Origin: Streptomyces sp. R41
GTDB lineage: Bacteria; Actinomycetota; Actinomycetes; Streptomycetales; Streptomycetaceae
Direction: 5' to 3'
NCBI RefSeq assembly: GCF_041053055.1
Contig: NZ_CP163443.1
Coordinates: 4,943,001-5,007,000 of the forward strand
DNA: 64,000 nucleotides
The number at the start of each line of letters is the position of its first letter. Within the stretch, counting starts at the first letter, position 1. The translations under genes were made by a program, and so were the position numbers. Shown piece by piece: positions 1-64,000 of the stretch. Below the pieces are notes generated by a model that saw nothing but the letters and a program-made list of their open reading frames with translations, was not told the DNA's origin and did not search any database.

Positions 1-634
1 GCTGCTCGACCATGCTCGCGTCGTCGGTCACGTTGTCGGTGACGGTCTCGTGGGCGCGTACGAGCGTCTCGCGGTCGAACCCCTGCGGCGTCTGCACGGC
101 GCGCAGCCGCGCCCGCTCCGGCGTGGCCACCACGGGCTCCGGCGCACCGGCGACGGCCGCGGGCTCGACCTCCTTGACGGTGTCGGCGAGGGGAAGCGCC
201 GGTACGACGGCGGGAGCCCCGTCCCGTACGGCCTCGATGACGGCGTCCACGGTGTCGACGGGCACGAGCGGCCGGGCCGCGTCGTGCACGAGGACGATGT
301 CGATGCCCGGCGGCAGCGCGTCGAGCCCGTACTTCACGGACTCCTGGCGGCTGTCACCGCCGGGCACGACCAGGAAGTCGGTGCGCTCGGGCAGCGCGTG
401 CGCGTCGAGCAGCGTCTTCACCTCGGCCGCACCGTCGGGCGGTGCCACGACGACGACCAGCGAGACGGCGCGGGACGCGGCCATCGCGCGGACCGCGTGA
501 ATGAGCATCGGGGTGCCGTTCAGCGCGCGGAGCGCCTTGGGGGCGCCGGGGCCGAGGCGTACGCCCCGGCCGGCGGCCGGAATCACGGCCGCGGTACGCG
601 ATCCCGAAAGCGAAGGGCGCGAATCGTCAGACAT
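1..634 (-). CDS. ispD: 2-C-methyl-D-erythritol 4-phosphate cytidylyltransferase, C-terminus cut by window edge
   Basis: IspD couples CTP to MEP in the non-mevalonate isoprenoid pathway, in the cytosol. The frame opens at ATG 632-634 (MSDDSRPSLSG...) and is still open at base 1, so about 211 codons are visible and the C-terminus is missing. The nucleotide-binding signature AAGRGVRLGPGAPKAL lies at residues 20-35 and VHDAARPLV, which is typical of the family, near residue 114. It lies downstream of carD on the same strand, the order known from other Streptomyces. The 381-base gap to carD holds a strong palindrome, so ispD may have its own promoter. Identification is firm; only the end is unseen. 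Confidence 0.95.
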   Translation of the reverse strand, partial: MSDDSRPSLSGSRTAAVIPAAGRGVRLGPGAPKALRALNGTPMLIHAVRAMAASRAVSLVVVVAPPDGAAEVKTLLDAHALPERTDFLVVPGGDSRQESVKYGLDALPPGIDIVLVHDAARPLVPVDTVDAVIEAVRDGAPAVVPALPLADTVKEVEPAAVAGAPEPVVATPERARLRAVQTPQGFDRETLVRAHETVTDNVTDDASMVEQ

Positions 635-1015
635 CGGTTCCTGTCAGGTTTGTGTGCTCGGCCGGGGTGGGTATGGCCTGGGGGTACCCCCTGCTCGGAG
701 AGCTGGGGGAGTGCCGGGCGCGACGCCTTGACCGGGGACCCTTCCGTGACATCTGGTCGAGCCGGCTGCCCGGGCCCGGTACGCCGGGTATTGGATTCAC
801 TCGGTATACGTATACCGAGTGAACATCCGGTATTCCGAGTGGGCGCGAGCACGAAGTGGGTACGAACATGCCGCAGCGCCCGGCGACAGCAATTGCGTCA
901 TCGGGCACCGCGGCATTTCATTGCGCAGCTGCGCGGGCTTGTGCGTACGTCAAGACGACTGCCGTCTCGGCGACTGTGTACGCCGGGACGACGACCGCCT
1001 CGGCGACTGCCTGCG
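635..1015. other. carD-ispD intergenic region
   Basis: No credible gene is seen. The stretch carries a perfect 28-bp palindrome (796-823) with a similar half-site CGGTATTCCGAGTG just beyond it (829-842), and imperfect CGGCGACTG repeats at about 967-1013 just behind the carD stop. Reading frames across it are shadows of flanking genes. Confidence 0.6.
796..823. promoter_or_regulatory. Perfect 28-bp palindrome upstream of ispD
   Basis: The left arm TTCACTCGGTATAC (796-809) is followed directly by its exact reverse complement (810-823), so there is no loop. A zero-loop symmetry suits a dimeric repressor site better than an intrinsic terminator, and no T-run follows on either side. It is about 160 bases upstream of the ispD start. 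The regulator is unknown. Confidence 0.6.
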
Positions 1016-1498
1016 TCAGGACGCGAGAACCTCGTCGAGCAGGGCCTCGGCCTTGTCCTCGTTCGTGTTCTCCGCGAGGGCGAGCTCGCTCACCAGGATC
1101 TGGCGGGCCTTGGCGAGCATGCGCTTCTCACCGGCGGAGAGTCCACGCTCACGCTCACGACGCCACAGGTCACGCACGACTTCCGCGACCTTGATGACAT
1201 CGCCGGAGGCGAGCTTCTCCAGATTTGCCTTGTAACGACGCGACCAGTTTGTGGGCTCCTCGGCGTACGGCGCGCGCAGCACCTCGAAGACCCGGTCCAG
1301 CCCGTCCTGACCGACCACATCACGCACGCCGACGAACTCCGCATTGTCCGCTGGCACACGCACCGTCAGGTCGCCCTGGGCGACCTTCAGCACCAAGTAG
1401 GTCTTGTCCACGCCTTTGATCTGGCGAGTTTCGATGGCCTCGATCAGCGCGGCCCCGTGATGGGGATAGACCACGGTGTCGCCAACCTTGAACGTCAT
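1016..1498 (-). CDS. carD: CarD-family RNA polymerase-binding transcription factor
   Basis: CarD binds the RNA polymerase beta subunit and stabilises open promoter complexes, notably at rRNA and housekeeping promoters. The 160-aa protein has the N-terminal Tudor-like RNAP interaction domain (about 1-60: [20 protein letters not shown]) and a basic helical C-terminal domain. Trp85 in PTNWSRRYK matches the tryptophan that wedges into the upstream edge of the transcription bubble in the mycobacterial protein. An AAGGGG ribosome site lies about ten bases before ATG 1498. Length and sequence are full family type. The function is inferred from the family with high confidence. Confidence 0.95.
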
Positions 1499-2174
1499 GT
1501 GACAGGTACCCCTTCCGTGGCTATCCAGGGTAACACGGATACGGCGTCTTCTGAATGGCGTTTTCGCAGGTCAGGGCATATCTCGGGGCTTGACAACCGC
1601 AACAGGAACGTGCTGCGAGGGGTGAGCGGAGGACGGTATTCGCAGGTCGGAGCGGCTGTCCAGGCGAAGTGAAACGCGCACGTTACAGACAACGGAAGCC
1701 GCTGACCAGGGTCCGAACGTACCGGTTTGTCCGGCTCCAAGAGCGCGACTTCCGCTACTCCGTTCGGTGAGCGGAGTCGAGTACGAGACGAATCCGGAAT
1801 TGATCAAGACAGCCGATGATCGACCGATGATCCGCCGGCGTTCTTCGAGTGATCTCCCGGTGATCGATTTTCTGGACCGCCCCGCATTCCTTGCGAGCCC
1901 TTACGACTCCTAACGGGAAAATCCGCAAGCCGATGTCGGAGGAACTTATGTGAATGGCGGACCGGTACGTCGCCAAAGTAGTCGATGAAGCGGCCGTGAA
2001 GTGTGCGCCGGACGGGGCGCACTCACGGCGCAACGATGCCCGTCGGCGCGTAGAGGCGGGTCGGGTGCGGCGGCGTGGGAACGGCTCGGTAACCTAAGGC
2101 CGCTGACAGACCCTTAGGGCGGCTTTACAACGAAGTCGCCCTGCTTCGCCCACGTTCAAGGAGTTGCCGCCGCC
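1499..2174. other. Long divergent intergenic region between carD and the lipoprotein gene
   Basis: This 676-base gap should hold promoters for both flanking genes. It contains an array of 11-bp units with TGATC boxes (1813-1867) and, at 1938-1953, a GGAGG followed by ATGTGA, a start codon overlapping a stop. From ATG 1954 a 47-codon frame (to 2097) could be read (MADRYVAKVV...), and from GTG 1950 a 12-codon one; neither is recognised and I do not call them genes. Confidence 0.5.
1813..1867. repeat. Five helically phased 11-bp units with TGATC boxes
   Basis: Five consecutive 11-bp units can be laid out: CCGATGATCGA, CCGATGATCCG, CCGGCGTTCTT, CGAGTGATCTC, CCGGTGATCGA. Four carry TGATC at 1817, 1828, 1850 and 1861; another TGATC at 1801 is out of phase. 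The spacing of one helical turn resembles the layout of PhoP-type direct-repeat sites, although the sequence is not the GTTCACC of a PHO box. Confidence 0.5.
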
Positions 2175-2852
2175 GTGAGCAGCAGCCTTCGACGCGGCGC
2201 TCTCGCCGCCGCCGCCATCGCGTTCTCGATCGCCTCGCTCGCCGCGTGCAGCGCCGGCAGCAACGCACAGACGCTGGAGGTCAAGCCGGACAACGCGGCG
2301 ACCACCGTCGGCGACATCAAGGTCCAGAACGCCCTGATCATCACCCAGCCCGACCTGCACTCGACCGGCCCGGCCGTGGTCTCGGCGACCCTCTTCAACA
2401 ACGGGTCCACCGACCAGACCGTGGACTCGATCACCGTCACGAGCACCGGCAAGGCCGCCCAGATCAAGCCCGCCAAGGGCACCGGCAAGCTCGTCGTCCC
2501 GGCCGGCGGCTCCGTCGTGATCGGCGGCAAGAACAACGCCTCCGCCGTACTGCCCAACGGTCACGAGGCCGTCCAGGACGGCAGCGTGAGCCAGGTCGCC
2601 TTCACGTTCAGCAAGACCGGCGACGTGAAGCTGGGCGCCTTCATCGTCCCGGCCGAGAGCTACTTCTCCAAGTGGGGCCCGAGCAACATCCCGGCGCTGC
2701 CGGGGGCGTCCGCGTCCGCGAGCACCAAGCCGTCCGAGTCGGTCTCGGGCTCCCCGTCCGAGTCCGTGTCGGGCACGCCCACGGACGCGGCTTCGTCGAG
2801 CGCGACGGCCACGGCCACGGCGAGCGCCTCGGAGTCGGCCTCCGGCCACTGA
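2175..2852 (+). CDS. Secreted lipoprotein of unknown function
   Basis: The 225-aa protein begins with a lipoprotein signal peptide: basic SSSLRRG, a hydrophobic stretch, and the lipobox LAAC with Cys25, so it should be anchored to the outer face of the membrane. Residues about 30-175 form a beta-rich domain and the last 45 residues are a Ser/Thr/Ala-rich tail of low complexity. The GTG start at 2175 is chosen because AAGGAG lies 11 bases upstream (2158-2163) and the signal peptide begins there. The gene converges with phoP across a strong hairpin. A lipoprotein at this place beside phoP is usual in Streptomyces, but its job is not known to me. Confidence 0.85.
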   Translation: MSSSLRRGALAAAAIAFSIASLAACSAGSNAQTLEVKPDNAATTVGDIKVQNALIITQPDLHSTGPAVVSATLFNNGSTDQTVDSITVTSTGKAAQIKPAKGTGKLVVPAGGSVVIGGKNNASAVLPNGHEAVQDGSVSQVAFTFSKTGDVKLGAFIVPAESYFSKWGPSNIPALPGASASASTKPSESVSGSPSESVSGTPTDAASSSATATATASASESASGH

Positions 2853-2885
2853 GCGGCGTACGCCGAGATCATCCTCGTACCACGC

Positions 2886-2924
2886 ACGAAGGGCGGGACC
2901 CCTCCAGGGGGTACCGCCCTTCGT
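2886..2924. terminator. Bidirectional terminator between the lipoprotein gene and phoP
   Basis: ACGAAGGGCGG (2886-2896) pairs with CCGCCCTTCGT (2914-2924), with an inner CCCCTCCAGGGG. It lies between two convergent genes and should serve both. Confidence 0.85.
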
Positions 2925-2955
2925 CGTGCTTCGGCTGCCGTCCCGCTCAGCCGGT

Positions 2956-3636
2956 TTACGGCTCGAACTTGTAGCCGAGGCCCCGCACCGTCACCAGGTA
3001 CCGCGGCGCACCCGGGTCCGGCTCGATCTTGGCGCGCAGGCGCTTGACGTGGACGTCGAGGGTCTTGGTGTCGCCGACGTAGTCGGCGCCCCAGACCCGG
3101 TCGATGAGCTGCATACGGGTGAGGACACGGCCCGCGTTGCGCAGCAGCATCTCCAGCAGGTCGAACTCCTTGAGGGGGAGGTCGACCTTGGAGCCGGAGA
3201 CGGTGACCACGTGGCGGTCGACGTCCATGCGGACGGGCCCGGCCTCCAGAGCGGCCGGAGTGACCTCCTCCGGCTCCCCGCGGCGACGCAGGACGGCCCG
3301 GATACGGGCGACCAGCTCGCGGGAGGAGAAGGGCTTGGTGACGTAGTCGTCGGCTCCTATTTCCAGCCCGACGACCTTGTCGATCTCGCTGTCCTTGGCG
3401 GTGACCATGATCACCGGGACGTTGGAGCGGCCGCGCAGCTGGCGGCAGACCTCCGTGCCGGGCAGCCCCGGCAGCATCAGGTCGAGGAGGACGAGGTCGG
3501 CGCCGTTGCGCTCGAACTCGTCGAGTCCGTCGGGCCCGGTGGTCGCGATGGCGACCTCGAAGCCCTCCTTGCGGAGCATGTACGACAGGGCGTCGGAGAA
3601 GGACTCCTCGTCCTCGACGACGAGCACACGGGTCAC
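2956..3636 (-). CDS. phoP: Phosphate response regulator PhoP (OmpR family)
   Basis: PhoP is the DNA-binding partner of PhoR; in Streptomyces it turns on the phosphate-starvation regulon and represses much of nitrogen and secondary metabolism. The 226-aa protein has a receiver domain with acidic pocket VVEDEE, phospho-acceptor Asp52 in LLDLMLPG, and conserved Lys101 (YVTKPF). The winged-helix DNA-binding domain spans about 130-226 and ends in RGLGYKFEP. It follows phoR on the same strand with a 4-base overlap (3633-3636), so translation is probably coupled. Orthologous to mycobacterial RegX3. The PHO box at 4984-5016 suggests autoregulation of the operon. Confidence 0.97.
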   Translation of the reverse strand: MTRVLVVEDEESFSDALSYMLRKEGFEVAIATTGPDGLDEFERNGADLVLLDLMLPGLPGTEVCRQLRGRSNVPVIMVTAKDSEIDKVVGLEIGADDYVTKPFSSRELVARIRAVLRRRGEPEEVTPAALEAGPVRMDVDRHVVTVSGSKVDLPLKEFDLLEMLLRNAGRVLTRMQLIDRVWGADYVGDTKTLDVHVKRLRAKIEPDPGAPRYLVTVRGLGYKFEP

Positions 3637-4910
3637 GGAAGGACCTCCGGGGCAGGAAGCGGTTCATACGGGGATGTGACGGTGGTCGTCCCGTCGGGCT
3701 GCTCGGTCTCGTCCTCTTCGTCGAGGCCGGGCATGTCGTGGTCGGTCACGCGGTCGCGGGCCGCACCCGCCTCCGGCAGCCGCAGGGTGAAGGTGGAGCC
3801 CTGACCCTCGGAGCTCCACACCGTGACCTCCCCGCCGTGCGAGGCGGCCACGTGCTTGACGATCGCGAGACCGAGACCCGTACCGCCAGTCTGGCGGGAA
3901 CGGGCCGGGTCGACGCGGTAGAAGCGCTCGAAGATGCGCTCCTTGTCCTTGTCCGAGATGCCGATGCCCTGGTCGGTCACGGCGATCTCGATGAGTTCTC
4001 CACCGGGCGCGGTCACCCGGCGCGCGGCTATGCCCACGCGGGTGCGGGCCGGCGAGTAGTTGACGGCGTTCTCGACGAGGTTTCCGAGGGCGGCGGCCAG
4101 CTGGCCCCGGTTCCCCCAGATGCTCAGGTCGGCGGTACCCCCGGCGGCCATGGTGATCTGTTTGGTGCCGGCCTGGTGGCGGCAGCGGTCGATCGCCTCG
4201 GCGACGAGTTCGTCGACCCGTACGGGCTCGGCGTCCTCGAGGGGGTCGTCGTTCTGGACCCGGGAGAGGTCGATGAGCTCCTGTACGAGATTGGTGAGGC
4301 GGGTGGCCTCTATCTGCATACGTCCGGCGAAGCGCTCGACCGCCTCCGGGTCGTCCGAGGCGTCCATGACGGCCTCGGAGAGCAGGGAGAGCGCGCCGAC
4401 GGGTGTCTTGAGCTCATGGCTGACGTTCGCGACGAAGTCGCGTCGTACGGCCTCGATGCGCCGTGCTTCGGTCAGGTCCTCCACGAGGAGCAGCACGAGG
4501 CGGGAGCCGAGCGGCGCCACTCGTGCGGAGACGGCGAGGGCTTCTCCCCTCCCCGTTCCCCTCCTCGGCAGATCCAGCTCCACCTGACGTATCTCCCCGT
4601 CTCGACGGGTGTCACGCGCCATCTGAAGCATCGGCTCGACGGCCAGCTTGCCGCCGCGCACCAGCCCGAGGGCGTACGCGGCCGAGCTGGCCTTGACCAC
4701 GGCGTCCGCCTCGTCGAGCACGACTGCCGAGGACCTGAGCACGGACAGCACGGTGTCGACACCCGGCGGAAGCACCGGGTCCGTATGCAGCGAAGTGCGG
4801 GTCGGGCGTTTCTGGTCGCGCTCGCTCCAGCGGAACGCCAGCATGGCGATGACACCGGTGAGCACTCCGGCGATCGCTGCCGCTGCGGCGACCGCCGCGT
4901 TCACGTCCAT
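3633..4910 (-). CDS. phoR: Phosphate sensor histidine kinase PhoR
   Basis: PhoR is the membrane sensor kinase that phosphorylates PhoP. The 425-aa protein has one N-terminal membrane segment (about residues 8-27), almost no extracytoplasmic part, a PAS-like region (about 50-150), the HisKA box FVANVSHELKTP with His165, and an HATPase domain with GNLVENAVNYSP (N box), DQGIGI (G1) and GTGLGLAIVKH (G2). The C-terminal 40 residues are an acidic tail. The lack of an external sensor domain agrees with sensing through phosphate transport and PhoU. It is encoded upstream of phoP and divergent from phoU. Orthologous to mycobacterial SenX3. Confidence 0.97.
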   Translation of the reverse strand: MDVNAAVAAAAAIAGVLTGVIAMLAFRWSERDQKRPTRTSLHTDPVLPPGVDTVLSVLRSSAVVLDEADAVVKASSAAYALGLVRGGKLAVEPMLQMARDTRRDGEIRQVELDLPRRGTGRGEALAVSARVAPLGSRLVLLLVEDLTEARRIEAVRRDFVANVSHELKTPVGALSLLSEAVMDASDDPEAVERFAGRMQIEATRLTNLVQELIDLSRVQNDDPLEDAEPVRVDELVAEAIDRCRHQAGTKQITMAAGGTADLSIWGNRGQLAAALGNLVENAVNYSPARTRVGIAARRVTAPGGELIEIAVTDQGIGISDKDKERIFERFYRVDPARSRQTGGTGLGLAIVKHVAASHGGEVTVWSSEGQGSTFTLRLPEAGAARDRVTDHDMPGLDEEDETEQPDGTTTVTSPYEPLPAPEVLP

Positions 4911-4983
4911 GCATCCAGGTTAGGCATGTCGTCACCGCTGGCCACAGCCATCCGAGTGCGACCTCGAACACTCGTCGCCCAGA

Positions 4984-5016
4984 GTTCACCTAGGAGCTAG
5001 GGGTGGTTCATTTGGG
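4984..5016. promoter_or_regulatory. PHO box (PhoP operator) between phoR and phoU
   Basis: Three 11-bp direct-repeat units can be read: GTTCACCTAGG (4984-4994), AGCTAGGGGTG (4995-5005) and GTTCATTTGGG (5006-5016). The first and third begin with the GTTCAYY core of Streptomyces PhoP boxes, 22 bp apart. Its place in the divergent phoR/phoU gap is the classical site of autoregulation. Confidence 0.8.
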
Positions 5017-5084
5017 ATGACGGAAACGGACGCGTACGGGCCGGAACGTGGGAGCGTGGGGTTCACGGGCCTGTCCGGAGCTCA

Positions 5085-5126
5085 TGTCCGGTGGTCATGT
5101 CCAATGGTCCATGTCCAATGGTCATG
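5085..5126. repeat. Short tandem repeat in the phoU leader
   Basis: TCCGGTGGTCATG is followed by two near-identical copies of TCCAATGGTCCATG / TCCAATGGTCATG, about 13-14 bp each. It falls between the PHO box and the phoU start, in the presumed 5' untranslated region. The function is unknown. Confidence 0.5.
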
Positions 5127-5178
5127 GCGGGACCCGGCCCCCGGACCCCCGAAGCTGACGTAAGAGAGGGACAACCTG

Positions 5179-5868
5179 ATGCGGGACGCGTACCACGAGG
5201 AACTGGACTCGATCGGCGAGGGCCTGGTCGAGATGGCCCGGCTTGTCGGGTCGGCGATCGGACGCGCCACGACGGCCATCCTCGACGGCGACCTGAAGCT
5301 GGCCGAGAGCGTCATCGCGGCCGACCAGAAGGTCGATGATCTTCAGCACGAACTGGAGGCCCGGGCGATAGCCCTGCTGGCGCGCCAGCAGCCGGTGGCG
5401 ACGGACCTCCGTATCGTCGTCACCTCGCTCCGTATGTCCGCCGATCTGGAGCGCTCCGGCGACCTGGCCCAGCACGTCGCGAAGCTGGCCCGGCTGCGCT
5501 TCCCCGAGCGCGCGGTCCCGCACGACCTGCACGCCACGATCCTGGAGATGGGCCAGCTCGCCCAGCGCCTGATGGCCAAGGCGGCCGAGGTCGTCATCAC
5601 CAAGGACGTCGACCTCGCCCTCCAGCTGGAGCAGGACGACGACGAGATGGACCTGCTGCACCGCACGCTCTTCCAGCACCTGCTGGACGACCGCTGGAAG
5701 CACGGCATCGAGACGGCCGTCGACGTCACCCTGCTCGGCCGCTACTACGAGCGCTTCGCCGACCACGCGGTGGCGGTCGCCAAGCGGGTCGTGTTCCTGG
5801 TGACGGGCGAGCACGCGGACGAGCTGCAGCCGGACATCCAGCCGGTGACGGGGGTGGAGGGGGCCTGA
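5179..5868 (+). CDS. phoU: Phosphate signalling protein PhoU
   Basis: PhoU is a cytosolic all-helical protein that links phosphate transport to PhoR and dampens the Pho response when phosphate is plentiful. The 229-aa sequence shows the two repeated three-helix bundles of the family (about 5-110 and 115-215), with the acidic metal-binding faces around ERSGDLAQHV and YYERFADHAVAV. ATG 5179 follows GAGAGGGA. It is transcribed divergently from phoR, and the PHO box upstream suggests PhoP control, so sensor, regulator and modulator share one control region. Confidence 0.95.
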   Translation: MRDAYHEELDSIGEGLVEMARLVGSAIGRATTAILDGDLKLAESVIAADQKVDDLQHELEARAIALLARQQPVATDLRIVVTSLRMSADLERSGDLAQHVAKLARLRFPERAVPHDLHATILEMGQLAQRLMAKAAEVVITKDVDLALQLEQDDDEMDLLHRTLFQHLLDDRWKHGIETAVDVTLLGRYYERFADHAVAVAKRVVFLVTGEHADELQPDIQPVTGVEGA

Positions 5869-6010
5869 CTCCCACTCCGGGGGGCGCGCGGAAGCCTCAG
5901 TGCGCCGAGTGTGCGCCGTTGCTGCGTCTGCCCCAGTGGGCATCAAATGGGCGACAGGAGCTGTGCGGTGCAGTGTGCCTCGCACACCTTCGTGCCTGAA
6001 GGAGGGACCC

Positions 6011-6163
6011 ATGGCCGAATCCCCCAGCACGCCCGACCCGACGCAGGACCGCGACACCGAGCAGCCCGCCGACATCAAAGACCTCCCCTTGTTCGGCGCC
6101 TGCGGCTGCGGCTCCGGCTGCGGGTGCGGCTGCCAGTCCGGCAATCCTTGCCAGTGCGGCTGA
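6011..6163 (+). CDS. Cysteine-rich miniprotein, possible metal binder
   Basis: This 50-aa frame is preceded by GAAGGAGGG six bases before ATG 6011. The N-terminal half is acidic and Pro-rich; residues about 30-50 hold seven cysteines among glycines (motif ACGCGSGCGCGC then PCQCG). Such dense CXC spacing resembles small metallothioneins, but I cannot assign it to a named family. It sits between phoU and a DUF4242 nickel-binding-like gene on the same strand, and a strong hairpin directly follows. A role in metal binding or redox is inference from composition and neighbour. Confidence 0.8.
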   Translation: MAESPSTPDPTQDRDTEQPADIKDLPLFGACGCGSGCGCGCQSGNPCQCG

Positions 6164-6173
6164 TCGCTTACGC

Positions 6174-6221
6174 GCACGCAGAAGGGCCCCGTCGTGATCA
6201 CGGCGGGGCCCTTCTGCGTGC
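6174..6221 (+). terminator. Terminator after the Cys-rich miniprotein
   Basis: GCACGCAGAAGGGCCCCG (6174-6191) is complementary to the segment ending at 6221, an 18-bp stem with a short loop. It should separate the miniprotein gene from the next gene. Confidence 0.85.
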
Positions 6222-6315
6222 CGACCACCCAAGTTCGCCCCCGCCGCCGCACGAGCGCAGCATGGAGGGAGACGGAACAGGCGAGTGAGGCGACGCGGAA
6301 GGAGGTGGAGAGGCC

Positions 6316-6564
6316 ATGACGCAGTTCATGGACGTCCACCACGGAATGGCGGGCATCACGGCCGACCAGCTGAAGCAGGCGCACAAGGCCGACCTCGCCA
6401 TCGAGAAGGAAGAGGGCGTGCACTTCGAGCGGGCCTGGGCGGACCCGGAGTCCGGCACGGTGTACTGCCTCTCCGAGGCCCCCTCGGCCGAAGCGGTCCA
6501 ACGCATCCACGAACGCACCGGCCACCCGGCGGACGAGGTCCATCCGGTGCCCCTGTCCATCTGA
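6316..6564 (+). CDS. DUF4242 nickel-binding-like protein
   Basis: An 82-aa single-domain protein of the DUF4242 family (ferredoxin-like fold). It matches the Streptomyces coelicolor protein SCO4226, which has been crystallised as a nickel-binding dimer; that relation is from memory, supported here by the sequence and by phoU and the Cys-rich gene beside it. Potential ligands include MDVHHGM near the N-terminus, the cysteine in VYCLSEAP and several His residues. AGGAGGTGGAG precedes ATG 6316. The nickel regulator gene nur is also in this window, but no nickel-box was recognised here. Confidence 0.88.
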   Translation: MTQFMDVHHGMAGITADQLKQAHKADLAIEKEEGVHFERAWADPESGTVYCLSEAPSAEAVQRIHERTGHPADEVHPVPLSI

Positions 6565-6617
6565 CGGCTGCCGGCGCAGCGGGGGTACGGCCGCCCGCCG
6601 AGCGGCCCAGAACACGA

Positions 6618-6656
6618 GAGCCCCGCGCCCGCGGGAAGGCCACGGGTGCGGGGCTC
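6618..6656 (+). terminator. Terminator after the DUF4242 gene
   Basis: GAGCCCCGCGCCCG (6618-6631) pairs with CGGGTGCGGGGCTC (6643-6656) apart from one G-T pair and is followed by CTTCTTT. Confidence 0.85.
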
Positions 6657-6675
6657 CTTCTTTGCCCCGGGCAAC

Positions 6676-6743
6676 GGAGCCGGCCGCGTCCTTGAGCACC
6701 CGAGCCGGCCGCGTCCCTGAGCACCGGAGCCAGTCGCGTCACC
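6676..6743. repeat. Tandem 25-bp repeat, 2.7 copies
   Basis: Copies begin at 6676, 6701 and 6726. The first two differ at two positions (NGAGCCGGCCGCGTCC then TTGAGCACC or CTGAGCACC); the third is partial and more diverged. It lies between the terminator and the cupin gene and has no coding logic. Confidence 0.7.
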
Positions 6744-6763
6744 AACCTCTCCGGTCAGCACAG

Positions 6764-7255
6764 CTAGGGCCTGTTCGAGGGAACCTGGTGGGACCTGGTC
6801 TGGTGACGGCTGCGGAATTCGGCCAGCAGCTCGTCGGTCGCCTCGGCCCCGGCGCTCACGGCGGCGTGGACATCGCGGAAGTAGTTTTCGTAGCCGGCGG
6901 GGGTGTAGAGGCACAGGGCGCGTGCGGGGACCGGGCCCGCATTGCGGAAGCCGTGCGGGGTGCCGCGGGTGGCGGCGAGCAGATGTCCGGGGCCGGCCGT
7001 CACCTCGCCGTCTCCGGTGTGGAGCGTCAACTCGCCCTCGAGTACGTAGAAGTACTCGTCGTGTCCGTCGTGCACGTGCGGCCTGGCACCAATGGTGCCG
7101 GAGGCGAGGCTGAACTCCTCGAAGGCGAAGTGCCCGCCCGTGTGCTCGCCGGTGAGCCGGAAGAAGTGCGCGACACCGGCGACGTCTATGAGTTCACCGT
7201 CCTGGGGGCGGCGCAGCAGCGGACGGTCGGGAGTGCGGCCCTGATGATCAGTCAT
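6764..7255 (-). CDS. Cupin-domain protein
   Basis: A 163-aa single-cupin protein. Motif 1 is intact: GARPHVHDGHDEYFYVLEG, with the metal ligands His-x-His and Glu. Motif 2 is TRGTPHGFRN. Small cupins of this kind may be dioxygenases, isomerases or sensors, and nothing here fixes the substrate. The start ATG 7253-7255 gives MTDHQGR. The last codons and the stop read through CTAGGGCCTGTTC, which resembles the end of a mobile repeat (compare the element at 54795-54985), so the C-terminus may have been altered. Confidence 0.85.
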   Translation of the reverse strand: MTDHQGRTPDRPLLRRPQDGELIDVAGVAHFFRLTGEHTGGHFAFEEFSLASGTIGARPHVHDGHDEYFYVLEGELTLHTGDGEVTAGPGHLLAATRGTPHGFRNAGPVPARALCLYTPAGYENYFRDVHAAVSAGAEATDELLAEFRSRHQTRSHQVPSNRP

Positions 7256-7320
7256 GGGGGCATTGTGGCCTGGAAGGAGTTGATGTCACCTGAATACGCA
7301 CACAATGCGCTACAGCATCG

Positions 7321-7356
7321 AGCCCCCCACCAGCGGAGAACCGCGGGTAGGGGGCT
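7321..7356. terminator. Hairpin, probably the terminator of a lost minus-strand gene
   Basis: AGCCCCC pairs with GGGGGCT and an inner CAGCGG/CCGCGG part adds to the stem around AGAA. It stands in the same relation to the 17-bp repeat at 7372 as the gpmA terminator does to the gpmA end. Confidence 0.6.
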
Positions 7357-7371
7357 TGATCGTGTGGGCTC

Positions 7372-7388
7372 ACTTCTTCTTGCCCTGG
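7372..7388. repeat. 17-bp direct repeat of the gpmA 3' end (possible att site)
   Basis: ACTTCTTCTTGCCCTGG here is identical to 9733-9749 inside the 3' end of gpmA, where it encodes the end QGKKK. Both copies are preceded by TGATCG and a hairpin. With the integrase remnant next to the gpmA copy, this fits attL/attR of an old element of about 2.4 kb; chance convergence of a Lys-rich tail is not excluded. Confidence 0.45.
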
Positions 7389-7691
7389 GTCTGGCGGGCC
7401 CGTTTTGTGGCTCTGGTCAGCGGGGTGCGCACCCCAACTGACCTGCGGTTGGACGGTTGTTGGTGGTCGTCGTTGGTCGTTGTCGGAGGTCCCACAGAAG
7501 TTCCGGCTCGGGGCCCGTCGTGGCCTCCAGCGGCCGGGCCCGGCGAGCACCGTCGCCGTGAGTCGTTGGGCCGCTCACGTCAGCGGCTCTGATAGCGGAT
7601 CGATGCGGGTTCCGAAATCCACCGATGAGTTCCGCGGGCTGGGCCTGTCTACCCCGGCGTACACCATCGAACCTCGGACTGGAGACCCACC

Positions 7692-8144
7692 ATGACCACT
7701 CCCGCACACGCCGGCCGCATGCTGTTCGTGAACATCCCCGTGGCGGACATCGAGCGCAGCAAGGCGTTCTTCGCGCGGCTCGGGTTCAGCTACAACCCGA
7801 TGTTCACCGACGAGACCGCCGCCTGCATGCTGGTCGGTGAGCAAGCCTCAGTCATGCTGCTCAGCCACGAGACGTTCGCGCGGTTCGCGAAGCTGCCGAT
7901 GGCCGATCCCACCACGCACACGCTGGCGCTCTACTGCTTCAGCGTGTCAGCCCGCGATGAGGTTGACACGGTCGCTGAGGCTGCGCTCGCCGCGGGCGGC
8001 TCCGAGGCGGATGGCCCCGAGGACCACGGCTTCATGTGCTCACGCAGCTTCTTCGACCTCGACGGCCACGGCTGGCAGGTCATGTGGATGGATCCGTCGA
8101 GCACCTCGGACAGCCCGACTTCCTCCACGCCCGCGAGAACGTGA
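7692..8144 (+). CDS. VOC (glyoxalase-like) family protein with a foreign C-terminal tail
   Basis: The first 135 residues form one complete VOC module (betaalphabetabetabeta repeats): FVNIPVADIERSKAFFARLGF, then DLDGHGWQVMWMDP at the end. VOC proteins bind a metal and act as lyases, dioxygenases or resistance proteins; no substrate can be named. After MWMDP the frame runs into DNA that in another frame encodes an IstB fragment, giving the odd tail SSTSDSPTSSTPART. The native end has therefore been replaced by a rearrangement, though the core domain is whole and may still fold. It stands alone in the decayed patch between the cupin and gpmA. Confidence 0.75.
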   Translation: MTTPAHAGRMLFVNIPVADIERSKAFFARLGFSYNPMFTDETAACMLVGEQASVMLLSHETFARFAKLPMADPTTHTLALYCFSVSARDEVDTVAEAALAAGGSEADGPEDHGFMCSRSFFDLDGHGWQVMWMDPSSTSDSPTSSTPART

Positions 8145-8245
8145 TCCTGCTCGGCCCACCGGGCACCGGCAAGACCCACCTCGCCGTCGCGCTCGGGATC
8201 CGCGCCCGCCTCGCCGGACGGCGCACGCTTTTCGCGACCGCCACC
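8096..8245 (+). pseudogene. Fragment of an IS21-family IstB ATPase
   Basis: In the frame starting at 8096 the DNA reads VEHLGQPDFLHARENVILLG then PPGTGKTHLAVALG and AGRRTLFATA, which is the Walker A region of IstB, the helper ATPase of IS21 elements. Both ends are missing: the left is fused to the VOC gene and the right dissolves after about 50 residues. No IstA or IS ends are seen. Confidence 0.8.
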
Positions 8246-8343
8246 CAATCACCCACGGCCTCTTGCTTCGGCTGGCCCTGCACGTGCCCGGAACTGTGGC
8301 TTCCATCATGGCGAATGTGATCTTGTCCTGATGAGATCGCCGG

Positions 8344-9366
8344 ATGCTCGGTTTCCTCCTCCGTCTCCTGCCGTTCTGGGTCCGCGAGCCCCTGCTCATC
8401 GCGGTCGGGTCGGTTCTCGGCGTACGCATCATGTATCTCGCCGTCCGCGATCACGATCGGGTCGCGGCCGGTCTCGGCGTGGTGTTCCTCGTGTTCACCG
8501 CAATACGCGTCTACGTGGTGATCCGGGCCCTGCGCGCACGCCGGAACCCGAGTCCGGCAGCCTCCGCAGACGGGGCGGCAGTCGATGCTGCCGCCCAGCC
8601 CCAGGCCCAGGCCCAGCCCCAGCCCCAGGCCGGAGCCGGGCCGCGTCCCGGCCCGGACACCTCGGAGAAGGAGCACAACGCATGGGGCCAGGCCGTCGCG
8701 GCCGTGGCCGTGTTCGGGGCACTCGCGGCCGCGCTGTGGGTGGCCCCACGCTTCATGCCGTCCGACGACAACACCCCGCAGCCCGCCTCGTGTTCGGGCG
8801 GGGCGCACGAGGAGCTTCCGAAGGCCTACAAGGACACGCCCCGGCCTGTGACCGGTGAAGAGCTGTGCAAGGCGCTCAACCGGTCAGACCTGGCCAAGCT
8901 CCTTGGAACGCCTGGAGAGACCGCGACCACTGTTTCCAGCACCAACAACACCGCTCCTCTGACTGATGGGAAGGTCGCCCAACCGGAGGCCGAGGTCGCG
9001 TTCGACACGTACACCGTGAATGTCTCGGCCACTTACAACGAGCTGTCGACCGACCAGTACGTGAAGCTGATGAAGTTCGGGGATGAGAAGGACATCAAGA
9101 CGCTTACGGTTCTCGGTCGGCCCGCGGTCCTCGCCTCGGATCACACCATGAAGCTCGAGATCAATCTCGGGAGTGGCGGATCCGGCGGACCGGTCGAAGA
9201 AGGCCCCCTGGCCAGGACGCTGACCGTGGCCCTGGACCGTAACGACCGAGGCGGCTACTGCGACATCACCGTGTGGAGCGCTTCCGGAGCTCTCCCGGAC
9301 GACAGCGTTCTCCTCGACGTCGCCGAGAAGGTTCTTCCGAGGATCCCCGAACGACCTGTCCGGTGA
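8344..9366 (+). CDS. DUF6215-like membrane protein
   Basis: A 340-aa protein with hydrophobic segments at about residues 8-27, 40-60 and 112-132, an Ala/Gln/Pro-rich linker (about 70-108) and a C-terminal extracytoplasmic domain. That domain (TGEELCKALNRSDLAKLLGTPGE ... TVLGRPAVLASD ... LLDVAEKVLPRIP) matches Streptomyces DUF6215 proteins as I remember them. The function is unknown. The N-terminal two-helix extension is not usual for the short members and could be a fused piece. It is the only intact larger gene in the accessory patch before gpmA. The start ATG 8344 has no clear ribosome site. Confidence 0.75.
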   Translation: MLGFLLRLLPFWVREPLLIAVGSVLGVRIMYLAVRDHDRVAAGLGVVFLVFTAIRVYVVIRALRARRNPSPAASADGAAVDAAAQPQAQAQPQPQAGAGPRPGPDTSEKEHNAWGQAVAAVAVFGALAAALWVAPRFMPSDDNTPQPASCSGGAHEELPKAYKDTPRPVTGEELCKALNRSDLAKLLGTPGETATTVSSTNNTAPLTDGKVAQPEAEVAFDTYTVNVSATYNELSTDQYVKLMKFGDEKDIKTLTVLGRPAVLASDHTMKLEINLGSGGSGGPVEEGPLARTLTVALDRNDRGGYCDITVWSASGALPDDSVLLDVAEKVLPRIPERPVR

Positions 9367-9680
9367 GACGCCGAAAACATCTCGGCGAGAAGATCGGTCC
9401 AGTCGCGCCGTCGGCGACGGCATCAGTCTTGTGACGGGGTGCGTGCCGCAATCTCCTCGGCTCAGCGCCCGGCCGACGGCGAAGGGGCACTGCCGGTCCC
9501 CCCGGCGAGAGGATCAAGGCACTTGCCGAATACCTCGGACACTCCGACCCGGGGTTGACGCTGAAGGTGTACGCGCACCTCATGCCGAGCGGTCGGGACC
9601 GTGCCCGGGAAGCTCTCGGACACGCGCTCCGACCCCAGGATTCGGGGGCTGAGGGCCCAGAACGGTCCCAGGCCGTGAAA
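9367..9680. other. Gap with integrase remnant
   Basis: Apart from the integrase tail (about 9497-9660) I see no gene; the first 130 bases show no recognised signal. Confidence 0.5.
9497..9660 (+). pseudogene. C-terminal remnant of a tyrosine recombinase (integrase)
   Basis: The frame that contains TTG 9555 reads GERIKALAEYLGHSDPG and LTLKVYAHLMPSGRDRAREAL, the end of phage or ICE-type integrases with the catalytic His (GHSD) and Tyr (KVYAHL). The catalytic arginine half and the start are absent, so it is not functional. It lies 20 bases before the gpmA terminator, where an integrase gene next to its att site is expected. Confidence 0.85.
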
Positions 9681-9719
9681 ATGCCTCCCATCCGCGCCAA
9701 TCGCGCAGATGGGAGGCAT
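9681..9719. terminator. gpmA terminator
   Basis: ATGCCTCCCATC (9681-9692) and GATGGGAGGCAT (9708-9719) form a perfect 12-bp stem with an inner CGCG pair. It is just downstream of the gpmA stop on the minus strand. Confidence 0.85.
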
Positions 9720-9730
9720 GATCGCGTTCT

Positions 9731-10492
9731 CTACTTCTTCTTGCCCTGGTTCTTGACCGCCTCGATGGCGGCCGCCGCGGCCTCCGGGTCGAGGTAGGTG
9801 CCGCCGGGGTTGAGGGGCTTGAAGTCGGCGTCCAGTTCGTAGGAGAGGGGGATGCCGGTGGGGATGTTCAGGCCCGCGATGTCGGCGTCGGAGATGCCGT
9901 CGAGGTGCTTGACCAGGGCCCGCAGCGAGTTGCCGTGGGCCGCGACCAGGACCGTGCGGCCGGCGAGGAGGTCGGGGACGATGCCGTCGTACCAGTACGG
10001 GAGCATGCGGACGACGACGTCCTTGAGGCACTCCGTGCGGGGGCGGAGCTCCGGCGGGATGGACGCGTAGCGCGGGTCGCCCGACTGGGAGAACTCCGTG
10101 CCGTCCTCGAGCGGCGGCGGCGGGGTGTCGTACGAGCGGCGCCACAGCATGAACTGCTCCTCGCCGAACTCGGCGAGGGTCTGCGCCTTGTCCTTGCCCT
10201 GGAGGGCACCGTAGTGCCGCTCGTTCAGACGCCAGCTGCGGTGGACCGGGATCCAGTGGCGGTCGGCGGCCTCGAGGGCGAGCTGCGCGGTGCGGATCGC
10301 GCGCTTCTGGAGCGAGGTGTGGACCACGTCGGGCAGCAGGCCGGCGTCTTTGAGCAGCTCACCGCCGCGGACTGCCTCCTTCTCGCCCTTCTCGTTGAGA
10401 TTGACGTCCACCCAACCGGTGAACAGGTTCTTCGCGTTCCATTCGCTCTCGCCGTGGCGGAGGAGGATCAGCTTGTACGGTGCGTCGGCCAT
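9731..10492 (-). CDS. gpmA: 2,3-bisphosphoglycerate-dependent phosphoglycerate mutase
   Basis: Converts 3-phosphoglycerate to 2-phosphoglycerate in glycolysis. The 253-aa protein has the histidine phosphatase motif [12 protein letters not shown], the substrate-binding [13 protein letters not shown] and the second catalytic His in [11 protein letters not shown]. The start is ATG 10492 (MADAPYKL); the longer frame upstream lacks family similarity. Length matches dPGM. It is divergent from the MFS gene. In mycobacteria gpm1 adjoins senX3-regX3, and here phoR-phoP is only about 5 kb away, so the intervening genes are probably a later insertion. Confidence 0.97.
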
Positions 10493-10645
10493 ACGTCCGA
10501 GCGTAATGGAAGCCTTCGTCCCCTCGCGCGCCTGCCCGGAAGCCGGACACTCGCCTCCCTGGAGGGCGGTCAGTTGACGGCTTCTGTTAATTGAGTGGCT
10601 CCCCGACATCTCCGGCTCGTAAGTTGTGCTCACCGCCCGAGCCGC

Positions 10646-10659
10646 TTACATCTGTAAGA
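10646..10659. promoter_or_regulatory. Palindrome upstream of the MFS gene
   Basis: CTTACATCTGTAAG is a perfect inverted repeat (two 6-bp arms around TC) 27 bases before the MFS start. It may be an operator; no adjacent regulator gene is seen. Confidence 0.45.
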
Positions 10660-10686
10660 CCGCAAGACATCCGTGGGGGACCAGCC

Positions 10687-11985
10687 ATGCCATTCGCCGT
10701 CATGAGACGCGCCGCTCGAGAGACCGTCTCGGGGCTCCCCCGCGAGTTCTGGTGGCTGTGGACCAGCACCCTGGTCAACCGACTTGGTGCTTTTGTCGCT
10801 ACTTTCATGGCTTTGTACCTCACGCTCGACCGCGGGTACTCCGCCTCGTACGCGGGTCTCGTGGCGTCCTTGCACGGCCTCGGCGGTGTCGTCTCCTCGC
10901 TCGGCGCCGGTGTGATGACCGACCGGCTCGGGCGGCGGCCCACCCTGCTCATCGCGCAGCTGTCGACGGCCGCCTCGGTCGCCCTGCTCGGCTTCATGCA
11001 CGACCCGGTGGCGATCGCCGCGGTCGCCTTCCTGGTGGGTATGGCCTCGAACGCCTCGCGGCCGGCCGTGCAGGCGATGATGGCCGACATCGTCCGGCCC
11101 GAGGACCGCGTCCGCGCCTTCTCCCTCAACTACTGGGCCATCAACCTCGGCTTCGCCGTCTCCTCCATGGCGGCCGGCTTCATCGCCGAGTTCAGCTACC
11201 TCGCCGGGTTCCTCATCGAGGCCGGCATGACCCTCGTCTGCGCGTTCGTCGTCTTCGCGAAGCTGCCCGAGTCCAAGCCGGCCCTCACGGCCAAGGCCGC
11301 CTCCGAACCCGCCGTCGGCCTCGGCACCGTCCTGCGCGACGGCCGCTTCATGAGCGTCGTCGGGCTGTCCTTCCTCGTCGCCCTCGTCTTCCAGCAGGGG
11401 TCGGTCGGACTCCCGGTCGCGATGGGCGAGGCGGGCTTCACCCCGGCCGACTACGGCATGGCGATCGCCGTCAACGGCGTCCTCATCGTCGCGCTCCAGA
11501 TCCCGGTCACCCGATTCATCGAGCACCGGGACCCGAGACGGCTGCTGGTCATTTCGTCGCTGCTCGCCGGATACGGCTTCGGGCTCACCGCCTTCGCCGG
11601 CTCGGTCGGCGTCTTCGCCCTCACCGTCTGCGTGTGGACACTGGCCGAGATCGTCAACGCGCCCACCCAGACGGGCCTGGTCGTCCGCCTCTCCCCCGTG
11701 CACGGCCGCGGCCGCTACCAGGGCATGTACACGCTGTCCTGGTCGCTCGCCGCACTCGTCGCACCTCTGATGTCCGGCCTGGTCATCGACCGGTTCGGGG
11801 CCGAGTGGCTGTGGGGGCTGTGCGCGGTGGTGGGCACTGCGGCGGGGCTCGGCTACGGGATGCTGATGCGGCGGCTTCCGGCGGAGGAGCCGGCGCCTGC
11901 CGCCGCGCCGACTTCCACCACCGTCTCCGCCACTACCCCGGCCTCCGCCTCCGCGAAGGCCGAGGTCGGCACCGCCACCCCCTAG
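10687..11985 (+). CDS. MFS transporter, drug-efflux type
   Basis: A 432-aa integral membrane protein with 12 predicted membrane spans and the MFS loop 2-3 motif (DRLGRRPTLL). The overall pattern, including NYWAINLGFAVSS in the middle, matches the DHA1-type proton-driven exporters; the substrate is unknown. ATG 10687 follows GTGGGGA at a suitable distance; the frame continues upstream but that part is not membrane-like. The C-terminal 40 residues are an Ala/Thr/Pro-rich tail. The gene ends 12 bases before the convergent DUF2000 gene. Confidence 0.9.
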   Translation: MPFAVMRRAARETVSGLPREFWWLWTSTLVNRLGAFVATFMALYLTLDRGYSASYAGLVASLHGLGGVVSSLGAGVMTDRLGRRPTLLIAQLSTAASVALLGFMHDPVAIAAVAFLVGMASNASRPAVQAMMADIVRPEDRVRAFSLNYWAINLGFAVSSMAAGFIAEFSYLAGFLIEAGMTLVCAFVVFAKLPESKPALTAKAASEPAVGLGTVLRDGRFMSVVGLSFLVALVFQQGSVGLPVAMGEAGFTPADYGMAIAVNGVLIVALQIPVTRFIEHRDPRRLLVISSLLAGYGFGLTAFAGSVGVFALTVCVWTLAEIVNAPTQTGLVVRLSPVHGRGRYQGMYTLSWSLAALVAPLMSGLVIDRFGAEWLWGLCAVVGTAAGLGYGMLMRRLPAEEPAPAAAPTSTTVSATTPASASAKAEVGTATP

Positions 11986-11997
11986 CGATGCATCCGC

Positions 11998-12435
11998 CTA
12001 GGGATGCATCCGCGCCCCCTTCAGCACCTTGTCCACCGCGTTTCGCGGCCCGTACACCGCAAGCCCCACCAGATCCAGCTCCCCGGTCGGCACGGCCCGT
12101 ACGGCCGCCCGGTTGTCACGGTCGTTGCCCGTGGCGAACAGGTCGGACGTGAAGACCGCGCGCGGCAGCGCCCGGGACAGTGCGCGGCCGTGCGCGGCGG
12201 TCAAGGTCTCCTTCGAGCCCTCGAAGATCAGCACCGGCTGGCGGAACATCGGAAGATACGGGGTGCCGTCGGCGTCCTCGTACGCCTCGCCGATCACCTC
12301 GGGAACCGTCGTCCCCAGGCCGCTCACGAGAAAAGCGGTCACATTGAGCCGTTGCCAGGGCTCCAGGTCGTCCCGCAGCAGGACGGCGATCTTGGTGTCG
12401 AAGCGGATGGGTTCAGGGGTCGACGAGGTGTTCAT
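11998..12435 (-). CDS. DUF2000 family protein
   Basis: A 145-aa protein of the DUF2000 family (RFDTKIAVLLRDDLEPWQRLNVTAFL ... FGAEPYL-like PYLPMFRQPVLIF region). Its fold is related to peptidyl-tRNA hydrolase 2 but the function is not known. ATG 12435 is preferred over upstream starts because the family begins near MNTSSTPEP. It is divergent from an AraC-type regulator with only 49 bases between starts; DUF2000 genes are often paired with such regulators, so AraC probably controls this gene. Confidence 0.85.
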   Translation of the reverse strand: MNTSSTPEPIRFDTKIAVLLRDDLEPWQRLNVTAFLVSGLGTTVPEVIGEAYEDADGTPYLPMFRQPVLIFEGSKETLTAAHGRALSRALPRAVFTSDLFATGNDRDNRAAVRAVPTGELDLVGLAVYGPRNAVDKVLKGARMHP

Positions 12436-12484
12436 GCGTCGAGACTCCCGAACGCCGTACGACATCGTCTTGTACGTTCTTTGC

Positions 12485-13297
12485 ATGGCCCCTCAGGTCC
12501 ATCAGGCCCCTCAGCGGGAGATCACCGCGTGGCGCCCGCGCGTTCCGGGTGTCGTGGAGGTCTTCCACGCCCACTACACCGAGTACGCGTACCCCATGCA
12601 CGTACACGAGGCGTGGACGCTGCTGATCGTCGACGACGGCGCCGTACGGTACGACCTCGACCGGCATGAGCACGGCACCCCGCACGACACGGTGTCGCTG
12701 CTGCCGCCGCACGTGCCGCACAACGGTTCGCCGGTCACCGAGCACGGCTTTCGCAAGCGGGTCCTGTATCTCGACCTGAGCCGGCTCGACGAGAGCCTCA
12801 TCGGGCCCGCGGTGGACGGGCCCGATCTGGTGGATCCCGTACTGCGGCGCCGCGTCGGGCAGTTGCACACGGCGCTCGCGCACCCCGGGGACGAGCTGGA
12901 GGCCGAGAGCAGGCTGACGCTGATCGCCGAGCGGCTGCGCGGGCAGCTGCGGCCACGGCTCGTCGACGAGCCGCGACCCGACCGGCCGATCGCCCTCCGC
13001 CTGCGCGAACTCCTCGACGAACGCCTCGTCCAGGGCATCGCCCTCGACGAGGCGGCCGCGCTCGTGCACGCCCACCCCGCCCACCTGGTGCGGGCGTTCA
13101 GCGGCGCGTACGGCATCGCCCCGCACCAGTACCTGATGTCCCGCCGCGTCGACCGCGCCCGCCGGCTCCTCCTGGAGGGCGGGAGACCGGCCGAGGTGGC
13201 GACGGCGACCGGCTTCTACGACCAGCCCCATCTGACGCGCCACTTCAGGCGGTTGGTGGGGGTCTCCCCCGGTCGCTATCGCTCCAGCTCGCGCTGA
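12485..13297 (+). CDS. AraC family transcriptional regulator
   Basis: The 270-aa protein has an N-terminal cupin-like sensor (EYAYPMHVHEAWTLLIVDDGAVRYDLD and LLPPHVPHNG, about residues 25-100) and a C-terminal double helix-turn-helix (about 165-268), ending in FYDQPHLTRHFRRLVGVSPGRYR. ATG 12485 has no Shine-Dalgarno sequence, and TACGTT about ten bases upstream would suit a leaderless transcript. Its last 22 bases overlap the 3' end of the convergent lyase-like gene. Confidence 0.92.
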   Translation: MAPQVHQAPQREITAWRPRVPGVVEVFHAHYTEYAYPMHVHEAWTLLIVDDGAVRYDLDRHEHGTPHDTVSLLPPHVPHNGSPVTEHGFRKRVLYLDLSRLDESLIGPAVDGPDLVDPVLRRRVGQLHTALAHPGDELEAESRLTLIAERLRGQLRPRLVDEPRPDRPIALRLRELLDERLVQGIALDEAAALVHAHPAHLVRAFSGAYGIAPHQYLMSRRVDRARRLLLEGGRPAEVATATGFYDQPHLTRHFRRLVGVSPGRYRSSSR

Positions 13298-15018
13298 GCG
13301 TCGTACAGATTGCGCGGGCGTACGACGTCCGTGGTCCCGTACAGCTCCAGTCGGGAGTGCAGGTCTCCGGTGAAGTCGGGTACGTCGATCTGGTCGAACT
13401 CGGTGACTTCGTTGACGCCGACGGTGGCGGAGTAGGGCGCGAGGCCGTCGATCTTCATCAGGCCCGCGCGGCCGTTGGTCACCCGGATGTTCCAGTGCGT
13501 GAACCGGGCGCCGAACAGCGGACCGGCGCTGGCGTCTCCGCCGTGCCGGCCGTTGTTGTCGACGGTGATGTCCGTGCGGACGTTGGCGAAGGGCATGCCC
13601 CGGTGGGAGTCGAACGTGCCCATCCGCATGTCGCCGCGCGACCAGACGTTGTAGGAGGACAGGCCCTCGACGTTGATGCCGTGGAGTTGGGTTCCGGCGG
13701 GGGCCGGCACCGTGCGCTGCTCGATCGTGAAGTCCTCGATGAGGTTGTCGTGCGAACCCTCGCGGCAGAAGTACGGGTGGTGCGAGCCGCGGCCCGCCAC
13801 GCGCGTACGGCGCAGGGTGCAGGCGGAGGCGGCGACGAGCCCGAATCCGTTGTCCACATGGCGTACGACGATGTCGTCGGCCCAGCAGTCGTACGCGCAC
13901 TGGAACACGACCCCGTTGTAGCCCTTGTCGAGGAGGTGCGGGGACTGGGGTGTCTCGACCGCCTCCAGGGTGACGCCCTCGACACCCGAGCCGGTCAACT
14001 CCCGTACGTGGGTGGTCAGGCGCGGGTCCCATTCGGGGCGTACATCGAGCGGGAGGGGGCGTTCGAGGGTGACCTTGCGGCCTCGGACGTGCGCGATGCG
14101 CACGGGCCACTCGTAGGGGACGTACGAGGTCAGTTTCGTCTTGTCGTCCCAGTAGTACGCCTCGGGGCCCGGGCCGCCGCCCGCCATGTGTTCCAGGAGC
14201 GTGTGGTCGGCGTCGTCGGCGAGGCGGAGGAGGACGAGCGCGCCGGGTCGCAGTTTCTCGGCGTCCGCGACCGTCACCGTCCAGGAGCCCTGGCGCGCGG
14301 GCGCGACCGTCGTCAGCGTCTCCCACTCGTCGCGCTTGTTGCCGGTCCAGCCCTCGAAGGGCCACGCCTTCGCCTTGATGGCGGTCGTCAGCGTCGCGAA
14401 ACGGTCCGCCGGGCAGAGCCAGACGAGCCCGCCCGCCCAGGACCAGGACGACTTGTCGCCGCCGTAACGGGATCCGTAGACACCGATCAGCTCGGTGAGG
14501 TTCTTGGTCGCGTACAGCTTCGTACGGTCGCTGCCGGCGCCGCGCAGGACGACGTTCGAGTGCCCGATGCGGATCAGGTCGTCGATGCGGAAGGTGCCGG
14601 GCGGGATGAGAACCGTGCCACCGCCGGCCCTTCCGGCAGCAGCGATGGCACGGTTGATCGCGGGCGCGCAGTCCGTCGTTCCGTCGTCCGCCACGGCTCC
14701 GTAGTCGCGTACGTCGGCCACGACGGGGCGGCGGGGGAAGCGCGCCGCCCCGCCGCCGCGGCCGGACCTGCCGATGTACGGGATCTGCGGGTGGGTGAAG
14801 GGGGTGCGGGTGAACTCGCGCCAGAGGGCGGGGACTTGTCCCTGTTGTGCGGCTTGTGCGGGTGATGGAGATGATGCGGCTTGTGCGGGTGATGCGACGG
14901 CCGTCGTCGTTCCGCCGGTCACGGCGACGGCCGCCACGGCTGTGGCGCTGCCGAGCAGGCGCCGTCTGGTGATGCCCGTATGCCCGTTGCCCATCCCCGC
15001 ACCCATGCCCGTGCTCAT
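13276..15018 (-). CDS. Tat-exported pectate-lyase-like parallel beta-helix protein
   Basis: About 580 aa. A twin-arginine signal (TRRRLLGSATAVAAVAV, then ASPAQA) sends it out folded. It then has the start of a pectate lyase superfamily beta-helix (VVADVRDYGAVADDGTTDCAPAINRAIAAAG with GGGTVLIPPGTFRI), and later rungs with right-handed beta-helix repeats up to residue about 560; the C-terminal half resembles DUF4955. A role in cleaving a polysaccharide is likely but the substrate is unknown. ATG 15018 is chosen because GGAAGG lies upstream; an ATG at 15045 is the alternative. It converges with and overlaps the AraC gene by 22 bases. Confidence 0.82.
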   Translation of the reverse strand: MSTGMGAGMGNGHTGITRRRLLGSATAVAAVAVTGGTTTAVASPAQAASSPSPAQAAQQGQVPALWREFTRTPFTHPQIPYIGRSGRGGGAARFPRRPVVADVRDYGAVADDGTTDCAPAINRAIAAAGRAGGGTVLIPPGTFRIDDLIRIGHSNVVLRGAGSDRTKLYATKNLTELIGVYGSRYGGDKSSWSWAGGLVWLCPADRFATLTTAIKAKAWPFEGWTGNKRDEWETLTTVAPARQGSWTVTVADAEKLRPGALVLLRLADDADHTLLEHMAGGGPGPEAYYWDDKTKLTSYVPYEWPVRIAHVRGRKVTLERPLPLDVRPEWDPRLTTHVRELTGSGVEGVTLEAVETPQSPHLLDKGYNGVVFQCAYDCWADDIVVRHVDNGFGLVAASACTLRRTRVAGRGSHHPYFCREGSHDNLIEDFTIEQRTVPAPAGTQLHGINVEGLSSYNVWSRGDMRMGTFDSHRGMPFANVRTDITVDNNGRHGGDASAGPLFGARFTHWNIRVTNGRAGLMKIDGLAPYSATVGVNEVTEFDQIDVPDFTGDLHSRLELYGTTDVVRPRNLYDAQRELER

Positions 15019-15145
15019 GCCCGTCCGCCTTCCATCGCTTTCCATGGATGTGAACGACGTTCAGATCTGCGTCGGCGGTGAGCATGCCACGGCGACCGCA
15101 GGCAGGGAAGGGGTCATGCAGCGGCTAATTACTAGGTGAAGGAGG

Positions 15146-15646
15146 TCAGTTGGAGGGACGCCGAGTCAGGTGAGTGAACGCGTCCAGATTGCGGGTCGAC
15201 TCGCCGCGGGACACCCGCCAGTCGTACTCCTTGCGGATCGCCGAGGCGAAACCAAGCTCAAGGAGGGTGTTGAAAGAGCCGTCGGCGGCTTCCAGGACCG
15301 CGCCGAGCAGCCGGTCGATCTCGTCCGGCGCGACCGCGGCCAGCGGCAGCTTGCCGACCAGATACACGTCCCCGAGGGAATCGACCGCGTAACTGACCCC
15401 GTAGAGCTTGAGGTTGCGCTCCAGGAGCCAGCGGTGGACCGCTTCCTGGTTCTCGTCCGGGTGCCGGATCACGAACGCGTTCAGCGACAGCGAGTGCCTG
15501 CCGACGATCAGCGAGAGGGTCGTCGACAGCTTCCGGGTGCCGGGGAGCTTCACCACGTAGTTGCCGGGCTCAGGGCTTTCCCATTCGAGTTCGGCGTCCT
15601 TGAGGACCCCCTCGATGACCTGCGCCGCCCGCTGTACGTCAGCCAT
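15146..15646 (-). CDS. YbjN domain-containing protein
   Basis: A 166-aa protein of the YbjN family (type III secretion chaperone-like fold): [27 protein letters not shown] ... [23 protein letters not shown]. The function is not established. The ATG at 15646 overlaps the end of mshA by 8 bases on the same strand, so the two are translated together. The same pair (mshA followed by a YbjN gene) is found in mycobacteria, which supports a conserved but unknown link to mycothiol or cell envelope stress. Confidence 0.92.
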
Positions 15647-16976
15647 GGTGGGAGCGTACGCGACGCCGGTGGGCCTGCATCGCCGCCGTGTACACGTCCG
15701 CCGTCGCCGCGGCCGCGGTGTCCCAGCCGAAGCGCTCCGCATGGCACGCGGCGGCCGCGCCCATCCGGGCGGCCAGCTGCGTGTCGTCCGCGAAATCGCG
15801 CAGCACGCGCGCGTAGTCGACGGGACTGTGCCCGGGGACGAGGAAGCCGGTCTCCTGGTGGCGCACCGCCACCGGCAGCCCGCCGACCTCGGCCGCGAGC
15901 ACCGGCGTACCCGCCGCCTGCGCCTCGATGGCGACCAGCCCGAAGGACTCGCTGTACGAGGGCATGACCAGCACCGACGCCGCCCGGAACCAGTCCGCGA
16001 GCTGCTCCTGCCCGACGGGCGGCCGGAAACGCACGACATCGGCGATGCCGAGCCGCGCGGCGAGCTTCTGCAGCCCTTCGGGCTTGGCGAGACCGCTGCC
16101 GCTGGGACCGCCCACTACAGGGACGACGATGTTGCCGCGCAGCTCGGGACGCTCGTCGAGCAGGACGGCGACCGCGCGCAGCAGCACATCGGGGGCCTTC
16201 AGGGGCTGAATGCGGCCGGCGAAGAGGGGGATCAGGGCGTCCTGCGGGAGCCCGAGGCGGGCACGGGCGGCGGCGCGGCCGTCGGCCGGGCGGAAGCGGT
16301 CCAGGTTCACGCCCGGGTGGACGACGGCGACCTTGCCGGGGTCGGCCTCGTAGTGGCGTACGAGCTCGTCGGCCTCCTCCGCGGTGTTCGCGATGAGGCG
16401 GTCGGCGGCGCGCACGATCTGGGTCTCGCCGATGACGCGGGCGGCGGGCTCGGGGGTGTCGCCCTCGGCGAGCGCGGCGTTCTTGACCTTGGCCATGGTG
16501 TGCATCGCGTGCACCAGGGGCGCGCCCCAGCGCTCGGCCGCGAGCCAGCCGACGTGACCGGAGAGCCAGTAGTGCGAGTGCACGAGGTCGTAGTAGCCGG
16601 GTCGGTGGCCGGCCCAGGCCTGCATGACGCCGTGCGTGAAGGCGCACAGCTGGGCGGGCAGGTCCTCCTTGGCGAGGCCCTCGTAGGGGCCCGCGTCGAC
16701 GTGCCGGACGAGGACGCCGGGGGCGAGCTCGACGGTCGGCGGGAGGGCGGCCGTGGTGGCCCGGGTGAAGATCTCGACCTCGATGTTGATCGCGGCGAGG
16801 CGTTGGGCGAGCTCCACGATGTAGACGTTCATGCCGCCCGCGTCGCCCGTGCCGGGCTGGTGCAGCGGTGAGGTGTGCACGGAGAGCATCGCGACGCGAC
16901 GGGGCCTGCGGTGCAGCCTGAGCCTTGCGGACGCCGCCGGGGAGCGTCGCCCGAGCCTGCTGACGTACTGGCTCAC
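15639..16976 (-). CDS. mshA: D-inositol-3-phosphate glycosyltransferase (mycothiol synthesis)
   Basis: MshA joins N-acetylglucosamine from UDP-GlcNAc to 1L-myo-inositol 1-phosphate, the first step of mycothiol. The 445-aa GT-B (GT4) protein has the N-terminal loop [20 protein letters not shown], the acceptor region VHSHYWLSG, and the C-terminal donor site [23 protein letters not shown] with the EX7E motif. The GTG start at 16976 has a full AAGGAGG seven bases upstream; the longer open frame lacks this. It leads the mshA-ybjN operon. Confidence 0.96.
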
Positions 16977-17298
16977 GTGGCGTTCCTCCTTGCTGCGGGC
17001 ATGCCGGTCGGAGGACGCACTGCGCCCTCCGAGAGGGGCAACGCCGGAGGGCGCCGCTCCATTTCCTCTTTGCCGAATCATTACTGGGGGTCGCTCAACC
17101 GTTCGAGGGTGGGGCGGGTTGCGCTCCGACTGCGGGCGAGTGGGGGCTTGTCAGGAGCGCGGGGAACTGCGCGATCTTTCAGCGGGGGGGGGCTGGGGCG
17201 GCAGCCCCCAGGGACGGGCAGGGGCGGAGAGGGCGAAGAAACCCCGGCCTCGGCACCGGCGCGGGGTGCACCCCAAGCCGGCGCATACCCTCGTACGT
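16977..17298. repeat. Intergenic region with a dispersed Streptomyces repeat
   Basis: This region holds a diverged copy of an intergenic repeat seen again at 43300-43500 and in part at 59610-59650: GCGGGGAACTGCGCGAT, a G-run, then GGCAGCCCCCAGGGACGGG, CAGGGGCGGAG and GGGCGAA. Parts can form hairpins (CTGGGGCGGCAGCCCCCAG at about 17192-17210). The copy here follows the mshA promoter region and may act as a terminator for neither gene. No small gene is seen. Confidence 0.6.
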
Positions 17299-18111
17299 AT
17301 GACAGCCCGCGCAGCGTCCCGCCCCGTGGGAACCGTGACGCGCGGGACCACCAACCCCAACCGCCTGCGCCGCATGGACCGCTGGATAGCGGCGACACAC
17401 GGCGCCGAACTGCGCCGCACCCCTGCCCCCGTGGCGGTCGACCTCGGCTACGGCGCGGCCCCCTGGACGGCGCTGGAGCTGCTGACACGGCTGCGCACCG
17501 CCGCCCCCCGCACCCACGTGGTGGGCGTCGAGATCGACCCGGCCCGGGTCGCCGCCGCTCGCCCGTACCAGCGCGACGGTCTCGTCTTCCGCCACGGCGG
17601 CTTCGAGGTACCGGTGCAGGGCAGCCCCGCCCTCATACGCGCGGCCAACGTGCTGCGCCAGTACGACGAGGACCAGGTCGCCGAGGTCTGGCAGCGCCTG
17701 CGCACACGCCTCGCGCCGGCGGGCCCGGGCTCCCGGGGCGGCCTGCTCGTCGAGGGCACGTGTGACGAGATCGGCCGCCGGCACGTCTGGGTCGCCCTCG
17801 GCCCGGAGGGCCCCCGCACGGTCACCTTCGCCACCCGCCTCGGCTCCCTGGACCGCCCCTCCGACCTCGCCGAACGCCTGCCGAAGGCCCTCATCCACCG
17901 CAATGTCCCGGGCGAGCCGGTGCACGCCTTCCTGCGCGATTTCGACCGCGCCTGGGCGGCCGCCGCGCCCTACGCCTCGTACGGCGCCCGGCAGCGCTGG
18001 ATCCGCACGGTCCGCGACCTGACGGCCGACTGGCCGGTCGCGGACGGGGTGACGCGCTGGCGGCAGGGCGAAGTGACGGTGCGCTGGGAGGCGTTGGCGC
18101 CACGCCTGTGA
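17299..18111 (+). CDS. SAM-dependent methyltransferase-like protein
   Basis: A 270-aa protein with a Rossmann-type SAM site: VAVDLGYGAAPWTALELL (motif I, near residue 45), followed by VVGVEIDPARVAAARPY (motif II acidic residue binding the ribose). It matches a conserved actinobacterial class I methyltransferase; substrate unknown. ATG 17299 gives the family N-terminus MTARAASRPVGTVTRGTT. The open frame continues upstream only through repeat DNA. It is monocistronic, and a hairpin follows at 18160-18200. Confidence 0.85.
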   Translation: MTARAASRPVGTVTRGTTNPNRLRRMDRWIAATHGAELRRTPAPVAVDLGYGAAPWTALELLTRLRTAAPRTHVVGVEIDPARVAAARPYQRDGLVFRHGGFEVPVQGSPALIRAANVLRQYDEDQVAEVWQRLRTRLAPAGPGSRGGLLVEGTCDEIGRRHVWVALGPEGPRTVTFATRLGSLDRPSDLAERLPKALIHRNVPGEPVHAFLRDFDRAWAAAAPYASYGARQRWIRTVRDLTADWPVADGVTRWRQGEVTVRWEALAPRL

Positions 18112-18159
18112 CCGCGGATCGACGAACACGATCGGCCCAGGCGGCCTGACCTGCGGGGA

Positions 18160-18200
18160 ACGATCTCCGTGACTGGTTCGTCACACAGGCGGGAGATCGT
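18160..18200. terminator. Hairpin between the methyltransferase and NlpC/P60 genes
   Basis: ACGATCTCC (18160-18168) pairs with GGAGATCGT (18192-18200), and an inner GTGAC/GTCAC adds a second stem. It could end the upstream transcript; a regulatory role in the leader of the cell-wall hydrolase is possible. Confidence 0.6.
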
Positions 18201-18351
18201 CTTGTGGAACTGGGGGCAGTGGGCGGAGGGCGGGGAGTTGGGCCGAGGGAGGGGAGTTCCTTGCCCACCTCTGTCGCATTGCGCGTCGACATGGCACGAT
18301 CCCCCAGGCGTCCGTAAGTTACTGACGGTAAATCAGTTTGGGGGCGAAGTA

Positions 18352-19437
18352 ATGGGATCCGGCAAGCGGAGCCTGACCACGGCGGCCATGGCCCTGGCCT
18401 GCGCATGCGTCTGCGCCGTGCTCGCGACACCCGGCGTGGCGTACGCGAGCCCGACACCGACACCGACCCGGACCGCCACCACGACACCAACGCCGGTGAG
18501 CAACAAGGACCTTGACGCGGTCCGCAAGAAGCTGGACAAGCTCTATCACGCGGCGGCGGTGGCCACGGACGCGTACAACGCCGCGGAGGAGAAGGCCCAG
18601 AAGCAGTCCGCCGAGATCGTCGATCTCGCCCGCGAGATCGTCAAGGGCCAGGCGAAGCTGGACAAGTTGAAGGACCGCGCGGGCGCCGCGGCCCGTGCGC
18701 AGTACCGGGGCGGCGGGCTGCCGCCCGAGGCGCAGTTGTGGCTGAGCGACGACCCGCAGGAGTTCCTGGACGGCGCGGGACGGGTGCGGCAGGGCGAGCA
18801 CGCGACCAAGGGGCTGCTCGCCGAGATGACGCGGACACAGCAGGACTTGCAGCAGTACGCGAAGGACGCCGCCGCCCAGTGGAAGAAGCTGGAGGCTGGC
18901 CGCAAGACCAAGGCCGAGGCCAAGAAGAAGATCAAGGAGCGGATCGCCGCCGCCGAGAAGCTGGAGTCCCAGCTGGAGAAGGAAGAGAAGGAGCGGCTGG
19001 CGAAGCTGGAGGAGGAGGCCGCCTACCAGGCGCAGACGACCTGGCTGAGCTCCGGCATCCTCGCCGAGATCAACGGCAAGGCGTCAAAGCAGGGCAAGAA
19101 GGCCGTGAAGTACGCGACCCACCAGATCGGCAAGCCGTACGTATGGGGAGCGGAGGGCCCGGGGTCGTACGACTGCTCGGGGCTGACCTCCCAGGCCTGG
19201 GCGTCCGCGGGACACGGCATTCCCCGCACCTCGCAGGAGCAGTGGAAGCAGCTCACCCACGTCGACATCAAGGACATGCGCCCCGGCGACCTGATCATCT
19301 ACTTCGACGACGCCAGCCATGTCGGGATGTACGTGGGCGACGGCGCGATCGTGCACGCACCCCGGCCCGGGCGGACGGTGACGATCACGGGTGCGGGTTC
19401 GATGCCGATTCTGGGGGTCGTACGGCCGGACGCGTGA
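18352..19437 (+). CDS. Secreted NlpC/P60 cell-wall endopeptidase
   Basis: A 361-aa exported peptidoglycan hydrolase. Residues 1-35 are a Sec signal peptide ending near GVAYASP; about 50-240 is a long Lys/Glu/Ala-rich coiled coil, as in RipA-type hydrolases; about 250-361 is the NlpC/P60 domain with the catalytic Cys (YDCSGLTSQAW), His (DASHVGMYVGDG) and third polar residue (HAPRPG). It cuts within peptide stems. ATG 18352 is chosen for the signal peptide start; GGGGGCGAAG lies just upstream. No c-di-AMP riboswitch was recognised in the 240-base leader. Confidence 0.93.
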   Translation: MGSGKRSLTTAAMALACACVCAVLATPGVAYASPTPTPTRTATTTPTPVSNKDLDAVRKKLDKLYHAAAVATDAYNAAEEKAQKQSAEIVDLAREIVKGQAKLDKLKDRAGAAARAQYRGGGLPPEAQLWLSDDPQEFLDGAGRVRQGEHATKGLLAEMTRTQQDLQQYAKDAAAQWKKLEAGRKTKAEAKKKIKERIAAAEKLESQLEKEEKERLAKLEEEAAYQAQTTWLSSGILAEINGKASKQGKKAVKYATHQIGKPYVWGAEGPGSYDCSGLTSQAWASAGHGIPRTSQEQWKQLTHVDIKDMRPGDLIIYFDDASHVGMYVGDGAIVHAPRPGRTVTITGAGSMPILGVVRPDA

Positions 19438-19667
19438 CGCCTCACGTGTGACCCCGCGGCGGCGCACCCCGCGTGACCTGCCCCACGTGAGCCATCACAC
19501 GGTTGCCCTCCCCGCGCAACCCCAGGGACGTGACGTTCGTCATTCCGGAGGGAACCGCATCCTGTCCAAGTGCGGTACAGGATGCGGCATATGACGGTGG
19601 CCGTTTGCCGGACGCCGTGCCGCACACCATTCCGTTGCGGCACCGGCTGACGCTATGGTCCCCGTCG

Positions 19668-19691
19668 GTGGGTCGAGGACCTTCGACCCAC
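19668..19691. promoter_or_regulatory. Inverted repeat upstream of the PP2C regulator
   Basis: GTGGGTCGA (19668-19676) and TCGACCCAC (19683-19691) are exact reverse complements around GGACCT. It lies some 35 bases before the start codon, just after a possible -10 (TATGGT), so it may be an operator or a leader hairpin. Confidence 0.45.
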
Positions 19692-19724
19692 CACGCCCTC
19701 GGGGGGAGGGAAGGAACCCAGACG

Positions 19725-21053
19725 ATGCCCGTACCCGTACCGCGGCAGAGAGCGATCCCGGCCGTGGAAAGTGGTCAGGCTCAAGCCGCGTTCTCACCCG
19801 GCGGGCCATCCGGAGACTCGACCGGCGGCCCCGCCGGGACAGTGCCGGCGCCCCGCGCCTCGACCCCTGTCGCCAGCACCACCAACCTGACCCTGCTGGT
19901 CATCGAGGACGACCCGGCGGGTTCGCTCAGCGTGCCCGAGATGCTCGACGCGGCCGGCAAGCCGATCCGTATCCGTACCGCCCGCAACCTCACCGAGGCC
20001 GAGCGGCTGCTGACCGACGACGTCCACTGCATCCTGCTCGACCTCGCGCTGCCCGCGCCCGGCCGGGCCACCGGCAGCGAGGACGAGCTGGCCACGCTCA
20101 AGCACGTGCTGCGGCTCGCGCCCCGGCACGCCGTCCTCGCGCTCACCGCGTCCGGGGACGCCGAGCGCGGCGCGGAGGCGGTGCGCGTCGGCGCCCAGGA
20201 CTACCTCTTCCGCGACGAGCTGGACGGCCGGCTGCTGAGCCGCGCGATCCGGTACGCGGTGGAGAGGAAACGTTCCGACACGGCCGAGCGACGGCTCACG
20301 GAGTCGAAGCTGCGCGCCCAGGAGAACGCGCGCCTGGAGCGCGGCCTGCTGCCGACCCCGCTCCTGGAGGGCTCCCCTCTGCGCTTCGCCGCGCGCTACC
20401 GCCCGGGCCGCTCCCGTGCCCTGCTCGGTGGCGACTTCTACGACACCGTCCGTACGCCCGACGGCACCGTGCACGCGATGATCGGCGACGTCTGCGGGCA
20501 CGGGCCCGACGAGGCGGCGCTCGGCGTGGAGCTGCGCATCGCCTGGCGCGCGCTGACGTTCGCCGGCCTGTGCGGCGACGAACTGCTCTCGACGCTTCAG
20601 CAGGTCCTGGAGCACGAGCGCGAGAACGACGAGATCTTCGCGACGGTCTGCACGGTGGACATAGCACCGGACGGCCGCCGCGCCGGGCTCTGCCTGGCCG
20701 GCCACCCGTCACCGCTGATAGCCCGCCCGGGCCGGCCCGCCGAACTGCTGCCGTACGACAACAACGGCCCGGCACTCGGCCTGCTGCCGCACGCCCGCTG
20801 GCCGCGCATGCAGGTGGAGCTGGGCGCCGCCTGGAGCCTGATGCTCTACACCGACGGTCTGATCGAGGGCCACATCGGCGAGGGCAAGGAGCGACTCGGC
20901 CAGGACGGCATGGTGGACCTGGTCCGCCGCCAGCTGGCTCAGGGTCTGCAGGGCGAGGAACTGCTGCGCGCGACGGTGAGCGAGGTGCGCGAGCTCAACG
21001 GCGGGGAGCTGGCGGACGACGTGGCGGTGCTGTTGCTGGACCGGACGCCGTAA
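19725..21053 (+). CDS. Receiver-PP2C (SpoIIE-type) phosphatase
   Basis: A 442-aa two-domain signalling protein. After a Pro/Ala-rich N-terminus it has a receiver-like domain (about 55-180: LLVIEDDPAG, CILLDLALP with the acceptor Asp, LALTASGD) whose usual KPF motif is replaced by YLFRDELDG, and then a SpoIIE/PP2C phosphatase domain (about 215-440) with metal ligands in GGDFYD, GDVCGHG, DGLIEGH and ADDVAVL. Such proteins usually dephosphorylate an anti-sigma antagonist. No RsbV or RsbW partner is encoded nearby. GGGAGGGAAGG precedes ATG 19725. Confidence 0.88.
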   Translation: MPVPVPRQRAIPAVESGQAQAAFSPGGPSGDSTGGPAGTVPAPRASTPVASTTNLTLLVIEDDPAGSLSVPEMLDAAGKPIRIRTARNLTEAERLLTDDVHCILLDLALPAPGRATGSEDELATLKHVLRLAPRHAVLALTASGDAERGAEAVRVGAQDYLFRDELDGRLLSRAIRYAVERKRSDTAERRLTESKLRAQENARLERGLLPTPLLEGSPLRFAARYRPGRSRALLGGDFYDTVRTPDGTVHAMIGDVCGHGPDEAALGVELRIAWRALTFAGLCGDELLSTLQQVLEHERENDEIFATVCTVDIAPDGRRAGLCLAGHPSPLIARPGRPAELLPYDNNGPALGLLPHARWPRMQVELGAAWSLMLYTDGLIEGHIGEGKERLGQDGMVDLVRRQLAQGLQGEELLRATVSEVRELNGGELADDVAVLLLDRTP

Positions 21054-21108
21054 GCGCCGTACGCGTCAGGGCTTGTCGGCCTTGGCGGCCTTGCTGCCCT
21101 TGTTGGTC

Positions 21109-21456
21109 TTAACGTCCGCCGTTGTAGGGGCCGTACGGGCCGTCGCTGCTGCTTCCGCCGCGGCGGCCGCGGCCGCCGCCGGAGACCTGGCGGAGGGCGG
21201 GGCGGACGTCGACGAAGAAGACGATCGTGGCGATCAGGCCCGCGATCTGCAGGAAGAGCATCGGCACCAGGAGATTCACGGCCACCGTGATGCCCAGGAT
21301 GATCAGCCAGAACATCTTGTTCTGCTTGTCGGCCGCGCGATAGGCGTCCTCGCGGGCCACCGCGGCCATCACCAGTGCCACCACGGCGAGCACCAGCATG
21401 GCTGTGAAGATCAGCCACATGAGGCCGCCGAATGCCGTCATCAGCACAATGCCCAC
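21109..21456 (-). CDS. DUF2516 small membrane protein
   Basis: A 115-aa protein with two membrane segments (about 8-32 and 48-78) and a Gly/Ser/Arg-rich cytoplasmic tail ending GPYGPYNGGR. It belongs to DUF2516, found next to the HbhA-like gene in actinobacteria including mycobacteria. The function is unknown. A hairpin at 21494-21533 separates it from the upstream HbhA-like gene, so it may have its own promoter or be expressed by read-through. Confidence 0.88.
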   Translation of the reverse strand: MGIVLMTAFGGLMWLIFTAMLVLAVVALVMAAVAREDAYRAADKQNKMFWLIILGITVAVNLLVPMLFLQIAGLIATIVFFVDVRPALRQVSGGGRGRRGGSSSDGPYGPYNGGR

Positions 21457-21493
21457 CGCCCGAGTCGAGTCGTCTCTATGGCCACCGTACCCG

Positions 21494-21533
21494 GAGAACG
21501 GGCCGGGAACTCTGAGAGTGCCCGGCCCGTCTC
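21494..21533 (-). terminator. Hairpin between the HbhA-like and DUF2516 genes
   Basis: GAGAACGGGCCGGG pairs with CCCGGCCCGTCTC with one mismatch. It lies after the HbhA-like gene on the minus strand and probably ends most of its transcripts. Confidence 0.75.
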
Positions 21534-21574
21534 TGTGAGGTGAAGTGGTCCTGCTGCTTCTTCCCGCCGAGGAC

Positions 21575-22198
21575 TTACTTCGCGGGCGGAGTCGTCTTCT
21601 TGGCCGTCGTCTTGCGGGCCGGGGCCTTCTTGGCGACGGGCTTCTTCGCCGGGGCCTCCGCGGCGGCGGCCGCGGCCGGCTTCTCCTCGTCCTTGACCTC
21701 GACCGGCTCGGCCTTCGGCTCGACGGCCGCGGCCAGCTCCTCGATCTCGTCGGCGGCCTCGCCGCGCCAGGTCTTCACGGTCTGCTCGCCGTGCTCGGCG
21801 ACCTTCTCGTACGTCTCCCGGGCCTTGACGGCGTACTCGGCGGCGACGCCGACACCTCGCAGGGCGAAGTCCTGAGCGGACTCACCGAGCTTCTTCAGGT
21901 CGGTGTCGAGGGTGCTGCCGAACTTCTTGATGTCCGCGTCGAGGGTGCTGATGAACTCCGTCACCTTGGCCTGGAGGGTCTCCTGCGCCTCCTTGGCGCG
22001 GGCAGTGGCCTTCTCCTGGACGGCGTTCGGGTCGATGTTCTTGACGGTCTCGATGCGGGCCGGGGCCTCGGCGCGGATCTGCTCCACGATGCCGGGGACC
22101 TTCTTGGCCTGCTGGACGGCCAGGTCGGCGGTGCCGGCGAGGAAGTAGAGCGGGGTCGGGTCCGTGGCGGCCTTGCGGATGTCGTCGGTGATGGCCAT
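21575..22198 (-). CDS. HbhA-like protein with Lys/Ala/Pro-rich tail
   Basis: A 207-aa protein. Residues 1-150 are amphipathic helix (long coiled coil, as in heparin-binding hemagglutinin), with hydrophobic LYFLAGTADLAVQQAKKVPG near the start; the tail (about 165-207) is rich in Lys, Ala and Pro (AKKPVAKKAPARKTTAKK). In Streptomyces HbhA-like proteins bind anionic extracellular material, while the tail also resembles histone H1-like nucleoid proteins. ATG 22198 is taken from the family start MAITDDIRK. It is downstream of an XRE regulator, as in mycobacteria (Rv0474-Rv0475). Confidence 0.85.
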   Translation of the reverse strand: MAITDDIRKAATDPTPLYFLAGTADLAVQQAKKVPGIVEQIRAEAPARIETVKNIDPNAVQEKATARAKEAQETLQAKVTEFISTLDADIKKFGSTLDTDLKKLGESAQDFALRGVGVAAEYAVKARETYEKVAEHGEQTVKTWRGEAADEIEELAAAVEPKAEPVEVKDEEKPAAAAAAEAPAKKPVAKKAPARKTTAKKTTPPAK

Positions 22199-22287
22199 GG
22201 CGATGGTCCTCCCGTATTCGCTTTCGTCTGAGGGTTTTGGTGATCCGCGGTGTGACCGCGCGGTCTGCGTTTTTGCGGCGGTGCTGG

Positions 22288-22800
22288 TCAACTGGCGGTC
22301 TGCTGCGGATCGGCATCGCTGCCGTCGGCCGTGCGGGGGCCGCGGACGGCGGTGTCCTTCGGGTGCTCGGCATCCGGTATGTCCTGAGCCGTGCGTACGT
22401 CGGTGCCGTGCACCTCGGTGTTGTGAACGTCCTCGCTCGCCTGGGCGATCTCGAACCCGTTCTCCTTGCGGAAGGACTCGTAGATCTGGAGCAGCACCTG
22501 CTTCTGCCGCTCGTTCAGCGTGGGATCGGCGAGGATGACGGCGCGCGTCTCCACCTCGTCCCGGTCCCGCTCGGCGTCGAGGATGCCGGCCCGCACGTAC
22601 AGCGTCTCGGCGGAGATCCGCAGCGCCTTGGCGACCTGCTGCAACACCTCCGCGCTCGGCTTGCGCAGCCCGCGCTCGATCTGGCTCAGATACGGATTGG
22701 ACACCCCGGCGGCGTCGGCGAGCTGCCGCAGTGACAGCTGCGCGTTGCGCCGCTGTTCCCGCAGATACTCACCAAGATTGCCGACGTTGAGCGATGCCAT
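22288..22800 (-). CDS. XRE-family DNA-binding protein
   Basis: A 170-aa protein with an N-terminal helix-turn-helix (LGEYLREQRRNAQLSLRQLADAAGVSNPYLSQIERGLRKPS, residues about 7-50), a central helical segment with the conserved VILADPTLNERQKQVLLQIYESFRKEN, and a hydrophilic tail. The same gene precedes hbhA in mycobacteria (Rv0474). It probably regulates itself: a TTGCAAG/CTTGCAA inverted repeat lies 31-50 bases upstream of the start. It is divergent from the UvrA-like gene, so the site may act on both. Confidence 0.88.
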   Translation of the reverse strand: MASLNVGNLGEYLREQRRNAQLSLRQLADAAGVSNPYLSQIERGLRKPSAEVLQQVAKALRISAETLYVRAGILDAERDRDEVETRAVILADPTLNERQKQVLLQIYESFRKENGFEIAQASEDVHNTEVHGTDVRTAQDIPDAEHPKDTAVRGPRTADGSDADPQQTAS

Positions 22801-22830
22801 GCCCCTACCTTGCAGCACCCCCGCTAACAA

Positions 22831-22850
22831 TTGCAAGCACCCGCTTGCAA
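22831..22850. promoter_or_regulatory. Inverted repeat, candidate operator of the XRE protein
   Basis: TTGCAAG (22831-22837) and CTTGCAA (22844-22850) are spaced by six bases, one helical turn and a bit between centres. A further half-site CTTGCAGCACCC is at about 22809. It sits between divergent start codons. Confidence 0.6.
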
Positions 22851-22877
22851 AAGTGCGCCACGCCACGCGGCGGCCGT

Positions 22878-22926
22878 AGGAGAACCAGCCCAAGCGAAGG
22901 AGAACCGGCCGAAGCCAAGGGCAACC
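22878..22926. repeat. Tandem 20-bp repeat, 2.5 copies
   Basis: AGGAGAACCAGCCCAAGCGA (22878) is followed by AGGAGAACCGGCCGAAGCCA (22898) and a partial AGGGCAACC (22918). It lies in the presumed leader of the UvrA-like gene. Each copy contains a GGAG, but all are too far from the start codon to serve as its ribosome site. Confidence 0.65.
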
Positions 22927-23012
22927 AGACGTACGCTCGAAGCCGGTCGGATCGAGCCAGGCGACGCCGACGGAGACCGCGAAGGCGGCCCCGCCCAACA
23001 GATGGAGACACG

Positions 23013-25403
<2,391 letters not shown>

Positions 25404-25430
25404 CCGAGGCCCTCGCGGACACCGTGAGAC

Positions 25431-25463
25431 GAAGTCGCTGTGCGCCGCGCGCACAGCGACTTC
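25431..25463 (+). terminator. Terminator of the UvrA-like gene
   Basis: GAAGTCGCTGTGCGC (25431-25445) and GCGCACAGCGACTTC (25449-25463) form a perfect 15-bp stem around CGC. Confidence 0.85.
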
Positions 25464-25728
25464 GCCGTGCGGCTGTGCGGCGCCCGCCATGATCGCGCCT
25501 GCCAGGGTCGGCGCGCTCACCCGCTGCTCCCGGTCGTCGCCGCCCGCCATGTCGGCGAGCCAGGGCGGCGCCGCGAAAGCTCGCCGAATGGACACTGCCC
25601 TGGTGGCACGGGGCCGACCACAGGTCGTTCCGGAGTGTGGGGGCCGGTTCCGCGGCGATGCGGTCCAAGAGCGCCGGGATGTCCTCCGCGGAGCCGCGCG
25701 CGTGGCCGAGTCGCGACCAATCCGTCAT
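25464..25728 (-). pseudogene. Frameshifted remnant of a conserved actinobacterial hypothetical protein
   Basis: From ATG 25728 the frame reads MTDWSRLGHARGSAEDIPAL ... NDLWSAPCHQGSVHSASF, which looks like a family I know only as a hypothetical protein. Near 25595-25580 the similarity moves to another frame (FAAPPWLADMAGGDDREQ ... PTLAGAIMAGA) and then runs out at the terminator. A frameshift plus loss of the C-terminal half explain this. No intact gene lies between 25404 and 25776. Confidence 0.65.
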
Positions 25729-25776
25729 GCGCGCACCCAACCACCCGTGGTTGGGACGCTGTTGCGGCTCAGCTTC

Positions 25777-26325
25777 TCAACGGCCGGCCGTCCACTCCTC
25801 CCTGAGCAGGCCGAACAGCACCCTGTCGTGCCACTCGTCCCCCACCCGCACACTGGCCCGCCGTCGGCCCTCCTCGACGAAACCGGCGGCGCGGAAGGCA
25901 CGGAGGGCGCGTTCGTTGCCGCTCCAGGTGTCCAGGTCGACGCGGTGCAGGCGGAGGGGGCCGAAGAGGTGGGCGAGGAGGAGGTGAAGGGCCTCGGAGC
26001 CGTAGCCGCCGCCCCAGTGGTCGCGTTCGCCGATGGTGATGCCGACCGTCGCGCAGCCGGTGAACGGGTCGAGGTCGCGGTAGTCGACCATGCCGACCGC
26101 GCGGCCGTCGGCCAGGTCCTCCACGGTGAACGTGGCCTGCACGCGCGGGTCGTCGCGCAGCCGGGCCTCGTAGAAGTGGGCCACGGCCTCGCGGCTGACC
26201 GGGCCGAAGAGCGGGTCGCCGCCGGTCGCCCAGTGCACCACCTCCGGGTCGTTGCGCCAGCGCACATGCGCGTCCAGGTCGTCTGCGCGCAGCGCCCGCA
26301 GCCGTACCAACTTGCCTTCGATCAT
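25777..26325 (-). CDS. GNAT acetyltransferase, RimJ/RimL type
   Basis: A 182-aa GNAT-fold protein: LVRLRALRADDLDAHVRWRNDPEVV at the start, the acetyl-CoA pyrophosphate loop around GERDHWGGGYGSEAL (a Q/RxxGxG/A variant), and NERALRAFRAAGFVEEGRRR near the end, all typical of RimJ/RimL-like N-acetyltransferases. The acceptor is unknown. ATG 26325 fits the family start. It stands downstream of the NAD(P)-binding gene on the same strand with 47 bases between. Confidence 0.9.
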   Translation of the reverse strand: MIEGKLVRLRALRADDLDAHVRWRNDPEVVHWATGGDPLFGPVSREAVAHFYEARLRDDPRVQATFTVEDLADGRAVGMVDYRDLDPFTGCATVGITIGERDHWGGGYGSEALHLLLAHLFGPLRLHRVDLDTWSGNERALRAFRAAGFVEEGRRRASVRVGDEWHDRVLFGLLREEWTAGR

Positions 26326-26372
26326 GGGGTGATCATATGAATCCTGAGGACCGGTTCCACTGAGCCGCAGCC

Positions 26373-27143
26373 CTAGCCCACCCGCTCCGCCAGGAAGTCC
26401 TCCCACGTCCGCTTGCCGATCTCCGCGCCGTCGAGCGTCAGGTTGTCGCCCGCGCGGTAGGCGCGCCCCGCCTTGCCGGGGATGCGGATTGGCATCATCG
26501 GGCGGCGCTTGCCGCGGGCCTTGAGGTAGCCGCGGGCCAGGTCGTCGAGACCGTAGACCTTGGGGCCCGCGAGGTCGGGCACCAGGCCGGCGGGGCTGCC
26601 GAGGGTGAGTTCCGCGATGCGGGCCGCGACGTCGCGCGCGTCGACCGGCTGAAGGCGCAGGCCGCCCGGGACCGGGAAGACCGGCATTTTCGCCATCGTC
26701 CGCACCATCTTCAGCGTCAGTTCGTGGAATTGGGCGGCCCGCAGCGTCGTCCACGGCACCCCCGATTCGGCGATGGCCCGCTCGGCGTCCAGCTTGGACC
26801 TGAGCCAGGCCAGCGGGACCCGGTCCGCCCCGATGACCGAGATGTACACGAGGTGCCGTACGCCCGCGGACTTGGCGGCCCGCACCAGGTTCCGCGTCGC
26901 GATGTCGTCGCCCTTGGGACCGCCCGCGAGGTGCAGGACGGTGTCGACCCCGGCCAACGCGGCTTCGAGGCCCTCGCCCTTGAGCAGGTCGACCGCCACG
27001 TACTCGACGCCGCCGACAGCCGCGCGGGCGTGCCGGCTCAGTACCCGTACGTCGCGGCCGGCCTCCCGCAGCAGCGGGACGACGAGGCTCCCGAGCGTGC
27101 CTGTGCCGCCGGTGACCAGGATGGTTGACGGGGTGGACGTCAT
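26373..27143 (-). CDS. NmrA-like NAD(P)-binding protein
   Basis: A 256-aa atypical short-chain dehydrogenase with the dinucleotide site ILVTGGTGTLGSLVVPLLREAG, then VAVDLLKGEGLEAALAGVDTVLHLAG and HLVYISVIGAD. No catalytic YxxxK in its usual place is evident, as in NmrA-like regulators and ether-linked reductases. It is divergent from an ECF41-type sigma gene, a pairing that is typical because ECF41 factors drive one neighbouring oxidoreductase gene. A matching promoter element is seen at 27222-27248. Confidence 0.88.
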   Translation of the reverse strand: MTSTPSTILVTGGTGTLGSLVVPLLREAGRDVRVLSRHARAAVGGVEYVAVDLLKGEGLEAALAGVDTVLHLAGGPKGDDIATRNLVRAAKSAGVRHLVYISVIGADRVPLAWLRSKLDAERAIAESGVPWTTLRAAQFHELTLKMVRTMAKMPVFPVPGGLRLQPVDARDVAARIAELTLGSPAGLVPDLAGPKVYGLDDLARGYLKARGKRRPMMPIRIPGKAGRAYRAGDNLTLDGAEIGKRTWEDFLAERVG

Positions 27144-27221
27144 GACTGCTCCCATGGTGGTGGGGACCGGACCTGCGAAAATCCCTGTCCCCTCAGCGGG
27201 TTCTCGGTGTTCTACTTCTCT

Positions 27222-27248
27222 GACACCCCGCGAGGAAGGAATGTGACA
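27222..27248 (-). promoter_or_regulatory. Candidate ECF41-type promoter for the NmrA-like gene
   Basis: On the minus strand TGTCACA (27248-27242), 16 bases and TGTC (27225-27222) are found. Known ECF41 promoters read TGTCACA, 16-17 bases, CGTC, so one base differs. It is about 80 bases before the NmrA-like start. Confidence 0.5.
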
Positions 27249-27250
27249 CG

Positions 27251-28138
27251 GTGGGCGAGAGCGCATGGCTGGCGGAGCGTTTCGAGGAGCACCGGACGCA
27301 TCTGCGGGCGGTGGCCTACCGGATGCTCGGCTCGGTGAGCGAAGCCGATGACGCGCTCCAGGAAGCCTGGCTGCGGGCCGGCCGCGTCGACACCGACGAC
27401 GTCGAGAACCTCGCCGGGTGGCTGACCACGATCGTGGCGCGGGTGTGCCTGAACATGCTGCGCACCCGCGAGCGGCAGCGCGAGGAACCCCTCGACGTAC
27501 GGCTCACCGATCCGGCCGTCGGCCCGGAGGACGGTGGCGACCCCGAGGAGGAAGCGGTCCTCGCCGACTCGGTCGGTGTCGCGCTGCTGGTGGTCCTGGA
27601 CATGCTCTCCCCGGCCGAGCGGCTCGCCTTCGTCCTGCACGACATGTTCACCGTGCCCTTCGACGAGATCGGCCCGATGCTCGATCGTTCCCCGGCCGCG
27701 GTGCGACAACTCGCGAGCCGCGCCCGCCGCCGCGTCAAGGGCGCCTCACCTCTGCCCGAGGCCGACCTCACCCGCCGACGCCGGGTCGTCGAAGCCTTCC
27801 TGGCCGCCACCCGAGGCGGAAACCTCGACGCGCTGGTCGCCCTCCTCCACCCGGACGTCGTCCTGCACGCCGACAAGTCCGTCATCCCCACCCCGGAACC
27901 GGTCGTCGTCAGCGGTGCGATCACCGTCGCCAAGAGCGCCATGGCCGCCACCGGCCGCGCCCGCTTCACCGGCCTCGCCCTCCTCGACGGAACGGTCGGC
28001 CTGGCCATGGCCCCCCTCGGCCGCCTCCGCGTGGTCCTCACTTTCACCGTCACGGACGACGACCGGATCACCGGGATCGACGTCATCGCCGAGCCGGACC
28101 GCCTCGGCGAACTGGAAGTCGCCGCGCTGGATGCCTGA
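27251..28138 (+). CDS. ECF41-type RNA polymerase sigma factor with SnoaL-like C-terminal domain
   Basis: A 295-aa sigma-70 family protein. Sigma region 2 (about 8-75: RFEEHRTHLRAVAYRMLGSVSEADDALQEAWLR), region 4 (about 112-165: LSPAERLAFVLHDMFTVPFDEIGPML), then a SnoaL-like NTF2-fold domain (about 175-290) that in ECF41 factors controls activity in place of an anti-sigma factor. The GTG start 27251 follows GAGGAAGG. The partner gene is divergent. The signal is not known. Confidence 0.93.
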   Translation: MGESAWLAERFEEHRTHLRAVAYRMLGSVSEADDALQEAWLRAGRVDTDDVENLAGWLTTIVARVCLNMLRTRERQREEPLDVRLTDPAVGPEDGGDPEEEAVLADSVGVALLVVLDMLSPAERLAFVLHDMFTVPFDEIGPMLDRSPAAVRQLASRARRRVKGASPLPEADLTRRRRVVEAFLAATRGGNLDALVALLHPDVVLHADKSVIPTPEPVVVSGAITVAKSAMAATGRARFTGLALLDGTVGLAMAPLGRLRVVLTFTVTDDDRITGIDVIAEPDRLGELEVAALDA

Positions 28139-28523
28139 AAACATGCAGGAAGACCTGCCCGAAATCGCTCGGGCAAGGAATACCGCATTGCATTAAGGCC
28201 GTACCTGGCATTAGCGTTGCGCCCATGACTGCCGGGTCGGCCTTGTGCCGTGAGCGAGTTGGTTGCCCGGCCTCCGAGTGAGGCCGGGGCGGGGTAGAGC
28301 CCCGCCTGCTCTTTCTTCGTACGACATCTTCGTACGCCTTCTTCGTACGGCCTCCGCGTACGCCTTCCGCGTATGACGCCCTCGTACGACTTCCCTGTGC
28401 GCACCCCCTGTTCGGGACACCGCGCGCCATCACGCACGCCCACATTCAGCACCGCGGGGCGCCTTTCGCACCCCATTCGCCCCGCGGTAATTCCCCCTGC
28501 CCGAAAACACAAGAAAGCAGAGA
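28139..28523. other. Intergenic region with hairpins and 13-bp repeats
   Basis: After the sigma gene there is a hairpin GGCGGGGTAGAGCCCCGCC (28288-28306), probably a terminator, followed by six 13-bp units (28317-28394) and then about 130 bases without recognised signals. No gene is seen. Confidence 0.6.
28317..28394. repeat. Six tandem 13-bp iteron-like units
   Basis: Units start exactly every 13 bases (28317, 28330, 28343, 28356, 28369, 28382), each beginning (T/G)CGTA(C/T)G: TCGTACGACATCT, TCGTACGCCTTCT, TCGTACGGCCTCC, GCGTACGCCTTCC, GCGTATGACGCCC, TCGTACGACTTCC. The CGTACG core is palindromic. The period is not a multiple of a codon, so coding is unlikely. Confidence 0.75.
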
Positions 28524-29411
28524 ATGACCAACCCTTTCAATCAGCAGGTCATCGAAGAATTCCGCGACAACAACGGGCGCGTCGGCGGTTATTTCGAGGG
28601 AGCGCGACTGCTCCTGCTGACGACCACCGGGGCGCGCACGGGGACCCCGCACACGACCCCCGTCGGCTTCTATCCCGATGGCGGCGAGCGAGTGCTCGTC
28701 ATCGCGTCGGCCGGTGGCGCGCCCCAGCACCCCGACTGGTTCCACAACCTCGTCGCGAACCCTCGGTTGACCGTCGAGGACGGCGTCTTCACCTACGAGG
28801 CGGAGGCCGTCGTCCTCGAACGCGACGAACGTGACGCCGTGTTCGCCCGCGCGGTGGAGGCCGACCCGGGCTGGGCGGAGTACCAGGCGAAGACGGATCG
28901 CGTGATCCCGGTCGTCGCCCTCCACCGGATCCCGCAGGACGGCCCGCCGAACGTCAATGCCGGCTCCATGGCCGAGTATCTGAAGGTCGTCCACGACGCG
29001 TTCCGGCGCGAACTCGCCCTGATTCGCGAGGAGTTCACCACCCCCGGCGTCGACGGCAGCACCGGCGCCTCCCTCGGCGCCCAGCTCCGCGTCAACTGCC
29101 TCACCCTCTGCCAGGGCCTCCACAACCACCACACCGGCGAGGAGCTCGGCATCTTCCCGCTCCTCGCCGACCGGCATCCCGAACTCACCCCGGCCCTGGA
29201 CCGACTGCGCCAGGAGCACGAGCGGATCGCCGACCTTCTCGAAGAGCTGCGCCGGGTCGTCGCCCAGGATCCCGAGGACACGGACCCCAGCCGCGTACTC
29301 TCCCAGGTGGAACGCCTCACCACCGATCTCGAAGCCCATCTGACCTACGAGGAAGAACAGTTGATCCCCCTCCTGACACCCCAAGGGACCTCGCCGGGAG
29401 CGTCGCGGTGA
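28524..29411 (+). CDS. Deazaflavin-dependent nitroreductase fused to a hemerythrin domain
   Basis: A 295-aa two-domain protein. Residues 1-140 match the F420-dependent Ddn/DUF385 reductase family (LLLLTTTGARTGTPHTTPVGF, ASAGGAPQHPDWFHNLVANP). Residues about 150-290 form a four-helix hemerythrin-like domain with the metal-ligand pattern LHNHHTGEELGIFPLL ... LRQEHERIADLLEEL ... LTYEEEQLIPLL. The fusion suggests a di-iron oxygen or redox sensor joined to an F420H2-using reductase. Its GTGA end overlaps the start of the following SDR gene by 4 bases, so the two are an operon. The ribosome site is weak (AAGAAAG). Confidence 0.87.
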   Translation: MTNPFNQQVIEEFRDNNGRVGGYFEGARLLLLTTTGARTGTPHTTPVGFYPDGGERVLVIASAGGAPQHPDWFHNLVANPRLTVEDGVFTYEAEAVVLERDERDAVFARAVEADPGWAEYQAKTDRVIPVVALHRIPQDGPPNVNAGSMAEYLKVVHDAFRRELALIREEFTTPGVDGSTGASLGAQLRVNCLTLCQGLHNHHTGEELGIFPLLADRHPELTPALDRLRQEHERIADLLEELRRVVAQDPEDTDPSRVLSQVERLTTDLEAHLTYEEEQLIPLLTPQGTSPGASR

Positions 29412-30076
29412 TCGCTCTCGTCACCGGCGCCAACCGCGGCATCGGCCGCGAGGTCGCCCGGCAGCTGGCCGCCGCGGGCCACACCGTGCTCGTGACCGCC
29501 CGGTCCGCCGGGGCCGCCGAGGAGACGGCGCGAGATGTCGGCCCGAACGCACACCCCCTCCGCCTGGACGTCACCTCCGAGGCCGACATCACCGCGGCCG
29601 CCCAGGACATCGACGCCCTCGACGTCCTGATCAACAACGCGGCGATCACGTACGACACCTGGCAGCGCGCGACCACCGCCGACCTGGACGTCGTACGCGA
29701 GGCGGCCGAGACGAATCTGTACGGTCCCTGGCGGCTGACCCAGGCGCTGCTCCCGCTGCTGCGCGCGAGCGCGCACCCGCGTGTCGTGAACGTCTCCAGC
29801 GAGGCCGCGTCCCTGGCGAGCATGGGGGGCGGCACCCCGGCGTACTCCGCGTCCAAGGCGGCTCTCAACGCCCTCACCCGCATGCTCGCCGCCGAACTGC
29901 GCGCCGACGGGGTTCTGGTGAACGCCGTCTGCCCGGGCTGGGTCGCCACCGACATGGGCGGACCCGGCGGCCGCCCGGTCAAGGAGGGTGCCGCGAGCGT
30001 CGTGTGGGCGGCCACCCTCCCGGACGACGGCCCCACCGGCGGCTTCTTCCGCGACGGCGCGCCCATCCCCTGGTGA
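29408..30076 (+). CDS. Short-chain dehydrogenase/reductase
   Basis: A 222-aa classical SDR: cofactor site TGANRGIGREVARQLAA, NNAAITYD (NNAG-type), catalytic Ser in VNVSSEAASLAS and YxxxK in YSASKAAL. It reduces or oxidises an unknown carbonyl/alcohol with NAD(P)H. GTG 29408 overlaps the reductase-hemerythrin gene, which marks translational coupling. The C-terminus ends DGAPIPW as in carbonyl reductase-like SDRs. It converges with the HelD-like gene with one base between stops. Confidence 0.92.
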   Translation: MIALVTGANRGIGREVARQLAAAGHTVLVTARSAGAAEETARDVGPNAHPLRLDVTSEADITAAAQDIDALDVLINNAAITYDTWQRATTADLDVVREAAETNLYGPWRLTQALLPLLRASAHPRVVNVSSEAASLASMGGGTPAYSASKAALNALTRMLAAELRADGVLVNAVCPGWVATDMGGPGGRPVKEGAASVVWAATLPDDGPTGGFFRDGAPIPW

Positions 30077-30077
30077 C

Positions 30078-32150
30078 TCACCAGGGCAGAGGGCGCGCGT
30101 GCACCACGTCCAGCCTCGACACCGCCCGCGTCAGCACCACGTACAAGCGGTGCAGCCCGCGCGCCTCCGCCTCCGCGACGGCGGCCGGTTCGACGGCGAC
30201 GACATGGTCGTACTCGAGTCCCTTCGCGAGCCCCGCGGGCACCACCGCGACACGCGCGCCCAGTTCGTCGGGGCCCGCCGCCGCGATCCCCGCGGCGTCA
30301 AGGGCTTCCCGTACCCGCACGACGTCCCCGTCGGCGGCGATCACCCCGATGGAACCCTCGTGCGCGAGCGCGTCGCGCACGGCGTCGACGGTGGCGGACA
30401 GTACGTCGGACGCCGGCCGCATCCTCAACTCACCGTCCCCACGCAGGGACTGAGCGGGCGGCACCGCCACGTCCAGTCGCCCCAGCAGCCGGTTGGCGAG
30501 TTCGACGACGGCGCCCGGCACCCGGAAACCGGTCGTCAGCGGTACCACCGCGGCGTCCGGTTTCCCCAGGTGCCCGAGCAGCTCGCCCCACTCCCGCGCG
30601 GCCCACGGAGTCGTGCCCTGCGCGAGATCCCCGAGCACGGTCAGCGACCCGAACGACGCGCGCCGCGCGATCGCCCGGCACTCCATCGGCGACAGGTCCT
30701 GGGCCTCGTCGATGACCAAGTGGCTGTATCCCTCGGGGTGTTCGATGAGCCCGGCGATCTCGTCGAGGAGGACGAGATCGGCGGCCGACCACCGCGCCGA
30801 CTTCCACGACCGCGGCGGCTTGGCCCACAGGATCGCCTTCTGCTCGTCCGCGTCCAGGATCCCGTCGGCCGCCGCCGCCAACCCATCGGCGTCGGTGAGG
30901 AGGTGAGCGACGAGTTCCTCCGGACGCACCCGGGGCCACACCGCGTCGACGTACGCGCCGACCGGCCGGGCCCGCGAGATCTTCTGCACCCAGGCGTTCG
31001 TACACGTCCCGCCACGCCGCTCGGCCTGCTCCAGCACATGGCGCACCACCCGCGTCCGCACGCGCTCGCGTCCGACGGCGTACGGGAGCTCCTCGGCCCG
31101 TACGCCGTCCACGATCCGGCGGAGTGCGCCGACGGGGACGCGCCAGCGGTACGAGCCGTCCGGTACGGCGAGGGGTTCGGCGGGGCTGCCGATGTTCCCG
31201 TACAGAGCCCGGCGCAGCACCTCCGCCATGCGGGCGTCGTGCTTGACGACGGCGGCGCGCTCGCCGTCCTCCCCCGTCACCGGGTGCCGGGCGATCTCGT
31301 CCCCGACGGTCGACTGCCGCACGCCCGTCTCGCCCAGCGCCGGCAGGACCTCCGAGATGTACGAGAGGAACGTGCGGTTGGGGCCGAGGATCAGCAGACC
31401 GCCGCGGCGGATGCGCTGCGGGTGCGTGTAGAGGAGGTACGCGGCCCGGTGCAGGCCGACGGCCGTCTTGCCGGTGCCGGGGGCGCCCTGCACACAGACC
31501 GAGGCCGTGAGATCACCTCGTACGAGAACGTCCTGTTCGGGCTGGATGGTGGCGGCGATGTCGCGCATGGGGCCGACGCGGGGACGCTCGATCTCGCCGG
31601 CGAGGATGCGACTGTCCCGTGCGTGCGCCCGCGTCTCCTCCTTCCCGCGCCCCTCCCTCTGGCCCTCTCCGATGTGCTCGTCCTCCAGGCCGGTGAGGTC
31701 GGCGGAGTCGCCGCGGCTCCCCGGGGCCCAGCCGAACCGCCGGCGCACGGCGACGCCCTGCGGGTCGCGGGCGCTCGCCTGGTAGAAGGCGCGCGAGACG
31801 GGGGCGCGCCAGTCGACGACGAGTGGTGGGGCGGAGGGATGTTCGGTGATCCGCAGCCGGCCGATGTGATAGCTCTGCCCGGCATGCTCGCCGGCCGCCC
31901 CGGCATCCCGCCCGAACTCCAGCTTGCCGAAGAACAACGGGCCTTGCGGCAGCTCACGCAGCTCCTTCGCCTGGCTGCGCAGCCGGTACCCGAGCACCTC
32001 GGCGTCGGCACCGGAGGCGGAGACGTCCTCGCCGGTGACGACCTGTTCCTCGGCGCCGTCGACCATGGCGGCGAGGGCGGTGCGGCAGGTGTCGTGGTAC
32101 TCGCGTTCGCGGGTGAGGGAGCGGGCGAGGGCAGGGTCGGGTGACGTCAT
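30078..32150 (-). CDS. HelD-like UvrD-family helicase (RNA polymerase recycling factor type)
   Basis: A 690-aa superfamily 1 ATPase. N-terminal helices (SLTREREYHDTCRTALAAM) would form the coiled coil that reaches the RNAP secondary channel; then Walker A CVQGAPGTGKTAVGLHR, motif II LVIDEAQDLSPME, TGFRVPGAVVELAN and motif VI YVVLTRAVSRLDVV. HelD/HelR proteins release stalled or rifampicin-bound RNAP. ATG 32150 gives MTSPDPALARS. It is 73 bases behind a tetR gene on the same strand, with an AT-rich palindrome between. No rifamycin-associated element was seen, so a link to rifampicin is not shown. Confidence 0.9.
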   Translation of the reverse strand: MTSPDPALARSLTREREYHDTCRTALAAMVDGAEEQVVTGEDVSASGADAEVLGYRLRSQAKELRELPQGPLFFGKLEFGRDAGAAGEHAGQSYHIGRLRITEHPSAPPLVVDWRAPVSRAFYQASARDPQGVAVRRRFGWAPGSRGDSADLTGLEDEHIGEGQREGRGKEETRAHARDSRILAGEIERPRVGPMRDIAATIQPEQDVLVRGDLTASVCVQGAPGTGKTAVGLHRAAYLLYTHPQRIRRGGLLILGPNRTFLSYISEVLPALGETGVRQSTVGDEIARHPVTGEDGERAAVVKHDARMAEVLRRALYGNIGSPAEPLAVPDGSYRWRVPVGALRRIVDGVRAEELPYAVGRERVRTRVVRHVLEQAERRGGTCTNAWVQKISRARPVGAYVDAVWPRVRPEELVAHLLTDADGLAAAADGILDADEQKAILWAKPPRSWKSARWSAADLVLLDEIAGLIEHPEGYSHLVIDEAQDLSPMECRAIARRASFGSLTVLGDLAQGTTPWAAREWGELLGHLGKPDAAVVPLTTGFRVPGAVVELANRLLGRLDVAVPPAQSLRGDGELRMRPASDVLSATVDAVRDALAHEGSIGVIAADGDVVRVREALDAAGIAAAGPDELGARVAVVPAGLAKGLEYDHVVAVEPAAVAEAEARGLHRLYVVLTRAVSRLDVVHARPLPW

Positions 32151-32174
32151 GCCATGAAGGATAACGGATAACGT

Positions 32175-32200
32175 AACCGAGTTAAATTTTTTACTGGGTT
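32175..32200. promoter_or_regulatory. AT-rich imperfect palindrome between tetR and the HelD-like gene
   Basis: AACCGAGT (32175-32182) and ACTGGGTT (32193-32200) are inverted repeats with one mismatch around TAAATTTTTT, an unusually AT-rich patch for this genome. It may be the operator of the upstream TetR protein and a second promoter for the helicase. Confidence 0.5.
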
Positions 32201-32223
32201 GCCAATCCGAGGTGGGGCAGCGC

Positions 32224-32829
32224 CTACGCGTACCGCGGCAGCCCCGCCCCCAACCGCGCGAACGCCTCTTCCGCCGCGGCGACGGCATCGGGCCGCACCT
32301 GCTCAGCCCCTTCCCCCCTGGCGATCCGCCGCCAGTTCTCCTGCGCGAGGACGCGCTGCACGGCGACGATCTGCCCGGCGGCGAGCCGGGCGCCCAGGTC
32401 ACCGCCGAGTGCCTCGGCGAGGGCGGCCTCGGACCGCTCCAGATACGCGTACATCCGGCCCGCCAGCGAGGGCGTCCCGTAGAGCAGCCGTTGGTAGGCG
32501 AGGACATGCGGGTTGTCGTTGAGCCCGGTGATGGGATCGCACCGATCCAGCCCGTCGAGGAAGTGCCGCCGCAACGCCTCCACCGGGGAGGGGCCCCGCA
32601 CGGCGACCCGCGCGGCTTCGTCCTCATGGTCGGCGAACCGGTACAGGACCAGGTCCTCCTTGGTCGCGAAGTACCGGAAGAGGGTCGGCTTGGAGATCTC
32701 GGCGGCGGCGGCGACCTCGGCGACGGACACGGCGTCGAACCCCTTCTCCAGGAAGAGCCCGATCGCGATGTCCGAGACGGCCTGGTACATCCGCTGCTTC
32801 TTGCGCTCGCGCAGTCCGATCTCACCCAT
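32224..32829 (-). CDS. TetR family transcriptional regulator
   Basis: A 201-aa TetR protein with the N-terminal HTH (RERKKQRMYQAVSDIAIGLFLEKGFDAVSVAEVAAAAEISKPTLFRYFATKEDLVL, about 6-60) and a helical ligand domain. It is upstream of the HelD-like gene and divergent from a quinone oxidoreductase gene, so it could regulate either. The oxidoreductase has a MerR-type promoter, which makes the helicase the better candidate. Confidence 0.93.
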   Translation of the reverse strand: MGEIGLRERKKQRMYQAVSDIAIGLFLEKGFDAVSVAEVAAAAEISKPTLFRYFATKEDLVLYRFADHEDEAARVAVRGPSPVEALRRHFLDGLDRCDPITGLNDNPHVLAYQRLLYGTPSLAGRMYAYLERSEAALAEALGGDLGARLAAGQIVAVQRVLAQENWRRIARGEGAEQVRPDAVAAAEEAFARLGAGLPRYA

Positions 32830-32861
32830 GCCCCGAGCCTACGCACCCCTCAGGGCCGCTC

Positions 32862-32892
32862 TTGACCTCGACCGAGCTTGAGGTCGAAGACT
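32862..32892 (+). promoter_or_regulatory. MerR-type promoter/operator of the quinone oxidoreductase gene
   Basis: The -35 TTGACC (32862-32867) and the -10 AAGACT (32887-32892) are separated by 19 bases, longer than usual, and the spacer carries the inverted repeat GACCTC/GAGGTC (32864-32869 and 32880-32885; CCTCGA...TTGAGG). This is the classic plan of promoters untwisted by MerR/SoxR-type activators. No merR gene is in this window. Confidence 0.65.
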
Positions 32893-32926
32893 GCGCAGTA
32901 TTGAACCCGCTTCCTAGGAGTGACCG

Positions 32927-33898
32927 ATGCGAGCAGCACAGGTGAAGGCGTTCGGCGGCCCGGAGGTCCTGGTGCCGGTGGAGATTCCGGACCCGATTCC
33001 GGGACCGGGCGAGGTGGTGATCGATGTCGCCTACGCGGACACGATCTTCGTGGAGACGCAGTTGAGGTCTGGCTGGGGCCAGGACTTCTTCCAGGTGACA
33101 CCTCCGTACGTGCCCGGGGGCGGCGTGTCGGGCGTGGTCGGCGCACTCGGGGCCGATGCCCCGGCCGAGTGGCTCGGCCGCCGGGTCACGGCGTTCGTGA
33201 CCGGCAGCTACGCGGAACGGGCCGTCGCCCCGGCCTCGGCCCTGACGGCCGTCCCGGACTCCGTGGACCTTCTCCAGGCCGCGGCCCTGGTCCACGACGG
33301 TGTCACCGCCACGGGCCTGCTCGAACTGACCGCCGTCGGCCCCACCGACCGCGTCCTCGTCCTCGGCGCCTCGGGAGGCATGGGCACGCTGCTCGTCCAG
33401 CTGGCCCACGCTCGCGGGGCACGGGTGGTCGGGACGGCCCGGGGTGCCGCGAAACTGGCACTGGTACGGGAGCTGGGGGCGGACGCGGCGGTCGACGCCA
33501 CGGACCCCGACTGGCCGCGGGCCGCCCGCCACGCGCTCGGCGGCTCCACCGAAGCCGCGGACGTCGTCCTGGACGGCGTGGGCGGCGACCTCGGCGCCGC
33601 CGCCTTCACGTTGACGACCGACGGTGGCCGCTTCTCGGCCCACGGTGCACCCTCGGGCGGCTTCTCCCCCGTCGACCCGGCCGAGGCCACCCGCCGGGGC
33701 ATCCAGCTCTTCGGCATCGGGGATGTCCAGTTCGGCCCCGACGACCTGCGTCGCTTCATGTCCGACGCGCTCGCCGAGGCCGCGGCGGGCCGGCTCCGGC
33801 CGGTGATCGGCGAGGTGATTCCGCTGGAGAGGGCGAGGGAGGCGCATGCGGCCATTGAGGGGCGGGGGCTGGTGGGGAAGGTGGTGTTGAAGGTATGA
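32927..33898 (+). CDS. Zinc-independent MDR-family quinone oxidoreductase
   Basis: A 323-aa medium-chain dehydrogenase/reductase: GroES-like start MRAAQVKAFGGPEVLVPVEIPDPIPGPGEVVIDV, cofactor site LVLGASGGMGTLLVQLAHARGARVVGTAR (AxxGxxG variant), and the end VIPLERAREAHAAIEGRGLVGKVVL. The zinc ligands are absent, so it is of the NADPH:quinone reductase type. TAGGAG precedes ATG 32927. The MerR-like promoter suggests induction by a redox-cycling or electrophilic compound. Confidence 0.92.
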   Translation: MRAAQVKAFGGPEVLVPVEIPDPIPGPGEVVIDVAYADTIFVETQLRSGWGQDFFQVTPPYVPGGGVSGVVGALGADAPAEWLGRRVTAFVTGSYAERAVAPASALTAVPDSVDLLQAAALVHDGVTATGLLELTAVGPTDRVLVLGASGGMGTLLVQLAHARGARVVGTARGAAKLALVRELGADAAVDATDPDWPRAARHALGGSTEAADVVLDGVGGDLGAAAFTLTTDGGRFSAHGAPSGGFSPVDPAEATRRGIQLFGIGDVQFGPDDLRRFMSDALAEAAAGRLRPVIGEVIPLERAREAHAAIEGRGLVGKVVLKV

Positions 33899-33949
33899 GT
33901 CCGAGATCAGATGCCGCCCCGGGCCGGCAACCAATGCGCCGACTGACGG

Positions 33950-34831
33950 TCAGATGCCTGCCGACCGGCGCCAATAGGGCACCGCCGCAAGGTTCCACAG
34001 GTCATCGAAGTGCTTGGTCCACATGGTGACCGCCTCCTCGGCGGACGCCGAGCCCTGCCTGGACCAGACGTTGAGATCGGTGCTGTAGCCCTTGGGATCG
34101 TAGAACTCTTGGTCCTGCAGTCGCATCCGGGTGGCGACGTTGTAAAGCCCATGCAGCACCTGTCCCCTGTTGAAGATGCAGATCTTGTCGCGGGGGATGC
34201 CGGGGTAGGAGCGATACTCGCAGACAACGGTCACCCGGCCGTTGTCGGTTATCTGCGCCGCCAGGCCCGACAGCACGTCGTCATAGTCCCTGCACCTCAA
34301 CTCCTGGCGCTTGCGGAAGTCGGGGTCGTCCACGGGTTCGCCGTTACCGCCGATCCTGGAGGGGACGGTCATCGGCTGGCCGAAGTCGGGCACAAGCATC
34401 CGCACGGAGACCCGCTTGGTCGGACCGGGGTCGTCGAGCAAACCCTCCAGCCGGTGGTAGAGCTCGTTGTAGAGGGTCTCTCCGGTGTAGCCGAGAAAGC
34501 TGATCTCGACCTTCCGAGCTCCGAACGCCTCGCTGACGTAGCTGCCCAGCTGACGCGAGTTCACCAGTGCGCGCGTCGGTGCCGTGATCGACCGGGCGAG
34601 ATCCTTCACCGCGTCGTACAGCACATAGCCCACCAGGCTGAGCAGCGCACCACCGAGATACGCCTTGCCTTCCAGAGCGTCTCCGACCGGCTTGACGAAC
34701 TGCGCCGTCAGCCCGGTGAGAAAGATCCCGAGAAGCAGGACGCGCGTCGCCACAGGTTCGAAGCGGTCTTGGTATCTCTTCAAACGCGCACCGACACCGG
34801 CGTCGGCCTGGCCGCTCCCGACCCTGGACAT
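33950..34831 (-). CDS. Membrane-anchored protein with the GntR-associated C-terminal domain
   Basis: About 293 aa with two hydrophobic segments (about 28-48 and 60-80) and a cytosolic C-terminal domain. That domain resembles the C-terminal half of the three GntR proteins nearby: RVSVRMLVPDFGQPMTVP here against RISMRMLLPSEDLAVPYP in the first GntR, then DKICIFNRGQVLHGLYNV against TFKLYLLNGTDALQALYEP, and a closing W..H(F)DDLWNLAA against AWFNSVWSLLA. No HTH is present. ATG 34831 is preferred because GAGGGGGG is six bases upstream (an ATG at 34837 is possible). It follows the tandem kinase gene by about 40 bases on the same strand. Confidence 0.75.
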   Translation of the reverse strand: MSRVGSGQADAGVGARLKRYQDRFEPVATRVLLLGIFLTGLTAQFVKPVGDALEGKAYLGGALLSLVGYVLYDAVKDLARSITAPTRALVNSRQLGSYVSEAFGARKVEISFLGYTGETLYNELYHRLEGLLDDPGPTKRVSVRMLVPDFGQPMTVPSRIGGNGEPVDDPDFRKRQELRCRDYDDVLSGLAAQITDNGRVTVVCEYRSYPGIPRDKICIFNRGQVLHGLYNVATRMRLQDQEFYDPKGYSTDLNVWSRQGSASAEEAVTMWTKHFDDLWNLAAVPYWRRSAGI

Positions 34832-34871
34832 GCGCATCCCCCCTCACCGGGCGGAGCCATCCAGCGAGGCC

Positions 34872-37118
34872 TCACATGCCTGCTGAGAATCCGACCCGCC
34901 GTGTGTTGCCATGGTCGCCGTGCGGCAATGCGCGGGCAAGATAGGGGTTCGCCGTCGAGCGGACGGGAAGGCCGAGTGCCGCTCTGGCCGCCTCCAGAGT
35001 CATCGCGTACGAGTCCACGGCCCTGCGCACGTTGGGGGCGTCGAGGCTGGCGCCTGTGACCAGGCGGTCGAGGTCGACATATGAGGAACGGACGATCTCG
35101 AGCCACCGGTAGGCGAGCCAGTCGTGCTTCCAGTTCTTGGTGTGCGTATTGGGCAGGCTGGCCGCCCAACGGCGGAACATCCGATCGCGGATCTCGGGCC
35201 GTGTCGGAGTGAGATGCATGTGCCGGACCAGGTCGTACAGAGGGTCGCCGACCATCGCCAGCTCCCAGTCGATGATGGTCAGCGCGAGGGAGTCGTCGCG
35301 GCGCACGAGATTCCACGGGTTCAGGTCCCCGTGCAGCAGCGTGGGCTTGCGCGAGGTCACCCGGTGCCGGAACAGGATTTCCTTCAGACGACGCGCGCCG
35401 GGCAGGCCCAGCACTCGGGCCAGCTGCTGCGACTCCTTGGGCAACCCCTCCACCAGCAGTACCAGTTGGTTGCACAACCACTCGTAGAAGTCCCTGTTCC
35501 CGGACCAGTCCGGCGCTGTCGGATCCAGCGAGGCGTAGTCCACCAGGGTCAGAGCGCAGAGCTGGTCCACCAGCTTGTCCGCCTCGTGGGGCAGCAGCCC
35601 GTTCACCGGGTGGTTCGGCGGCTGAACCCCGTCTTGCGGGCCGACATACGTGTGGATGGCAAAGGGGTCCTTGGTGTGACTCTCGCCCAGCGCGAGCACC
35701 CTGGGTGCCGTCACCGCGACCCCGGACTCCTCAATGGCCCTCAGGACGGCGTGCTCGCTCAGATAGCCACGTTCGCGGCGGCAGACCGATGCCACCTTGC
35801 GCCGCACCACCACCGGAAAAGCGATGTCCGGCACGCGCACCACCGAGTTGAGGTGGGCGGTTCCCTTGAACACCCGACCGGCAGGCGCTGCCCCCTCGGC
35901 GATCAAGGCGTGGCGCACGGCCCAGCGGGGAAAGTCCGGGTGTTCCGGAAGCCGTTCATCGGGCTTCCAGGCCAGGGTGGTGACCGACCTGCTGACGCCG
36001 GCCCGCCGATCGTGCCGGGATGCCTGCCACCGGATGAGGACGCGCTCGACCTCGGCCTCGTCGGGCACATGCGCGAGCCTGAGCGGCTCGGCCGCGGCCT
36101 TGAGGGCGCTGCTCACCGAGGCGGTTGCCTGGTCCAGGCTCTTCTGGTCGAGCGAGTCCTCCAGGGATCTCGCCGCACGCATCACATCCGGATAAACGGA
36201 CTGGGCGCGCTCGAAGGCCACGTAGTGGCGCAGATCCCGTGCCAGGCCGTTCGCCGCCGCCGGTCTGGTGTCCTGGATGGCATCCGCCCACGCGTCGACC
36301 ACCTCGCCCCATTGGAAGTCCGGATACCGCATCCGGACCAGGTGGGTGGCGAGGTCGTGCAGCGGGTCGCCGTATGTCGCGAGCTCCCAGTCCACACAGA
36401 TCAGGGGCGGCTCTCCACGGTAGGTGACGATCACGTTGTCCCGGTGAAGGTCGGCGTGGAGGAGGCTGTACGGACGACGGGCCATCGGGGGGACCCGCGC
36501 GGCCAACTGGGTCAGGGCGTCCTCGGGGATTCCCAACGCGGCAAACAGCCCACCGAAGTCAGTCCAATTGGGCCGGCGGATTTGACGGTCGGCGAGATGC
36601 GCCAACGTCTGCAGAAAGGCCTGGCTGTCCTTGTCATTGGGCGACCAGCCGTCGGGCAGCGGAGGTAACGCTTCCCTGCGCACCTGCGACATCTGTGCGA
36701 GCAGCCCGGCCAGCGCGCTGATCAGCAGTCCGTCGACCGGCTTGCCGTTGGGGCAGACCGTGGAGAGCGGAACGCCCTCCACGTAGCTGTGCACGGCCGA
36801 GTCTCGGCGCCGGGCGAGACATTCCGGCACATGCGGCAGGACGCCCCGGATGGCGGCGAGGATCTGAGCCTCTTGCTCCCAGGTTCTGATGACCACCGGA
36901 AGGGCTTCGGGCCTGCGGATCCGCACCGTCACATTGGTGCCGGGCTCACGCCCCACGCGCCGCGCCATCGCCTCGGTCAGGGGCAGCACGTAGTTCCGGT
37001 TGTGATGACCGCCGCTCATCACTCCGAGCTGTTTCGCCTGTCCCACGAACTCGTCGTAGGCACCATCGGCGGCACATCGTTCCCAGAAGTCGCGCTTGGG
37101 AACCGGAGGTGCTCCCAC
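34872..37118 (-). CDS. Tandem aminoglycoside-phosphotransferase-like kinase
   Basis: A 748-aa protein made of two APH/choline-kinase-like domains. The first has the catalytic loop HADLHRDN (residues 221-228) and metal-binding VDWELATYGDP; the second has HGDLNPWN (596-603) and IDWELAMVGDP. Both Brenner motifs look intact, so both may be active. Substrate unknown; small-molecule or lipid head-group phosphorylation is the family norm. GTG 37118 is chosen for CAGGAG six bases upstream. A TTA codon at 36666-36668 (Leu151) would make expression depend on the bldA tRNA. It lies between GntR-A and the membrane-anchored protein, all on the minus strand. Confidence 0.82.
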   Translation of the reverse strand: MGAPPVPKRDFWERCAADGAYDEFVGQAKQLGVMSGGHHNRNYVLPLTEAMARRVGREPGTNVTVRIRRPEALPVVIRTWEQEAQILAAIRGVLPHVPECLARRRDSAVHSYVEGVPLSTVCPNGKPVDGLLISALAGLLAQMSQVRREALPPLPDGWSPNDKDSQAFLQTLAHLADRQIRRPNWTDFGGLFAALGIPEDALTQLAARVPPMARRPYSLLHADLHRDNVIVTYRGEPPLICVDWELATYGDPLHDLATHLVRMRYPDFQWGEVVDAWADAIQDTRPAAANGLARDLRHYVAFERAQSVYPDVMRAARSLEDSLDQKSLDQATASVSSALKAAAEPLRLAHVPDEAEVERVLIRWQASRHDRRAGVSRSVTTLAWKPDERLPEHPDFPRWAVRHALIAEGAAPAGRVFKGTAHLNSVVRVPDIAFPVVVRRKVASVCRRERGYLSEHAVLRAIEESGVAVTAPRVLALGESHTKDPFAIHTYVGPQDGVQPPNHPVNGLLPHEADKLVDQLCALTLVDYASLDPTAPDWSGNRDFYEWLCNQLVLLVEGLPKESQQLARVLGLPGARRLKEILFRHRVTSRKPTLLHGDLNPWNLVRRDDSLALTIIDWELAMVGDPLYDLVRHMHLTPTRPEIRDRMFRRWAASLPNTHTKNWKHDWLAYRWLEIVRSSYVDLDRLVTGASLDAPNVRRAVDSYAMTLEAARAALGLPVRSTANPYLARALPHGDHGNTRRVGFSAGM

Positions 37119-37149
37119 GGGCCACTCCTGTAACTGAGGTTGCGGCAAA

Positions 37150-37214
37150 CCTTAGCGTCGCTGACGGCCTCTGGCGTGTTGGGTCGGTCTCAATGGTGTA
37201 AACGCACGCTAAGG
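37150..37214. promoter_or_regulatory. Widely spaced inverted repeat upstream of the tandem kinase
   Basis: CCTTAGCGT (37150-37158) and ACGCTAAGG (37206-37214) are exact reverse complements 47 bases apart in the gap between GntR-A and the kinase gene. A pair of operator sites or a long stem are both possible. Confidence 0.45.
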
Positions 37215-37254
37215 GCGGCAGGATGCGGACGGCGGCGCTTTGCCGGAAACTCCC

Positions 37255-38136
37255 TCAGGTCGCGAGCAGACTCCATACGGAGTTGAACCACGCCTGACTA
37301 CTGGCGACGAAAACTGATCCGGTGGAGTCCGGGTCGTCGTCCTTGACGTAGTGCGTGAGGGTGGCGCCGAAGCCCAGTACGTCGACCGCGAGGATCTCGC
37401 TGCCGTCCTCCAGCTCAATCAGGCGTTCGACCGGCTCATAGAGGGCCTGCAGTGCGTCGGTCCCGTTGAGGAGGTACAGCTTGAACGTCGGAGTCAGCTC
37501 CACGTGGCGGATCTCCAGCTCGACGCTGGGCACCAGGTCCTCGAGTTCAAGGGCCCGCAGCACGCGTCGCACGGATGCCGTGTGCCTGCGCGTCAGGCTT
37601 TGGAGACGGTCTCTCAACCGTGGGTCGTCCGGATCGTCCTTGGTGCGCGGATAGGGCACGGCCAGATCCTCGGACGGCAGGAGCATGCGCATGGAGATGC
37701 GCCGAGGGGCGATCTCCCCTGTGCGGATCCGCTCCTCCTGAACCCGGATGTGCATGTCCAGGGACTCGGATGTCAGCGTGTAGACGTCGAGGGTGACTTC
37801 CGGCTGCTCGAAGGCCTGGCGGATGATCGGGCCCAGGGTCACGGCCCAACCCGGCTTCGCGCCACTCGGCGCACGGGTCGGGGCACGCTGCGGTTCCACC
37901 ACACGGGAAACCCGGGACCCGCTGCCCTGGCGGGACATGATCCACCCGCCGTTGGCCAGCTCCCTCAACGCCCGTTGCACCGTGTCCCGGGAGACCCCGA
38001 ACTCCTTCGCCAGCTCGCGCTGGGGCGGTAGAAGGGCTCCCAATGGATAGGTCCCGTCGCTGATCCGGGCGAGCAGCGCGCCGGCGACACGCAGGGACTC
38101 CTTGCCGCCGCCGTCGCCGATCTGCTGTCCGTCCAC
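37255..38136 (-). CDS. GntR-type regulator A with shared effector domain
   Basis: A 293-aa protein: GntR winged helix (about 10-80; LLPPQRELAKEFGVSRDTVQRALRELANGGWI), a linker, and a C-terminal domain (about 95-293) also found in regulators B and C and in the membrane-anchored protein (33950-34831). It is not FCD, UTRA or an aminotransferase domain as far as I can tell. GTG 38136 is six bases after a TACGGT -10-like hexamer, so the message may be leaderless. It is head to head with the membrane miniprotein A gene; two palindromes lie between. It is followed by the tandem kinase on the same strand. Confidence 0.82.
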   Translation of the reverse strand: MDGQQIGDGGGKESLRVAGALLARISDGTYPLGALLPPQRELAKEFGVSRDTVQRALRELANGGWIMSRQGSGSRVSRVVEPQRAPTRAPSGAKPGWAVTLGPIIRQAFEQPEVTLDVYTLTSESLDMHIRVQEERIRTGEIAPRRISMRMLLPSEDLAVPYPRTKDDPDDPRLRDRLQSLTRRHTASVRRVLRALELEDLVPSVELEIRHVELTPTFKLYLLNGTDALQALYEPVERLIELEDGSEILAVDVLGFGATLTHYVKDDDPDSTGSVFVASSQAWFNSVWSLLAT

Positions 38137-38185
38137 ACCCCGACCGTACCTCTGCCACCCGACAAGCAAACCGATTCCGGTCAAG

Positions 38186-38265
38186 TAACCAGTCCAACCG
38201 GTCCGCTGGTTAAGGGATCAACCGGGCAGGGCAGACAACATTCAAGTCAACCAGTCCAATTGGAC
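38186..38265. promoter_or_regulatory. Operator candidates in module A
   Basis: TAACCAG (38186-38192) and CTGGTTA (38206-38212) are a perfect inverted repeat; AACCAGTCCAA occurs again at 38249, where GTCCAATTGGAC (38254-38265) is a perfect 12-bp palindrome. Both lie between the divergent starts of GntR-A and miniprotein A. Confidence 0.65.
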
Positions 38266-38311
38266 GGGGAGTTGATCGCTTCACTGGAAGTTGAAGGGGT
38301 GGGTGGAAAAC

Positions 38312-38494
38312 ATGGCTCAATGGGAAGTGGCTCTGGCGGTCACCGAGTTCATCCTGGCACTGGTGACCCAGGTGAAGTTCGGACTCGTGTGTGCGCTCCT
38401 TCTGCCACTGATCTTCATAGGCATACGTAAGGGCCACTCGTCCCTGGCGGCGGGAGCGGCGGTGGTCTTCATCATCCTGGTGTCTCAGGCCTGA
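38312..38494 (+). CDS. Membrane miniprotein A
   Basis: A 60-aa very hydrophobic protein: three short hydrophobic stretches (about 5-19, 23-38, 43-59) divided by the loops QVKFG and RKGHSS. It aligns with miniproteins B and C over hydrophobic-QxKxG-hydrophobic-IG(I/L)(K/R)-hydrophobic. The ATG at 38312 follows GGGGTGGGTGG. It is divergent from GntR-A, and its last 10 bases overlap the end of the convergent HAD gene. The function is unknown. Confidence 0.7.
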   Translation: MAQWEVALAVTEFILALVTQVKFGLVCALLLPLIFIGIRKGHSSLAAGAAVVFIILVSQA

Positions 38495-39222
38495 CCCCGG
38501 AGCTCCCGCAGGACCGGCTCGAGTGACCCCACGACCGCCTGCGCTCCGGCCTTCCGCAACTGCTTCTCCTTGCTCTCGTTACGCGCGTAGCCAAGAAACG
38601 GAACGCCGGCCCGCTGGGCGGCTTCGAAGTCCGAGGGGGCATCCCCGATCATGAGCGCGGTCGACGGGGCGGCGCCCAGGGCGTTGAGGGCGCGGTTGAG
38701 GCAGTGCGGGTGCGGCTTGAGGTGGTGCAGTTCCTGGGTGCGTCCGTAGATGTTGGGCACGAAGCACTCGGCGAGACCACGGCTCTCCAGGTAACTGGCC
38801 GCGGTGCGGGCCGAGTTGTTGGTCGCGATGGCCAGCCGGGCTCCGACGGCGCTCCAGGTGCGTATCAGGGGATCGGCGAATGCCGTGGGCATGGCCGAGG
38901 GCACTGCCTTGAGTTCCTGCTGGGTGAGCCGCGCCTCGAGCTCGGCCACCAGATCACTGTGCGGGTGGCGCCGGTTGACCGCGTGCAGGACGACCATCGG
39001 GTCCGGGTGGAAACGTTCCTCCTCGGTCAACAGTCCCCGCAGCCCCTGCCGTTCGAGCCACTCCACCAGATCCTTCGCCACATCCTCCGCGGCATGCCCC
39101 GCGAACAACCGGCAGATCGGCCCGTCGAAGTCGAAGAGCACGAAGCGGGCACGGTTGATCACTTCCCGTAGGTTCTCTGTCGCTGTCGCCACCGATTCAG
39201 TCTGCGCCGTATCAGAAGTCAC
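38485..39222 (-). CDS. HAD-family hydrolase
   Basis: A 245-aa HAD phosphatase with motif I FDFDGPICRLF (nucleophile Asp), motif II ATNNSA, motif III Lys in HLKPHPHC and motif IV MIGDAPSDFEAAQRAG; a helical cap lies between I and II, as in phosphoglycolate phosphatase-like enzymes. Substrate unknown. The GTG start at 39222 shares its G with the TAG stop of GntR-B (TAGTG), so it is translated by re-initiation after the regulator. It ends in a convergent overlap with miniprotein A. With the tandem kinase it gives the locus both a phosphotransferase and a phosphatase. Confidence 0.87.
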   Translation of the reverse strand: MTSDTAQTESVATATENLREVINRARFVLFDFDGPICRLFAGHAAEDVAKDLVEWLERQGLRGLLTEEERFHPDPMVVLHAVNRRHPHSDLVAELEARLTQQELKAVPSAMPTAFADPLIRTWSAVGARLAIATNNSARTAASYLESRGLAECFVPNIYGRTQELHHLKPHPHCLNRALNALGAAPSTALMIGDAPSDFEAAQRAGVPFLGYARNESKEKQLRKAGAQAVVGSLEPVLRELRGQA

Positions 39223-40094
39223 TAGGAGAGTGTCAGGTCAGTGGTGATGGTTTCCCAGAGGGCGTCGAACCACTTCTGGGATTCCTCCACAAAGGCGGCG
39301 TCCCGTTGGCCGGCCCGCTTCTCGAAGGAGAAGAGGAGGGACGCCGAGCCGAGGGTGTCGTACATCTCCAGGACTCCGCTGTCCACGGTCTCCTCACGCC
39401 TGGTGATCATGTAGTACGCGATCAGCGCCTCCGACTCGTTGAGCAGGTACAGCTTCACCGGTGGGGTGAACGGCAGCGCGCGGAAGGTCACCCGGACGTC
39501 GATGCCGTGGGAGGAGCGCAGGGACTGGAGGTTGTGGCGCAGGACGTGACCCTGGGCGTTGCGCTGGTCCAGCCAGCGTTTGTGGACGGGGTCGTCCTCT
39601 CCGCGCCCCTCCACCGGGACGGGGAACGCCAGGGTGATGTCCCGGGAGGGCAGCAGAATCCGTACGTCGATCGACTCCGGACGGATCCTGCCCTCGTGGA
39701 TCAGGCGGACAGGCTCCCCGAGGGCCACCATCAATGTCTCCGCGGTGAGGCAGGCGGCGTCCACGCGGACGCGCGGTACGGAGAATGCCTCGGTGAGGCG
39801 AGGCGCCAGCCCCACCATCGTCGGCTGGGGTTCGTCCCGCGCGGCGGGAACGTCGGCGATCCTCGGCGGGCTGCCCTTGCTGACGTTGCTGAGCAGACCG
39901 GCGTCCTGGAGTGCCCGGAGGGCTTGACGGACGGTGCCGCGCTCGACACCGAATTCCTCTGCCAACTCGGCCTGGGTGGGCAGGCGGTCGCCCGCCTTGA
40001 GGTCACCGACGCGGATGCGTTCCCGCAGGATGTCGGCGATCTCCTGGGGCGAGGTCCTTCTGCTGCCGTTCACTGCGACGTTCTCCTGGGTCAC
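39222..40094 (-). CDS. GntR-type regulator B with shared effector domain
   Basis: A 290-aa protein with a GntR winged helix (about 15-80; RLPTQAELAEEFGVERGTVRQALRALQDAGLL) and the same C-terminal domain as regulators A and C. B and C are close relatives (both contain VTFRALPFTPPVKLYLLN). GTG 40094 lies exactly six bases after TAGCGT (minus strand, 40106-40101), the same spacing as in C, which points to a leaderless mRNA; a GTG further in with AGGAG upstream (40073) is the alternative. It is head to head with miniprotein B and coupled to the HAD gene. Confidence 0.83.
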   Translation of the reverse strand: MTQENVAVNGSRRTSPQEIADILRERIRVGDLKAGDRLPTQAELAEEFGVERGTVRQALRALQDAGLLSNVSKGSPPRIADVPAARDEPQPTMVGLAPRLTEAFSVPRVRVDAACLTAETLMVALGEPVRLIHEGRIRPESIDVRILLPSRDITLAFPVPVEGRGEDDPVHKRWLDQRNAQGHVLRHNLQSLRSSHGIDVRVTFRALPFTPPVKLYLLNESEALIAYYMITRREETVDSGVLEMYDTLGSASLLFSFEKRAGQRDAAFVEESQKWFDALWETITTDLTLS

Positions 40095-40100
40095 GACCAA

Positions 40101-40133
40101 ACGCTACAACTCTCGCCCATCTATGGGGAGTTG
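40101..40133 (-). promoter_or_regulatory. Leaderless promoter and palindrome of GntR-B
   Basis: On the minus strand TAGCGT (40106-40101) is a good -10. Upstream of it CAACT-CCCAT / ATGGG-AGTTG (40107-40133) form an inverted repeat. The block from the start codon to about 40150 is conserved in module C (41406-41462), while flanking DNA is not. Confidence 0.6.
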
Positions 40134-40182
40134 CCTGGGAGTTGTTTATGAGTAGTAGCCAAGTGGGGACAACTTAATCAGA

Positions 40183-40208
40183 GTTGGTAACCAACTTGGC
40201 CAAGTTGG
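40183..40208. promoter_or_regulatory. Overlapping palindromes in module B
   Basis: GTTGGTAACCAAC (40183-40195) and CCAACTTGGCCAAGTTGG (40191-40208) are both perfect palindromes and share CCAAC. The first has the GT-N-AC core expected of GntR operators, and its counterpart GTTGGTCACCAAC is found in module C. Confidence 0.7.
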
Positions 40209-40286
40209 CGGAAGTTTTGCCTCCCCTCCCGGCCGGCCTCCCACCGGCCTTCCTTGAAGCAGGACTTGAAAGCAGGAGGAACCACC

Positions 40287-40475
40287 ATGCCCGCCATAGC
40301 CCTCCTCTCCGCCGTCTTCGTCGTCGGCTTCGAGCAGCTCGTCCAGTGGAAGTACGGCCCCATGGGCATCATCGGACTGTTGCTGCTCACCATCGGAATC
40401 AAGGCGAACAGTCCCACCTGCAGCTCCATCGGGGCGCTCATGCTCGCCCTGATGGTCGCGGGTCCTGCGCTGTGA
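40287..40475 (+). CDS. Membrane miniprotein B
   Basis: A 62-aa hydrophobic protein with likely three membrane stretches: AIALLSAVFVVGFEQLV, then after QWKYGP the segment MGIIGLLLLTIGI, then after KANSPTC a third, IGALMLALMVAGPAL. FEQLVQWKYGPMGII is identical to miniprotein C at all but one position. A strong AGGAGGAACCACC precedes ATG 40287. It is divergent from GntR-B, with palindromes between. No known toxin or holin family is recognised. Confidence 0.75.
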   Translation: MPAIALLSAVFVVGFEQLVQWKYGPMGIIGLLLLTIGIKANSPTCSSIGALMLALMVAGPAL

Positions 40476-40502
40476 CCAGCGAAGACTCCCGCCCAGGAGA
40501 CC

Positions 40503-41405
40503 TCAGCTCGTGAACAGCAACTCCGAGCTGATGGTCTCCCACAGCGCGTTGAACCACAGGTGGGACTGCTCCACGAACGTCGTGTCCCGCAGCCCCGCCC
40601 CCTGGGTGAAGGGGAAGAGCATGGACTGCGTGCCCTGGACGTCGTACATCTCCAGGTGCACATCGTCGATCTCCCCCTCGCGCTTGGCGAGGGTGTAGTA
40701 CGCGAAGAGGGCCTCGGCGCCGTTGAGCAGATACAGCTTCACGGGTGGTGTGAAGGGGAGCGCGCGGAAGGTGACGTTCACATCGATGCCGTGCGTGGAC
40801 CGCAGGGCCAGCAGGTTGTGACGCAGCACCTGGGCCTGGGCGTTGCGGTTGGCCAGCCAGTTGCGCTGGAGGCGGCCGTCGGCGGAAGAGTCGACAGGGG
40901 CCGGGAAGGCAAGATCGATGTCACTGCTCGGCAGCAGCAGGCGGACGTCCACCCTGGCCGGTTTTATTCGCCCCGCGTGAATCTGACGGAGGGGCTCACC
41001 GATGGCAAGTGTCAGGGAGATGGACGTCAGACACAGCGCGTCTATCTCCACATGAGGGGCCGCGAAGGCGGCGGCTATCCTCGCGCCGAGTGCCACCGTG
41101 GTGGGCTGCGGCGGGGCTTCGGGGCCGGTCAGAGACCTTTCCGGGTTGTCGGCGACGGTCGCGGGGCTCCCCTTGGACACGTTGACGAGCAGATGCTCCG
41201 ACTGAAGGATGCGCAGCGCCTGGCGCACGGCGCCGCGCTCGACGCCGAACTCGTCCGCCAGCTTGGCCTGCGTGGGCATGCGCTGGCCGGCCCGCAGCTG
41301 ACCGGACCTGATCCGGCTGCGCAGCTCGTCGGCCACCTCACGGTGTGACCTCGGTGGCCGTGGTGACCTGTTCCGCCCATTGACGGCGGCGTGTTCCGGT
41401 TCCAC
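40503..41405 (-). CDS. GntR-type regulator C with shared effector domain
   Basis: A 300-aa protein, the closest relative of regulator B: GntR winged helix (about 20-85; RMPTQAKLADEFGVERGAVRQALRILQSEHLL) and the C-terminal domain with RVDVRLLLPSSDIDLAFPAPVD, FRALPFTPPVKLYLLNGAEALFAYY and a final LWFNALWETISSEL. GTG 41405 is six bases after TAGTGT (41417-41412), as in B, so the message is probably leaderless. It is head to head with miniprotein C and its stop is 28 bases after the miniprotein B stop, in convergent orientation. Confidence 0.83.
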   Translation of the reverse strand: MEPEHAAVNGRNRSPRPPRSHREVADELRSRIRSGQLRAGQRMPTQAKLADEFGVERGAVRQALRILQSEHLLVNVSKGSPATVADNPERSLTGPEAPPQPTTVALGARIAAAFAAPHVEIDALCLTSISLTLAIGEPLRQIHAGRIKPARVDVRLLLPSSDIDLAFPAPVDSSADGRLQRNWLANRNAQAQVLRHNLLALRSTHGIDVNVTFRALPFTPPVKLYLLNGAEALFAYYTLAKREGEIDDVHLEMYDVQGTQSMLFPFTQGAGLRDTTFVEQSHLWFNALWETISSELLFTS

Positions 41406-41506
41406 GACCAAACACTACAACTTCCCGCCATCTTTGGGCAGTTACCTGATAGGTGGTTATGAGTCGACCCAACGCGGAGATAAGTACCTTTGAGTTGGTC
41501 ACCAAC
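41406..41506. promoter_or_regulatory. Control region of module C
   Basis: It holds the minus-strand -10 TAGTGT (41417-41412), the block CAACTTCCCGCCATCTTTGG shared with module B in slightly changed form, GGTTATGAGT (also in B), and the palindrome GTTGGTCACCAAC (41494-41506). Confidence 0.6.
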
Positions 41507-41626
41507 TTGAGCAACATGGTCAAGCTTCCCGAGGGTTGGCCGCCAGAGTCGCACCTGCCAGCCAGGTGGACCAGGTGGACGGTCCTCAGCGGGGGTCCGC
41601 CTCCCCGTCCCGAAGGAGGGACCGTC

Positions 41627-41812
41627 ATGCCGCTCATCGCCCTCGCCGTCGCCGCCCTCGCCATCGGATTCGAACAGCTCATCCAGTGGAAGTACGGGCC
41701 GATGGGCATCATCGCGTTCGTCGCGCTGTCCATCGGCCTCAAGGCCAAGAACTCCGTGATCAGCGGCATCGGAGCTGTGATTCTCGTGATGCTGCTCGCC
41801 CAGTCCGGCTGA
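41627..41812 (+). CDS. Membrane miniprotein C
   Basis: A 61-aa hydrophobic protein, sister of miniprotein B: first span IALAVAALAIGFEQLI, the loop QWKYGP, second span MGIIAFVALSIGL, then KAKNS and a third span ISGIGAVILVMLLAQ. GAAGGAGGG is eight bases before ATG 41627. It is divergent from GntR-C. A tandemly repeated CAGTCCGGCTGACCGGGC (41801-41818 and about 41831-41848) covers its stop codon. The function is unknown. Confidence 0.75.
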   Translation: MPLIALAVAALAIGFEQLIQWKYGPMGIIAFVALSIGLKAKNSVISGIGAVILVMLLAQSG

Positions 41813-41845
41813 CCGGGCGCCACCGTCCGGCAGTCCGGCTGACCG

Positions 41846-41869
41846 GGCTCCCTTCCGGAGGGGAGCCGG
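41846..41869 (+). terminator. Hairpin after miniprotein C
   Basis: GGCTCCC pairs with GGGAGCC around TTCCGGAGG shortly after the miniprotein C stop. There is no T-run, as is common in Streptomyces. Confidence 0.6.
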
Positions 41870-41897
41870 GAGCTCGGTCAGTCCGCACCACCGCACA

Positions 41898-41951
41898 GCA
41901 CAGCCACAACTGAACGCACAGCCACAACTGAATGCGCAGCCACAACTGAAT
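41898..41951. repeat. Three tandem 18-bp repeats
   Basis: GCACAGCCACAACTGAAC (41898), GCACAGCCACAACTGAAT (41916) and GCGCAGCCACAACTGAAT (41934) follow each other without spacers. They mark the edge between the GntR locus and the Eis-like gene. Confidence 0.8.
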
Positions 41952-42011
41952 AGCTACGGATAACGGACCAGAAGTCATCACCCGCACGGAAGGAGTACCG
42001 GCCGGCCGAGA

Positions 42012-43268
42012 TCAGAAGATGTCCGGGCACCAAGGTCGCCTGGACGTGCGGAGCAGGGCGTCGGCAACGGAGGCGGCGCCCTCTCGTTCTTCCCGGATCC
42101 GGCCCAGCGCGACGAGCCGCACCGCCGACTCGTCGCCGAGCCACAGCGCCGCCAGCTCGCCCACATCCAGGGTGAGTTCGGCGGCCAGTGTCGTTGATGC
42201 GCAAGATGCTCCGTCCGGACCCGCGTCCAGCCGGTAGCGCCCGGCGGACAGCCCGTCCCGGTCGGTGACCTCCAGCACCAGGGTCCCGGTCCCCGCGTAC
42301 GTACGCGCCTCCAGAGCCCGTACGACATCCAGGATCCGCACCCACAGCCAGTCCGCCTGCGTGGTGACGTGAGCGGCGCGCGGATCGGGCAGGACGTGCG
42401 GCAGCAGGTCGTCCGGGGCCCGCCAGCCGGTCTTGACCCTGGTGATCCAGTCGATCGAGCAGAGGTACTGCCACAGAGCGCGTTCGGCCTCCGGCGTCAC
42501 CGCGATCAGCCAGTTCACGTCGGCCGTGTTCAGGGGCTGCTTGGCGTCGCCCCACTTGTCGTCCGACTCGTACGACACCAGGCCCTCTATCTCGCCGGCC
42601 GGTGAGCGGTACACGGCGTAGAACGGCTCTGTCCACGGCGCGCTGTCCAGGCGCAGCACGCCGGTGTTGATCTGCCACCAGCGGTCGGTGCGGCTGACCG
42701 CGCCGGGCTGGATGCGCCTGAACCGTTCGTGCAGTTCGGGGCCGATCTTGCGGACGTCTTCGGCGTCCACGAGGTCGATACGACCGCCGTCGGGCGGTCC
42801 CGACCAGCGGGGGTCCAGTCCCGCGCGCGGTACGTCGATGGTCCACTCGGTGGTGCTGGTGGCGGGGCCGAAGCCGTACCGCCCGTAGATCGGGTACTCG
42901 GCGGCGATCAGTGTCGCCACGACGTCGCCCCGCTCCTTCGCCGCCGCGAGGTCCCTCGCCATCATGCGGCTGAGGACGCCGCGGCGGCGGTGGGTGGCGG
43001 TGACGGCGACGTTCGAGATCGCGTTCGCGGGGACGGGGGTGCCGCCCACCGTGGTCAGCTCTTGCGGGAACGATCGGAAGGTCGCGACACAGCGGGCGCC
43101 GTCGAATGCGCCGAGCGTGCGCTCCGGCACGATGTACGACCATCGGTCCGCGAGCTCTCGCTCCGACACTTCCGGCGACCGCAGGAAGCCCGCGTTCAGC
43201 GCGCGGATCCACTCCCGGGTTTCCGGCTCGGTGATCGGGCGTACGTCGATGGGGTCACGGGGGGCCAT
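42012..43268 (-). CDS. Eis-like GNAT acetyltransferase
   Basis: A 418-aa protein with the Eis architecture: an N-terminal GNAT domain with the acetyl-CoA loop [17 protein letters not shown], a second GNAT-like domain, and a sterol-carrier-like C-terminal domain (about 310-418) ending in the conserved free carboxylate (PWCPDIF). Eis enzymes acetylate amines of aminoglycosides and peptides at several positions. ATG 43268 fits the family start. The neighbours (GntR locus on one side, asparaginase on the other) give no clue to its substrate. Confidence 0.92.
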
Positions 43269-43297
43269 GACGCCACGCTAGGTGTACGACGGTGGGG

Positions 43298-43500
43298 GTG
43301 TCGTGGGGTTTTTCGCCCCCTCCGCCCCTACCCGTCCCGTCCCTGGGGGCTGCGCCCCCAGACCCCCGCTAAAAGATTGCGCAGTTCCCCGCGCCCCTAA
43401 AAAGGGGCGCGGGGAACTGCGCGACAAGCCCCCCAACCACCCGCAGCCGAAAGGCTGGTCGGGACGGGCAGGGGCGGAGGGGGCGAAAAATCCGCACGCC
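43298..43500. repeat. Dispersed intergenic repeat with two hairpins
   Basis: Between two minus-strand genes lie CTGGGGGCTGCGCCCCCAG (43343-43361) and a 20-bp perfect stem, GCGCAGTTCCCCGCGCCCCT (43379-43398) with its complement to 43422. The whole (with CGGGACGGGCAGGGGCGGAG and GGGCGAAAAA) is the most complete copy of the repeat seen also at 17094-17270 and 59614-59650. It probably ends transcription from the asparaginase gene. Confidence 0.75.
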
Positions 43501-43518
43501 AGCCCCACACCCCCGTAC

Positions 43519-44472
43519 TCAGAACGCCGCCCGAACCTCCCCCACCTCTCGCCCTCCACCCAGCAGCGGCGCCCGCCCGATCCGCGACACCACCGGGGCA
43601 TCCATGCCCAGCAGGCCCAGCCCACGGGCGAGGACAGGCCCCAGCGCCCGGCCCCCGCCGTCGTCGATCTTGAAGGCCAGGGCCCGGCCGTCCGGGAGGG
43701 CGATCGCCTGGACGGCCTCCGCGCCCATCTTGGAGAGGGCACCCGGGATTTCGCGCATGAGCCAGGTGTCGGGGCGGCGCGTGCCCGCGACGTACTCGGG
43801 GTGGGCGCGCATGGCGTCGGCCACGCGTCGTTCGGCGGAGCCGGGGGCGGCGAGGACGAAGGAGCGGAAGGCACGGGCGAGGCCGGTGAGGGTGATGGCC
43901 ATGAGGGGCGCCCCGCAGCCGTCGGTGCCGACCGCGGCGACGCGCTCCCCGGCCGCCTCCTCGACCACGGAGTGGATCAGCTGCTGGAGGGGGTGTCCGG
44001 GGTCGAGGTACGACTCCGTCGGCCAGCCCCGCAGCGCGCACACCGCGAGCATCGCCGCGTGCTTGCCGGAGCAGTTCATGGTGACCCGGTCACGGACGGC
44101 GCCCGCGGCGAGATACGTCTCGGCCTCGGCCGGGTCCAGCGGCAGATCCGGCGGGCACTGCAGCTGCCCGGCCGACAGCCCGTGCTCGTCCAGCATCTTG
44201 TGGACCAGATCGCGGTGGAAGATCTCCCCGGAGTGGCTCGCGGCGGCGAGGGCGAGGCGCTCTCCGGCCAGGTCGAGCCCGGCGCGCAGCACACCCGCCG
44301 CCTGCATGGGCTTGTTCGACGAGCGCGGGAAGACCGGCGCCGTCACCTCGCCGAGCGCCAGCTCGACCGACCCGTCCGCGGCCAGCAGCACCAGGCTGCC
44401 GCGATGGCGTCCCTCGACGAAGCCGGAACGTACGACTTCGGCGAGGACAGGCGATATGGCGGGCACGGACAT
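43519..44472 (-). CDS. Asparaginase, bacterial type II-like (PF06089)
   Basis: A 317-aa protein of the asparaginase family that includes Rhizobium-type enzymes: SGFVEGRHRGSLVLL, FPRSSNKPMQAAGVL, AAASHSGEIFHRDLV, MNCSGKHAAMLAVC and VGTDGCGAPL are the conserved blocks, with SSNKP and SGKH giving the catalytic Ser/Lys set. It hydrolyses L-asparagine to aspartate and ammonia in the cytosol (no signal peptide). The start ATG 44472 gives MSVPAISPVLAEVVR. It is downstream of rsiG on the same strand with 65 bases between. Confidence 0.92.
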   Translation of the reverse strand: MSVPAISPVLAEVVRSGFVEGRHRGSLVLLAADGSVELALGEVTAPVFPRSSNKPMQAAGVLRAGLDLAGERLALAAASHSGEIFHRDLVHKMLDEHGLSAGQLQCPPDLPLDPAEAETYLAAGAVRDRVTMNCSGKHAAMLAVCALRGWPTESYLDPGHPLQQLIHSVVEEAAGERVAAVGTDGCGAPLMAITLTGLARAFRSFVLAAPGSAERRVADAMRAHPEYVAGTRRPDTWLMREIPGALSKMGAEAVQAIALPDGRALAFKIDDGGGRALGPVLARGLGLLGMDAPVVSRIGRAPLLGGGREVGEVRAAF

Positions 44473-44537
44473 CAGGGGTGGCCTTCCGAGGTGGGGACCC
44501 ACCCCGGAAGGGCCCCGGGATCGCCGGGGCCGCCGCG

Positions 44538-45200
44538 TCACATGAGCAGGTCGTCTACTTGTGCTTCGCCTTCACGGTACCTGCGGGCGATCTCGGCGCT
44601 GCAATCGTCGGCCGTGCGCTGCAGCTGCTGGCGCCGCCGGGAGACCTGCTGCTCGTACCTGACGAGCCGGCCCATCCCGGCGCCCAACTCCTCGTCCGTA
44701 CGGGCCTCCAGGTCGGACAGCTCCACCTCCGCGAGCATGTCCGCGGCCAGCGCCCGGTACTCCTCGCCGCGCGGTGTGCCCACTGTCACATGGCGGGCCG
44801 ACGAGCGGTGCCTGGCGGGCGCGTCCGTCAGGATCTCCGAGAGCCGTTCGACGACCGACGGCTGTCCGGGGCCGACGACCGACAGCCGCCCCGAAGCCGG
44901 GGAAGGCGCCCGCTGCTCGCCGCGGCGCGCCAGCTCCGCCCGCAGGATGTCGATACGCCCCTGCAGCAGCCGCCGCACATAGCTGAGATCGGCCTCGTCC
45001 CGCTGGGCGTCCCGGCGCAGTGTCCGCAGCTCGGGCAGCCGGAGTACGGCGAGGTCGTGCGGGCGCGGCTCGGCCGACAGCGGGCTGTCGGTGCGCTGCG
45101 CCGGCGGCCGGGCCGTCATCCCACCCGTCCGTTCCGCACGTGGGCTCGTACGGGTCAGTGACACGATTCCGGGCGGCTGCCCACTACTCGGTGTGCTCAT
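44538..45200 (-). CDS. rsiG: c-di-GMP-dependent anti-sigma factor RsiG
   Basis: RsiG binds the sporulation sigma factor WhiG together with c-di-GMP and so holds back sporulation. The protein is 220 aa. The published c-di-GMP motif E(X)3S(X)2R(X)3Q(X)3D is present twice, in the two helices of the coiled coil: E69-S73-R76-Q80-D84 and E183-S187-R190-Q194-D198. This double motif fixes the call. The first 45 residues are disordered; a start at the internal MTARPPAQ is possible. Confidence 0.95.
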
Positions 45201-45395
45201 GTGCCTCTACCGTCCCCTCGACCGGCGCGGTCCACCCCACGGTTGCACCGCAACACACCGCATCGTGCCACCCCAAGTGGCCGCTATGTGACCGAGTGCC
45301 CCCGATCGGCCCCAGATGGGGGGTTAGTGACGCCCGGAAATCACGCGAAGGGCCCGCACGACGCCTCATCGGCCCCGCACGGCATGATGGTCCGC

Positions 45396-45821
45396 ATGCG
45401 TGCGGTGGTGCAGAGGGTGGACGGCGCGAGCGTCGTCGTGGACGGCGAGACGGTCGGCGAGATCAGCGGTGAGGGGTTGTGCGTACTGGTCGGGGTCACG
45501 CACGACGACACCAAGGAGAAGGCGGGCCAACTCGCCCGCAAACTCTGGTCCATTCGCATGCTCGCCGACGAGAAGTCCTGCTCCGACATCGACGCGCCGC
45601 TGCTCGTGATCAGCCAGTTCACCCTGTACGGCGACGCGCGCAAGGGCCGTCGGCCCACCTGGAACGCCGCCGCGCCCGGCGATGTGGCCGAGCCCCTCGT
45701 CGACGAGGTGGTCGCCCAACTCCGCGCCCTGGGCGCGACGGTGGCGACCGGGCGCTTCGGTGCGCAGATGCGGGTGTCCCTGACGAACGACGGGCCCTTT
45801 ACGGTGCTGCTGGAGATGTGA
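45396..45821 (+). CDS. dtd: D-aminoacyl-tRNA deacylase
   Basis: Dtd hydrolyses D-amino acids from mischarged tRNA. The 141-aa protein has the family start [18 protein letters not shown], the [15 protein letters not shown] block with the catalytic threonine, and the Gly-cisPro-like motif near the end as [20 protein letters not shown] 45396 matches the family start; ATG 45387 is possible but adds residues seen in no relative. It is a single gene, divergent from rsiG and convergent with ygfZ. Confidence 0.95.
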
Positions 45822-45869
45822 GGCGCCCGGTGCCGAGGCTGGGCTCGGGGTGGGTGCGCCTGCCGGCGG

Positions 45870-46835
45870 CTACGGCTCGACGACGACCTCCTGTGCCGCC
45901 GCCGTGGTGTCCGCCACCAGCGCCGCGTCCACCGGCACATTCCGCTTGACCAGTGCCAGGGCGATCGGGCCCAGCTCGTGGTGGCGTACGGAGGTGGTGA
46001 TGAAGCCGATCTTCCGGCCGTCGGGGCCCTCGTCGGCGAGGCGGAGTTCGGTGCCGTGCGGCGGCAGATGGACCTCGCTGCCGTCGAGGTGCAGGAAGAC
46101 GAGGCGGCGCGGGGGCTTGCCCAGGTTCTGCACGCGGGCGACGGTCTCCTGGCCGCGGTAGCAGCCCTTCTGGAGGTGCACCGCGCTGCCGATCCAGCCC
46201 AGCTCGTGCGGGATGGTGCGGTGGTCGGTCTCGAAGCCGAGGCGCGGGCGGTGGTGCTCGACGCGCAGGGCCTCGTAGGCCAGAAGTCCGGCCGCGGGGC
46301 CGTGCTTCTCCGCGTACGACTCCAGGTCCGTACGCGGGAGGAAGAGATCACGCCCGTACGGCGTCTCGCGTACGACGACGCCCTCGGGCACCTCGGCGAT
46401 GGAACCGGCCGGGAGGTGCACGATGGCGAAGTCGGCCGTGCGGTCGGCGACTTCGACCCGGTAGAAGAACTTCATCGACTCCAGGTAGGCGATCAACGCC
46501 TCCTGGGTGCCGGGTTCCGCGTGCATCCACACCGTCTCGCCGTCGTCGACGAGATACAGCGCGTGCTCGATGTGACCGTGCGCGGAGAGGATCAGCGCCT
46601 CGGTGGCGCGGCCCGCCGGGAGGTCCGAGACGTGCTGGGTGAGCAGCAGGTGCAGCCAGCTGAGCCGGTCCTCACCGGTGACGGTGACGACACCGCGATG
46701 GGACAGGTCCACGAAGCCGGTGCCGTCGGCGAGGGCACGCTGCTCACGGAACAGGTCGCCGTAGTGGGCGGCGACGGCTTCGTCCACGCCCTCGGCGGGA
46801 ACGGCGCCGGGCAGGGACAGCAGGGGGCTCTTCAT
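45870..46835 (-). CDS. ygfZ: YgfZ/GcvT-type folate-binding protein
   Basis: A 321-aa folate-binding protein that assists Fe-S cluster enzymes. The signature KGCYRGQE is present (LQKGCYRGQETVARVQN), with the GcvT-like fold before it (VDLSHRGVVTVTGEDRLSWLHLLLTQ). ATG 46835 sits eight bases after TAGGCT, which suggests a leaderless message; GTG 46841 is an alternative. It follows nur on the same strand. Confidence 0.93.
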   Translation of the reverse strand: MKSPLLSLPGAVPAEGVDEAVAAHYGDLFREQRALADGTGFVDLSHRGVVTVTGEDRLSWLHLLLTQHVSDLPAGRATEALILSAHGHIEHALYLVDDGETVWMHAEPGTQEALIAYLESMKFFYRVEVADRTADFAIVHLPAGSIAEVPEGVVVRETPYGRDLFLPRTDLESYAEKHGPAAGLLAYEALRVEHHRPRLGFETDHRTIPHELGWIGSAVHLQKGCYRGQETVARVQNLGKPPRRLVFLHLDGSEVHLPPHGTELRLADEGPDGRKIGFITTSVRHHELGPIALALVKRNVPVDAALVADTTAAAQEVVVEP

Positions 46836-46926
46836 ATCCACACAGCCTACGACCCAGTAGCTGCCGATTTTATTTCTTACGGAGCCCGGCTTCCTGGCCG
46901 GACACCCCGTCCCGGCCGCGCGGTCC

Positions 46927-47349
46927 TTACTTCTTGGCCGCGCAGTCCTTGCAACGGCCGAAGATCGCGAAGTGTTTCATGTCCGTCTCGAAGCCGAACG
47001 TCTCACGGAGCTTCGCCGTGAACTCGGCGGCGACCGAGACATCGGCCTCGATGACGTTCGTGCAGTCGCGGCACACCAGGTGGATGTGGTGGTGCCGGTC
47101 GGCCAGGTGGTACGTCGGCGCGCCGTGCCCCAGGTGGGCGTGCGAGACCAGGCCGAGCTCCTCCAGGAGCTCCAGGGTCCGGTAGACCGTGGAAATGTTG
47201 ACCCCCGACGCCGTCTTCCTCACCTCGATGAGGATGTCGTCGGGGGTCGCGTGCTCCAGGGTGTCCACGGCTTCGAGGACAAGCTGGCGCTGCGGCGTCA
47301 GCCGGTAGCCGCGCTGCCTCAGGTCGCTCTTCCAGTCGGTGCTCACCAC
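46927..47349 (-). CDS. nur: Nickel-responsive Fur-family regulator Nur
   Basis: Nur binds nickel and represses nickel uptake genes and sodF in Streptomyces. The 140-aa protein has the winged helix (LRQRGYRLTPQRQLVLEAVD ... TVYRTLELLEELGLV) and all metal ligands known for the S. coelicolor protein: His33, His70, His72, His86, His88, His90 and His126. The final CKDC and RDC pairs recall Fur. GTG start. It is 16 bases downstream of the nitrobindin gene on the same strand, so the two are probably one operon. Confidence 0.93.
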   Translation of the reverse strand: MVSTDWKSDLRQRGYRLTPQRQLVLEAVDTLEHATPDDILIEVRKTASGVNISTVYRTLELLEELGLVSHAHLGHGAPTYHLADRHHHIHLVCRDCTNVIEADVSVAAEFTAKLRETFGFETDMKHFAIFGRCKDCAAKK

Positions 47350-47365
47350 ACCAGAGAGTCTAGGT

Positions 47366-47941
47366 CTACTTGAAGAAAGCGATCCCGTCGTCCGGCATGT
47401 CGTCCGGGAGGGCCTTGGCCCAGCGCTCGACGTCCTCCGGGGTGACGACCTTCTTCAGGTGCGCGGACATGTAGGGGCGCAGCTCGACCTCGGGGGTCTG
47501 CTTCTCGCCGACCCACATGAGATCGCTCTTCACATACCCGTACAGGCGCTTGCCGCCGCTGTACGGACCCGAGGCCGCCGTGCGCGCGACCGCGTCCGTG
47601 ACCAGGTCGATCTGCGGCTTCTTGTCGGCCAGCTCGCCGTACCAGATCTCGACGACACCGTCGTCGCGGGTCATGACGACCTCGACCTTGCGGTTGCCGT
47701 CGACGCGCCAGAAGCCGGACTCGGTCTCCAGCGGCCTGACCTTGTTCCCGTCCGCGTCGAGCACCCAGGTGTGCGAGTGGTACTCCAGGAAGTCCCGCCC
47801 GTCATGGGTGAAGGTGACCTCCTGCCCGAAGTTGCACTTCTCGGAGCCGGGGAAGTCGTGGACGCCCGCGCCGGCCCAGGTGCCGAGCAGGAAAGCGAGG
47901 GGGACCAGGTCCTTGTGGAGGTCGGACGGGATCTCGATCAT
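47366..47941 (-). CDS. Nitrobindin-like heme-binding beta-barrel protein
   Basis: A 191-aa FABP-family (DUF1794) protein: LVPLAFLLGTWAGAGVHDFP carries the GxWxGxG motif, and the proximal heme-ligand His is expected near the C-terminal YMSAHLKKVV. Nitrobindins bind ferric heme and react with NO or peroxynitrite. ATG 47941 is clear. It lies between a 32-aa membrane peptide gene and nur on the same strand. Confidence 0.92.
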   Translation of the reverse strand: MIEIPSDLHKDLVPLAFLLGTWAGAGVHDFPGSEKCNFGQEVTFTHDGRDFLEYHSHTWVLDADGNKVRPLETESGFWRVDGNRKVEVVMTRDDGVVEIWYGELADKKPQIDLVTDAVARTAASGPYSGGKRLYGYVKSDLMWVGEKQTPEVELRPYMSAHLKKVVTPEDVERWAKALPDDMPDDGIAFFK

Positions 47942-47966
47942 GAGCTCGGAAGTTCCTTGATGGGGG

Positions 47967-48065
47967 TCAGCGCTGGCCCTGGTACAGCTTCTTCACGGTC
48001 AGTCCGGCGAAGGCGAGCACGCCGACGCAGACCAGGACCAGCAGGGTTTCGAAGAAGATCTCCAC
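47967..48065 (-). CDS. 32-aa single-span membrane microprotein
   Basis: The frame reads VEIFFETLLVLVCVGVLAF and AGLTVKKLYQGQR: one membrane span followed by a basic end, so the C-terminus should face the cytosol. GTG 48065 has GAGGAG seven bases upstream, a convincing ribosome site. The stop is 26 bases from the nitrobindin start, on the same strand, which suggests one operon. The function is unknown, and it is too short for most automatic annotation. Confidence 0.75.
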   Translation of the reverse strand: MEIFFETLLVLVCVGVLAFAGLTVKKLYQGQR

Positions 48066-48167
48066 GGGTGCTCCTCGGATGAGCGGGGGTTGCGGTGTAC
48101 ACAAGAGCCGGACCCCACTCTAGTCGGGTGGGGCCCGGCCCTCTCTGTCAGGTGCACCCTGGCGGGC

Positions 48168-49052
48168 TCAGCCGAGCAGCTGGCTCTCCAGGATCACCGT
48201 CTGCTGGAACGGGACCGCCTGCGCGGTGCCCTTCCGGGACTGGACGATCAGGGCGAGGGTGTCCCCCGCCGAGAGGTACGCCTGCCGCACCTGCTCGGCG
48301 CCGTACGGCTTGCTCTCCACGTACGACAAACGCGTGACCTCGTCGACCGCGGCGCGTTCCGGGAACTTCTCGTCCCGCTCGGTCAACGCGGCGCCGCGCA
48401 CCGGGTACTGCGGGGAGTCGTAGTTCGCCAAGTCGGTGGTGAACAGCTCGTCCGCGACGCCCGCGGTGTCGAACTGCAGCAGGTAGATCCGCGTGTGCGT
48501 ACCGTCCTCGGTGGTCCAGCCGCGCGCGGCGATGTGCCGCAGACCGTAGTCGGTCAGCTTCTGCCCGACGGTGTCCCGGTCCGACTTCTCGGCGTACTCC
48601 GCCAGGAAGGTCTTCGTCGCCAGCCAGCCGTCCTCGCCGCGCAGCGCCGCGTCGGCCTTCGCGCCCTTGGGGGCGGGGAGGACCAGCTTGCGCAGGTCGG
48701 CGTAGTGGGTGCCGGCCTTGTTCGACTCGGCCATCGGGCCCGGGCTGCCCGAGGGCAGCGGCGGCTTGATGATCGTCGGGTAGTCCCAGCGCCCGTCCGA
48801 CTCCGTCGCCAGACCGGGTACGTCGGTGCGCTCCATCCGCGTGATGCCGTACGCGGCCGACGTGCCGACCGCGCCGAAGACCACCGCGGCCGCGGTCCAG
48901 CGCAGCACGGCGCGCAGGACTCGGCGGTCCTTCTTGACCGGCGGGGCCGGCTCGGCGGGCACCATGGTCGGAGCCGCCTCGGGCATCGGTGGCACCGGAG
49001 GCAGCACGGCCTGCGGCTCCATCGGTGTCGTCTGCTCGGTCTGCTCGCTCAT
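48168..49052 (-). CDS. Membrane-anchored protein, paralogue 1 of 3
   Basis: A 294-aa protein: a Pro-rich cytosolic N-terminus (1-45), one membrane span (about 46-70) and an extracytoplasmic domain of about 220 residues. DLRKLVLPAPKGAKADAAL with GEDGWL is repeated in paralogue 3 as DLRKLLIKRPKGTREADWL with SDDGWM, so the genes share an origin. The function is unknown. Its start overlaps the end of paralogue 2 by 4 bases. Confidence 0.82.
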   Translation of the reverse strand: MSEQTEQTTPMEPQAVLPPVPPMPEAAPTMVPAEPAPPVKKDRRVLRAVLRWTAAAVVFGAVGTSAAYGITRMERTDVPGLATESDGRWDYPTIIKPPLPSGSPGPMAESNKAGTHYADLRKLVLPAPKGAKADAALRGEDGWLATKTFLAEYAEKSDRDTVGQKLTDYGLRHIAARGWTTEDGTHTRIYLLQFDTAGVADELFTTDLANYDSPQYPVRGAALTERDEKFPERAAVDEVTRLSYVESKPYGAEQVRQAYLSAGDTLALIVQSRKGTAQAVPFQQTVILESQLLG

Positions 49053-50014
49053 ACCGCCTCCCCCGGCTCGACGATGCGGTCGAGCTGCTCGCGCAGGAGC
49101 GCCGCGACCCCCTTGGTGTTCAGCGGCTTGGCCGCCTCCGCGGTGACGCTGACGAGCACGTCACCCTCGTAGGCGGAGCAGATCATCATGTCGAGCTTCT
49201 CCTCCTTGTCCTTGGGCGGGAGGAAGCACTTGGCGTTCTTGTGACCCTCGATCTTCGGCCCGCTGCGGAAGATCGAGAGGGCGTCGAAGAACTCGTTCTG
49301 GAAGGTCGACATGTTCCGGACCGCCGTCTTGTCCTCCATCTGCATCAGCTCGATGCTCACGGTGAAGGCCCTCTCGGCGTAGGCCGAGGAGTCGCTCGCG
49401 TTCGCCGTGCTCAGGTAGCTGCGCATCACCATGCCCTTGGTGTGCTGCTTGTCGATCTGCTTCTCCAGCCGCCGCCGCTGGGAGCGGGGCAGATCGCTGA
49501 TCGACTCCTTGCGCAGGGCGGCGGCCTCGCCCCCGCTGAGCGCGGCGTCGGAGCCGAACTCGGCGATGTCCGGGCCCCGGCTCCAGCCGTCGGCCTCGTA
49601 CGGCACGAGCATGGCGGCGAGCTCCGAGGCCGCCTTCGTCTTCTTGGCGTCCTCCTTCGCGGCCTTCGGGAACTTCCAGACCGGCGCGCCCGCGTCACGA
49701 TCGGCATCCTGGACGGTCACGACGGTGTAGCCGGCACCACCGATGACGGCGCCGACGAGCAGGACGGAACCGGCGATGGCGGCGATACGCCCACGACGCA
49801 CGGGCTTCTTGGCGGGCTCGGGCTCCGGGACCGGCGTCACGAACTCCGGGACCGGCGTCACGAACTCCGGGACCGGCGTCACGAACTCCGGGACCGGCGT
49901 CACGAACTCCGGGACCGGCGTCACGGACTCCGGGACGGGGTTCACGGACTCCGGGACGGGGTTCACGGCGGCCACCGGCTCCAGCGGCTCCGGGTTTGTC
50001 GGTTGCTCGGTCAC
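49049..50014 (-). CDS. Membrane-anchored protein with heptapeptide repeats, paralogue 2 of 3
   Basis: A 321-aa protein of the same plan: a repeat-rich cytosolic N-terminus (about seven copies of VTPVPEF or VNPVPES, residues 17-66), a membrane span (about 75-98) and an extracytoplasmic domain. The repeats come from 21-bp DNA units (49820-49966). It overlaps both neighbours by 4 bases, so the three genes form a coupled operon. The function is unknown. Confidence 0.82.
   Translation of the reverse strand: MTEQPTNPEPLEPVAAVNPVPESVNPVPESVTPVPEFVTPVPEFVTPVPEFVTPVPEFVTPVPEPEPAKKPVRRGRIAAIAGSVLLVGAVIGGAGYTVVTVQDADRDAGAPVWKFPKAAKEDAKKTKAASELAAMLVPYEADGWSRGPDIAEFGSDAALSGGEAAALRKESISDLPRSQRRRLEKQIDKQHTKGMVMRSYLSTANASDSSAYAERAFTVSIELMQMEDKTAVRNMSTFQNEFFDALSIFRSGPKIEGHKNAKCFLPPKDKEEKLDMMICSAYEGDVLVSVTAEAAKPLNTKGVAALLREQLDRIVEPGEAV
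49820..49966. repeat. Seven 21-bp coding repeats
   Basis: The units GAACTCCGGGACCGGCGTCA(C) start at 49841, 49862, 49883 and 49904 without a single change; two variant units (GGACTCCGGGACGGGGTTCAC) follow at 49925 and 49946 and a partial one precedes at 49820. Identical third positions show recent expansion; copy number probably varies among strains. Confidence 0.85.
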
Positions 50015-50835
50015 AGCCGCTCCATCTGCTGCTTGGCCAGGTCCATGATCTTCGACTTGGGGATCGGCTTGGTGTCGTAGATCCAGATCTCCATGGCAAT
50101 GTCACCGCGCCAGGCGTGCGCCTCGGCCTCGTACATCGGCAGATACCCGGCCTTCGTGTCGGCCTTGGTGTGGACATACGCCGTGCCGTCGCCCGTGCCG
50201 GGGATGTCCCAGCTGCGGGTGCCGCTCTCTTCGTTCGCCCAGTAGTGGCCGTCCTCGGCCGCGTCCGCGGCGGCGAGGTTCTCCTCCTGGCGGTACTGGG
50301 CGAGCCGGATCTCGACGCTGTACGTGCTGCCGACCCGCCAGCCGGTAACGGCCGCGCGCCGGAACTCGTCGCTGACCAGACCCCTGAAGGCACCGGCGGG
50401 CTTCGTGTACGACTCCGCGTACTCGCCGATGTCCATCCAGCCGTCGTCGCTCAGCCAGTCGGCCTCCCGCGTCCCCTTCGGCCGCTTGATCAGCAGCTTG
50501 CGCAGGTCGCCGTCGGTCTTCACCCGGCGGTCCTGCGCGGCCGACAGCGGCTCGGGGCCCGCGCCCTTGGCCTGCGCCACCACCGGCTGCGACAGCGACG
50601 GCAGCTTGGTGGGCTCGCGGTCGGCCTGGACGAGATAGCCGGCGCAGGTACCGGCGACGAGCCCGAGCACGGCGGCCGAGGCGATCATCAGGGTCGTACG
50701 GCCCCGCCGGCGCCTTGGCACATCCGGCGCGACCGACACGTCCGGCACAACCGGCACGTCCAGCGCTTCGGGCACTTCAGGTGCCTGGGGTCTTCCAGGT
50801 ACTTCGGGTACTTCCGGTGTTTCCGAGACTTCCAA
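50011..50835 (-). CDS. Membrane-anchored protein, paralogue 3 of 3
   Basis: About 274 aa: a cytosolic Pro/Glu/Val repeat region (ETPEVPEVPGRPQAPEVPEA), a membrane span (about 48-70) and an extracytoplasmic domain with DLRKLLIKRPKGTREADWL, as in paralogue 1. TTG 50835 is chosen because GGGGGGAC lies six bases upstream; the longer open frame would give an implausible N-terminus. It is the first gene of the three-gene operon and divergent from the DsrE-like gene. Confidence 0.75.
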   Translation of the reverse strand: MEVSETPEVPEVPGRPQAPEVPEALDVPVVPDVSVAPDVPRRRRGRTTLMIASAAVLGLVAGTCAGYLVQADREPTKLPSLSQPVVAQAKGAGPEPLSAAQDRRVKTDGDLRKLLIKRPKGTREADWLSDDGWMDIGEYAESYTKPAGAFRGLVSDEFRRAAVTGWRVGSTYSVEIRLAQYRQEENLAAADAAEDGHYWANEESGTRSWDIPGTGDGTAYVHTKADTKAGYLPMYEAEAHAWRGDIAMEIWIYDTKPIPKSKIMDLAKQQMERL

Positions 50836-50949
50836 GACGTCCCCCCACAGAACGTGAAGCGCGGATTCCGTATCCGCGCGCACAGGAGACCCATGGCCAC
50901 CGCATGGAGTTGCACGGGAGTTGATTACGATTCGGACTACCATTCGGGC

Positions 50950-51312
50950 ATGGCGAAGAAGCTCGTGATCAAGGTGACGGCGGGGGCCGATGCCCCGGAG
51001 CGCTGCTCACAGGCGTTCACCGTCGCGGCGGTGGCCGTGGCCAGTGGCGTCGACGTCTCCCTCTGGCTGACCGGCGAGTCCTCGTGGTTCGCGCTGCCGG
51101 GCCGCGCCGCCGAGTTCGAGCTTCCGCACGCGGCGCCGCTGCCGGACCTGATCGACTCGATCCTGGCCGCGGGGCGCATCACGCTCTGCACCCAGTGCGC
51201 GGCCCGGCGCGAGATCACGGAGAAGGACGTCCTGGAGGGCGTACGCATCGCGGGCGCGCAGGTCTTCGTGCAGGAGGCGATGGGGGACGAGACGCAGGCA
51301 CTCGTCTACTGA
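50950..51312 (+). CDS. DsrE/DsrF-like family protein
   Basis: A 120-aa single-domain DsrE-type protein (MAKKLVIKVTAGADAPERCSQAFTVAAVAVASGVDVSLWLTGESSWFAL). The family carries sulfur on a conserved Cys; TLCTQCAARREI offers a CxxC. The function is likely sulfur relay or peroxiredoxin-like. ATG 50950 fits the family. The last bases of the gene are part of a tandem repeat (51308-51367). Confidence 0.85.
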   Translation: MAKKLVIKVTAGADAPERCSQAFTVAAVAVASGVDVSLWLTGESSWFALPGRAAEFELPHAAPLPDLIDSILAAGRITLCTQCAARREITEKDVLEGVRIAGAQVFVQEAMGDETQALVY

Positions 51313-51367
51313 GTCGCCCGGCCGCTCGTCACTGAGTCGCCCGGCCGCTCGCCTGCTGAGTCGCCTG
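51308..51367. repeat. Tandem 23-bp repeat over two gene ends
   Basis: ACTGAGTCGCCCGGCCGCTC followed by GTC or GCC starts at 51308 and 51331, with a third partial copy (GCTGAGTCGCC) at about 51355. It holds the stop codon of the DsrE-like gene and the C-terminal codons of the VOC gene (TQQASGRATQ), so both ends were shaped by the expansion. Confidence 0.8.
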
Positions 51368-51775
51368 ACGCGTGTGACGCCTCAGACGCTTCGGATGCTT
51401 CTCATGCGTGTGCACCCAGAGGCAGAAGGGGTGCCCCGCCGGGTCGAAGAAGACCCGTACGTGCTCCTGGGGCTGGTACTCGGCGAGCCTGGCCCCCTCG
51501 GAGAGGGCACGGGCCGTCTCCGCGGCCAGATCGTCGACCTCGATGTCGAGGTGCAGCATCATCCGCTGGTCGTCGGGGCCCGCGGGCCACACGGGCGGCG
51601 TGTAGAGCCGCTCGGTCTCGAAGGCGAGCGCGGTGCCGCCGTACGGCGGGCCGATGAGCACCCAGTCCGGCTCCTCCGCGCGCACCACATACCCGAGGAG
51701 CCGCCTGTAGAAGTCGGCCAGGGCATGCGCGTCAGGCGCGTCGAACACCACGGTGGACAATCTCGTACGCGACAT
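51329..51775 (-). CDS. VOC family protein
   Basis: A 148-aa glyoxalase/bleomycin-resistance-like protein: STVVFDAPDAHALADFYRRLLGYVV ... DDQRMMLHLDIEVDDL ... FFDPAGHPFCLWVHTHEKH. The substrate is unknown. ATG 51775 fits the family start. The C-terminal extension is encoded by a tandem repeat. Convergent with the DsrE-like gene. Confidence 0.88.
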   Translation of the reverse strand: MSRTRLSTVVFDAPDAHALADFYRRLLGYVVRAEEPDWVLIGPPYGGTALAFETERLYTPPVWPAGPDDQRMMLHLDIEVDDLAAETARALSEGARLAEYQPQEHVRVFFDPAGHPFCLWVHTHEKHPKRLRRHTRQATQQASGRATQ

Positions 51776-51825
51776 ATGCGCCTTTCTACCGCCGCCCCCA
51801 TGCCGTCGACTGCCGCCGCTGCCGT

Positions 51826-52086
51826 CTACTGCCGCCGCTTCTTGCCGTCCAGCTCGTCCCACCACTCATCGGACTTGGGGTCACCGGACGGGTCGTCCCA
51901 CCACCGGTCCTCCGGCCCGCGCCGATTGGCCACCATCGCGGCCAGCGGCGGAATCACCATGGCCACCACACACATCCCGACGGCCACAGGAATCGACCAG
52001 AGCCGCACCACTCCCCAGGCCAGGACGAAGAGCCCGATGCACGTCCCCATCATGGCGAAATAGACGTGACGCCGTCGTGCGTACAT
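51826..52086 (-). CDS. DUF3099 small membrane protein
   Basis: An 86-aa protein with two membrane spans (about 7-25 and 30-48) and a cytosolic acidic, Trp-rich tail (DRWWDDPSGDPKSDEWWDEL), the DUF3099 pattern. The function is unknown. ATG 52086 begins at MYARRRHVYF, where the family starts; the frame upstream is open but unrelated. Confidence 0.88.
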   Translation of the reverse strand: MYARRRHVYFAMMGTCIGLFVLAWGVVRLWSIPVAVGMCVVAMVIPPLAAMVANRRGPEDRWWDDPSGDPKSDEWWDELDGKKRRQ

Positions 52087-52206
52087 ACACCCAGCGTAGG
52101 CCCGCGAAAGCCGTAGGCGCACGAGCGAGAGCCTGTCGGCGCACGGGCGGGATAGGTCCATCGGCCCATGCGCGGGAAAGGTCATCTGCCCGCGCGTGGG
52201 CAAGCC

Positions 52207-52260
52207 GAAGGGCCGCACCCCGATCCGGTAAGCGTCCAACCCCCGGGGGTGCGGCCCTTC
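52207..52260 (-). terminator. Terminator after the DUF1416 gene
   Basis: GAAGGGCCGCACCCC (52207-52221) pairs perfectly with GGGGTGCGGCCCTTC (52246-52260). It ends the sulfurtransferase-DUF1416 operon. Confidence 0.8.
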
Positions 52261-52301
52261 AGCCGTTCAGGTGACTGCCGTCAGGGACGGCGGTCCGTCG
52301 T

Positions 52302-52589
52302 TCAGACGGCGATCGCGACCTCGGCGAGGCCACCCGTCTGGGCGACGACCGTGCGGTCGGCGGTGCCGCCGGGCACCAGGGCCCGCACGGTCCACGTGCC
52401 CTCGGCCGCGTAGAAGCGGAACTGTCCGGTGGCCGAGGTCGGGACCTCGGCGGTGAACTCGCCGGTCGAGTCCAGGAGGCGGACGTAACCCGTGACCGGC
52501 TCGCCGTCGCGGGTCACCTGGCCCTGGATCGTGGTCTCACCGGGCTTGATCGTCGAGGCGTCGGGGCCGCCGGCCTTCGCTCCACACAT
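52302..52589 (-). CDS. DUF1416 protein linked to the sulfurtransferase
   Basis: A 95-aa protein with a transthyretin-like beta sandwich pattern (QGQVTRDGEPVTGYVRLLDSTGEFTAEVPTSATGQFRFYAAEGTWTVRALVPGG). DUF1416 genes regularly follow the rhodanese-type sulfurtransferase in actinobacteria, as here 30 bases downstream. MCGAKAG near the start holds a conserved Cys that may accept sulfur. The function is unproven. Confidence 0.9.
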   Translation of the reverse strand: MCGAKAGGPDASTIKPGETTIQGQVTRDGEPVTGYVRLLDSTGEFTAEVPTSATGQFRFYAAEGTWTVRALVPGGTADRTVVAQTGGLAEVAIAV

Positions 52590-52619
52590 ATTTCGATTCC
52601 GTCCTTCAGGCCTTGAGGG

Positions 52620-53465
52620 TTACTTGTTGGCGCCGAGCTCGATCGGGACGCCGACCAGGGAGCCGTACTCGGTCCAGGAGCCGTCGTAGTTCTTGACGTT
52701 CTCCACACCGAGCAGCTCGTGCAGCACGAACCAGGTGAGCGCGGAACGCTCACCGATACGGCAGTACGCGATGGTGTCCGTGGCGAGGTCGACCTGCTCC
52801 TCGGCGTAGAGCTCCTTGAGCTCGTCGTCCGACTTGAAGGTGCCGTCGTCGTTGGCGTTCTTCGACCACGGGATGTTGCGGGCGGTCGGGACGTGGCCCG
52901 GACGCTGCGACTGCTCCTGCGGCAGGTGGGCCGGGGCGAGCAACTTGCCGCTGAACTCGTCGGGCGAACGCACGTCGACCAGGTTCTGCGAGCCGATCGC
53001 GGCGACGACGTCGTCACGGAAGGCGCGGATCGCCGTGTTCTGGGCCTTGGCCTTGTACGCGGTGGCGGCACGGTCGGGCACCTGCGAGCCGTCGACCAGG
53101 TCGCGGGAGTCGAGCTCCCACTTCTTGCGGCCGCCGTCGAGGAGCTTCACGTTCTCGTGGCCGTAGAGCTTGAAGTACCAGTAGGCGTACGAGGCGAACC
53201 AGTTGTTGTTGCCGCCGTAGAGGACGACGAGGGTGTCGTTGCCGATGCCCTTCGACGAGAGGAGCTTCTCGAAGCCCTCCTGGTCGATGAAGTCACGGCG
53301 GACCGGGTCCTGGAGGTCCTTGGTCCAGTCGATCCGGATGGCGTTCTTGATGTGGTTCTTCTCGTACGCGGACGTGTCCTCGTCGACCTCGACGATGGCC
53401 ACGCTCGGGTCGTCCAGGTGGTCCTGGACCCAGTCGGCGTCTACCAGGACGTCGCTGCGGCTCAT
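52620..53465 (-). CDS. Thiosulfate sulfurtransferase (rhodanese)
   Basis: A 281-aa tandem rhodanese: the N-terminal domain is catalytically silent and the C-terminal one has the active-site loop YCRIGERS with Cys235. It moves sulfane sulfur from thiosulfate to cyanide or thiols. The call is close to the CysA/SseA-type enzymes of actinobacteria. ATG 53465 follows GGAGGAG. A leader peptide with two Cys codons is encoded 146 bases upstream, so expression probably responds to cysteine or sulfur supply. Confidence 0.93.
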   Translation of the reverse strand: MSRSDVLVDADWVQDHLDDPSVAIVEVDEDTSAYEKNHIKNAIRIDWTKDLQDPVRRDFIDQEGFEKLLSSKGIGNDTLVVLYGGNNNWFASYAYWYFKLYGHENVKLLDGGRKKWELDSRDLVDGSQVPDRAATAYKAKAQNTAIRAFRDDVVAAIGSQNLVDVRSPDEFSGKLLAPAHLPQEQSQRPGHVPTARNIPWSKNANDDGTFKSDDELKELYAEEQVDLATDTIAYCRIGERSALTWFVLHELLGVENVKNYDGSWTEYGSLVGVPIELGANK

Positions 53466-53588
53466 GCTCGTTCTCCTCCGGGGCAGTTGCGGCGGGGCGG
53501 TGCGTCAGTGAGGGGTGCGCGGTCATGCCGGTAAACGGCTGCGTGGCGCAAGGGTGGCCCCGACAAGAGAGGTCCAGGGGCCCGGCTC

Positions 53589-53610
53589 GCGGAAGTACGA
53601 ACGCTTCCGC
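53589..53610 (-). promoter_or_regulatory. Hairpin directly after the leader peptide stop
   Basis: GCGGAAG (53589-53595) and CTTCCGC (53604-53610) form a 7-bp stem that begins at the very base after the leader peptide stop codon. A ribosome halted on the leader would interfere with it, as expected for attenuation. Confidence 0.6.
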
Positions 53611-53691
53611 TCAGAAGGTGCGACAGAGCATGGCGGCGACGCGGCACAGGTCTACTGCCCGCCGCTTCGTGAGATCCGCCTGTCGCTTCAT
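53611..53691 (-). CDS. Cysteine-containing leader peptide upstream of the sulfurtransferase
   Basis: A 26-aa frame reads MKRQADLTKRRAVDL then CRVAAMLCRTF. The RR-x-VDL-x-RV pattern with Cys near the end resembles leader peptides found before sulfur and cysteine genes in Streptomyces. ATG 53691 is seven bases after TACGAT with GTGACA 18 bases further upstream, so it should be translated from a leaderless transcript. A small hairpin follows its stop. It probably acts in cis by ribosome stalling at Cys codons. Confidence 0.75.
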   Translation of the reverse strand: MKRQADLTKRRAVDLCRVAAMLCRTF

Positions 53692-53698
53692 GCGTCCG

Positions 53699-53728
53699 AT
53701 CGTAGGGACGGACAGGCGGGCATGTCAC
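53699..53728 (-). promoter_or_regulatory. Promoter of the leader peptide-sulfurtransferase operon
   Basis: On the minus strand GTGACA (53728-53723), 18 bases and TACGAT (53704-53699) fit a housekeeping promoter; transcription would start at or next to the leader ATG. Confidence 0.65.
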
Positions 53729-53915
53729 CGGTGTGTCGGATATTGAGACGCGATCGTCCGTGATGTGGGATGCGGTGACCATCGAGGCCGCGCCCGCCCG
53801 GTTTCCGGGCCCCTGTTTCCGTCGTCACGCCGACAGCGCATCTGCGGTACGGACGAGGCCGTCTCGCTCTTCGGACAACCGGCCGCCCTCCACGTGCCCC
53901 TGCCCGTGCCGAGGC

Positions 53916-54659
53916 CTACCCGACCAGCTTGACGTCCGAACCCTTCACCGAGATGTCGACGCCGCTCTTCGCCGCCTCGACCTTGTCGAGCTGGATACCG
54001 CCGGGCAGTTCGTCGATCTTCTGCTCGAAGTCGGTGATCGCGCGGATCCGGCCCTCGGCGAGCTCGACGCCCAGCTTGGGCAGGGAGTCGGCGTGCACCT
54101 TCACCGTGTCGCCCGAGACGCTGACGGAGCTGAGCACGGAGACCGGCTGGGGCAGCTTGGTGCCCAAGACGGTGGCCTCGACCGTGACCTTGATCTTGCC
54201 GTTGCCGCCGTCGGAGAGGCCGATGACCCGGGCGGTGACGCCGGAGGCGACCTGAGTGGGCTCGGCCTTGGCGGCCTTGAGCAGCTCGGCGTACGAGATG
54301 GACGCGGTGCCGACGGCACTGTTCGCGGTGGCGGAGCTGTAGTCGCCGTTGAAGACGACGCCGTGCATCTCGGCGCTGAGGTCGTCGATGCGGATCGTGG
54401 AGGCGGCGGCGCTCGTGCCGCCCGTCGAGGCCTCGTAGTTCTTGATGCCGATCTTCACGTCGTCGAGTTCGCCGCCGGCGACCTGGGTGAGGAAGGGGAA
54501 GCCCTCGATGGACACGTCGGGGGTGCTGGCCAGGCCCTCGGTGCTCTTGATCCGGTCCGCCGCCTTGTCCTCCGCGAACCCGACCGCCACCCGGTCCGCG
54601 ATCACGAACAGGCCGCCCAGGATGACGGCGACGATCAGGATTATTCGCAGTGCGCGCAT
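53916..54659 (-). CDS. DUF2993 (LmeA-like) exported protein
   Basis: A 247-aa protein with an N-terminal membrane segment (RALRIILIVAVILGGLFVIADRVAV) and a DUF2993 domain: VSIEGFPFLTQVAGGELDDVKI is the family signature. The mycobacterial relative LmeA helps mannan elongation in the periplasm; in Streptomyces the role is unknown. ATG 54659 is taken for the membrane segment. A perfect 15-bp hairpin lies upstream. Confidence 0.85.
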   Translation of the reverse strand: MRALRIILIVAVILGGLFVIADRVAVGFAEDKAADRIKSTEGLASTPDVSIEGFPFLTQVAGGELDDVKIGIKNYEASTGGTSAAASTIRIDDLSAEMHGVVFNGDYSSATANSAVGTASISYAELLKAAKAEPTQVASGVTARVIGLSDGGNGKIKVTVEATVLGTKLPQPVSVLSSVSVSGDTVKVHADSLPKLGVELAEGRIRAITDFEQKIDELPGGIQLDKVEAAKSGVDISVKGSDVKLVG

Positions 54660-54727
54660 GCTCGGTGTTTCCCCCACCTCGGCAGACCCGGTCTCAACGA
54701 CCGAGTGGCCGTCGATCGCGAGCCTAA

Positions 54728-54762
54728 CCCCGAAGGGCCCCCACATTGGGGGCCCTTCGGGG
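54728..54762. terminator. Strong hairpin upstream of the DUF2993 gene
   Basis: CCCCGAAGGGCCCCC (54728-54742), ACATT and GGGGGCCCTTCGGGG (54748-54762) form a perfect 15-bp stem. It probably ends transcription coming from the membrane protein gene at 54982-56274. Confidence 0.85.
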
Positions 54763-54794
54763 TGCTTGTCGATCAGCTGTGACGAACCGCGCGG

Positions 54795-54985
54795 CTAGGG
54801 CCTGTCCGGCGGATCATGTCGGAGACGCGGGGCCTGGCACGCACATCTGCGGCGTTGTCGTCGGTTGCCGACGCTCCGCGTCGACGCCCTCCTCCGCCTT
54901 GCAGCTGCACGCACCAGACCCCGCTCACCTGCGATTATCAGGCGCCGCAGCTCCCCTCCGGCCTGATCCGCCGGACAGGCCCTAG
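54795..54985. mobile_element. MITE-like element with 22-bp terminal inverted repeats
   Basis: The left end CTAGGGCCTGTCCGGCGG... (54795-54816) and the right end ...CCGCCGGACAGGCCCTAG (54964-54985) are exact reverse complements over 22 bp. The 191-bp element has no coding capacity. The outer CTAG on each side may be a target duplication, as with IS5-type elements. The stop codon TAG of the gene to the right is part of the element's CTAG, so that protein ends at the insertion point. Confidence 0.85.
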
Positions 54986-56274
54986 CCCAGCGCGCGGCCC
55001 AGCAGGTACACCGCCGGGGCCGCGGCGGCCAGCGGAAGGGCCACACCCGCGGTGAAGTGGACGAAACGCGACGGGTAGTCGTAGCTCGCGACCCGGTGGC
55101 CGATCAGCGCGCAGACGCCCGCGGCGAGGCCGAGGAAGGCGCCCCGCGAGCCCAGGTCGGTCATCCCGCCCACCGCGACACCGGCGCCCGCGGCGGCCAG
55201 CAGCGCGACCACCACGGAGGCCGTCGTGGGCAGCGGCAGCGCACGGGCGAGGATCGCCACGGCGACGGCGGCCGCGCCCACCGTGACGGCGTCCGGCTCC
55301 GCGGCGAGGTGCCCGGCCGCGACGATCGCCAGTGCCGCCGAGGCGACGGTCGCCATCAGGCCGTACATCCGGGTGTCCGGGTCGGCGTGGCTGCGCAGCT
55401 GCAGAACGAGGGTGAGCAGCACCCACACGCCGAGAGTGCCGAGGATCGCGGCGGGCGCGTTCTCCCGGCCGGTCACGAGCAGCGCCACGTCCGCGGTCAC
55501 CGCGCCCAGGAACGCCAGCGCGATGCCCTGCCGGGCCGGCCACATCCCGTTCAGCCGGAACCATCCCGCCGCCGTGACGGCCTGCAGCAGCACGAGGGGT
55601 ACAACGAGCGCGAACTCCCCGATGGCCGCCGCACCGGACAGCAGCAGCCCCAGCCCCGCCGTGAGCACGGCCGGCCGCATCCCGGGCTCAATGATCGGCG
55701 ACCGCCCTTCGGCCCGGGCACGCTGGGCGTCGGTGACGCGCGGGTTGCCGGTGATGGTGGGGGGGCCGTAGTCGGGGGTGACCTGTGAGTCGGGCGCGAC
55801 ATGGGGAGCGGGCGCTTGATGGGGCGCTGGAGCGCCCGTGCCGTACCCGCTCCCGCTTTGGGCACTCGTCCCTCCCCCGGTGTCCGAAGGACCTTGGGGG
55901 ACCCCCATGTCGGACGGGTGGGCAAAGCCACCCACGCCGGGCGCCGTGTAGGCAGAGGGCTCGTACGGGGGCGTCCACTCGGGCGCCGGCGCCTCCGGCG
56001 GGAGAGGCTGGCCGACGGTGCCGTAGGGAGACGGCTCGGCATACCCCTGCGGAGGCAGATACGCCGTGTCCGCCGCGGAAACCGGCGCCTGCGCCTGCGT
56101 CTCCCAGGTCTGCCCCTCCCACTGCTGCGTGTACTGCTGCCACTCGGGCTGCGGCGCGGCCTGCGGAGGCTGCTGGTGCTGCTGGTGCTGCTGGTGCTGC
56201 TGATACGGGTCGTACCCCTCGTACGGCGGCTCGTACGGGGGCTCATACGGCTGGTTGCTCATCGTTTCGCTCAC
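54982..56274 (-). CDS. Multi-pass membrane protein with Pro/Gln-rich N-terminus
   Basis: A 430-aa protein. The first 190 residues are a disordered cytosolic region rich in Pro, Gln and Tyr (QHQQHQQHQQ), and the rest has about ten hydrophobic segments (GLGLLLSGAAAIGEFALVVPLVLL onward). I do not recognise the family. Its stop codon lies in the end of the MITE-like element, so a short C-terminal piece may have been lost. Its start overlaps the MoaD/ThiS gene by 4 bases. Confidence 0.8.
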   Translation of the reverse strand: MSETMSNQPYEPPYEPPYEGYDPYQQHQQHQQHQQPPQAAPQPEWQQYTQQWEGQTWETQAQAPVSAADTAYLPPQGYAEPSPYGTVGQPLPPEAPAPEWTPPYEPSAYTAPGVGGFAHPSDMGVPQGPSDTGGGTSAQSGSGYGTGAPAPHQAPAPHVAPDSQVTPDYGPPTITGNPRVTDAQRARAEGRSPIIEPGMRPAVLTAGLGLLLSGAAAIGEFALVVPLVLLQAVTAAGWFRLNGMWPARQGIALAFLGAVTADVALLVTGRENAPAAILGTLGVWVLLTLVLQLRSHADPDTRMYGLMATVASAALAIVAAGHLAAEPDAVTVGAAAVAVAILARALPLPTTASVVVALLAAAGAGVAVGGMTDLGSRGAFLGLAAGVCALIGHRVASYDYPSRFVHFTAGVALPLAAAAPAVYLLGRALG

Positions 56275-56525
56275 CCTCCTGCGAACGGCGGGAGCACCTC
56301 GACCGTGCCGCCCTCGGCCAGCCGTACCGTCTCATGCCCGCGGGTCCCCACGGGGTCACCGTCGATGAGGAACGAGCATCGCCGCAGGACGCGGACCAGT
56401 TCGCCGGGGTGTCGCTCGCGCGCCGCGTCGAGCGCCTCGGCGAGCGTGCTCGCGTCGTACGGCTCCTCGGCTACGCCGGCCGCGGCCTTGGCGGCGGCCC
56501 AGTAACGCACCGTGCCCTTTGCCAT
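56271..56525 (-). CDS. MoaD/ThiS-family sulfur carrier protein
   Basis: An 84-aa ubiquitin-like sulfur carrier: KGTVRYWAAAKAAAGVAEEPYDASTLAEAL and the end EVLPPFAGG with the C-terminal Gly-Gly that is adenylated and thiocarboxylated. It probably works in molybdopterin or another sulfur-transfer route; no MoaE or ThiG is nearby. ATG 56525 fits the family. It overlaps the following membrane protein gene, so they are translated together. Confidence 0.88.
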   Translation of the reverse strand: MAKGTVRYWAAAKAAAGVAEEPYDASTLAEALDAARERHPGELVRVLRRCSFLIDGDPVGTRGHETVRLAEGGTVEVLPPFAGG

Positions 56526-56538
56526 CTCGTTCCTCAAT

Positions 56539-56606
56539 CAGTGGATACGTGATCCCAGTGGATCGCCTGCATCGGTGGATCGCGTACATCAGTGGATCCT
56601 GTGAAC
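56539..56606. repeat. Four tandem 17-bp repeats
   Basis: CAGTGGATACGTGATCC (56539), CAGTGGATCGCCTGCAT (56556), CGGTGGATCGCGTACAT (56573) and CAGTGGATCCTGTGAAC (56590) share C(A/G)GTGGAT and an exact 17-bp period. They fill the gap between the alpha/beta hydrolase and the MoaD/ThiS gene. Confidence 0.8.
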
Positions 56607-56615
56607 CCCGCCAGG

Positions 56616-57467
56616 CTAGCCCGCGTGCGCGGCGATCCAGTCCCCGATTCGGGCGAGCAGCTCGTCGTCGGCCGCGTTCTCGGCGTGGCCCATCCCGTGC
56701 TCCAGCCACAGCTCGGCGTGGTCCCCGGAGGCCTCGGCCAGCATCCGCGGGTGGTCCACCGGGAAATAGCCGTCCTGGTCGCCGTGGACGATCAGCAGCG
56801 GGGTGGGTGCGATGAGGGGGACCGACTCGACGGGAGAGGCGGGGACCGGGTCCCACTCGCGGTGGTGGATCCGCGTACGCAGCCCGTAGCGGCCCACGGC
56901 CCGCCCCACCGGCCGGGTTACCAGCCAGTGCACACGCCGCATAGGGGCCGTGCCCCGGTAATACCAACGGGCCGGTGCGCTCACCGAAACCACCGCGTCC
57001 GCATGCGCTTCCGTGCGCCCCTCGTGCTCCGAACCGGCCGCCGGGTGCAGCGCCGCGTGCCGCAGCACCACCGAGCCGCCCATCGAGAACCCGACGGTCG
57101 CGACCCGCGCGTGCCCCAGCTCCCGCGCCCACGCCACCGCGGCCGCCAGGTCGTGCACCTCCCGGTCGCCGACCGTGGAGCGGCCGCCGGAGGCCCCGTG
57201 ACCACGGAAGGAGAAGGTGACCACCGCCGCGTTCCGCCCGAGGACACCCGCCGCGCGGCGCACGTGCGGGCGGTCCAGATCGCCCGTGAAACCGTGCGCG
57301 ACGACGATCGCGAGGTCACCAGAAGGCCGCGTTCCAGGGTCGTACGCCGCATCGATCGTCACCCCGTCGACCGTGCGCAGAAACCTCCGCAAAGGGGTGC
57401 GCGGTGCTGTCTCAAGGTGTGGACTATTGGAAGATCGCGTCACTTGACCTGCCGGACCTGAGCTCAT
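56616..57467 (-). CDS. Alpha/beta hydrolase
   Basis: A 283-aa serine hydrolase: VVAHGFTGDLDRP (oxyanion region), nucleophile elbow VGFSMGGS with the Ser, acid VHGDQDGYFPVDHP, and the His in HGMGHAENAAD. The catalytic triad is complete. Substrate unknown; thioesterase or ester hydrolysis is likely. ATG 57467 begins MSSGPAGQVTRS. It is divergent from glnR, and its start codon lies within a few bases of the presumed glnR promoter. Confidence 0.9.
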   Translation of the reverse strand: MSSGPAGQVTRSSNSPHLETAPRTPLRRFLRTVDGVTIDAAYDPGTRPSGDLAIVVAHGFTGDLDRPHVRRAAGVLGRNAAVVTFSFRGHGASGGRSTVGDREVHDLAAAVAWARELGHARVATVGFSMGGSVVLRHAALHPAAGSEHEGRTEAHADAVVSVSAPARWYYRGTAPMRRVHWLVTRPVGRAVGRYGLRTRIHHREWDPVPASPVESVPLIAPTPLLIVHGDQDGYFPVDHPRMLAEASGDHAELWLEHGMGHAENAADDELLARIGDWIAAHAG

Positions 57468-57473
57468 GTGGGC

Positions 57474-57719
57474 TATTCTGCTGGGCAGAGGACTCGGGCA
57501 GCGTAGCCCCCGGGTCCTTTTGTGCTTTCGGAAGCGTTGTATACGAAGCGGGAAACCGCAGGTGTACGGGGCCTCGGACGCATCGCGGATCCCAGGGGCG
57601 CGGGAGCCGCACGTACAAAGCAGTGCCGCAAACGTCCTCGCAGGGACCGAGGAGGAACCAGACGTTATGGGCGAGCGAACCGTGCACGAACGTATGACGA
57701 CCCAGGCAGGTGGGGCGCG
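57474..57719 (+). promoter_or_regulatory. glnR promoter and structured leader
   Basis: TATTCT (57474-57479) can serve as a -10, giving a leader of about 235 bases. Immediately downstream GGACTCGGG (57490-57498) and CCCGGGTCC (57509-57517) form a stem with one T-G pair, followed by TTTTG, the form of an intrinsic terminator. Further small stems (GCTTTCGGAAGC; GCGGGAAACCGC) follow. No small gene is evident in the leader. Confidence 0.55.
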
Positions 57720-58538
57720 ATGAGTTCTCTGCTGCTCCTGACCAATGCCCTTCAGCCGTCGACGGAGGTGCTTCCCGCTCTCGGCCTGCTCCTGCACAAC
57801 GTGCGAGTGGCTCCGGCGGAAGGCCCCGCTCTCGTCGACACCCCGGGTGCCGACGTCATCCTGATCGACGGGCGACGGGACCTCCCGCAGGTCCGCAGCC
57901 TGTGTCAGCTGCTGCGGTCCACGGGCCCCGGCTGCCCCCTCATCCTCGTCGTCACCGAAGGCGGCCTCGCGGCCGTCACCGCCGACTGGGGCATCGACGA
58001 CGTACTCCTGGACACGGCCGGTCCGGCCGAGGTCGAGGCCCGTCTGCGGCTGGCCATGGGCCGCCAGCAGATCGTCAACGACGACTCCCCCATGGAGATC
58101 CGCAACGGCGACCTCTCCGTGGACGAGGCGACGTACAGCGCCAAGCTCAAGGGCCGGGTCCTCGACCTGACCTTCAAGGAGTTCGAGCTCCTGAAGTACC
58201 TCGCGCAGCACCCGGGCCGCGTCTTCACCCGCGCCCAGCTGCTCCAGGAGGTCTGGGGCTACGACTACTTCGGTGGCACGCGGACGGTCGACGTCCACGT
58301 ACGACGACTGCGCGCGAAGCTCGGACCCGAGCACGAGTCGCTCATCGGAACCGTGCGGAACGTCGGTTATCGATTCGTTACTCCCGAGAAGGTGGACCGC
58401 GCCGCGGACGAGGCGAGGGCCAAGGCGGCCCAGCCAAAGCCGGATGATGCGGACGAGACGGCGCACCTGGACGCCGTCGACTCGGCGGAGGCCACAGCGG
58501 AGACACAGGAAGCCGCCGTACGCCCTGCCCAGAGGTAG
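57720..58538 (+). CDS. glnR: Nitrogen regulator GlnR (atypical OmpR family)
   Basis: GlnR is the global nitrogen regulator of Streptomyces and activates glnA, glnII, amtB and nitrite reductase genes in nitrogen limitation. The 272-aa protein has an atypical receiver ([22 protein letters not shown]; Asp50 in VILIDGRR kept but the usual phosphorylation pocket lacking) and a winged helix (about 128-225; [51 protein letters not shown]). It is an orphan regulator without a kinase beside it, as expected. The acidic Ala-rich C-terminal tail is variable. Confidence 0.96.
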
Positions 58539-58561
58539 GTCCATCCGCGTAGACTCCGCGC

Positions 58562-59584
58562 GTGGCCAAGGTGACTAGGGATGATGTGGCGCGGCTGGCG
58601 GGTACTTCCACCGCCGTCGTCAGCTATGTCATCAACAACGGACCGAGGCCGGTTGCCCCGGCCACGCGCGAGCGCGTTCTCGCCGCGATCAAGGAGCTGG
58701 GGTACCGGCCCGACCGGGTCGCCCAGGCCATGGCGTCGCGGCGGACCGAGCTCATAGGCCTGATCATCCCGGATGCGCGCCAGCCGTTCTTCGGCGAGAT
58801 GGCGCACGCGGTCGAACAGGCCGCCGCCGAGCGCGGAAAAATGGTGCTCGTCGGCAACACCGACTACATCGCCGAGCGCGAGGTCCACTATCTGCGGGCC
58901 TTCCTCGGCATGCGGGTCTCCGGGCTGATCCTGGTCAGCCACGCGCTGAACGACCACGCGGCCGCCGAGATCGACGCGTGGGACGCCCGTGTGGTGCTGC
59001 TGCACGAGCGGCCCGAGGCGATCGACGACGTCGCGGTCGTCACGGACGACCTCGGAGGCGCCCAGCTCGCCGTCCGCCACCTCCTCGAGCACGGGTATGA
59101 GTACGTCGCCTGTCTCGGCGGTACGGCGGAGACGCCCGCCGTCGGCGACCCGGTCTCCGACCACGTCGAGGGCTGGCGGCGCGCGATGCAGGAAGCCGGG
59201 ATCTCCACGGAGGGACGCCTCTTCGAGGCGCCGTACAACCGCTACGACGCGTATCAGGTCGCCCTGGGGCTGCTGGCCGGGCCGGATCGGCCGCCGGCCA
59301 TTTTCTGCTCCACGGACGACCAGGCGATCGGTCTGCTGCGGGCGGCGCGCGAGCTGCGCATCGACGTGCCCGGGGAGCTGGCCGTCGCCGGCTTCGACGA
59401 CGTCAAGGAAGCCGCGCTGACGGACCCGCCTTTGACAACGATTGCATCGGACCGGTCGGCCATGGCCCGCGCCGCGGTCGACCTTGTGCTCGATGACGGG
59501 TTGCGCGTTGCCGGGTCCCGGCGTGAGCGCTTGAAGCTCTTCCCGTCGCGGTTGGTCGTACGCAGGTCCTGCGGCTGCGAGTAG
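58562..59584 (+). CDS. LacI family transcriptional regulator
   Basis: A 340-aa LacI/GalR protein: HTH and hinge at the N-terminus ([55 protein letters not shown]), then a periplasmic-binding-protein-like effector domain. The start is GTG 58562, 23 bases after glnR. This gene follows glnR in other Streptomyces. The effector is unknown; no sugar operon adjoins it. Confidence 0.92.
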
Positions 59585-59619
59585 TGGGGCAGCTGCGGGC
59601 CGCCTGTGGCTGATCGCGC

Positions 59620-59648
59620 AGTTCCCCGCGCCCCTTACGGGGCGCGGG
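59620..59648. terminator. Terminator shared by the LacI and protease genes
   Basis: CCCCGCGCCCC, TTAC and GGGGCGCGGG form a strong stem, preceded by GCGCAGTT. It is a short copy of the dispersed intergenic repeat and lies between convergent genes. Confidence 0.8.
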
Positions 59649-59659
59649 TCTTCTGCGAT

Positions 59660-61411
59660 CTAGAACAGCAAGTTGTACTGGTTGAAGCCCGTGCCCAGGC
59701 TCTTGCGTGAGCCGAAGAGGCTGCTGGACGCCTTGTTGGTGCCCGGGTAGAGCCAGAGCGTGCCGCCGGAGTCGCGGGTGATGACGTCGGCGATGCCGTC
59801 GCCCGTCACATCGCCGTTGGAGACGTACGAGGTGAAGTTCCAGCCCGTACGCGCCTGGATCCGTGCCGACCAGGGCGCGTGCTCCTGCTGGGTGCCCCGG
59901 TAGAGGTACAGGACGCCGGAGCTGTTGCGGACCAGCAGGTCGGCGCGGCCGTCGCCGGTCAGGTCGCCGTGGCCGAAGATCTTGACGTTCTTCCAGGCCT
60001 GGTTGACGACCTTGACGCGGGCGTAGAACTGGCCGTTGCCCTTGCCCGGGTAGAGGTAGACCGAGCCGTCGGCGTCCACCGCGACGAGGTCGGGGCGGGC
60101 GTCACCGGTCATGTCGCCGGGGATGGCGTACGACTTGTAGCCGCCCCAGACCGAGCTGATCTGCATCCACTCGAACTCACCGCTGGAGTGGTTCATGTAG
60201 CTGCGGTACAGCTTGCCGTCGCCCTTGTCGCGGACGATCAGGTCCTGGTAGAAGTCCCGGTCCAGGTCGGCCTGCAGGCCCCAGCTGATGCCCTGCCAGC
60301 CGGTGCCCTGGAACGCACGCGTGGCGAGCGAGGTGCCCTTGCTGTCCTGCTCGAACAGGCCGCCGGAGGGCGTACGGGCCAGGATGTCGGCCTTGCCGTC
60401 GAAGGACAGGTCGGTGTCGTCGATGCGCGGCTGGGCGGCCCAGGCGTACGAGCCGACCTTGGTGAAGACCGGGTAGGCGCCCTTGGCGGTGCAGCCCTCG
60501 ACACCCCAGGAGACGATGCCGATGATCTTGTTGCCGGCGATCACCGGGCCGCCGGAGTCACCGTTGCAGGGGCTCGTGGTGCCCTCGTCGGTGCCGGAGG
60601 CCGGGGTGCCCGCGCAGAACATCGACCCCTCGATGAAGTCGTCCTCACCGAGGACGGACTGCATGGCGCTGTTGCAGGTGGCGTCGTCGACGATCGGGAG
60701 ATCGGCCTTGCGCAGCTTCGCGGACAGCTCGGTTCCGGTGCCTGAGGTCAGGCCCCAGCCGTAGACCGTGGCGGTCGCCCCCGGGCTGACGTACGCGAGG
60801 TCGTTGAGGTACGCCAGCCGCATCCACTTCTGTTCCAGCGGGCGGTCCAGGGTGAGGACCGCGATGTCGTTCTGGATGGTCGTGGGGTTGTAGCGGGGGT
60901 GGTTCCACTGGCGCCAGACGCCCGCGACGGTGCCGTTGGTGTCGTCGTACAGGTCGGTGGCCCCGGCCAGCACGGCGCCGTTCTTCGCCCAGTCCAGGCC
61001 GGCGACGCAGTGGGCCGCCGTCAGGACCTTGTTCGGGGCGACGAGGGTGCCGCCGCAGAAGTAGCCCGCGCCGGTGGTGTCGTCGTAGTAGGCGAGCTGG
61101 ACCATCCACGGGGCGGAGGAGATCGTCGTCTCGCTGCCGCCGATGATGAAGGGAGTCTTCTTGGGGGTCGTCTCCGGGGCCGCCTGGTCCTTGGCGGCCT
61201 CGACGACCCGGTTGCGCAGTTCCTTGTCGGAGGCGGTCGGCGCGGGGTTCGCCGACTGGGCGACGCTCGCGTCGGGCAGTCCGGGCGGGTTGTCGGCCGC
61301 GGCCGCGGGCTGCGCCGCGAGGGCGCCGGCGCAGCTCAGCGCCAGCGCGAGGGCGGCCGCGGGCAACGCCGTGACGGGGCGTCTCAGGCGGCCGCGCAGG
61401 GCACGTATCAC
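59660..61411 (-). CDS. Secreted trypsin-like protease with VCBS/FG-GAP repeats
   Basis: A 583-aa exported protein. A Sec signal peptide (1-39) is followed by a propeptide and a chymotrypsin-fold domain (about 88-330) that starts IIGGSETT and has His in TAAHC, Asp in NDIAVL and Ser in NGDSGGP; an Asp six residues before the Ser region (SPCNGDSG context) suggests trypsin-like specificity. The C-terminal 240 residues are FG-GAP/VCBS beta-propeller repeats (DLTGDGRADLLVRNSSGVLYLY, DVTGDGIADVITRDSGGTLWLY) that bind calcium and mediate adhesion or targeting. Confidence 0.92.
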   Translation of the reverse strand: MIRALRGRLRRPVTALPAAALALALSCAGALAAQPAAAADNPPGLPDASVAQSANPAPTASDKELRNRVVEAAKDQAAPETTPKKTPFIIGGSETTISSAPWMVQLAYYDDTTGAGYFCGGTLVAPNKVLTAAHCVAGLDWAKNGAVLAGATDLYDDTNGTVAGVWRQWNHPRYNPTTIQNDIAVLTLDRPLEQKWMRLAYLNDLAYVSPGATATVYGWGLTSGTGTELSAKLRKADLPIVDDATCNSAMQSVLGEDDFIEGSMFCAGTPASGTDEGTTSPCNGDSGGPVIAGNKIIGIVSWGVEGCTAKGAYPVFTKVGSYAWAAQPRIDDTDLSFDGKADILARTPSGGLFEQDSKGTSLATRAFQGTGWQGISWGLQADLDRDFYQDLIVRDKGDGKLYRSYMNHSSGEFEWMQISSVWGGYKSYAIPGDMTGDARPDLVAVDADGSVYLYPGKGNGQFYARVKVVNQAWKNVKIFGHGDLTGDGRADLLVRNSSGVLYLYRGTQQEHAPWSARIQARTGWNFTSYVSNGDVTGDGIADVITRDSGGTLWLYPGTNKASSSLFGSRKSLGTGFNQYNLLF

Positions 61412-61789
61412 TCAGGACTCCTGGGGTGTGTGGGTGCGTGTGGTGTCGTTCCGTGTCGTAAAGGGCCCGAGAAGGGCGTACGACGCACCCGCCTGATCGA
61501 CGACAGCAATCGCTTGCACACGCATGTGCATGCTCGCCGTCGCTTGCATCGATTCAGGCGTAACCGCGGAGCCCCCCTCCGGCGCGGAGATCGTAGGCCT
61601 CACGCGCCCCTGCGCACACGGGCTTCACAGCAGGCAGACAAGTGTTCGTCCGCCGCGTTCCCCGCCATCACCCCACCGCAACCCGCTGTTTCCCGGGCCC
61701 GAGCGCCTTTATATCGGGCATACGAGGTTCTGTCGGGCTTCTCAGCGGGGACTCAGGGAGCTCTCATGATCGGGGGACAGTCTTTTTCC
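61412..61789. other. Divergent control region between two secreted or membrane proteases
   Basis: No gene is seen in this 378-base gap. It holds a repeated TCGCTTGCA (about 61508 and 61540) and ACGCATGTGCATGC between them, possible operator sites, and the 5' leader of the HtrA-like gene. Confidence 0.5.
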
Positions 61790-63034
61790 ATGACCGAGAG
61801 CTTCCGCCGCAGCGGCGAGTACGAGCACCCCCAGCAGGACGGCCAGTCCGGGTACGTCCAGGGCGACGGCCAGCAGGCGACCGACCCCCTGCGGTCGGCG
61901 TACCCCCAGCAGCAGCACGCCTCCTCCCCCGTGAACCCCGAGTGGCCTCCCCCGCCGGCGTACCAGCCGGTCGCGCCGGTCGCCGTCGAGCCGGGTACCA
62001 CCGTGTGGCCGGGCTCCGGTCACGGTGGCAACGGCGGTGACGGGTACAACGGCGGCGCGTACGCGGGTTACCCCGAGCCGGACGCCGGCTCCACCGCGGT
62101 GCTCGCCGCGGCTCCTGTCCAGGCGGAGACCCCCGCTCCCGCCAAGAAGCGCGCGAAGGGCCCGCTGGCCCTGCTGGCCGCCGTGGCGATAGTCGCCGCG
62201 GCCATCGGAGGCGGTACGGCGTACGGCATCCAGGAGCTGACCGGCAAGGACACCACGTCGAGCAGCACCAGCACGAACGTGGTGCCGACGGCGAAGAAGG
62301 GCACCGTCGCCGGGGTCGCCCAGGCGGTCAGCCCGAGCATCGTGGAGATCAGCGCGACCTCGAACGCCGGTTCGTCCACCGGCTCGGGCGTGATCATCTC
62401 GTCGAGCGGCGAGATCATCACCAACAACCACGTCGTCTCGGGCGCCTCCGAGATCAAGGCGCAGCTGAGCAACGGCAAGTCGTACACCGCGAAGGTCGTC
62501 GGCACCGACAGCAAGAAGGACCTCGCGCTGATCGAGCTGGAGAACGCGCCCTCCGGCCTGAAGGTCGCCACGCTCGGCAACTCCGACGGCGTCCAGGTCG
62601 GCGACGACGTCGTCGCGATCGGCTCCCCCGAGGGCCTGACCGGCACCGTCACCAGCGGCATCGTCTCGGCTCTCGACCGTGACGTGACCGTCTCGACGGA
62701 CGAGAGCCAGGGCCAGCAGCAAGACCAGGGCGGCGGCAGCGACCAGTGGCCGTTCTCCTTCGGCGGCCGGCAGTTCAACGGCGACACCGGTTCGTCGACG
62801 ACGACGTACAAGGCGATCCAGACCGACGCCTCGCTGAACCCGGGCAACTCCGGCGGCGCGCTGATCGACATGAACGGCAACATCATCGGCATCAACTCCG
62901 CGATGTACTCGGCCGCTTCGGACTCGTCCTCGTCCTCGTCGAGCGCCGGCAGCGTCGGCCTCGGCTTCGCCATCCCGATCAACACCGTGAAGTCCGACCT
63001 GGCCACTCTGCGGGCCGGCGGCTCCGACAGCTGA
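61790..63034 (+). CDS. HtrA-like membrane serine protease without PDZ domain
   Basis: A 414-aa trypsin-fold stress protease: a disordered Pro/Gln/Gly-rich cytosolic part (1-120), one membrane span (about 125-148) and an extracytoplasmic protease domain with His in TNNHVV, Asp in DLALIELE and Ser in NPGNSGGAL. The protein ends a few residues after the protease domain (GSDS), so the PDZ domain of HtrA/DegP is missing; a Gln/Ser-rich loop lies inside the domain. ATG 61790 (MTESFRRSG) is chosen; ATG 61766 with GGGAG upstream is possible. It lies before a two-component regulator gene. Confidence 0.9.
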   Translation: MTESFRRSGEYEHPQQDGQSGYVQGDGQQATDPLRSAYPQQQHASSPVNPEWPPPPAYQPVAPVAVEPGTTVWPGSGHGGNGGDGYNGGAYAGYPEPDAGSTAVLAAAPVQAETPAPAKKRAKGPLALLAAVAIVAAAIGGGTAYGIQELTGKDTTSSSTSTNVVPTAKKGTVAGVAQAVSPSIVEISATSNAGSSTGSGVIISSSGEIITNNHVVSGASEIKAQLSNGKSYTAKVVGTDSKKDLALIELENAPSGLKVATLGNSDGVQVGDDVVAIGSPEGLTGTVTSGIVSALDRDVTVSTDESQGQQQDQGGGSDQWPFSFGGRQFNGDTGSSTTTYKAIQTDASLNPGNSGGALIDMNGNIIGINSAMYSAASDSSSSSSSAGSVGLGFAIPINTVKSDLATLRAGGSDS

Positions 63035-63049
63035 CACCTGGAGGTTCAC

Positions 63050-63262
63050 ATGATCACGCGTGTCTCCCACATCATCGCCGACAGCGACCCGGCCGGTTTC
63101 GTCCTGGCCCTGGAAGTGGCGCACGAACTGCACGCCCCGGCGGAGCGGACCCCGGAGGTGGCCGTCCCGCAGCTGATGGGACTGCGTATGTCCGCCGCGC
63201 GCCCGCACCGCCGCAAGATCCCGCTGCGCCGGCTGAGCGCACTGAGCTCGCTGCCGAGCTGA
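63050..63262 (+). CDS. Small conserved-looking protein of unknown function
   Basis: A 70-aa frame starting MITRVSHIIADSDPAGFVLALEVAHELHAP with a basic second half (ARPHRRKIPLRRLSAL). CTGGAGGTTCAC gives a strong ribosome site before ATG 63050, and it is only 15 bases after the HtrA-like gene, so it is probably in its operon. No domain is recognised. Confidence 0.7.
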   Translation: MITRVSHIIADSDPAGFVLALEVAHELHAPAERTPEVAVPQLMGLRMSAARPHRRKIPLRRLSALSSLPS

Positions 63263-63383
63263 GCCGGCCCTTCCCCGGCTGAGCCGGTCACCCCCGGCTG
63301 AGCCTTTCCGCCCCCGCCCTCAAACGTGCGAGGCTGAAAGGCGTCACCGTCACCGTCCCACCGCACCCGAGGAACTCCAGCCC

Positions 63384-64000
63384 ATGAGCCCCGCCGAAGG
63401 CGACCGTGAACCCCAGCGCATCCTGATCGTCGACGACGAGCCGGCCGTGCGCGAAGCACTCCAGCGCAGCCTCGCCTTCGAGGGGTACGACACCCAGGTC
63501 GCGGTCGACGGCGCGGACGCGCTGGAGAAGGCCACCGCCTACCAGCCCGACCTGGTCGTCCTGGACATCCAGATGCCCCGCATGGACGGCCTGACGGCGG
63601 CCCGCCGGATGCGCGGCGCGGGCACGACCACGCCGATCCTGATGCTCACGGCCCGCGACACCGTGGGCGACCGCGTCACCGGCCTGGACGCCGGCGCCGA
63701 CGACTACCTCGTCAAGCCCTTCGAGCTCGACGAACTCTTCGCCCGGGTCCGGGCCCTGCTGCGGCGCAGTTCCTACGCCGCAGCGGCGGTCGGCACGCAG
63801 GAGGACGACGCGCTCATCTTCGGCGACCTCCGCATGGACCTGGCGACCCGCGAGGTCACCCGGGCCGGACGCCCGGTGGAGCTGACCCGCACGGAATTCA
63901 CCCTCCTGGAGATGTTCCTGGCCCACCCGCGCCAGGTCCTCACCCGCGAGCAGATCCTCAAGGCGGTCTGGGGCTTCGACTTCGAGCCCTCCTCCAACTC
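63384..64000 (+). CDS. OmpR-family response regulator, C-terminus cut by window edge
   Basis: About 205 codons are visible: a receiver domain (ILIVDDEPAVREAL, acceptor Asp in LVVLDIQMPRMDG, Lys in YLVKPFELDEL) and most of the winged helix (LTRTEFTLLEMFLAHPRQVLTREQILKAVWGFDFEPSSN). It resembles MprA-type regulators, and its position after an HtrA-like protease gene fits an envelope-stress system, with a sensor kinase gene expected just beyond the window. ATG 63384 follows GAGGAACTCC. Confidence 0.93.
   Translation, partial: MSPAEGDREPQRILIVDDEPAVREALQRSLAFEGYDTQVAVDGADALEKATAYQPDLVVLDIQMPRMDGLTAARRMRGAGTTTPILMLTARDTVGDRVTGLDAGADDYLVKPFELDELFARVRALLRRSSYAAAAVGTQEDDALIFGDLRMDLATREVTRAGRPVELTRTEFTLLEMFLAHPRQVLTREQILKAVWGFDFEPSSN

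Follow-up and report, generated by a model that had tools for sequence, protein, structure and literature searches.

The closest described system is the devA/devB/devC/devE cluster of Streptomyces coelicolor. According to the available text of Clark and Hoskisson (2011; PMC3187754), it comprises devA, devB, a small divergent gene (devC) and a duplicate regulator gene (devE). There, devB is co-transcribed with devA, devC is divergent, DevA autorepresses devA-devB, and DevE is a protein of 303 aa that shows 57.6% identity to DevA. Both devA and devE have roles in sporulation in S. coelicolor, where these regulators act in aerial hyphae and in the septation of spores, and the devA null mutant is viable. 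The abstract, introduction and Results of that paper give no operator sequence, and the word "membrane" is absent from its text. SCO4187, whose locus number is one below that of devE (SCO4188), is described as a "putative membrane protein" (6268 Da, pI 9.5). Its transcript was detected on arrays and is lower in a bldA mutant, a decrease that, taken alone, says nothing about DevE.

In the window (the whole stretch of 64,000 nucleotides from Streptomyces sp. R41 that was analysed), each of three GntR-type regulators faces, head to head, a gene encoding a hydrophobic miniprotein of 60-62 aa (Table 1); the layout given in the preliminary description was confirmed in both coordinates and strands. 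That description knew of no published system of this form, which is wrong given the cluster presented in PMC3187754. Judged by its layout, the locus is a Streptomyces version of this sporulation cluster, plus an extra third pair. Gene order, size and paralogue identity indicate that regulator B is devA (SCO4190) and regulator C devE (SCO4188), the length of C and its 60% identity to B being close to the figures for DevE and therefore counted for this assignment. This combination of gene order, paralogue identity and DevE size is found in B and C and not in A. The HAD gene that follows regulator B is devB, in the same arrangement as in S. coelicolor, miniprotein B is devC by its position and miniprotein C is an SCO4187-like gene, a likeness that lies in the matching mass and pI. 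Pair A is, from its sequence, an extra and diverged copy. All three regulators carry a GntR winged helix (PF00392; E 8e-19, 2e-17 and 2e-16 for A, B and C, respectively) and a DevA-type C-terminal domain, hereafter the effector domain.

Table 1. Features of the devA-type locus in the window
Feature	Position	Strand	Remarks
Hydrophobic hairpin plus effector domain as in the regulators	33950..34837	-	295 aa
Tandem APH-type phosphotransferase	34872..37148	-	758 aa; Pfam PF01636 in 2 stretches
Regulator A, diverged third paralogue	37255..38184	-	309 aa
A-type palindrome GTCCAATTGGAC	38254..38265
Miniprotein A	38312..38494	+	60 aa; 10-base overlap of its end with the HAD gene
HAD phosphatase, devB-like	38485..39222	-	245 aa; Pfam PF13419, PF00702
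Regulator B, devA-like	39222..40100	-	292 aa; stop codon overlapping the HAD start
Second inverted repeat CAACT...AGTTG near the start of regulator B	40107..40133
Predicted operator palindrome AGTTGGTAACCAACT, between the B genes	40182..40196		overlapped by an 18-bp palindrome, 40191-40208
Miniprotein B, devC-like by position (PMC3187754)	40287..40475	+	62 aa
Regulator C, devE-like	40503..41411	-	302 aa; GntR domain plus effector domain, perhaps PLD-like
Predicted operator palindrome AGTTGGTCACCAACT, between the C genes	41493..41507
Miniprotein C, SCO4187-like	41627..41812	+	61 aa, 6253 Da, pI 9.52

Regulator A is 38% identical to B and 32% to C, and the miniproteins follow the same order (52% for B-C, 24% for A-B, 22% for A-C). 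Hence, B and C form a pair of close sisters, A being a more distant copy, and the identities support duplication of regulator and miniprotein as a unit for B and C. Mechanical calling of open reading frames gave longer miniproteins (67, 73 and 119 aa); the short starts retained here are based on ribosome sites and alignment. A strong ribosome site had been proposed for every miniprotein: B and C do have one (AGGAGG, GAAGGAGGGA), and that of A is weak (GGGTGGAAAAC).

Among 121 genomes surveyed, 77 have effector-domain matches, and linkage was counted on the 150 matches listed, from 75 genomes. Miniproteins gave 89 matches in 64 of the 121 genomes. Among the effector-domain matches listed, 84 of these 89 are head to head with a DevA-family regulator at most 1.5 kb away, which is more than expected by chance and places them, as devC, divergent from a devA-like gene. 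Eighty of the 84 are at most 603 bp from the start of the effector domain of the regulator; the other four are 772-1443 bp away, and some of them face the regulator of a neighbour after their own was lost. Miniproteins are confined to Streptomyces among the 103 genera sampled, and the regulator family occurs in four other genera with no miniprotein match there.

Since the 79 named loci were selected for their similarity to regulator B, miniprotein absence, palindrome retention and distance, and dN/dS all describe an uneven sample. Within it, identical proteins being removed, the miniprotein is absent beside 52 of 108 C-type, 41 of 77 A-type and 8 of 115 B-type regulators, and its presence changes 11 times on the tree of regulator C. 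Conversely, one genome (G084) has an intact miniprotein without any effector-domain match, and second miniproteins in genomes G102 and G091 have no regulator of their own. That the two proteins must work as pairs, as the preliminary description implied, is thus unsupported. Miniproteins and regulators are linked in Streptomyces but are not obligate pairs.

The regions between regulators and miniproteins are conserved and contain palindromes. In the 10.46 Mb genome, AGTTGGTNACCAACT occurs without mismatch only twice, in the B and C intergenic regions and 81 bp before the regulator start at both; AGTTGGNNNCCAACT likewise occurs only twice, both at this locus. Across the same uneven set of loci (identical proteins kept), the palindrome is present in 92 of 112 B and 57 of 58 C loci and, where found, starts 81 bp before the regulator (IQR 81-81). 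Its distance to the miniprotein start varies (29-450 bp for B, 36-159 bp for C), and it is retained in 51 of 55 C-type and 5 of 10 B-type loci that lack the miniprotein. Therefore, autoregulation is indicated more surely than control of the miniprotein. Furthermore, AGTTGGYNRCCAACT is present in 46 of the 49 genomes with strong B/C-type matches (84 sites), in 10 of the 28 with only weaker effector-domain matches, and at 10 sites in the 44 genomes without a match; the reversed-pattern control gave 23 sites in all 121 genomes, four of them in the 44 match-free ones. Of 108 AGTTGGYNRCCAACT sites in all, 75 outside the window's own genome are listed, and 66 of these are within 3.5 kb of a regulator, among the regulator places listed. 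The 12 bases that are invariant in the alignment of chosen sites result from site selection and were left out of the conservation argument. For the A type, a GTCCAA/TTGGAC site is found in 27 of 37 intergenic regions with a miniprotein. A wider regulon was considered and rejected, the real pattern hardly exceeding the reversed control (25 versus 16 with up to two mismatches, 12 versus 12 with up to one). These data suggest that the palindrome is a near-private predicted operator, which regulators of the DevA/DevE type would bind.

PLD-like enzymes have the catalytic motif HxKxxxxD. In the alignment of the effector domain, with the motif placed by sequence spacing, the lysine is present in 139 of 141 rows and an asparagine at K+5 in 139 of 141, and histidine at K-2 in none of the 141. 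Regulators A, B and C have no Pfam match at E 1 to the FCD, UTRA or aminotransferase C-terminal domains of the FadR, HutC and MocR types. The domain belongs to no Pfam family (best E 0.047, in 1 of 24 members; PLDc_2 in 1 of 24, E 0.08) and has no sequence match in the PDB (best E 0.24). Foldseek matches include TrmBL2, MITD1, SauUSI and F13 (E 7e-5 to 2e-3) with low TM scores of about 0.2-0.3, and the TrmBL2 alignment spans the winged helix too; the VIA-align rows fall on the winged helix alone, outside the effector domain. Hence, the models hint at a resemblance to PLD-like folds without the catalytic histidine. The same domain recurs on a probable membrane-anchored protein of the locus, and hairpin fusions exist in other genomes too.

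We consider it fairly probable that the regulators are autorepressors that control their own operon jointly with a sporulation effector in the membrane, at a devA-type locus with an extra third pair. The winged helix would bind the divergent intergenic palindrome (AGTTGGYNRCCAACT for B and C, GTCCAATTGGAC for A), and the bound regulator would repress its own operon (with devB and, in many cases, a downstream APH kinase) and presumably the facing miniprotein gene. A non-catalytic, possibly PLD-like effector domain would sense a ligand, probably a phosphorylated compound that the kinase/phosphatase pair makes or removes. Release of the regulator would allow production of the miniprotein, which would enter the membrane and may act there as the output in aerial-hypha growth or septation. 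A bolder extension, which we rate as rather unlikely, is that the DevA family senses the state of the membrane: a dead PLD-like domain, borne by DNA-binding proteins and by the membrane hairpin, would read the headgroup of a phospholipid, or a phosphometabolite akin to it, at a level set by the kinase and phosphatase, and DevC-like miniproteins would be the chief, nearly private targets through which septation is tuned.

The miniprotein could instead be a membrane tether or signal relay that binds the effector domain and pulls the regulator off DNA, as a one-component sensor split in two. The fusion of this domain to a membrane hairpin, here and in other genomes, fits a job near the membrane, and the linkage of miniproteins to regulators (84 of 89 matches, among those listed) agrees with it. 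However, no similarity was detected between miniproteins and the hairpin in the few sequences compared, regulator C and its palindrome persist where the miniprotein has come and gone, and the four other genera have the effector domain without a miniprotein match, so that we find a tether doubtful. A small hydrophobic protein opposite a regulator, duplicated side by side, would also suit a toxin-antitoxin-like unit in which a pore former is silenced by the regulator. This is very improbable: a toxin should not be kept without its antitoxin, yet miniproteins outlive regulators in G084, G102 and G091, about half of the C-type regulators outlive the miniprotein, and the S. coelicolor devA null is viable (PMC3187754). 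PADLOC matches, on which toxin-antitoxin and defence readings were also examined and rejected, are weak and fall nearly all on the winged helix.

Under the autorepressor model, the miniproteins are genuine gene products. Median pairwise dN/dS (Nei-Gojobori, pairs with dS of 0.1-1.5; rough values in a 70% GC genome, from the uneven sample) is 0.39 for miniprotein B and 0.51 for C, so that purifying selection, against which a ratio near 1 would have spoken, is borne out for these two. Divergence of miniprotein B at codon positions 1, 2 and 3 is 0.22, 0.08 and 0.32 (60 rows); positions 1 and 3 of miniprotein C diverge alike (0.206 and 0.204), hence a weaker gene-like signal. The short frames have 315 protein relatives and belong to no known family (best E 0.0027 in Pfam, to TMEM125, and 0.0031 in PHROGs, each in 1 of 24 members; 2.6 for PDB folds). 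A structure prediction gives three helices (mean pLDDT 86). GRAVY values are 1.52, 1.32 and 1.38 for A, B and C, and the miniproteins are probably membrane-bound. That the short frames are conserved leader or regulatory DNA rather than genes, as the highly conserved adjoining intergenic region might suggest, is hardly credible against the codon pattern, the dN/dS values, the protein relatives and the SCO4187 transcript.

Sporulation is clearly defective in devA and devE mutants, and in the available text of PMC3187754 neither a ligand nor any direct target other than devA-devB is named. What appears to be new here is the linkage of miniproteins and regulators, the near-private palindrome, a fold candidate for the effector domain and purifying selection on miniproteins B and C. 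The predicted operator, nearly private to the locus, the fold candidate and the family of small, probably membrane-bound proteins make binding by DevA and DevE, devC as an output and membrane action of DevC testable.

Several known systems can be compared with this locus. TrmB/TrmBL2-type regulators carry a PLD-like effector domain and, as DevA-type regulators, combine a winged helix with a second domain, TrmBL2 being the top Foldseek match; unlike them, DevA-type regulators have a GntR-type winged helix and an effector domain without TrmB match in Pfam at E 1. SmeA of Streptomyces, according to the available text of PMC4125116, is a small membrane protein that directs SffA to sporulation septa. 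It is a lead as to how the miniproteins might work, drawn from function and not from sequence comparison, and smeA lies in an operon with its partner, whereas the miniprotein genes are divergent from the regulator. DevF and DevG of S. sviceus, extra devA-like regulators with 29-33% identity to DevA/DevE (PMC3187754), can be likened by these figures alone to regulator A. Three things set the window apart from the S. coelicolor devA locus: the third pair of regulator and miniprotein, the tandem APH phosphotransferase, and the effector domain on a membrane-anchored protein. Both loci share adjacent GntR paralogues that are about 58-60% identical, the HAD gene devB after devA and a small divergent devC at devA, and a devC-like gene at devE is kept in S. 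coelicolor and S. sviceus (PMC3187754).

The GntR regulators and miniproteins noticed in the preliminary description were confirmed at the positions proposed, three of each (table below), on a chromosome of 10.46 Mb for which Streptomyces are the nearest named relatives of the window. The GntR winged helix is the sole type of Pfam domain found in regulators A, B and C by a Pfam search. Regulators B and C share 60% identity and miniproteins B and C share 52%, versus 32-38% and 22-24%, respectively, for the A members compared with those of B and C. The ribosome site, thought to be strong for every miniprotein gene, is strong for B and C but weak for A. Selection, proposed as a check on the miniprotein frames, is purifying for B and C (median dN/dS of 0.39 and 0.51, respectively). 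The model of miniprotein C has three helices (2-23, 25-39 and 43-59; mean pLDDT 86). No known family or fold matched the miniproteins convincingly, and, in a comparison of few sequences, no similarity was seen between them and the hydrophobic hairpin of the 295-aa protein.

Features of the locus (positions numbered within the window)
Feature	Position	Strand	Description
295-aa protein	33950-34837		hydrophobic hairpin, then effector domain of devA-type regulators
APH-type protein	34872-37148		two APH-type phosphotransferase stretches in one protein (Pfam search)
Regulator A	37255-38184	minus	GntR
Miniprotein A	38312-38494	plus	60 aa
HAD gene	38485-39222		devB-like; overlaps stop of regulator B
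Regulator B	39222-40100	minus	GntR, devA-like
Miniprotein B	40287-40475	plus	62 aa
Regulator C	40503-41411	minus	GntR, devE-like
Miniprotein C	41627-41812	plus	61 aa

A search of 121 genomes from the genus gave matches to regulator C's effector domain (C-terminal to the winged helix) in 77 and to miniprotein C in 64. The proposed head-to-head co-occurrence was found: 84 of the 89 miniprotein matches lie at most 1.5 kb from a family regulator, 80 of them at most 603 bp away. Among the matches listed, 83 of 150 regulator matches have a miniprotein match. In a wider locus set from which identical proteins were removed, a miniprotein faces 107/115 B-type, 56/108 C-type and 36/77 A-type regulators. 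On the C-type regulator tree, miniprotein presence involves 11 changes versus 29-43 in 200 shuffles, and 15 losses if the miniprotein is assumed to be ancestral. Some miniproteins lack a regulator of their own (in genome G084, and the second miniproteins of genomes G102 and G091). Hence, the pairing is real, but it is loose.

The firmest new fact is the near-private palindrome of the regulators. The intergenic regions of B and C show conservation. A loose form of the palindrome, GTTGG-N1to4-CCAAC, is found in 98/112 B loci with and 5/10 without miniprotein, in 58/58 C loci with and 51/55 without, and in 21/700 random pieces used as control. With zero mismatches, AGTTGGTNACCAACT occurs at two places in the genome (40182-40196 and 41493-41507). 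In the search of 121 genomes, AGTTGGYNRCCAACT was found in 46 of the 49 genomes with strong B/C-type matches; 10 sites occur in 44 genomes without the effector domain, and its reversed control has 23 sites across all 121 genomes. The palindrome begins at a nearly constant distance of 81 bp ahead of the regulator start, whereas its distance to the miniprotein is variable; as a predicted operator, it points to autoregulation in a region that the miniprotein shares. A separate palindrome, GTCCAATTGGAC, is found in module A, with a site of this type in 27/37 A-type regions, and CCAGTCCAATTGGAC occurs at one place in the genome. Four genomes (G026, G091, G046 and G049) carry the palindrome twice near miniprotein genes, the copies being 32 or 347 bp apart.

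A Foldseek search with the AlphaFold model of regulator C (mean pLDDT 84.7) gave TrmBL2 as best match, then GntR proteins and, lower, MITD1, SauUSI and F13. TrmBL2, MITD1, SauUSI and F13 presumably all contain PLD-like domains. In the effector-domain alignment, a lysine (K) and an Asn at K+5 are each conserved in 139/141 rows, and His at K-2 is found in 0/141. The effector domain can thus be read, on weak fold scores, as a putative PLD-like domain that has lost its catalytic activity. The 295-aa protein matches regulators A (E 1e-8) and B (E 4e-11) and is also recovered by the effector-domain profile; its relatives (best 120 of 345) are mostly annotated as 'hypothetical protein', some as 'ATP/GTP-binding protein'. 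In another locus (L281:1293-2366), the effector domain follows an N-terminus without Pfam match at E 0.001, and therefore perhaps represents another sensor architecture.

A HAD gene is present in 127 of 133 loci that contain regulator B or C (duplicates kept, lengths unequal), an APH-type gene in 119 and the membrane-anchored effector domain in 28. With a kinase and a phosphatase adjoining a sensor, the ligand of the regulators may be phosphorylated. APH-type genes adjoin regulators in many Streptomyces loci.

In a class-wide draw of 246 genomes representing 103 genera, 28 genomes from 5 genera have the effector domain, and 16 genomes from 1 genus, the window's own, have the miniprotein. Elsewhere, a HAD gene is often beside the regulator. 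Hence, both regulator and HAD gene look older than the miniprotein. At the three loci tested (L284, L106 and L276), a DevA-like GntR gene lies near an FtsK/SpoIIIE-family gene and the miniprotein is absent; L276 and L284 also carry a HAD gene. The FtsK/SpoIIIE-family neighbour recalls conjugative elements, and mobility is possible for some of the single-copy devA-like genes.

The view that no system of this form had been published does not hold, since it is already in the literature in outline (PMC3187754). In S. coelicolor, devA (SCO4190) is co-transcribed with its neighbour devB, encoding a putative phosphatase, and the divergent gene devC encodes a small protein of ~50 aa; devE (SCO4188, 303 aa, 57.6% identical) is a devA duplicate, at which a devC-like gene is retained in S. 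sviceus and S. coelicolor (PMC3187754). DevA represses its own transcription; aerial hyphae are short and mis-septate in the devA null mutant, and long and unseptate in the devE mutant (PMC3187754). Among the matches listed from the open-licence PMC literature, no further study of Streptomyces devC was found. SCO4187 is a putative membrane protein (6268 Da, pI 9.5) whose transcript is lower in a bldA mutant (PMC2000904); miniprotein C (6253 Da, pI 9.52) resembles it by mass and pI. Likened by description, regulator B, the HAD gene, miniprotein B, regulator C and miniprotein C repeat the published dev gene order (PMC3187754). Hence, the locus corresponds to a known developmental locus, expanded by an extra pair; several of its features are absent from the published description consulted.
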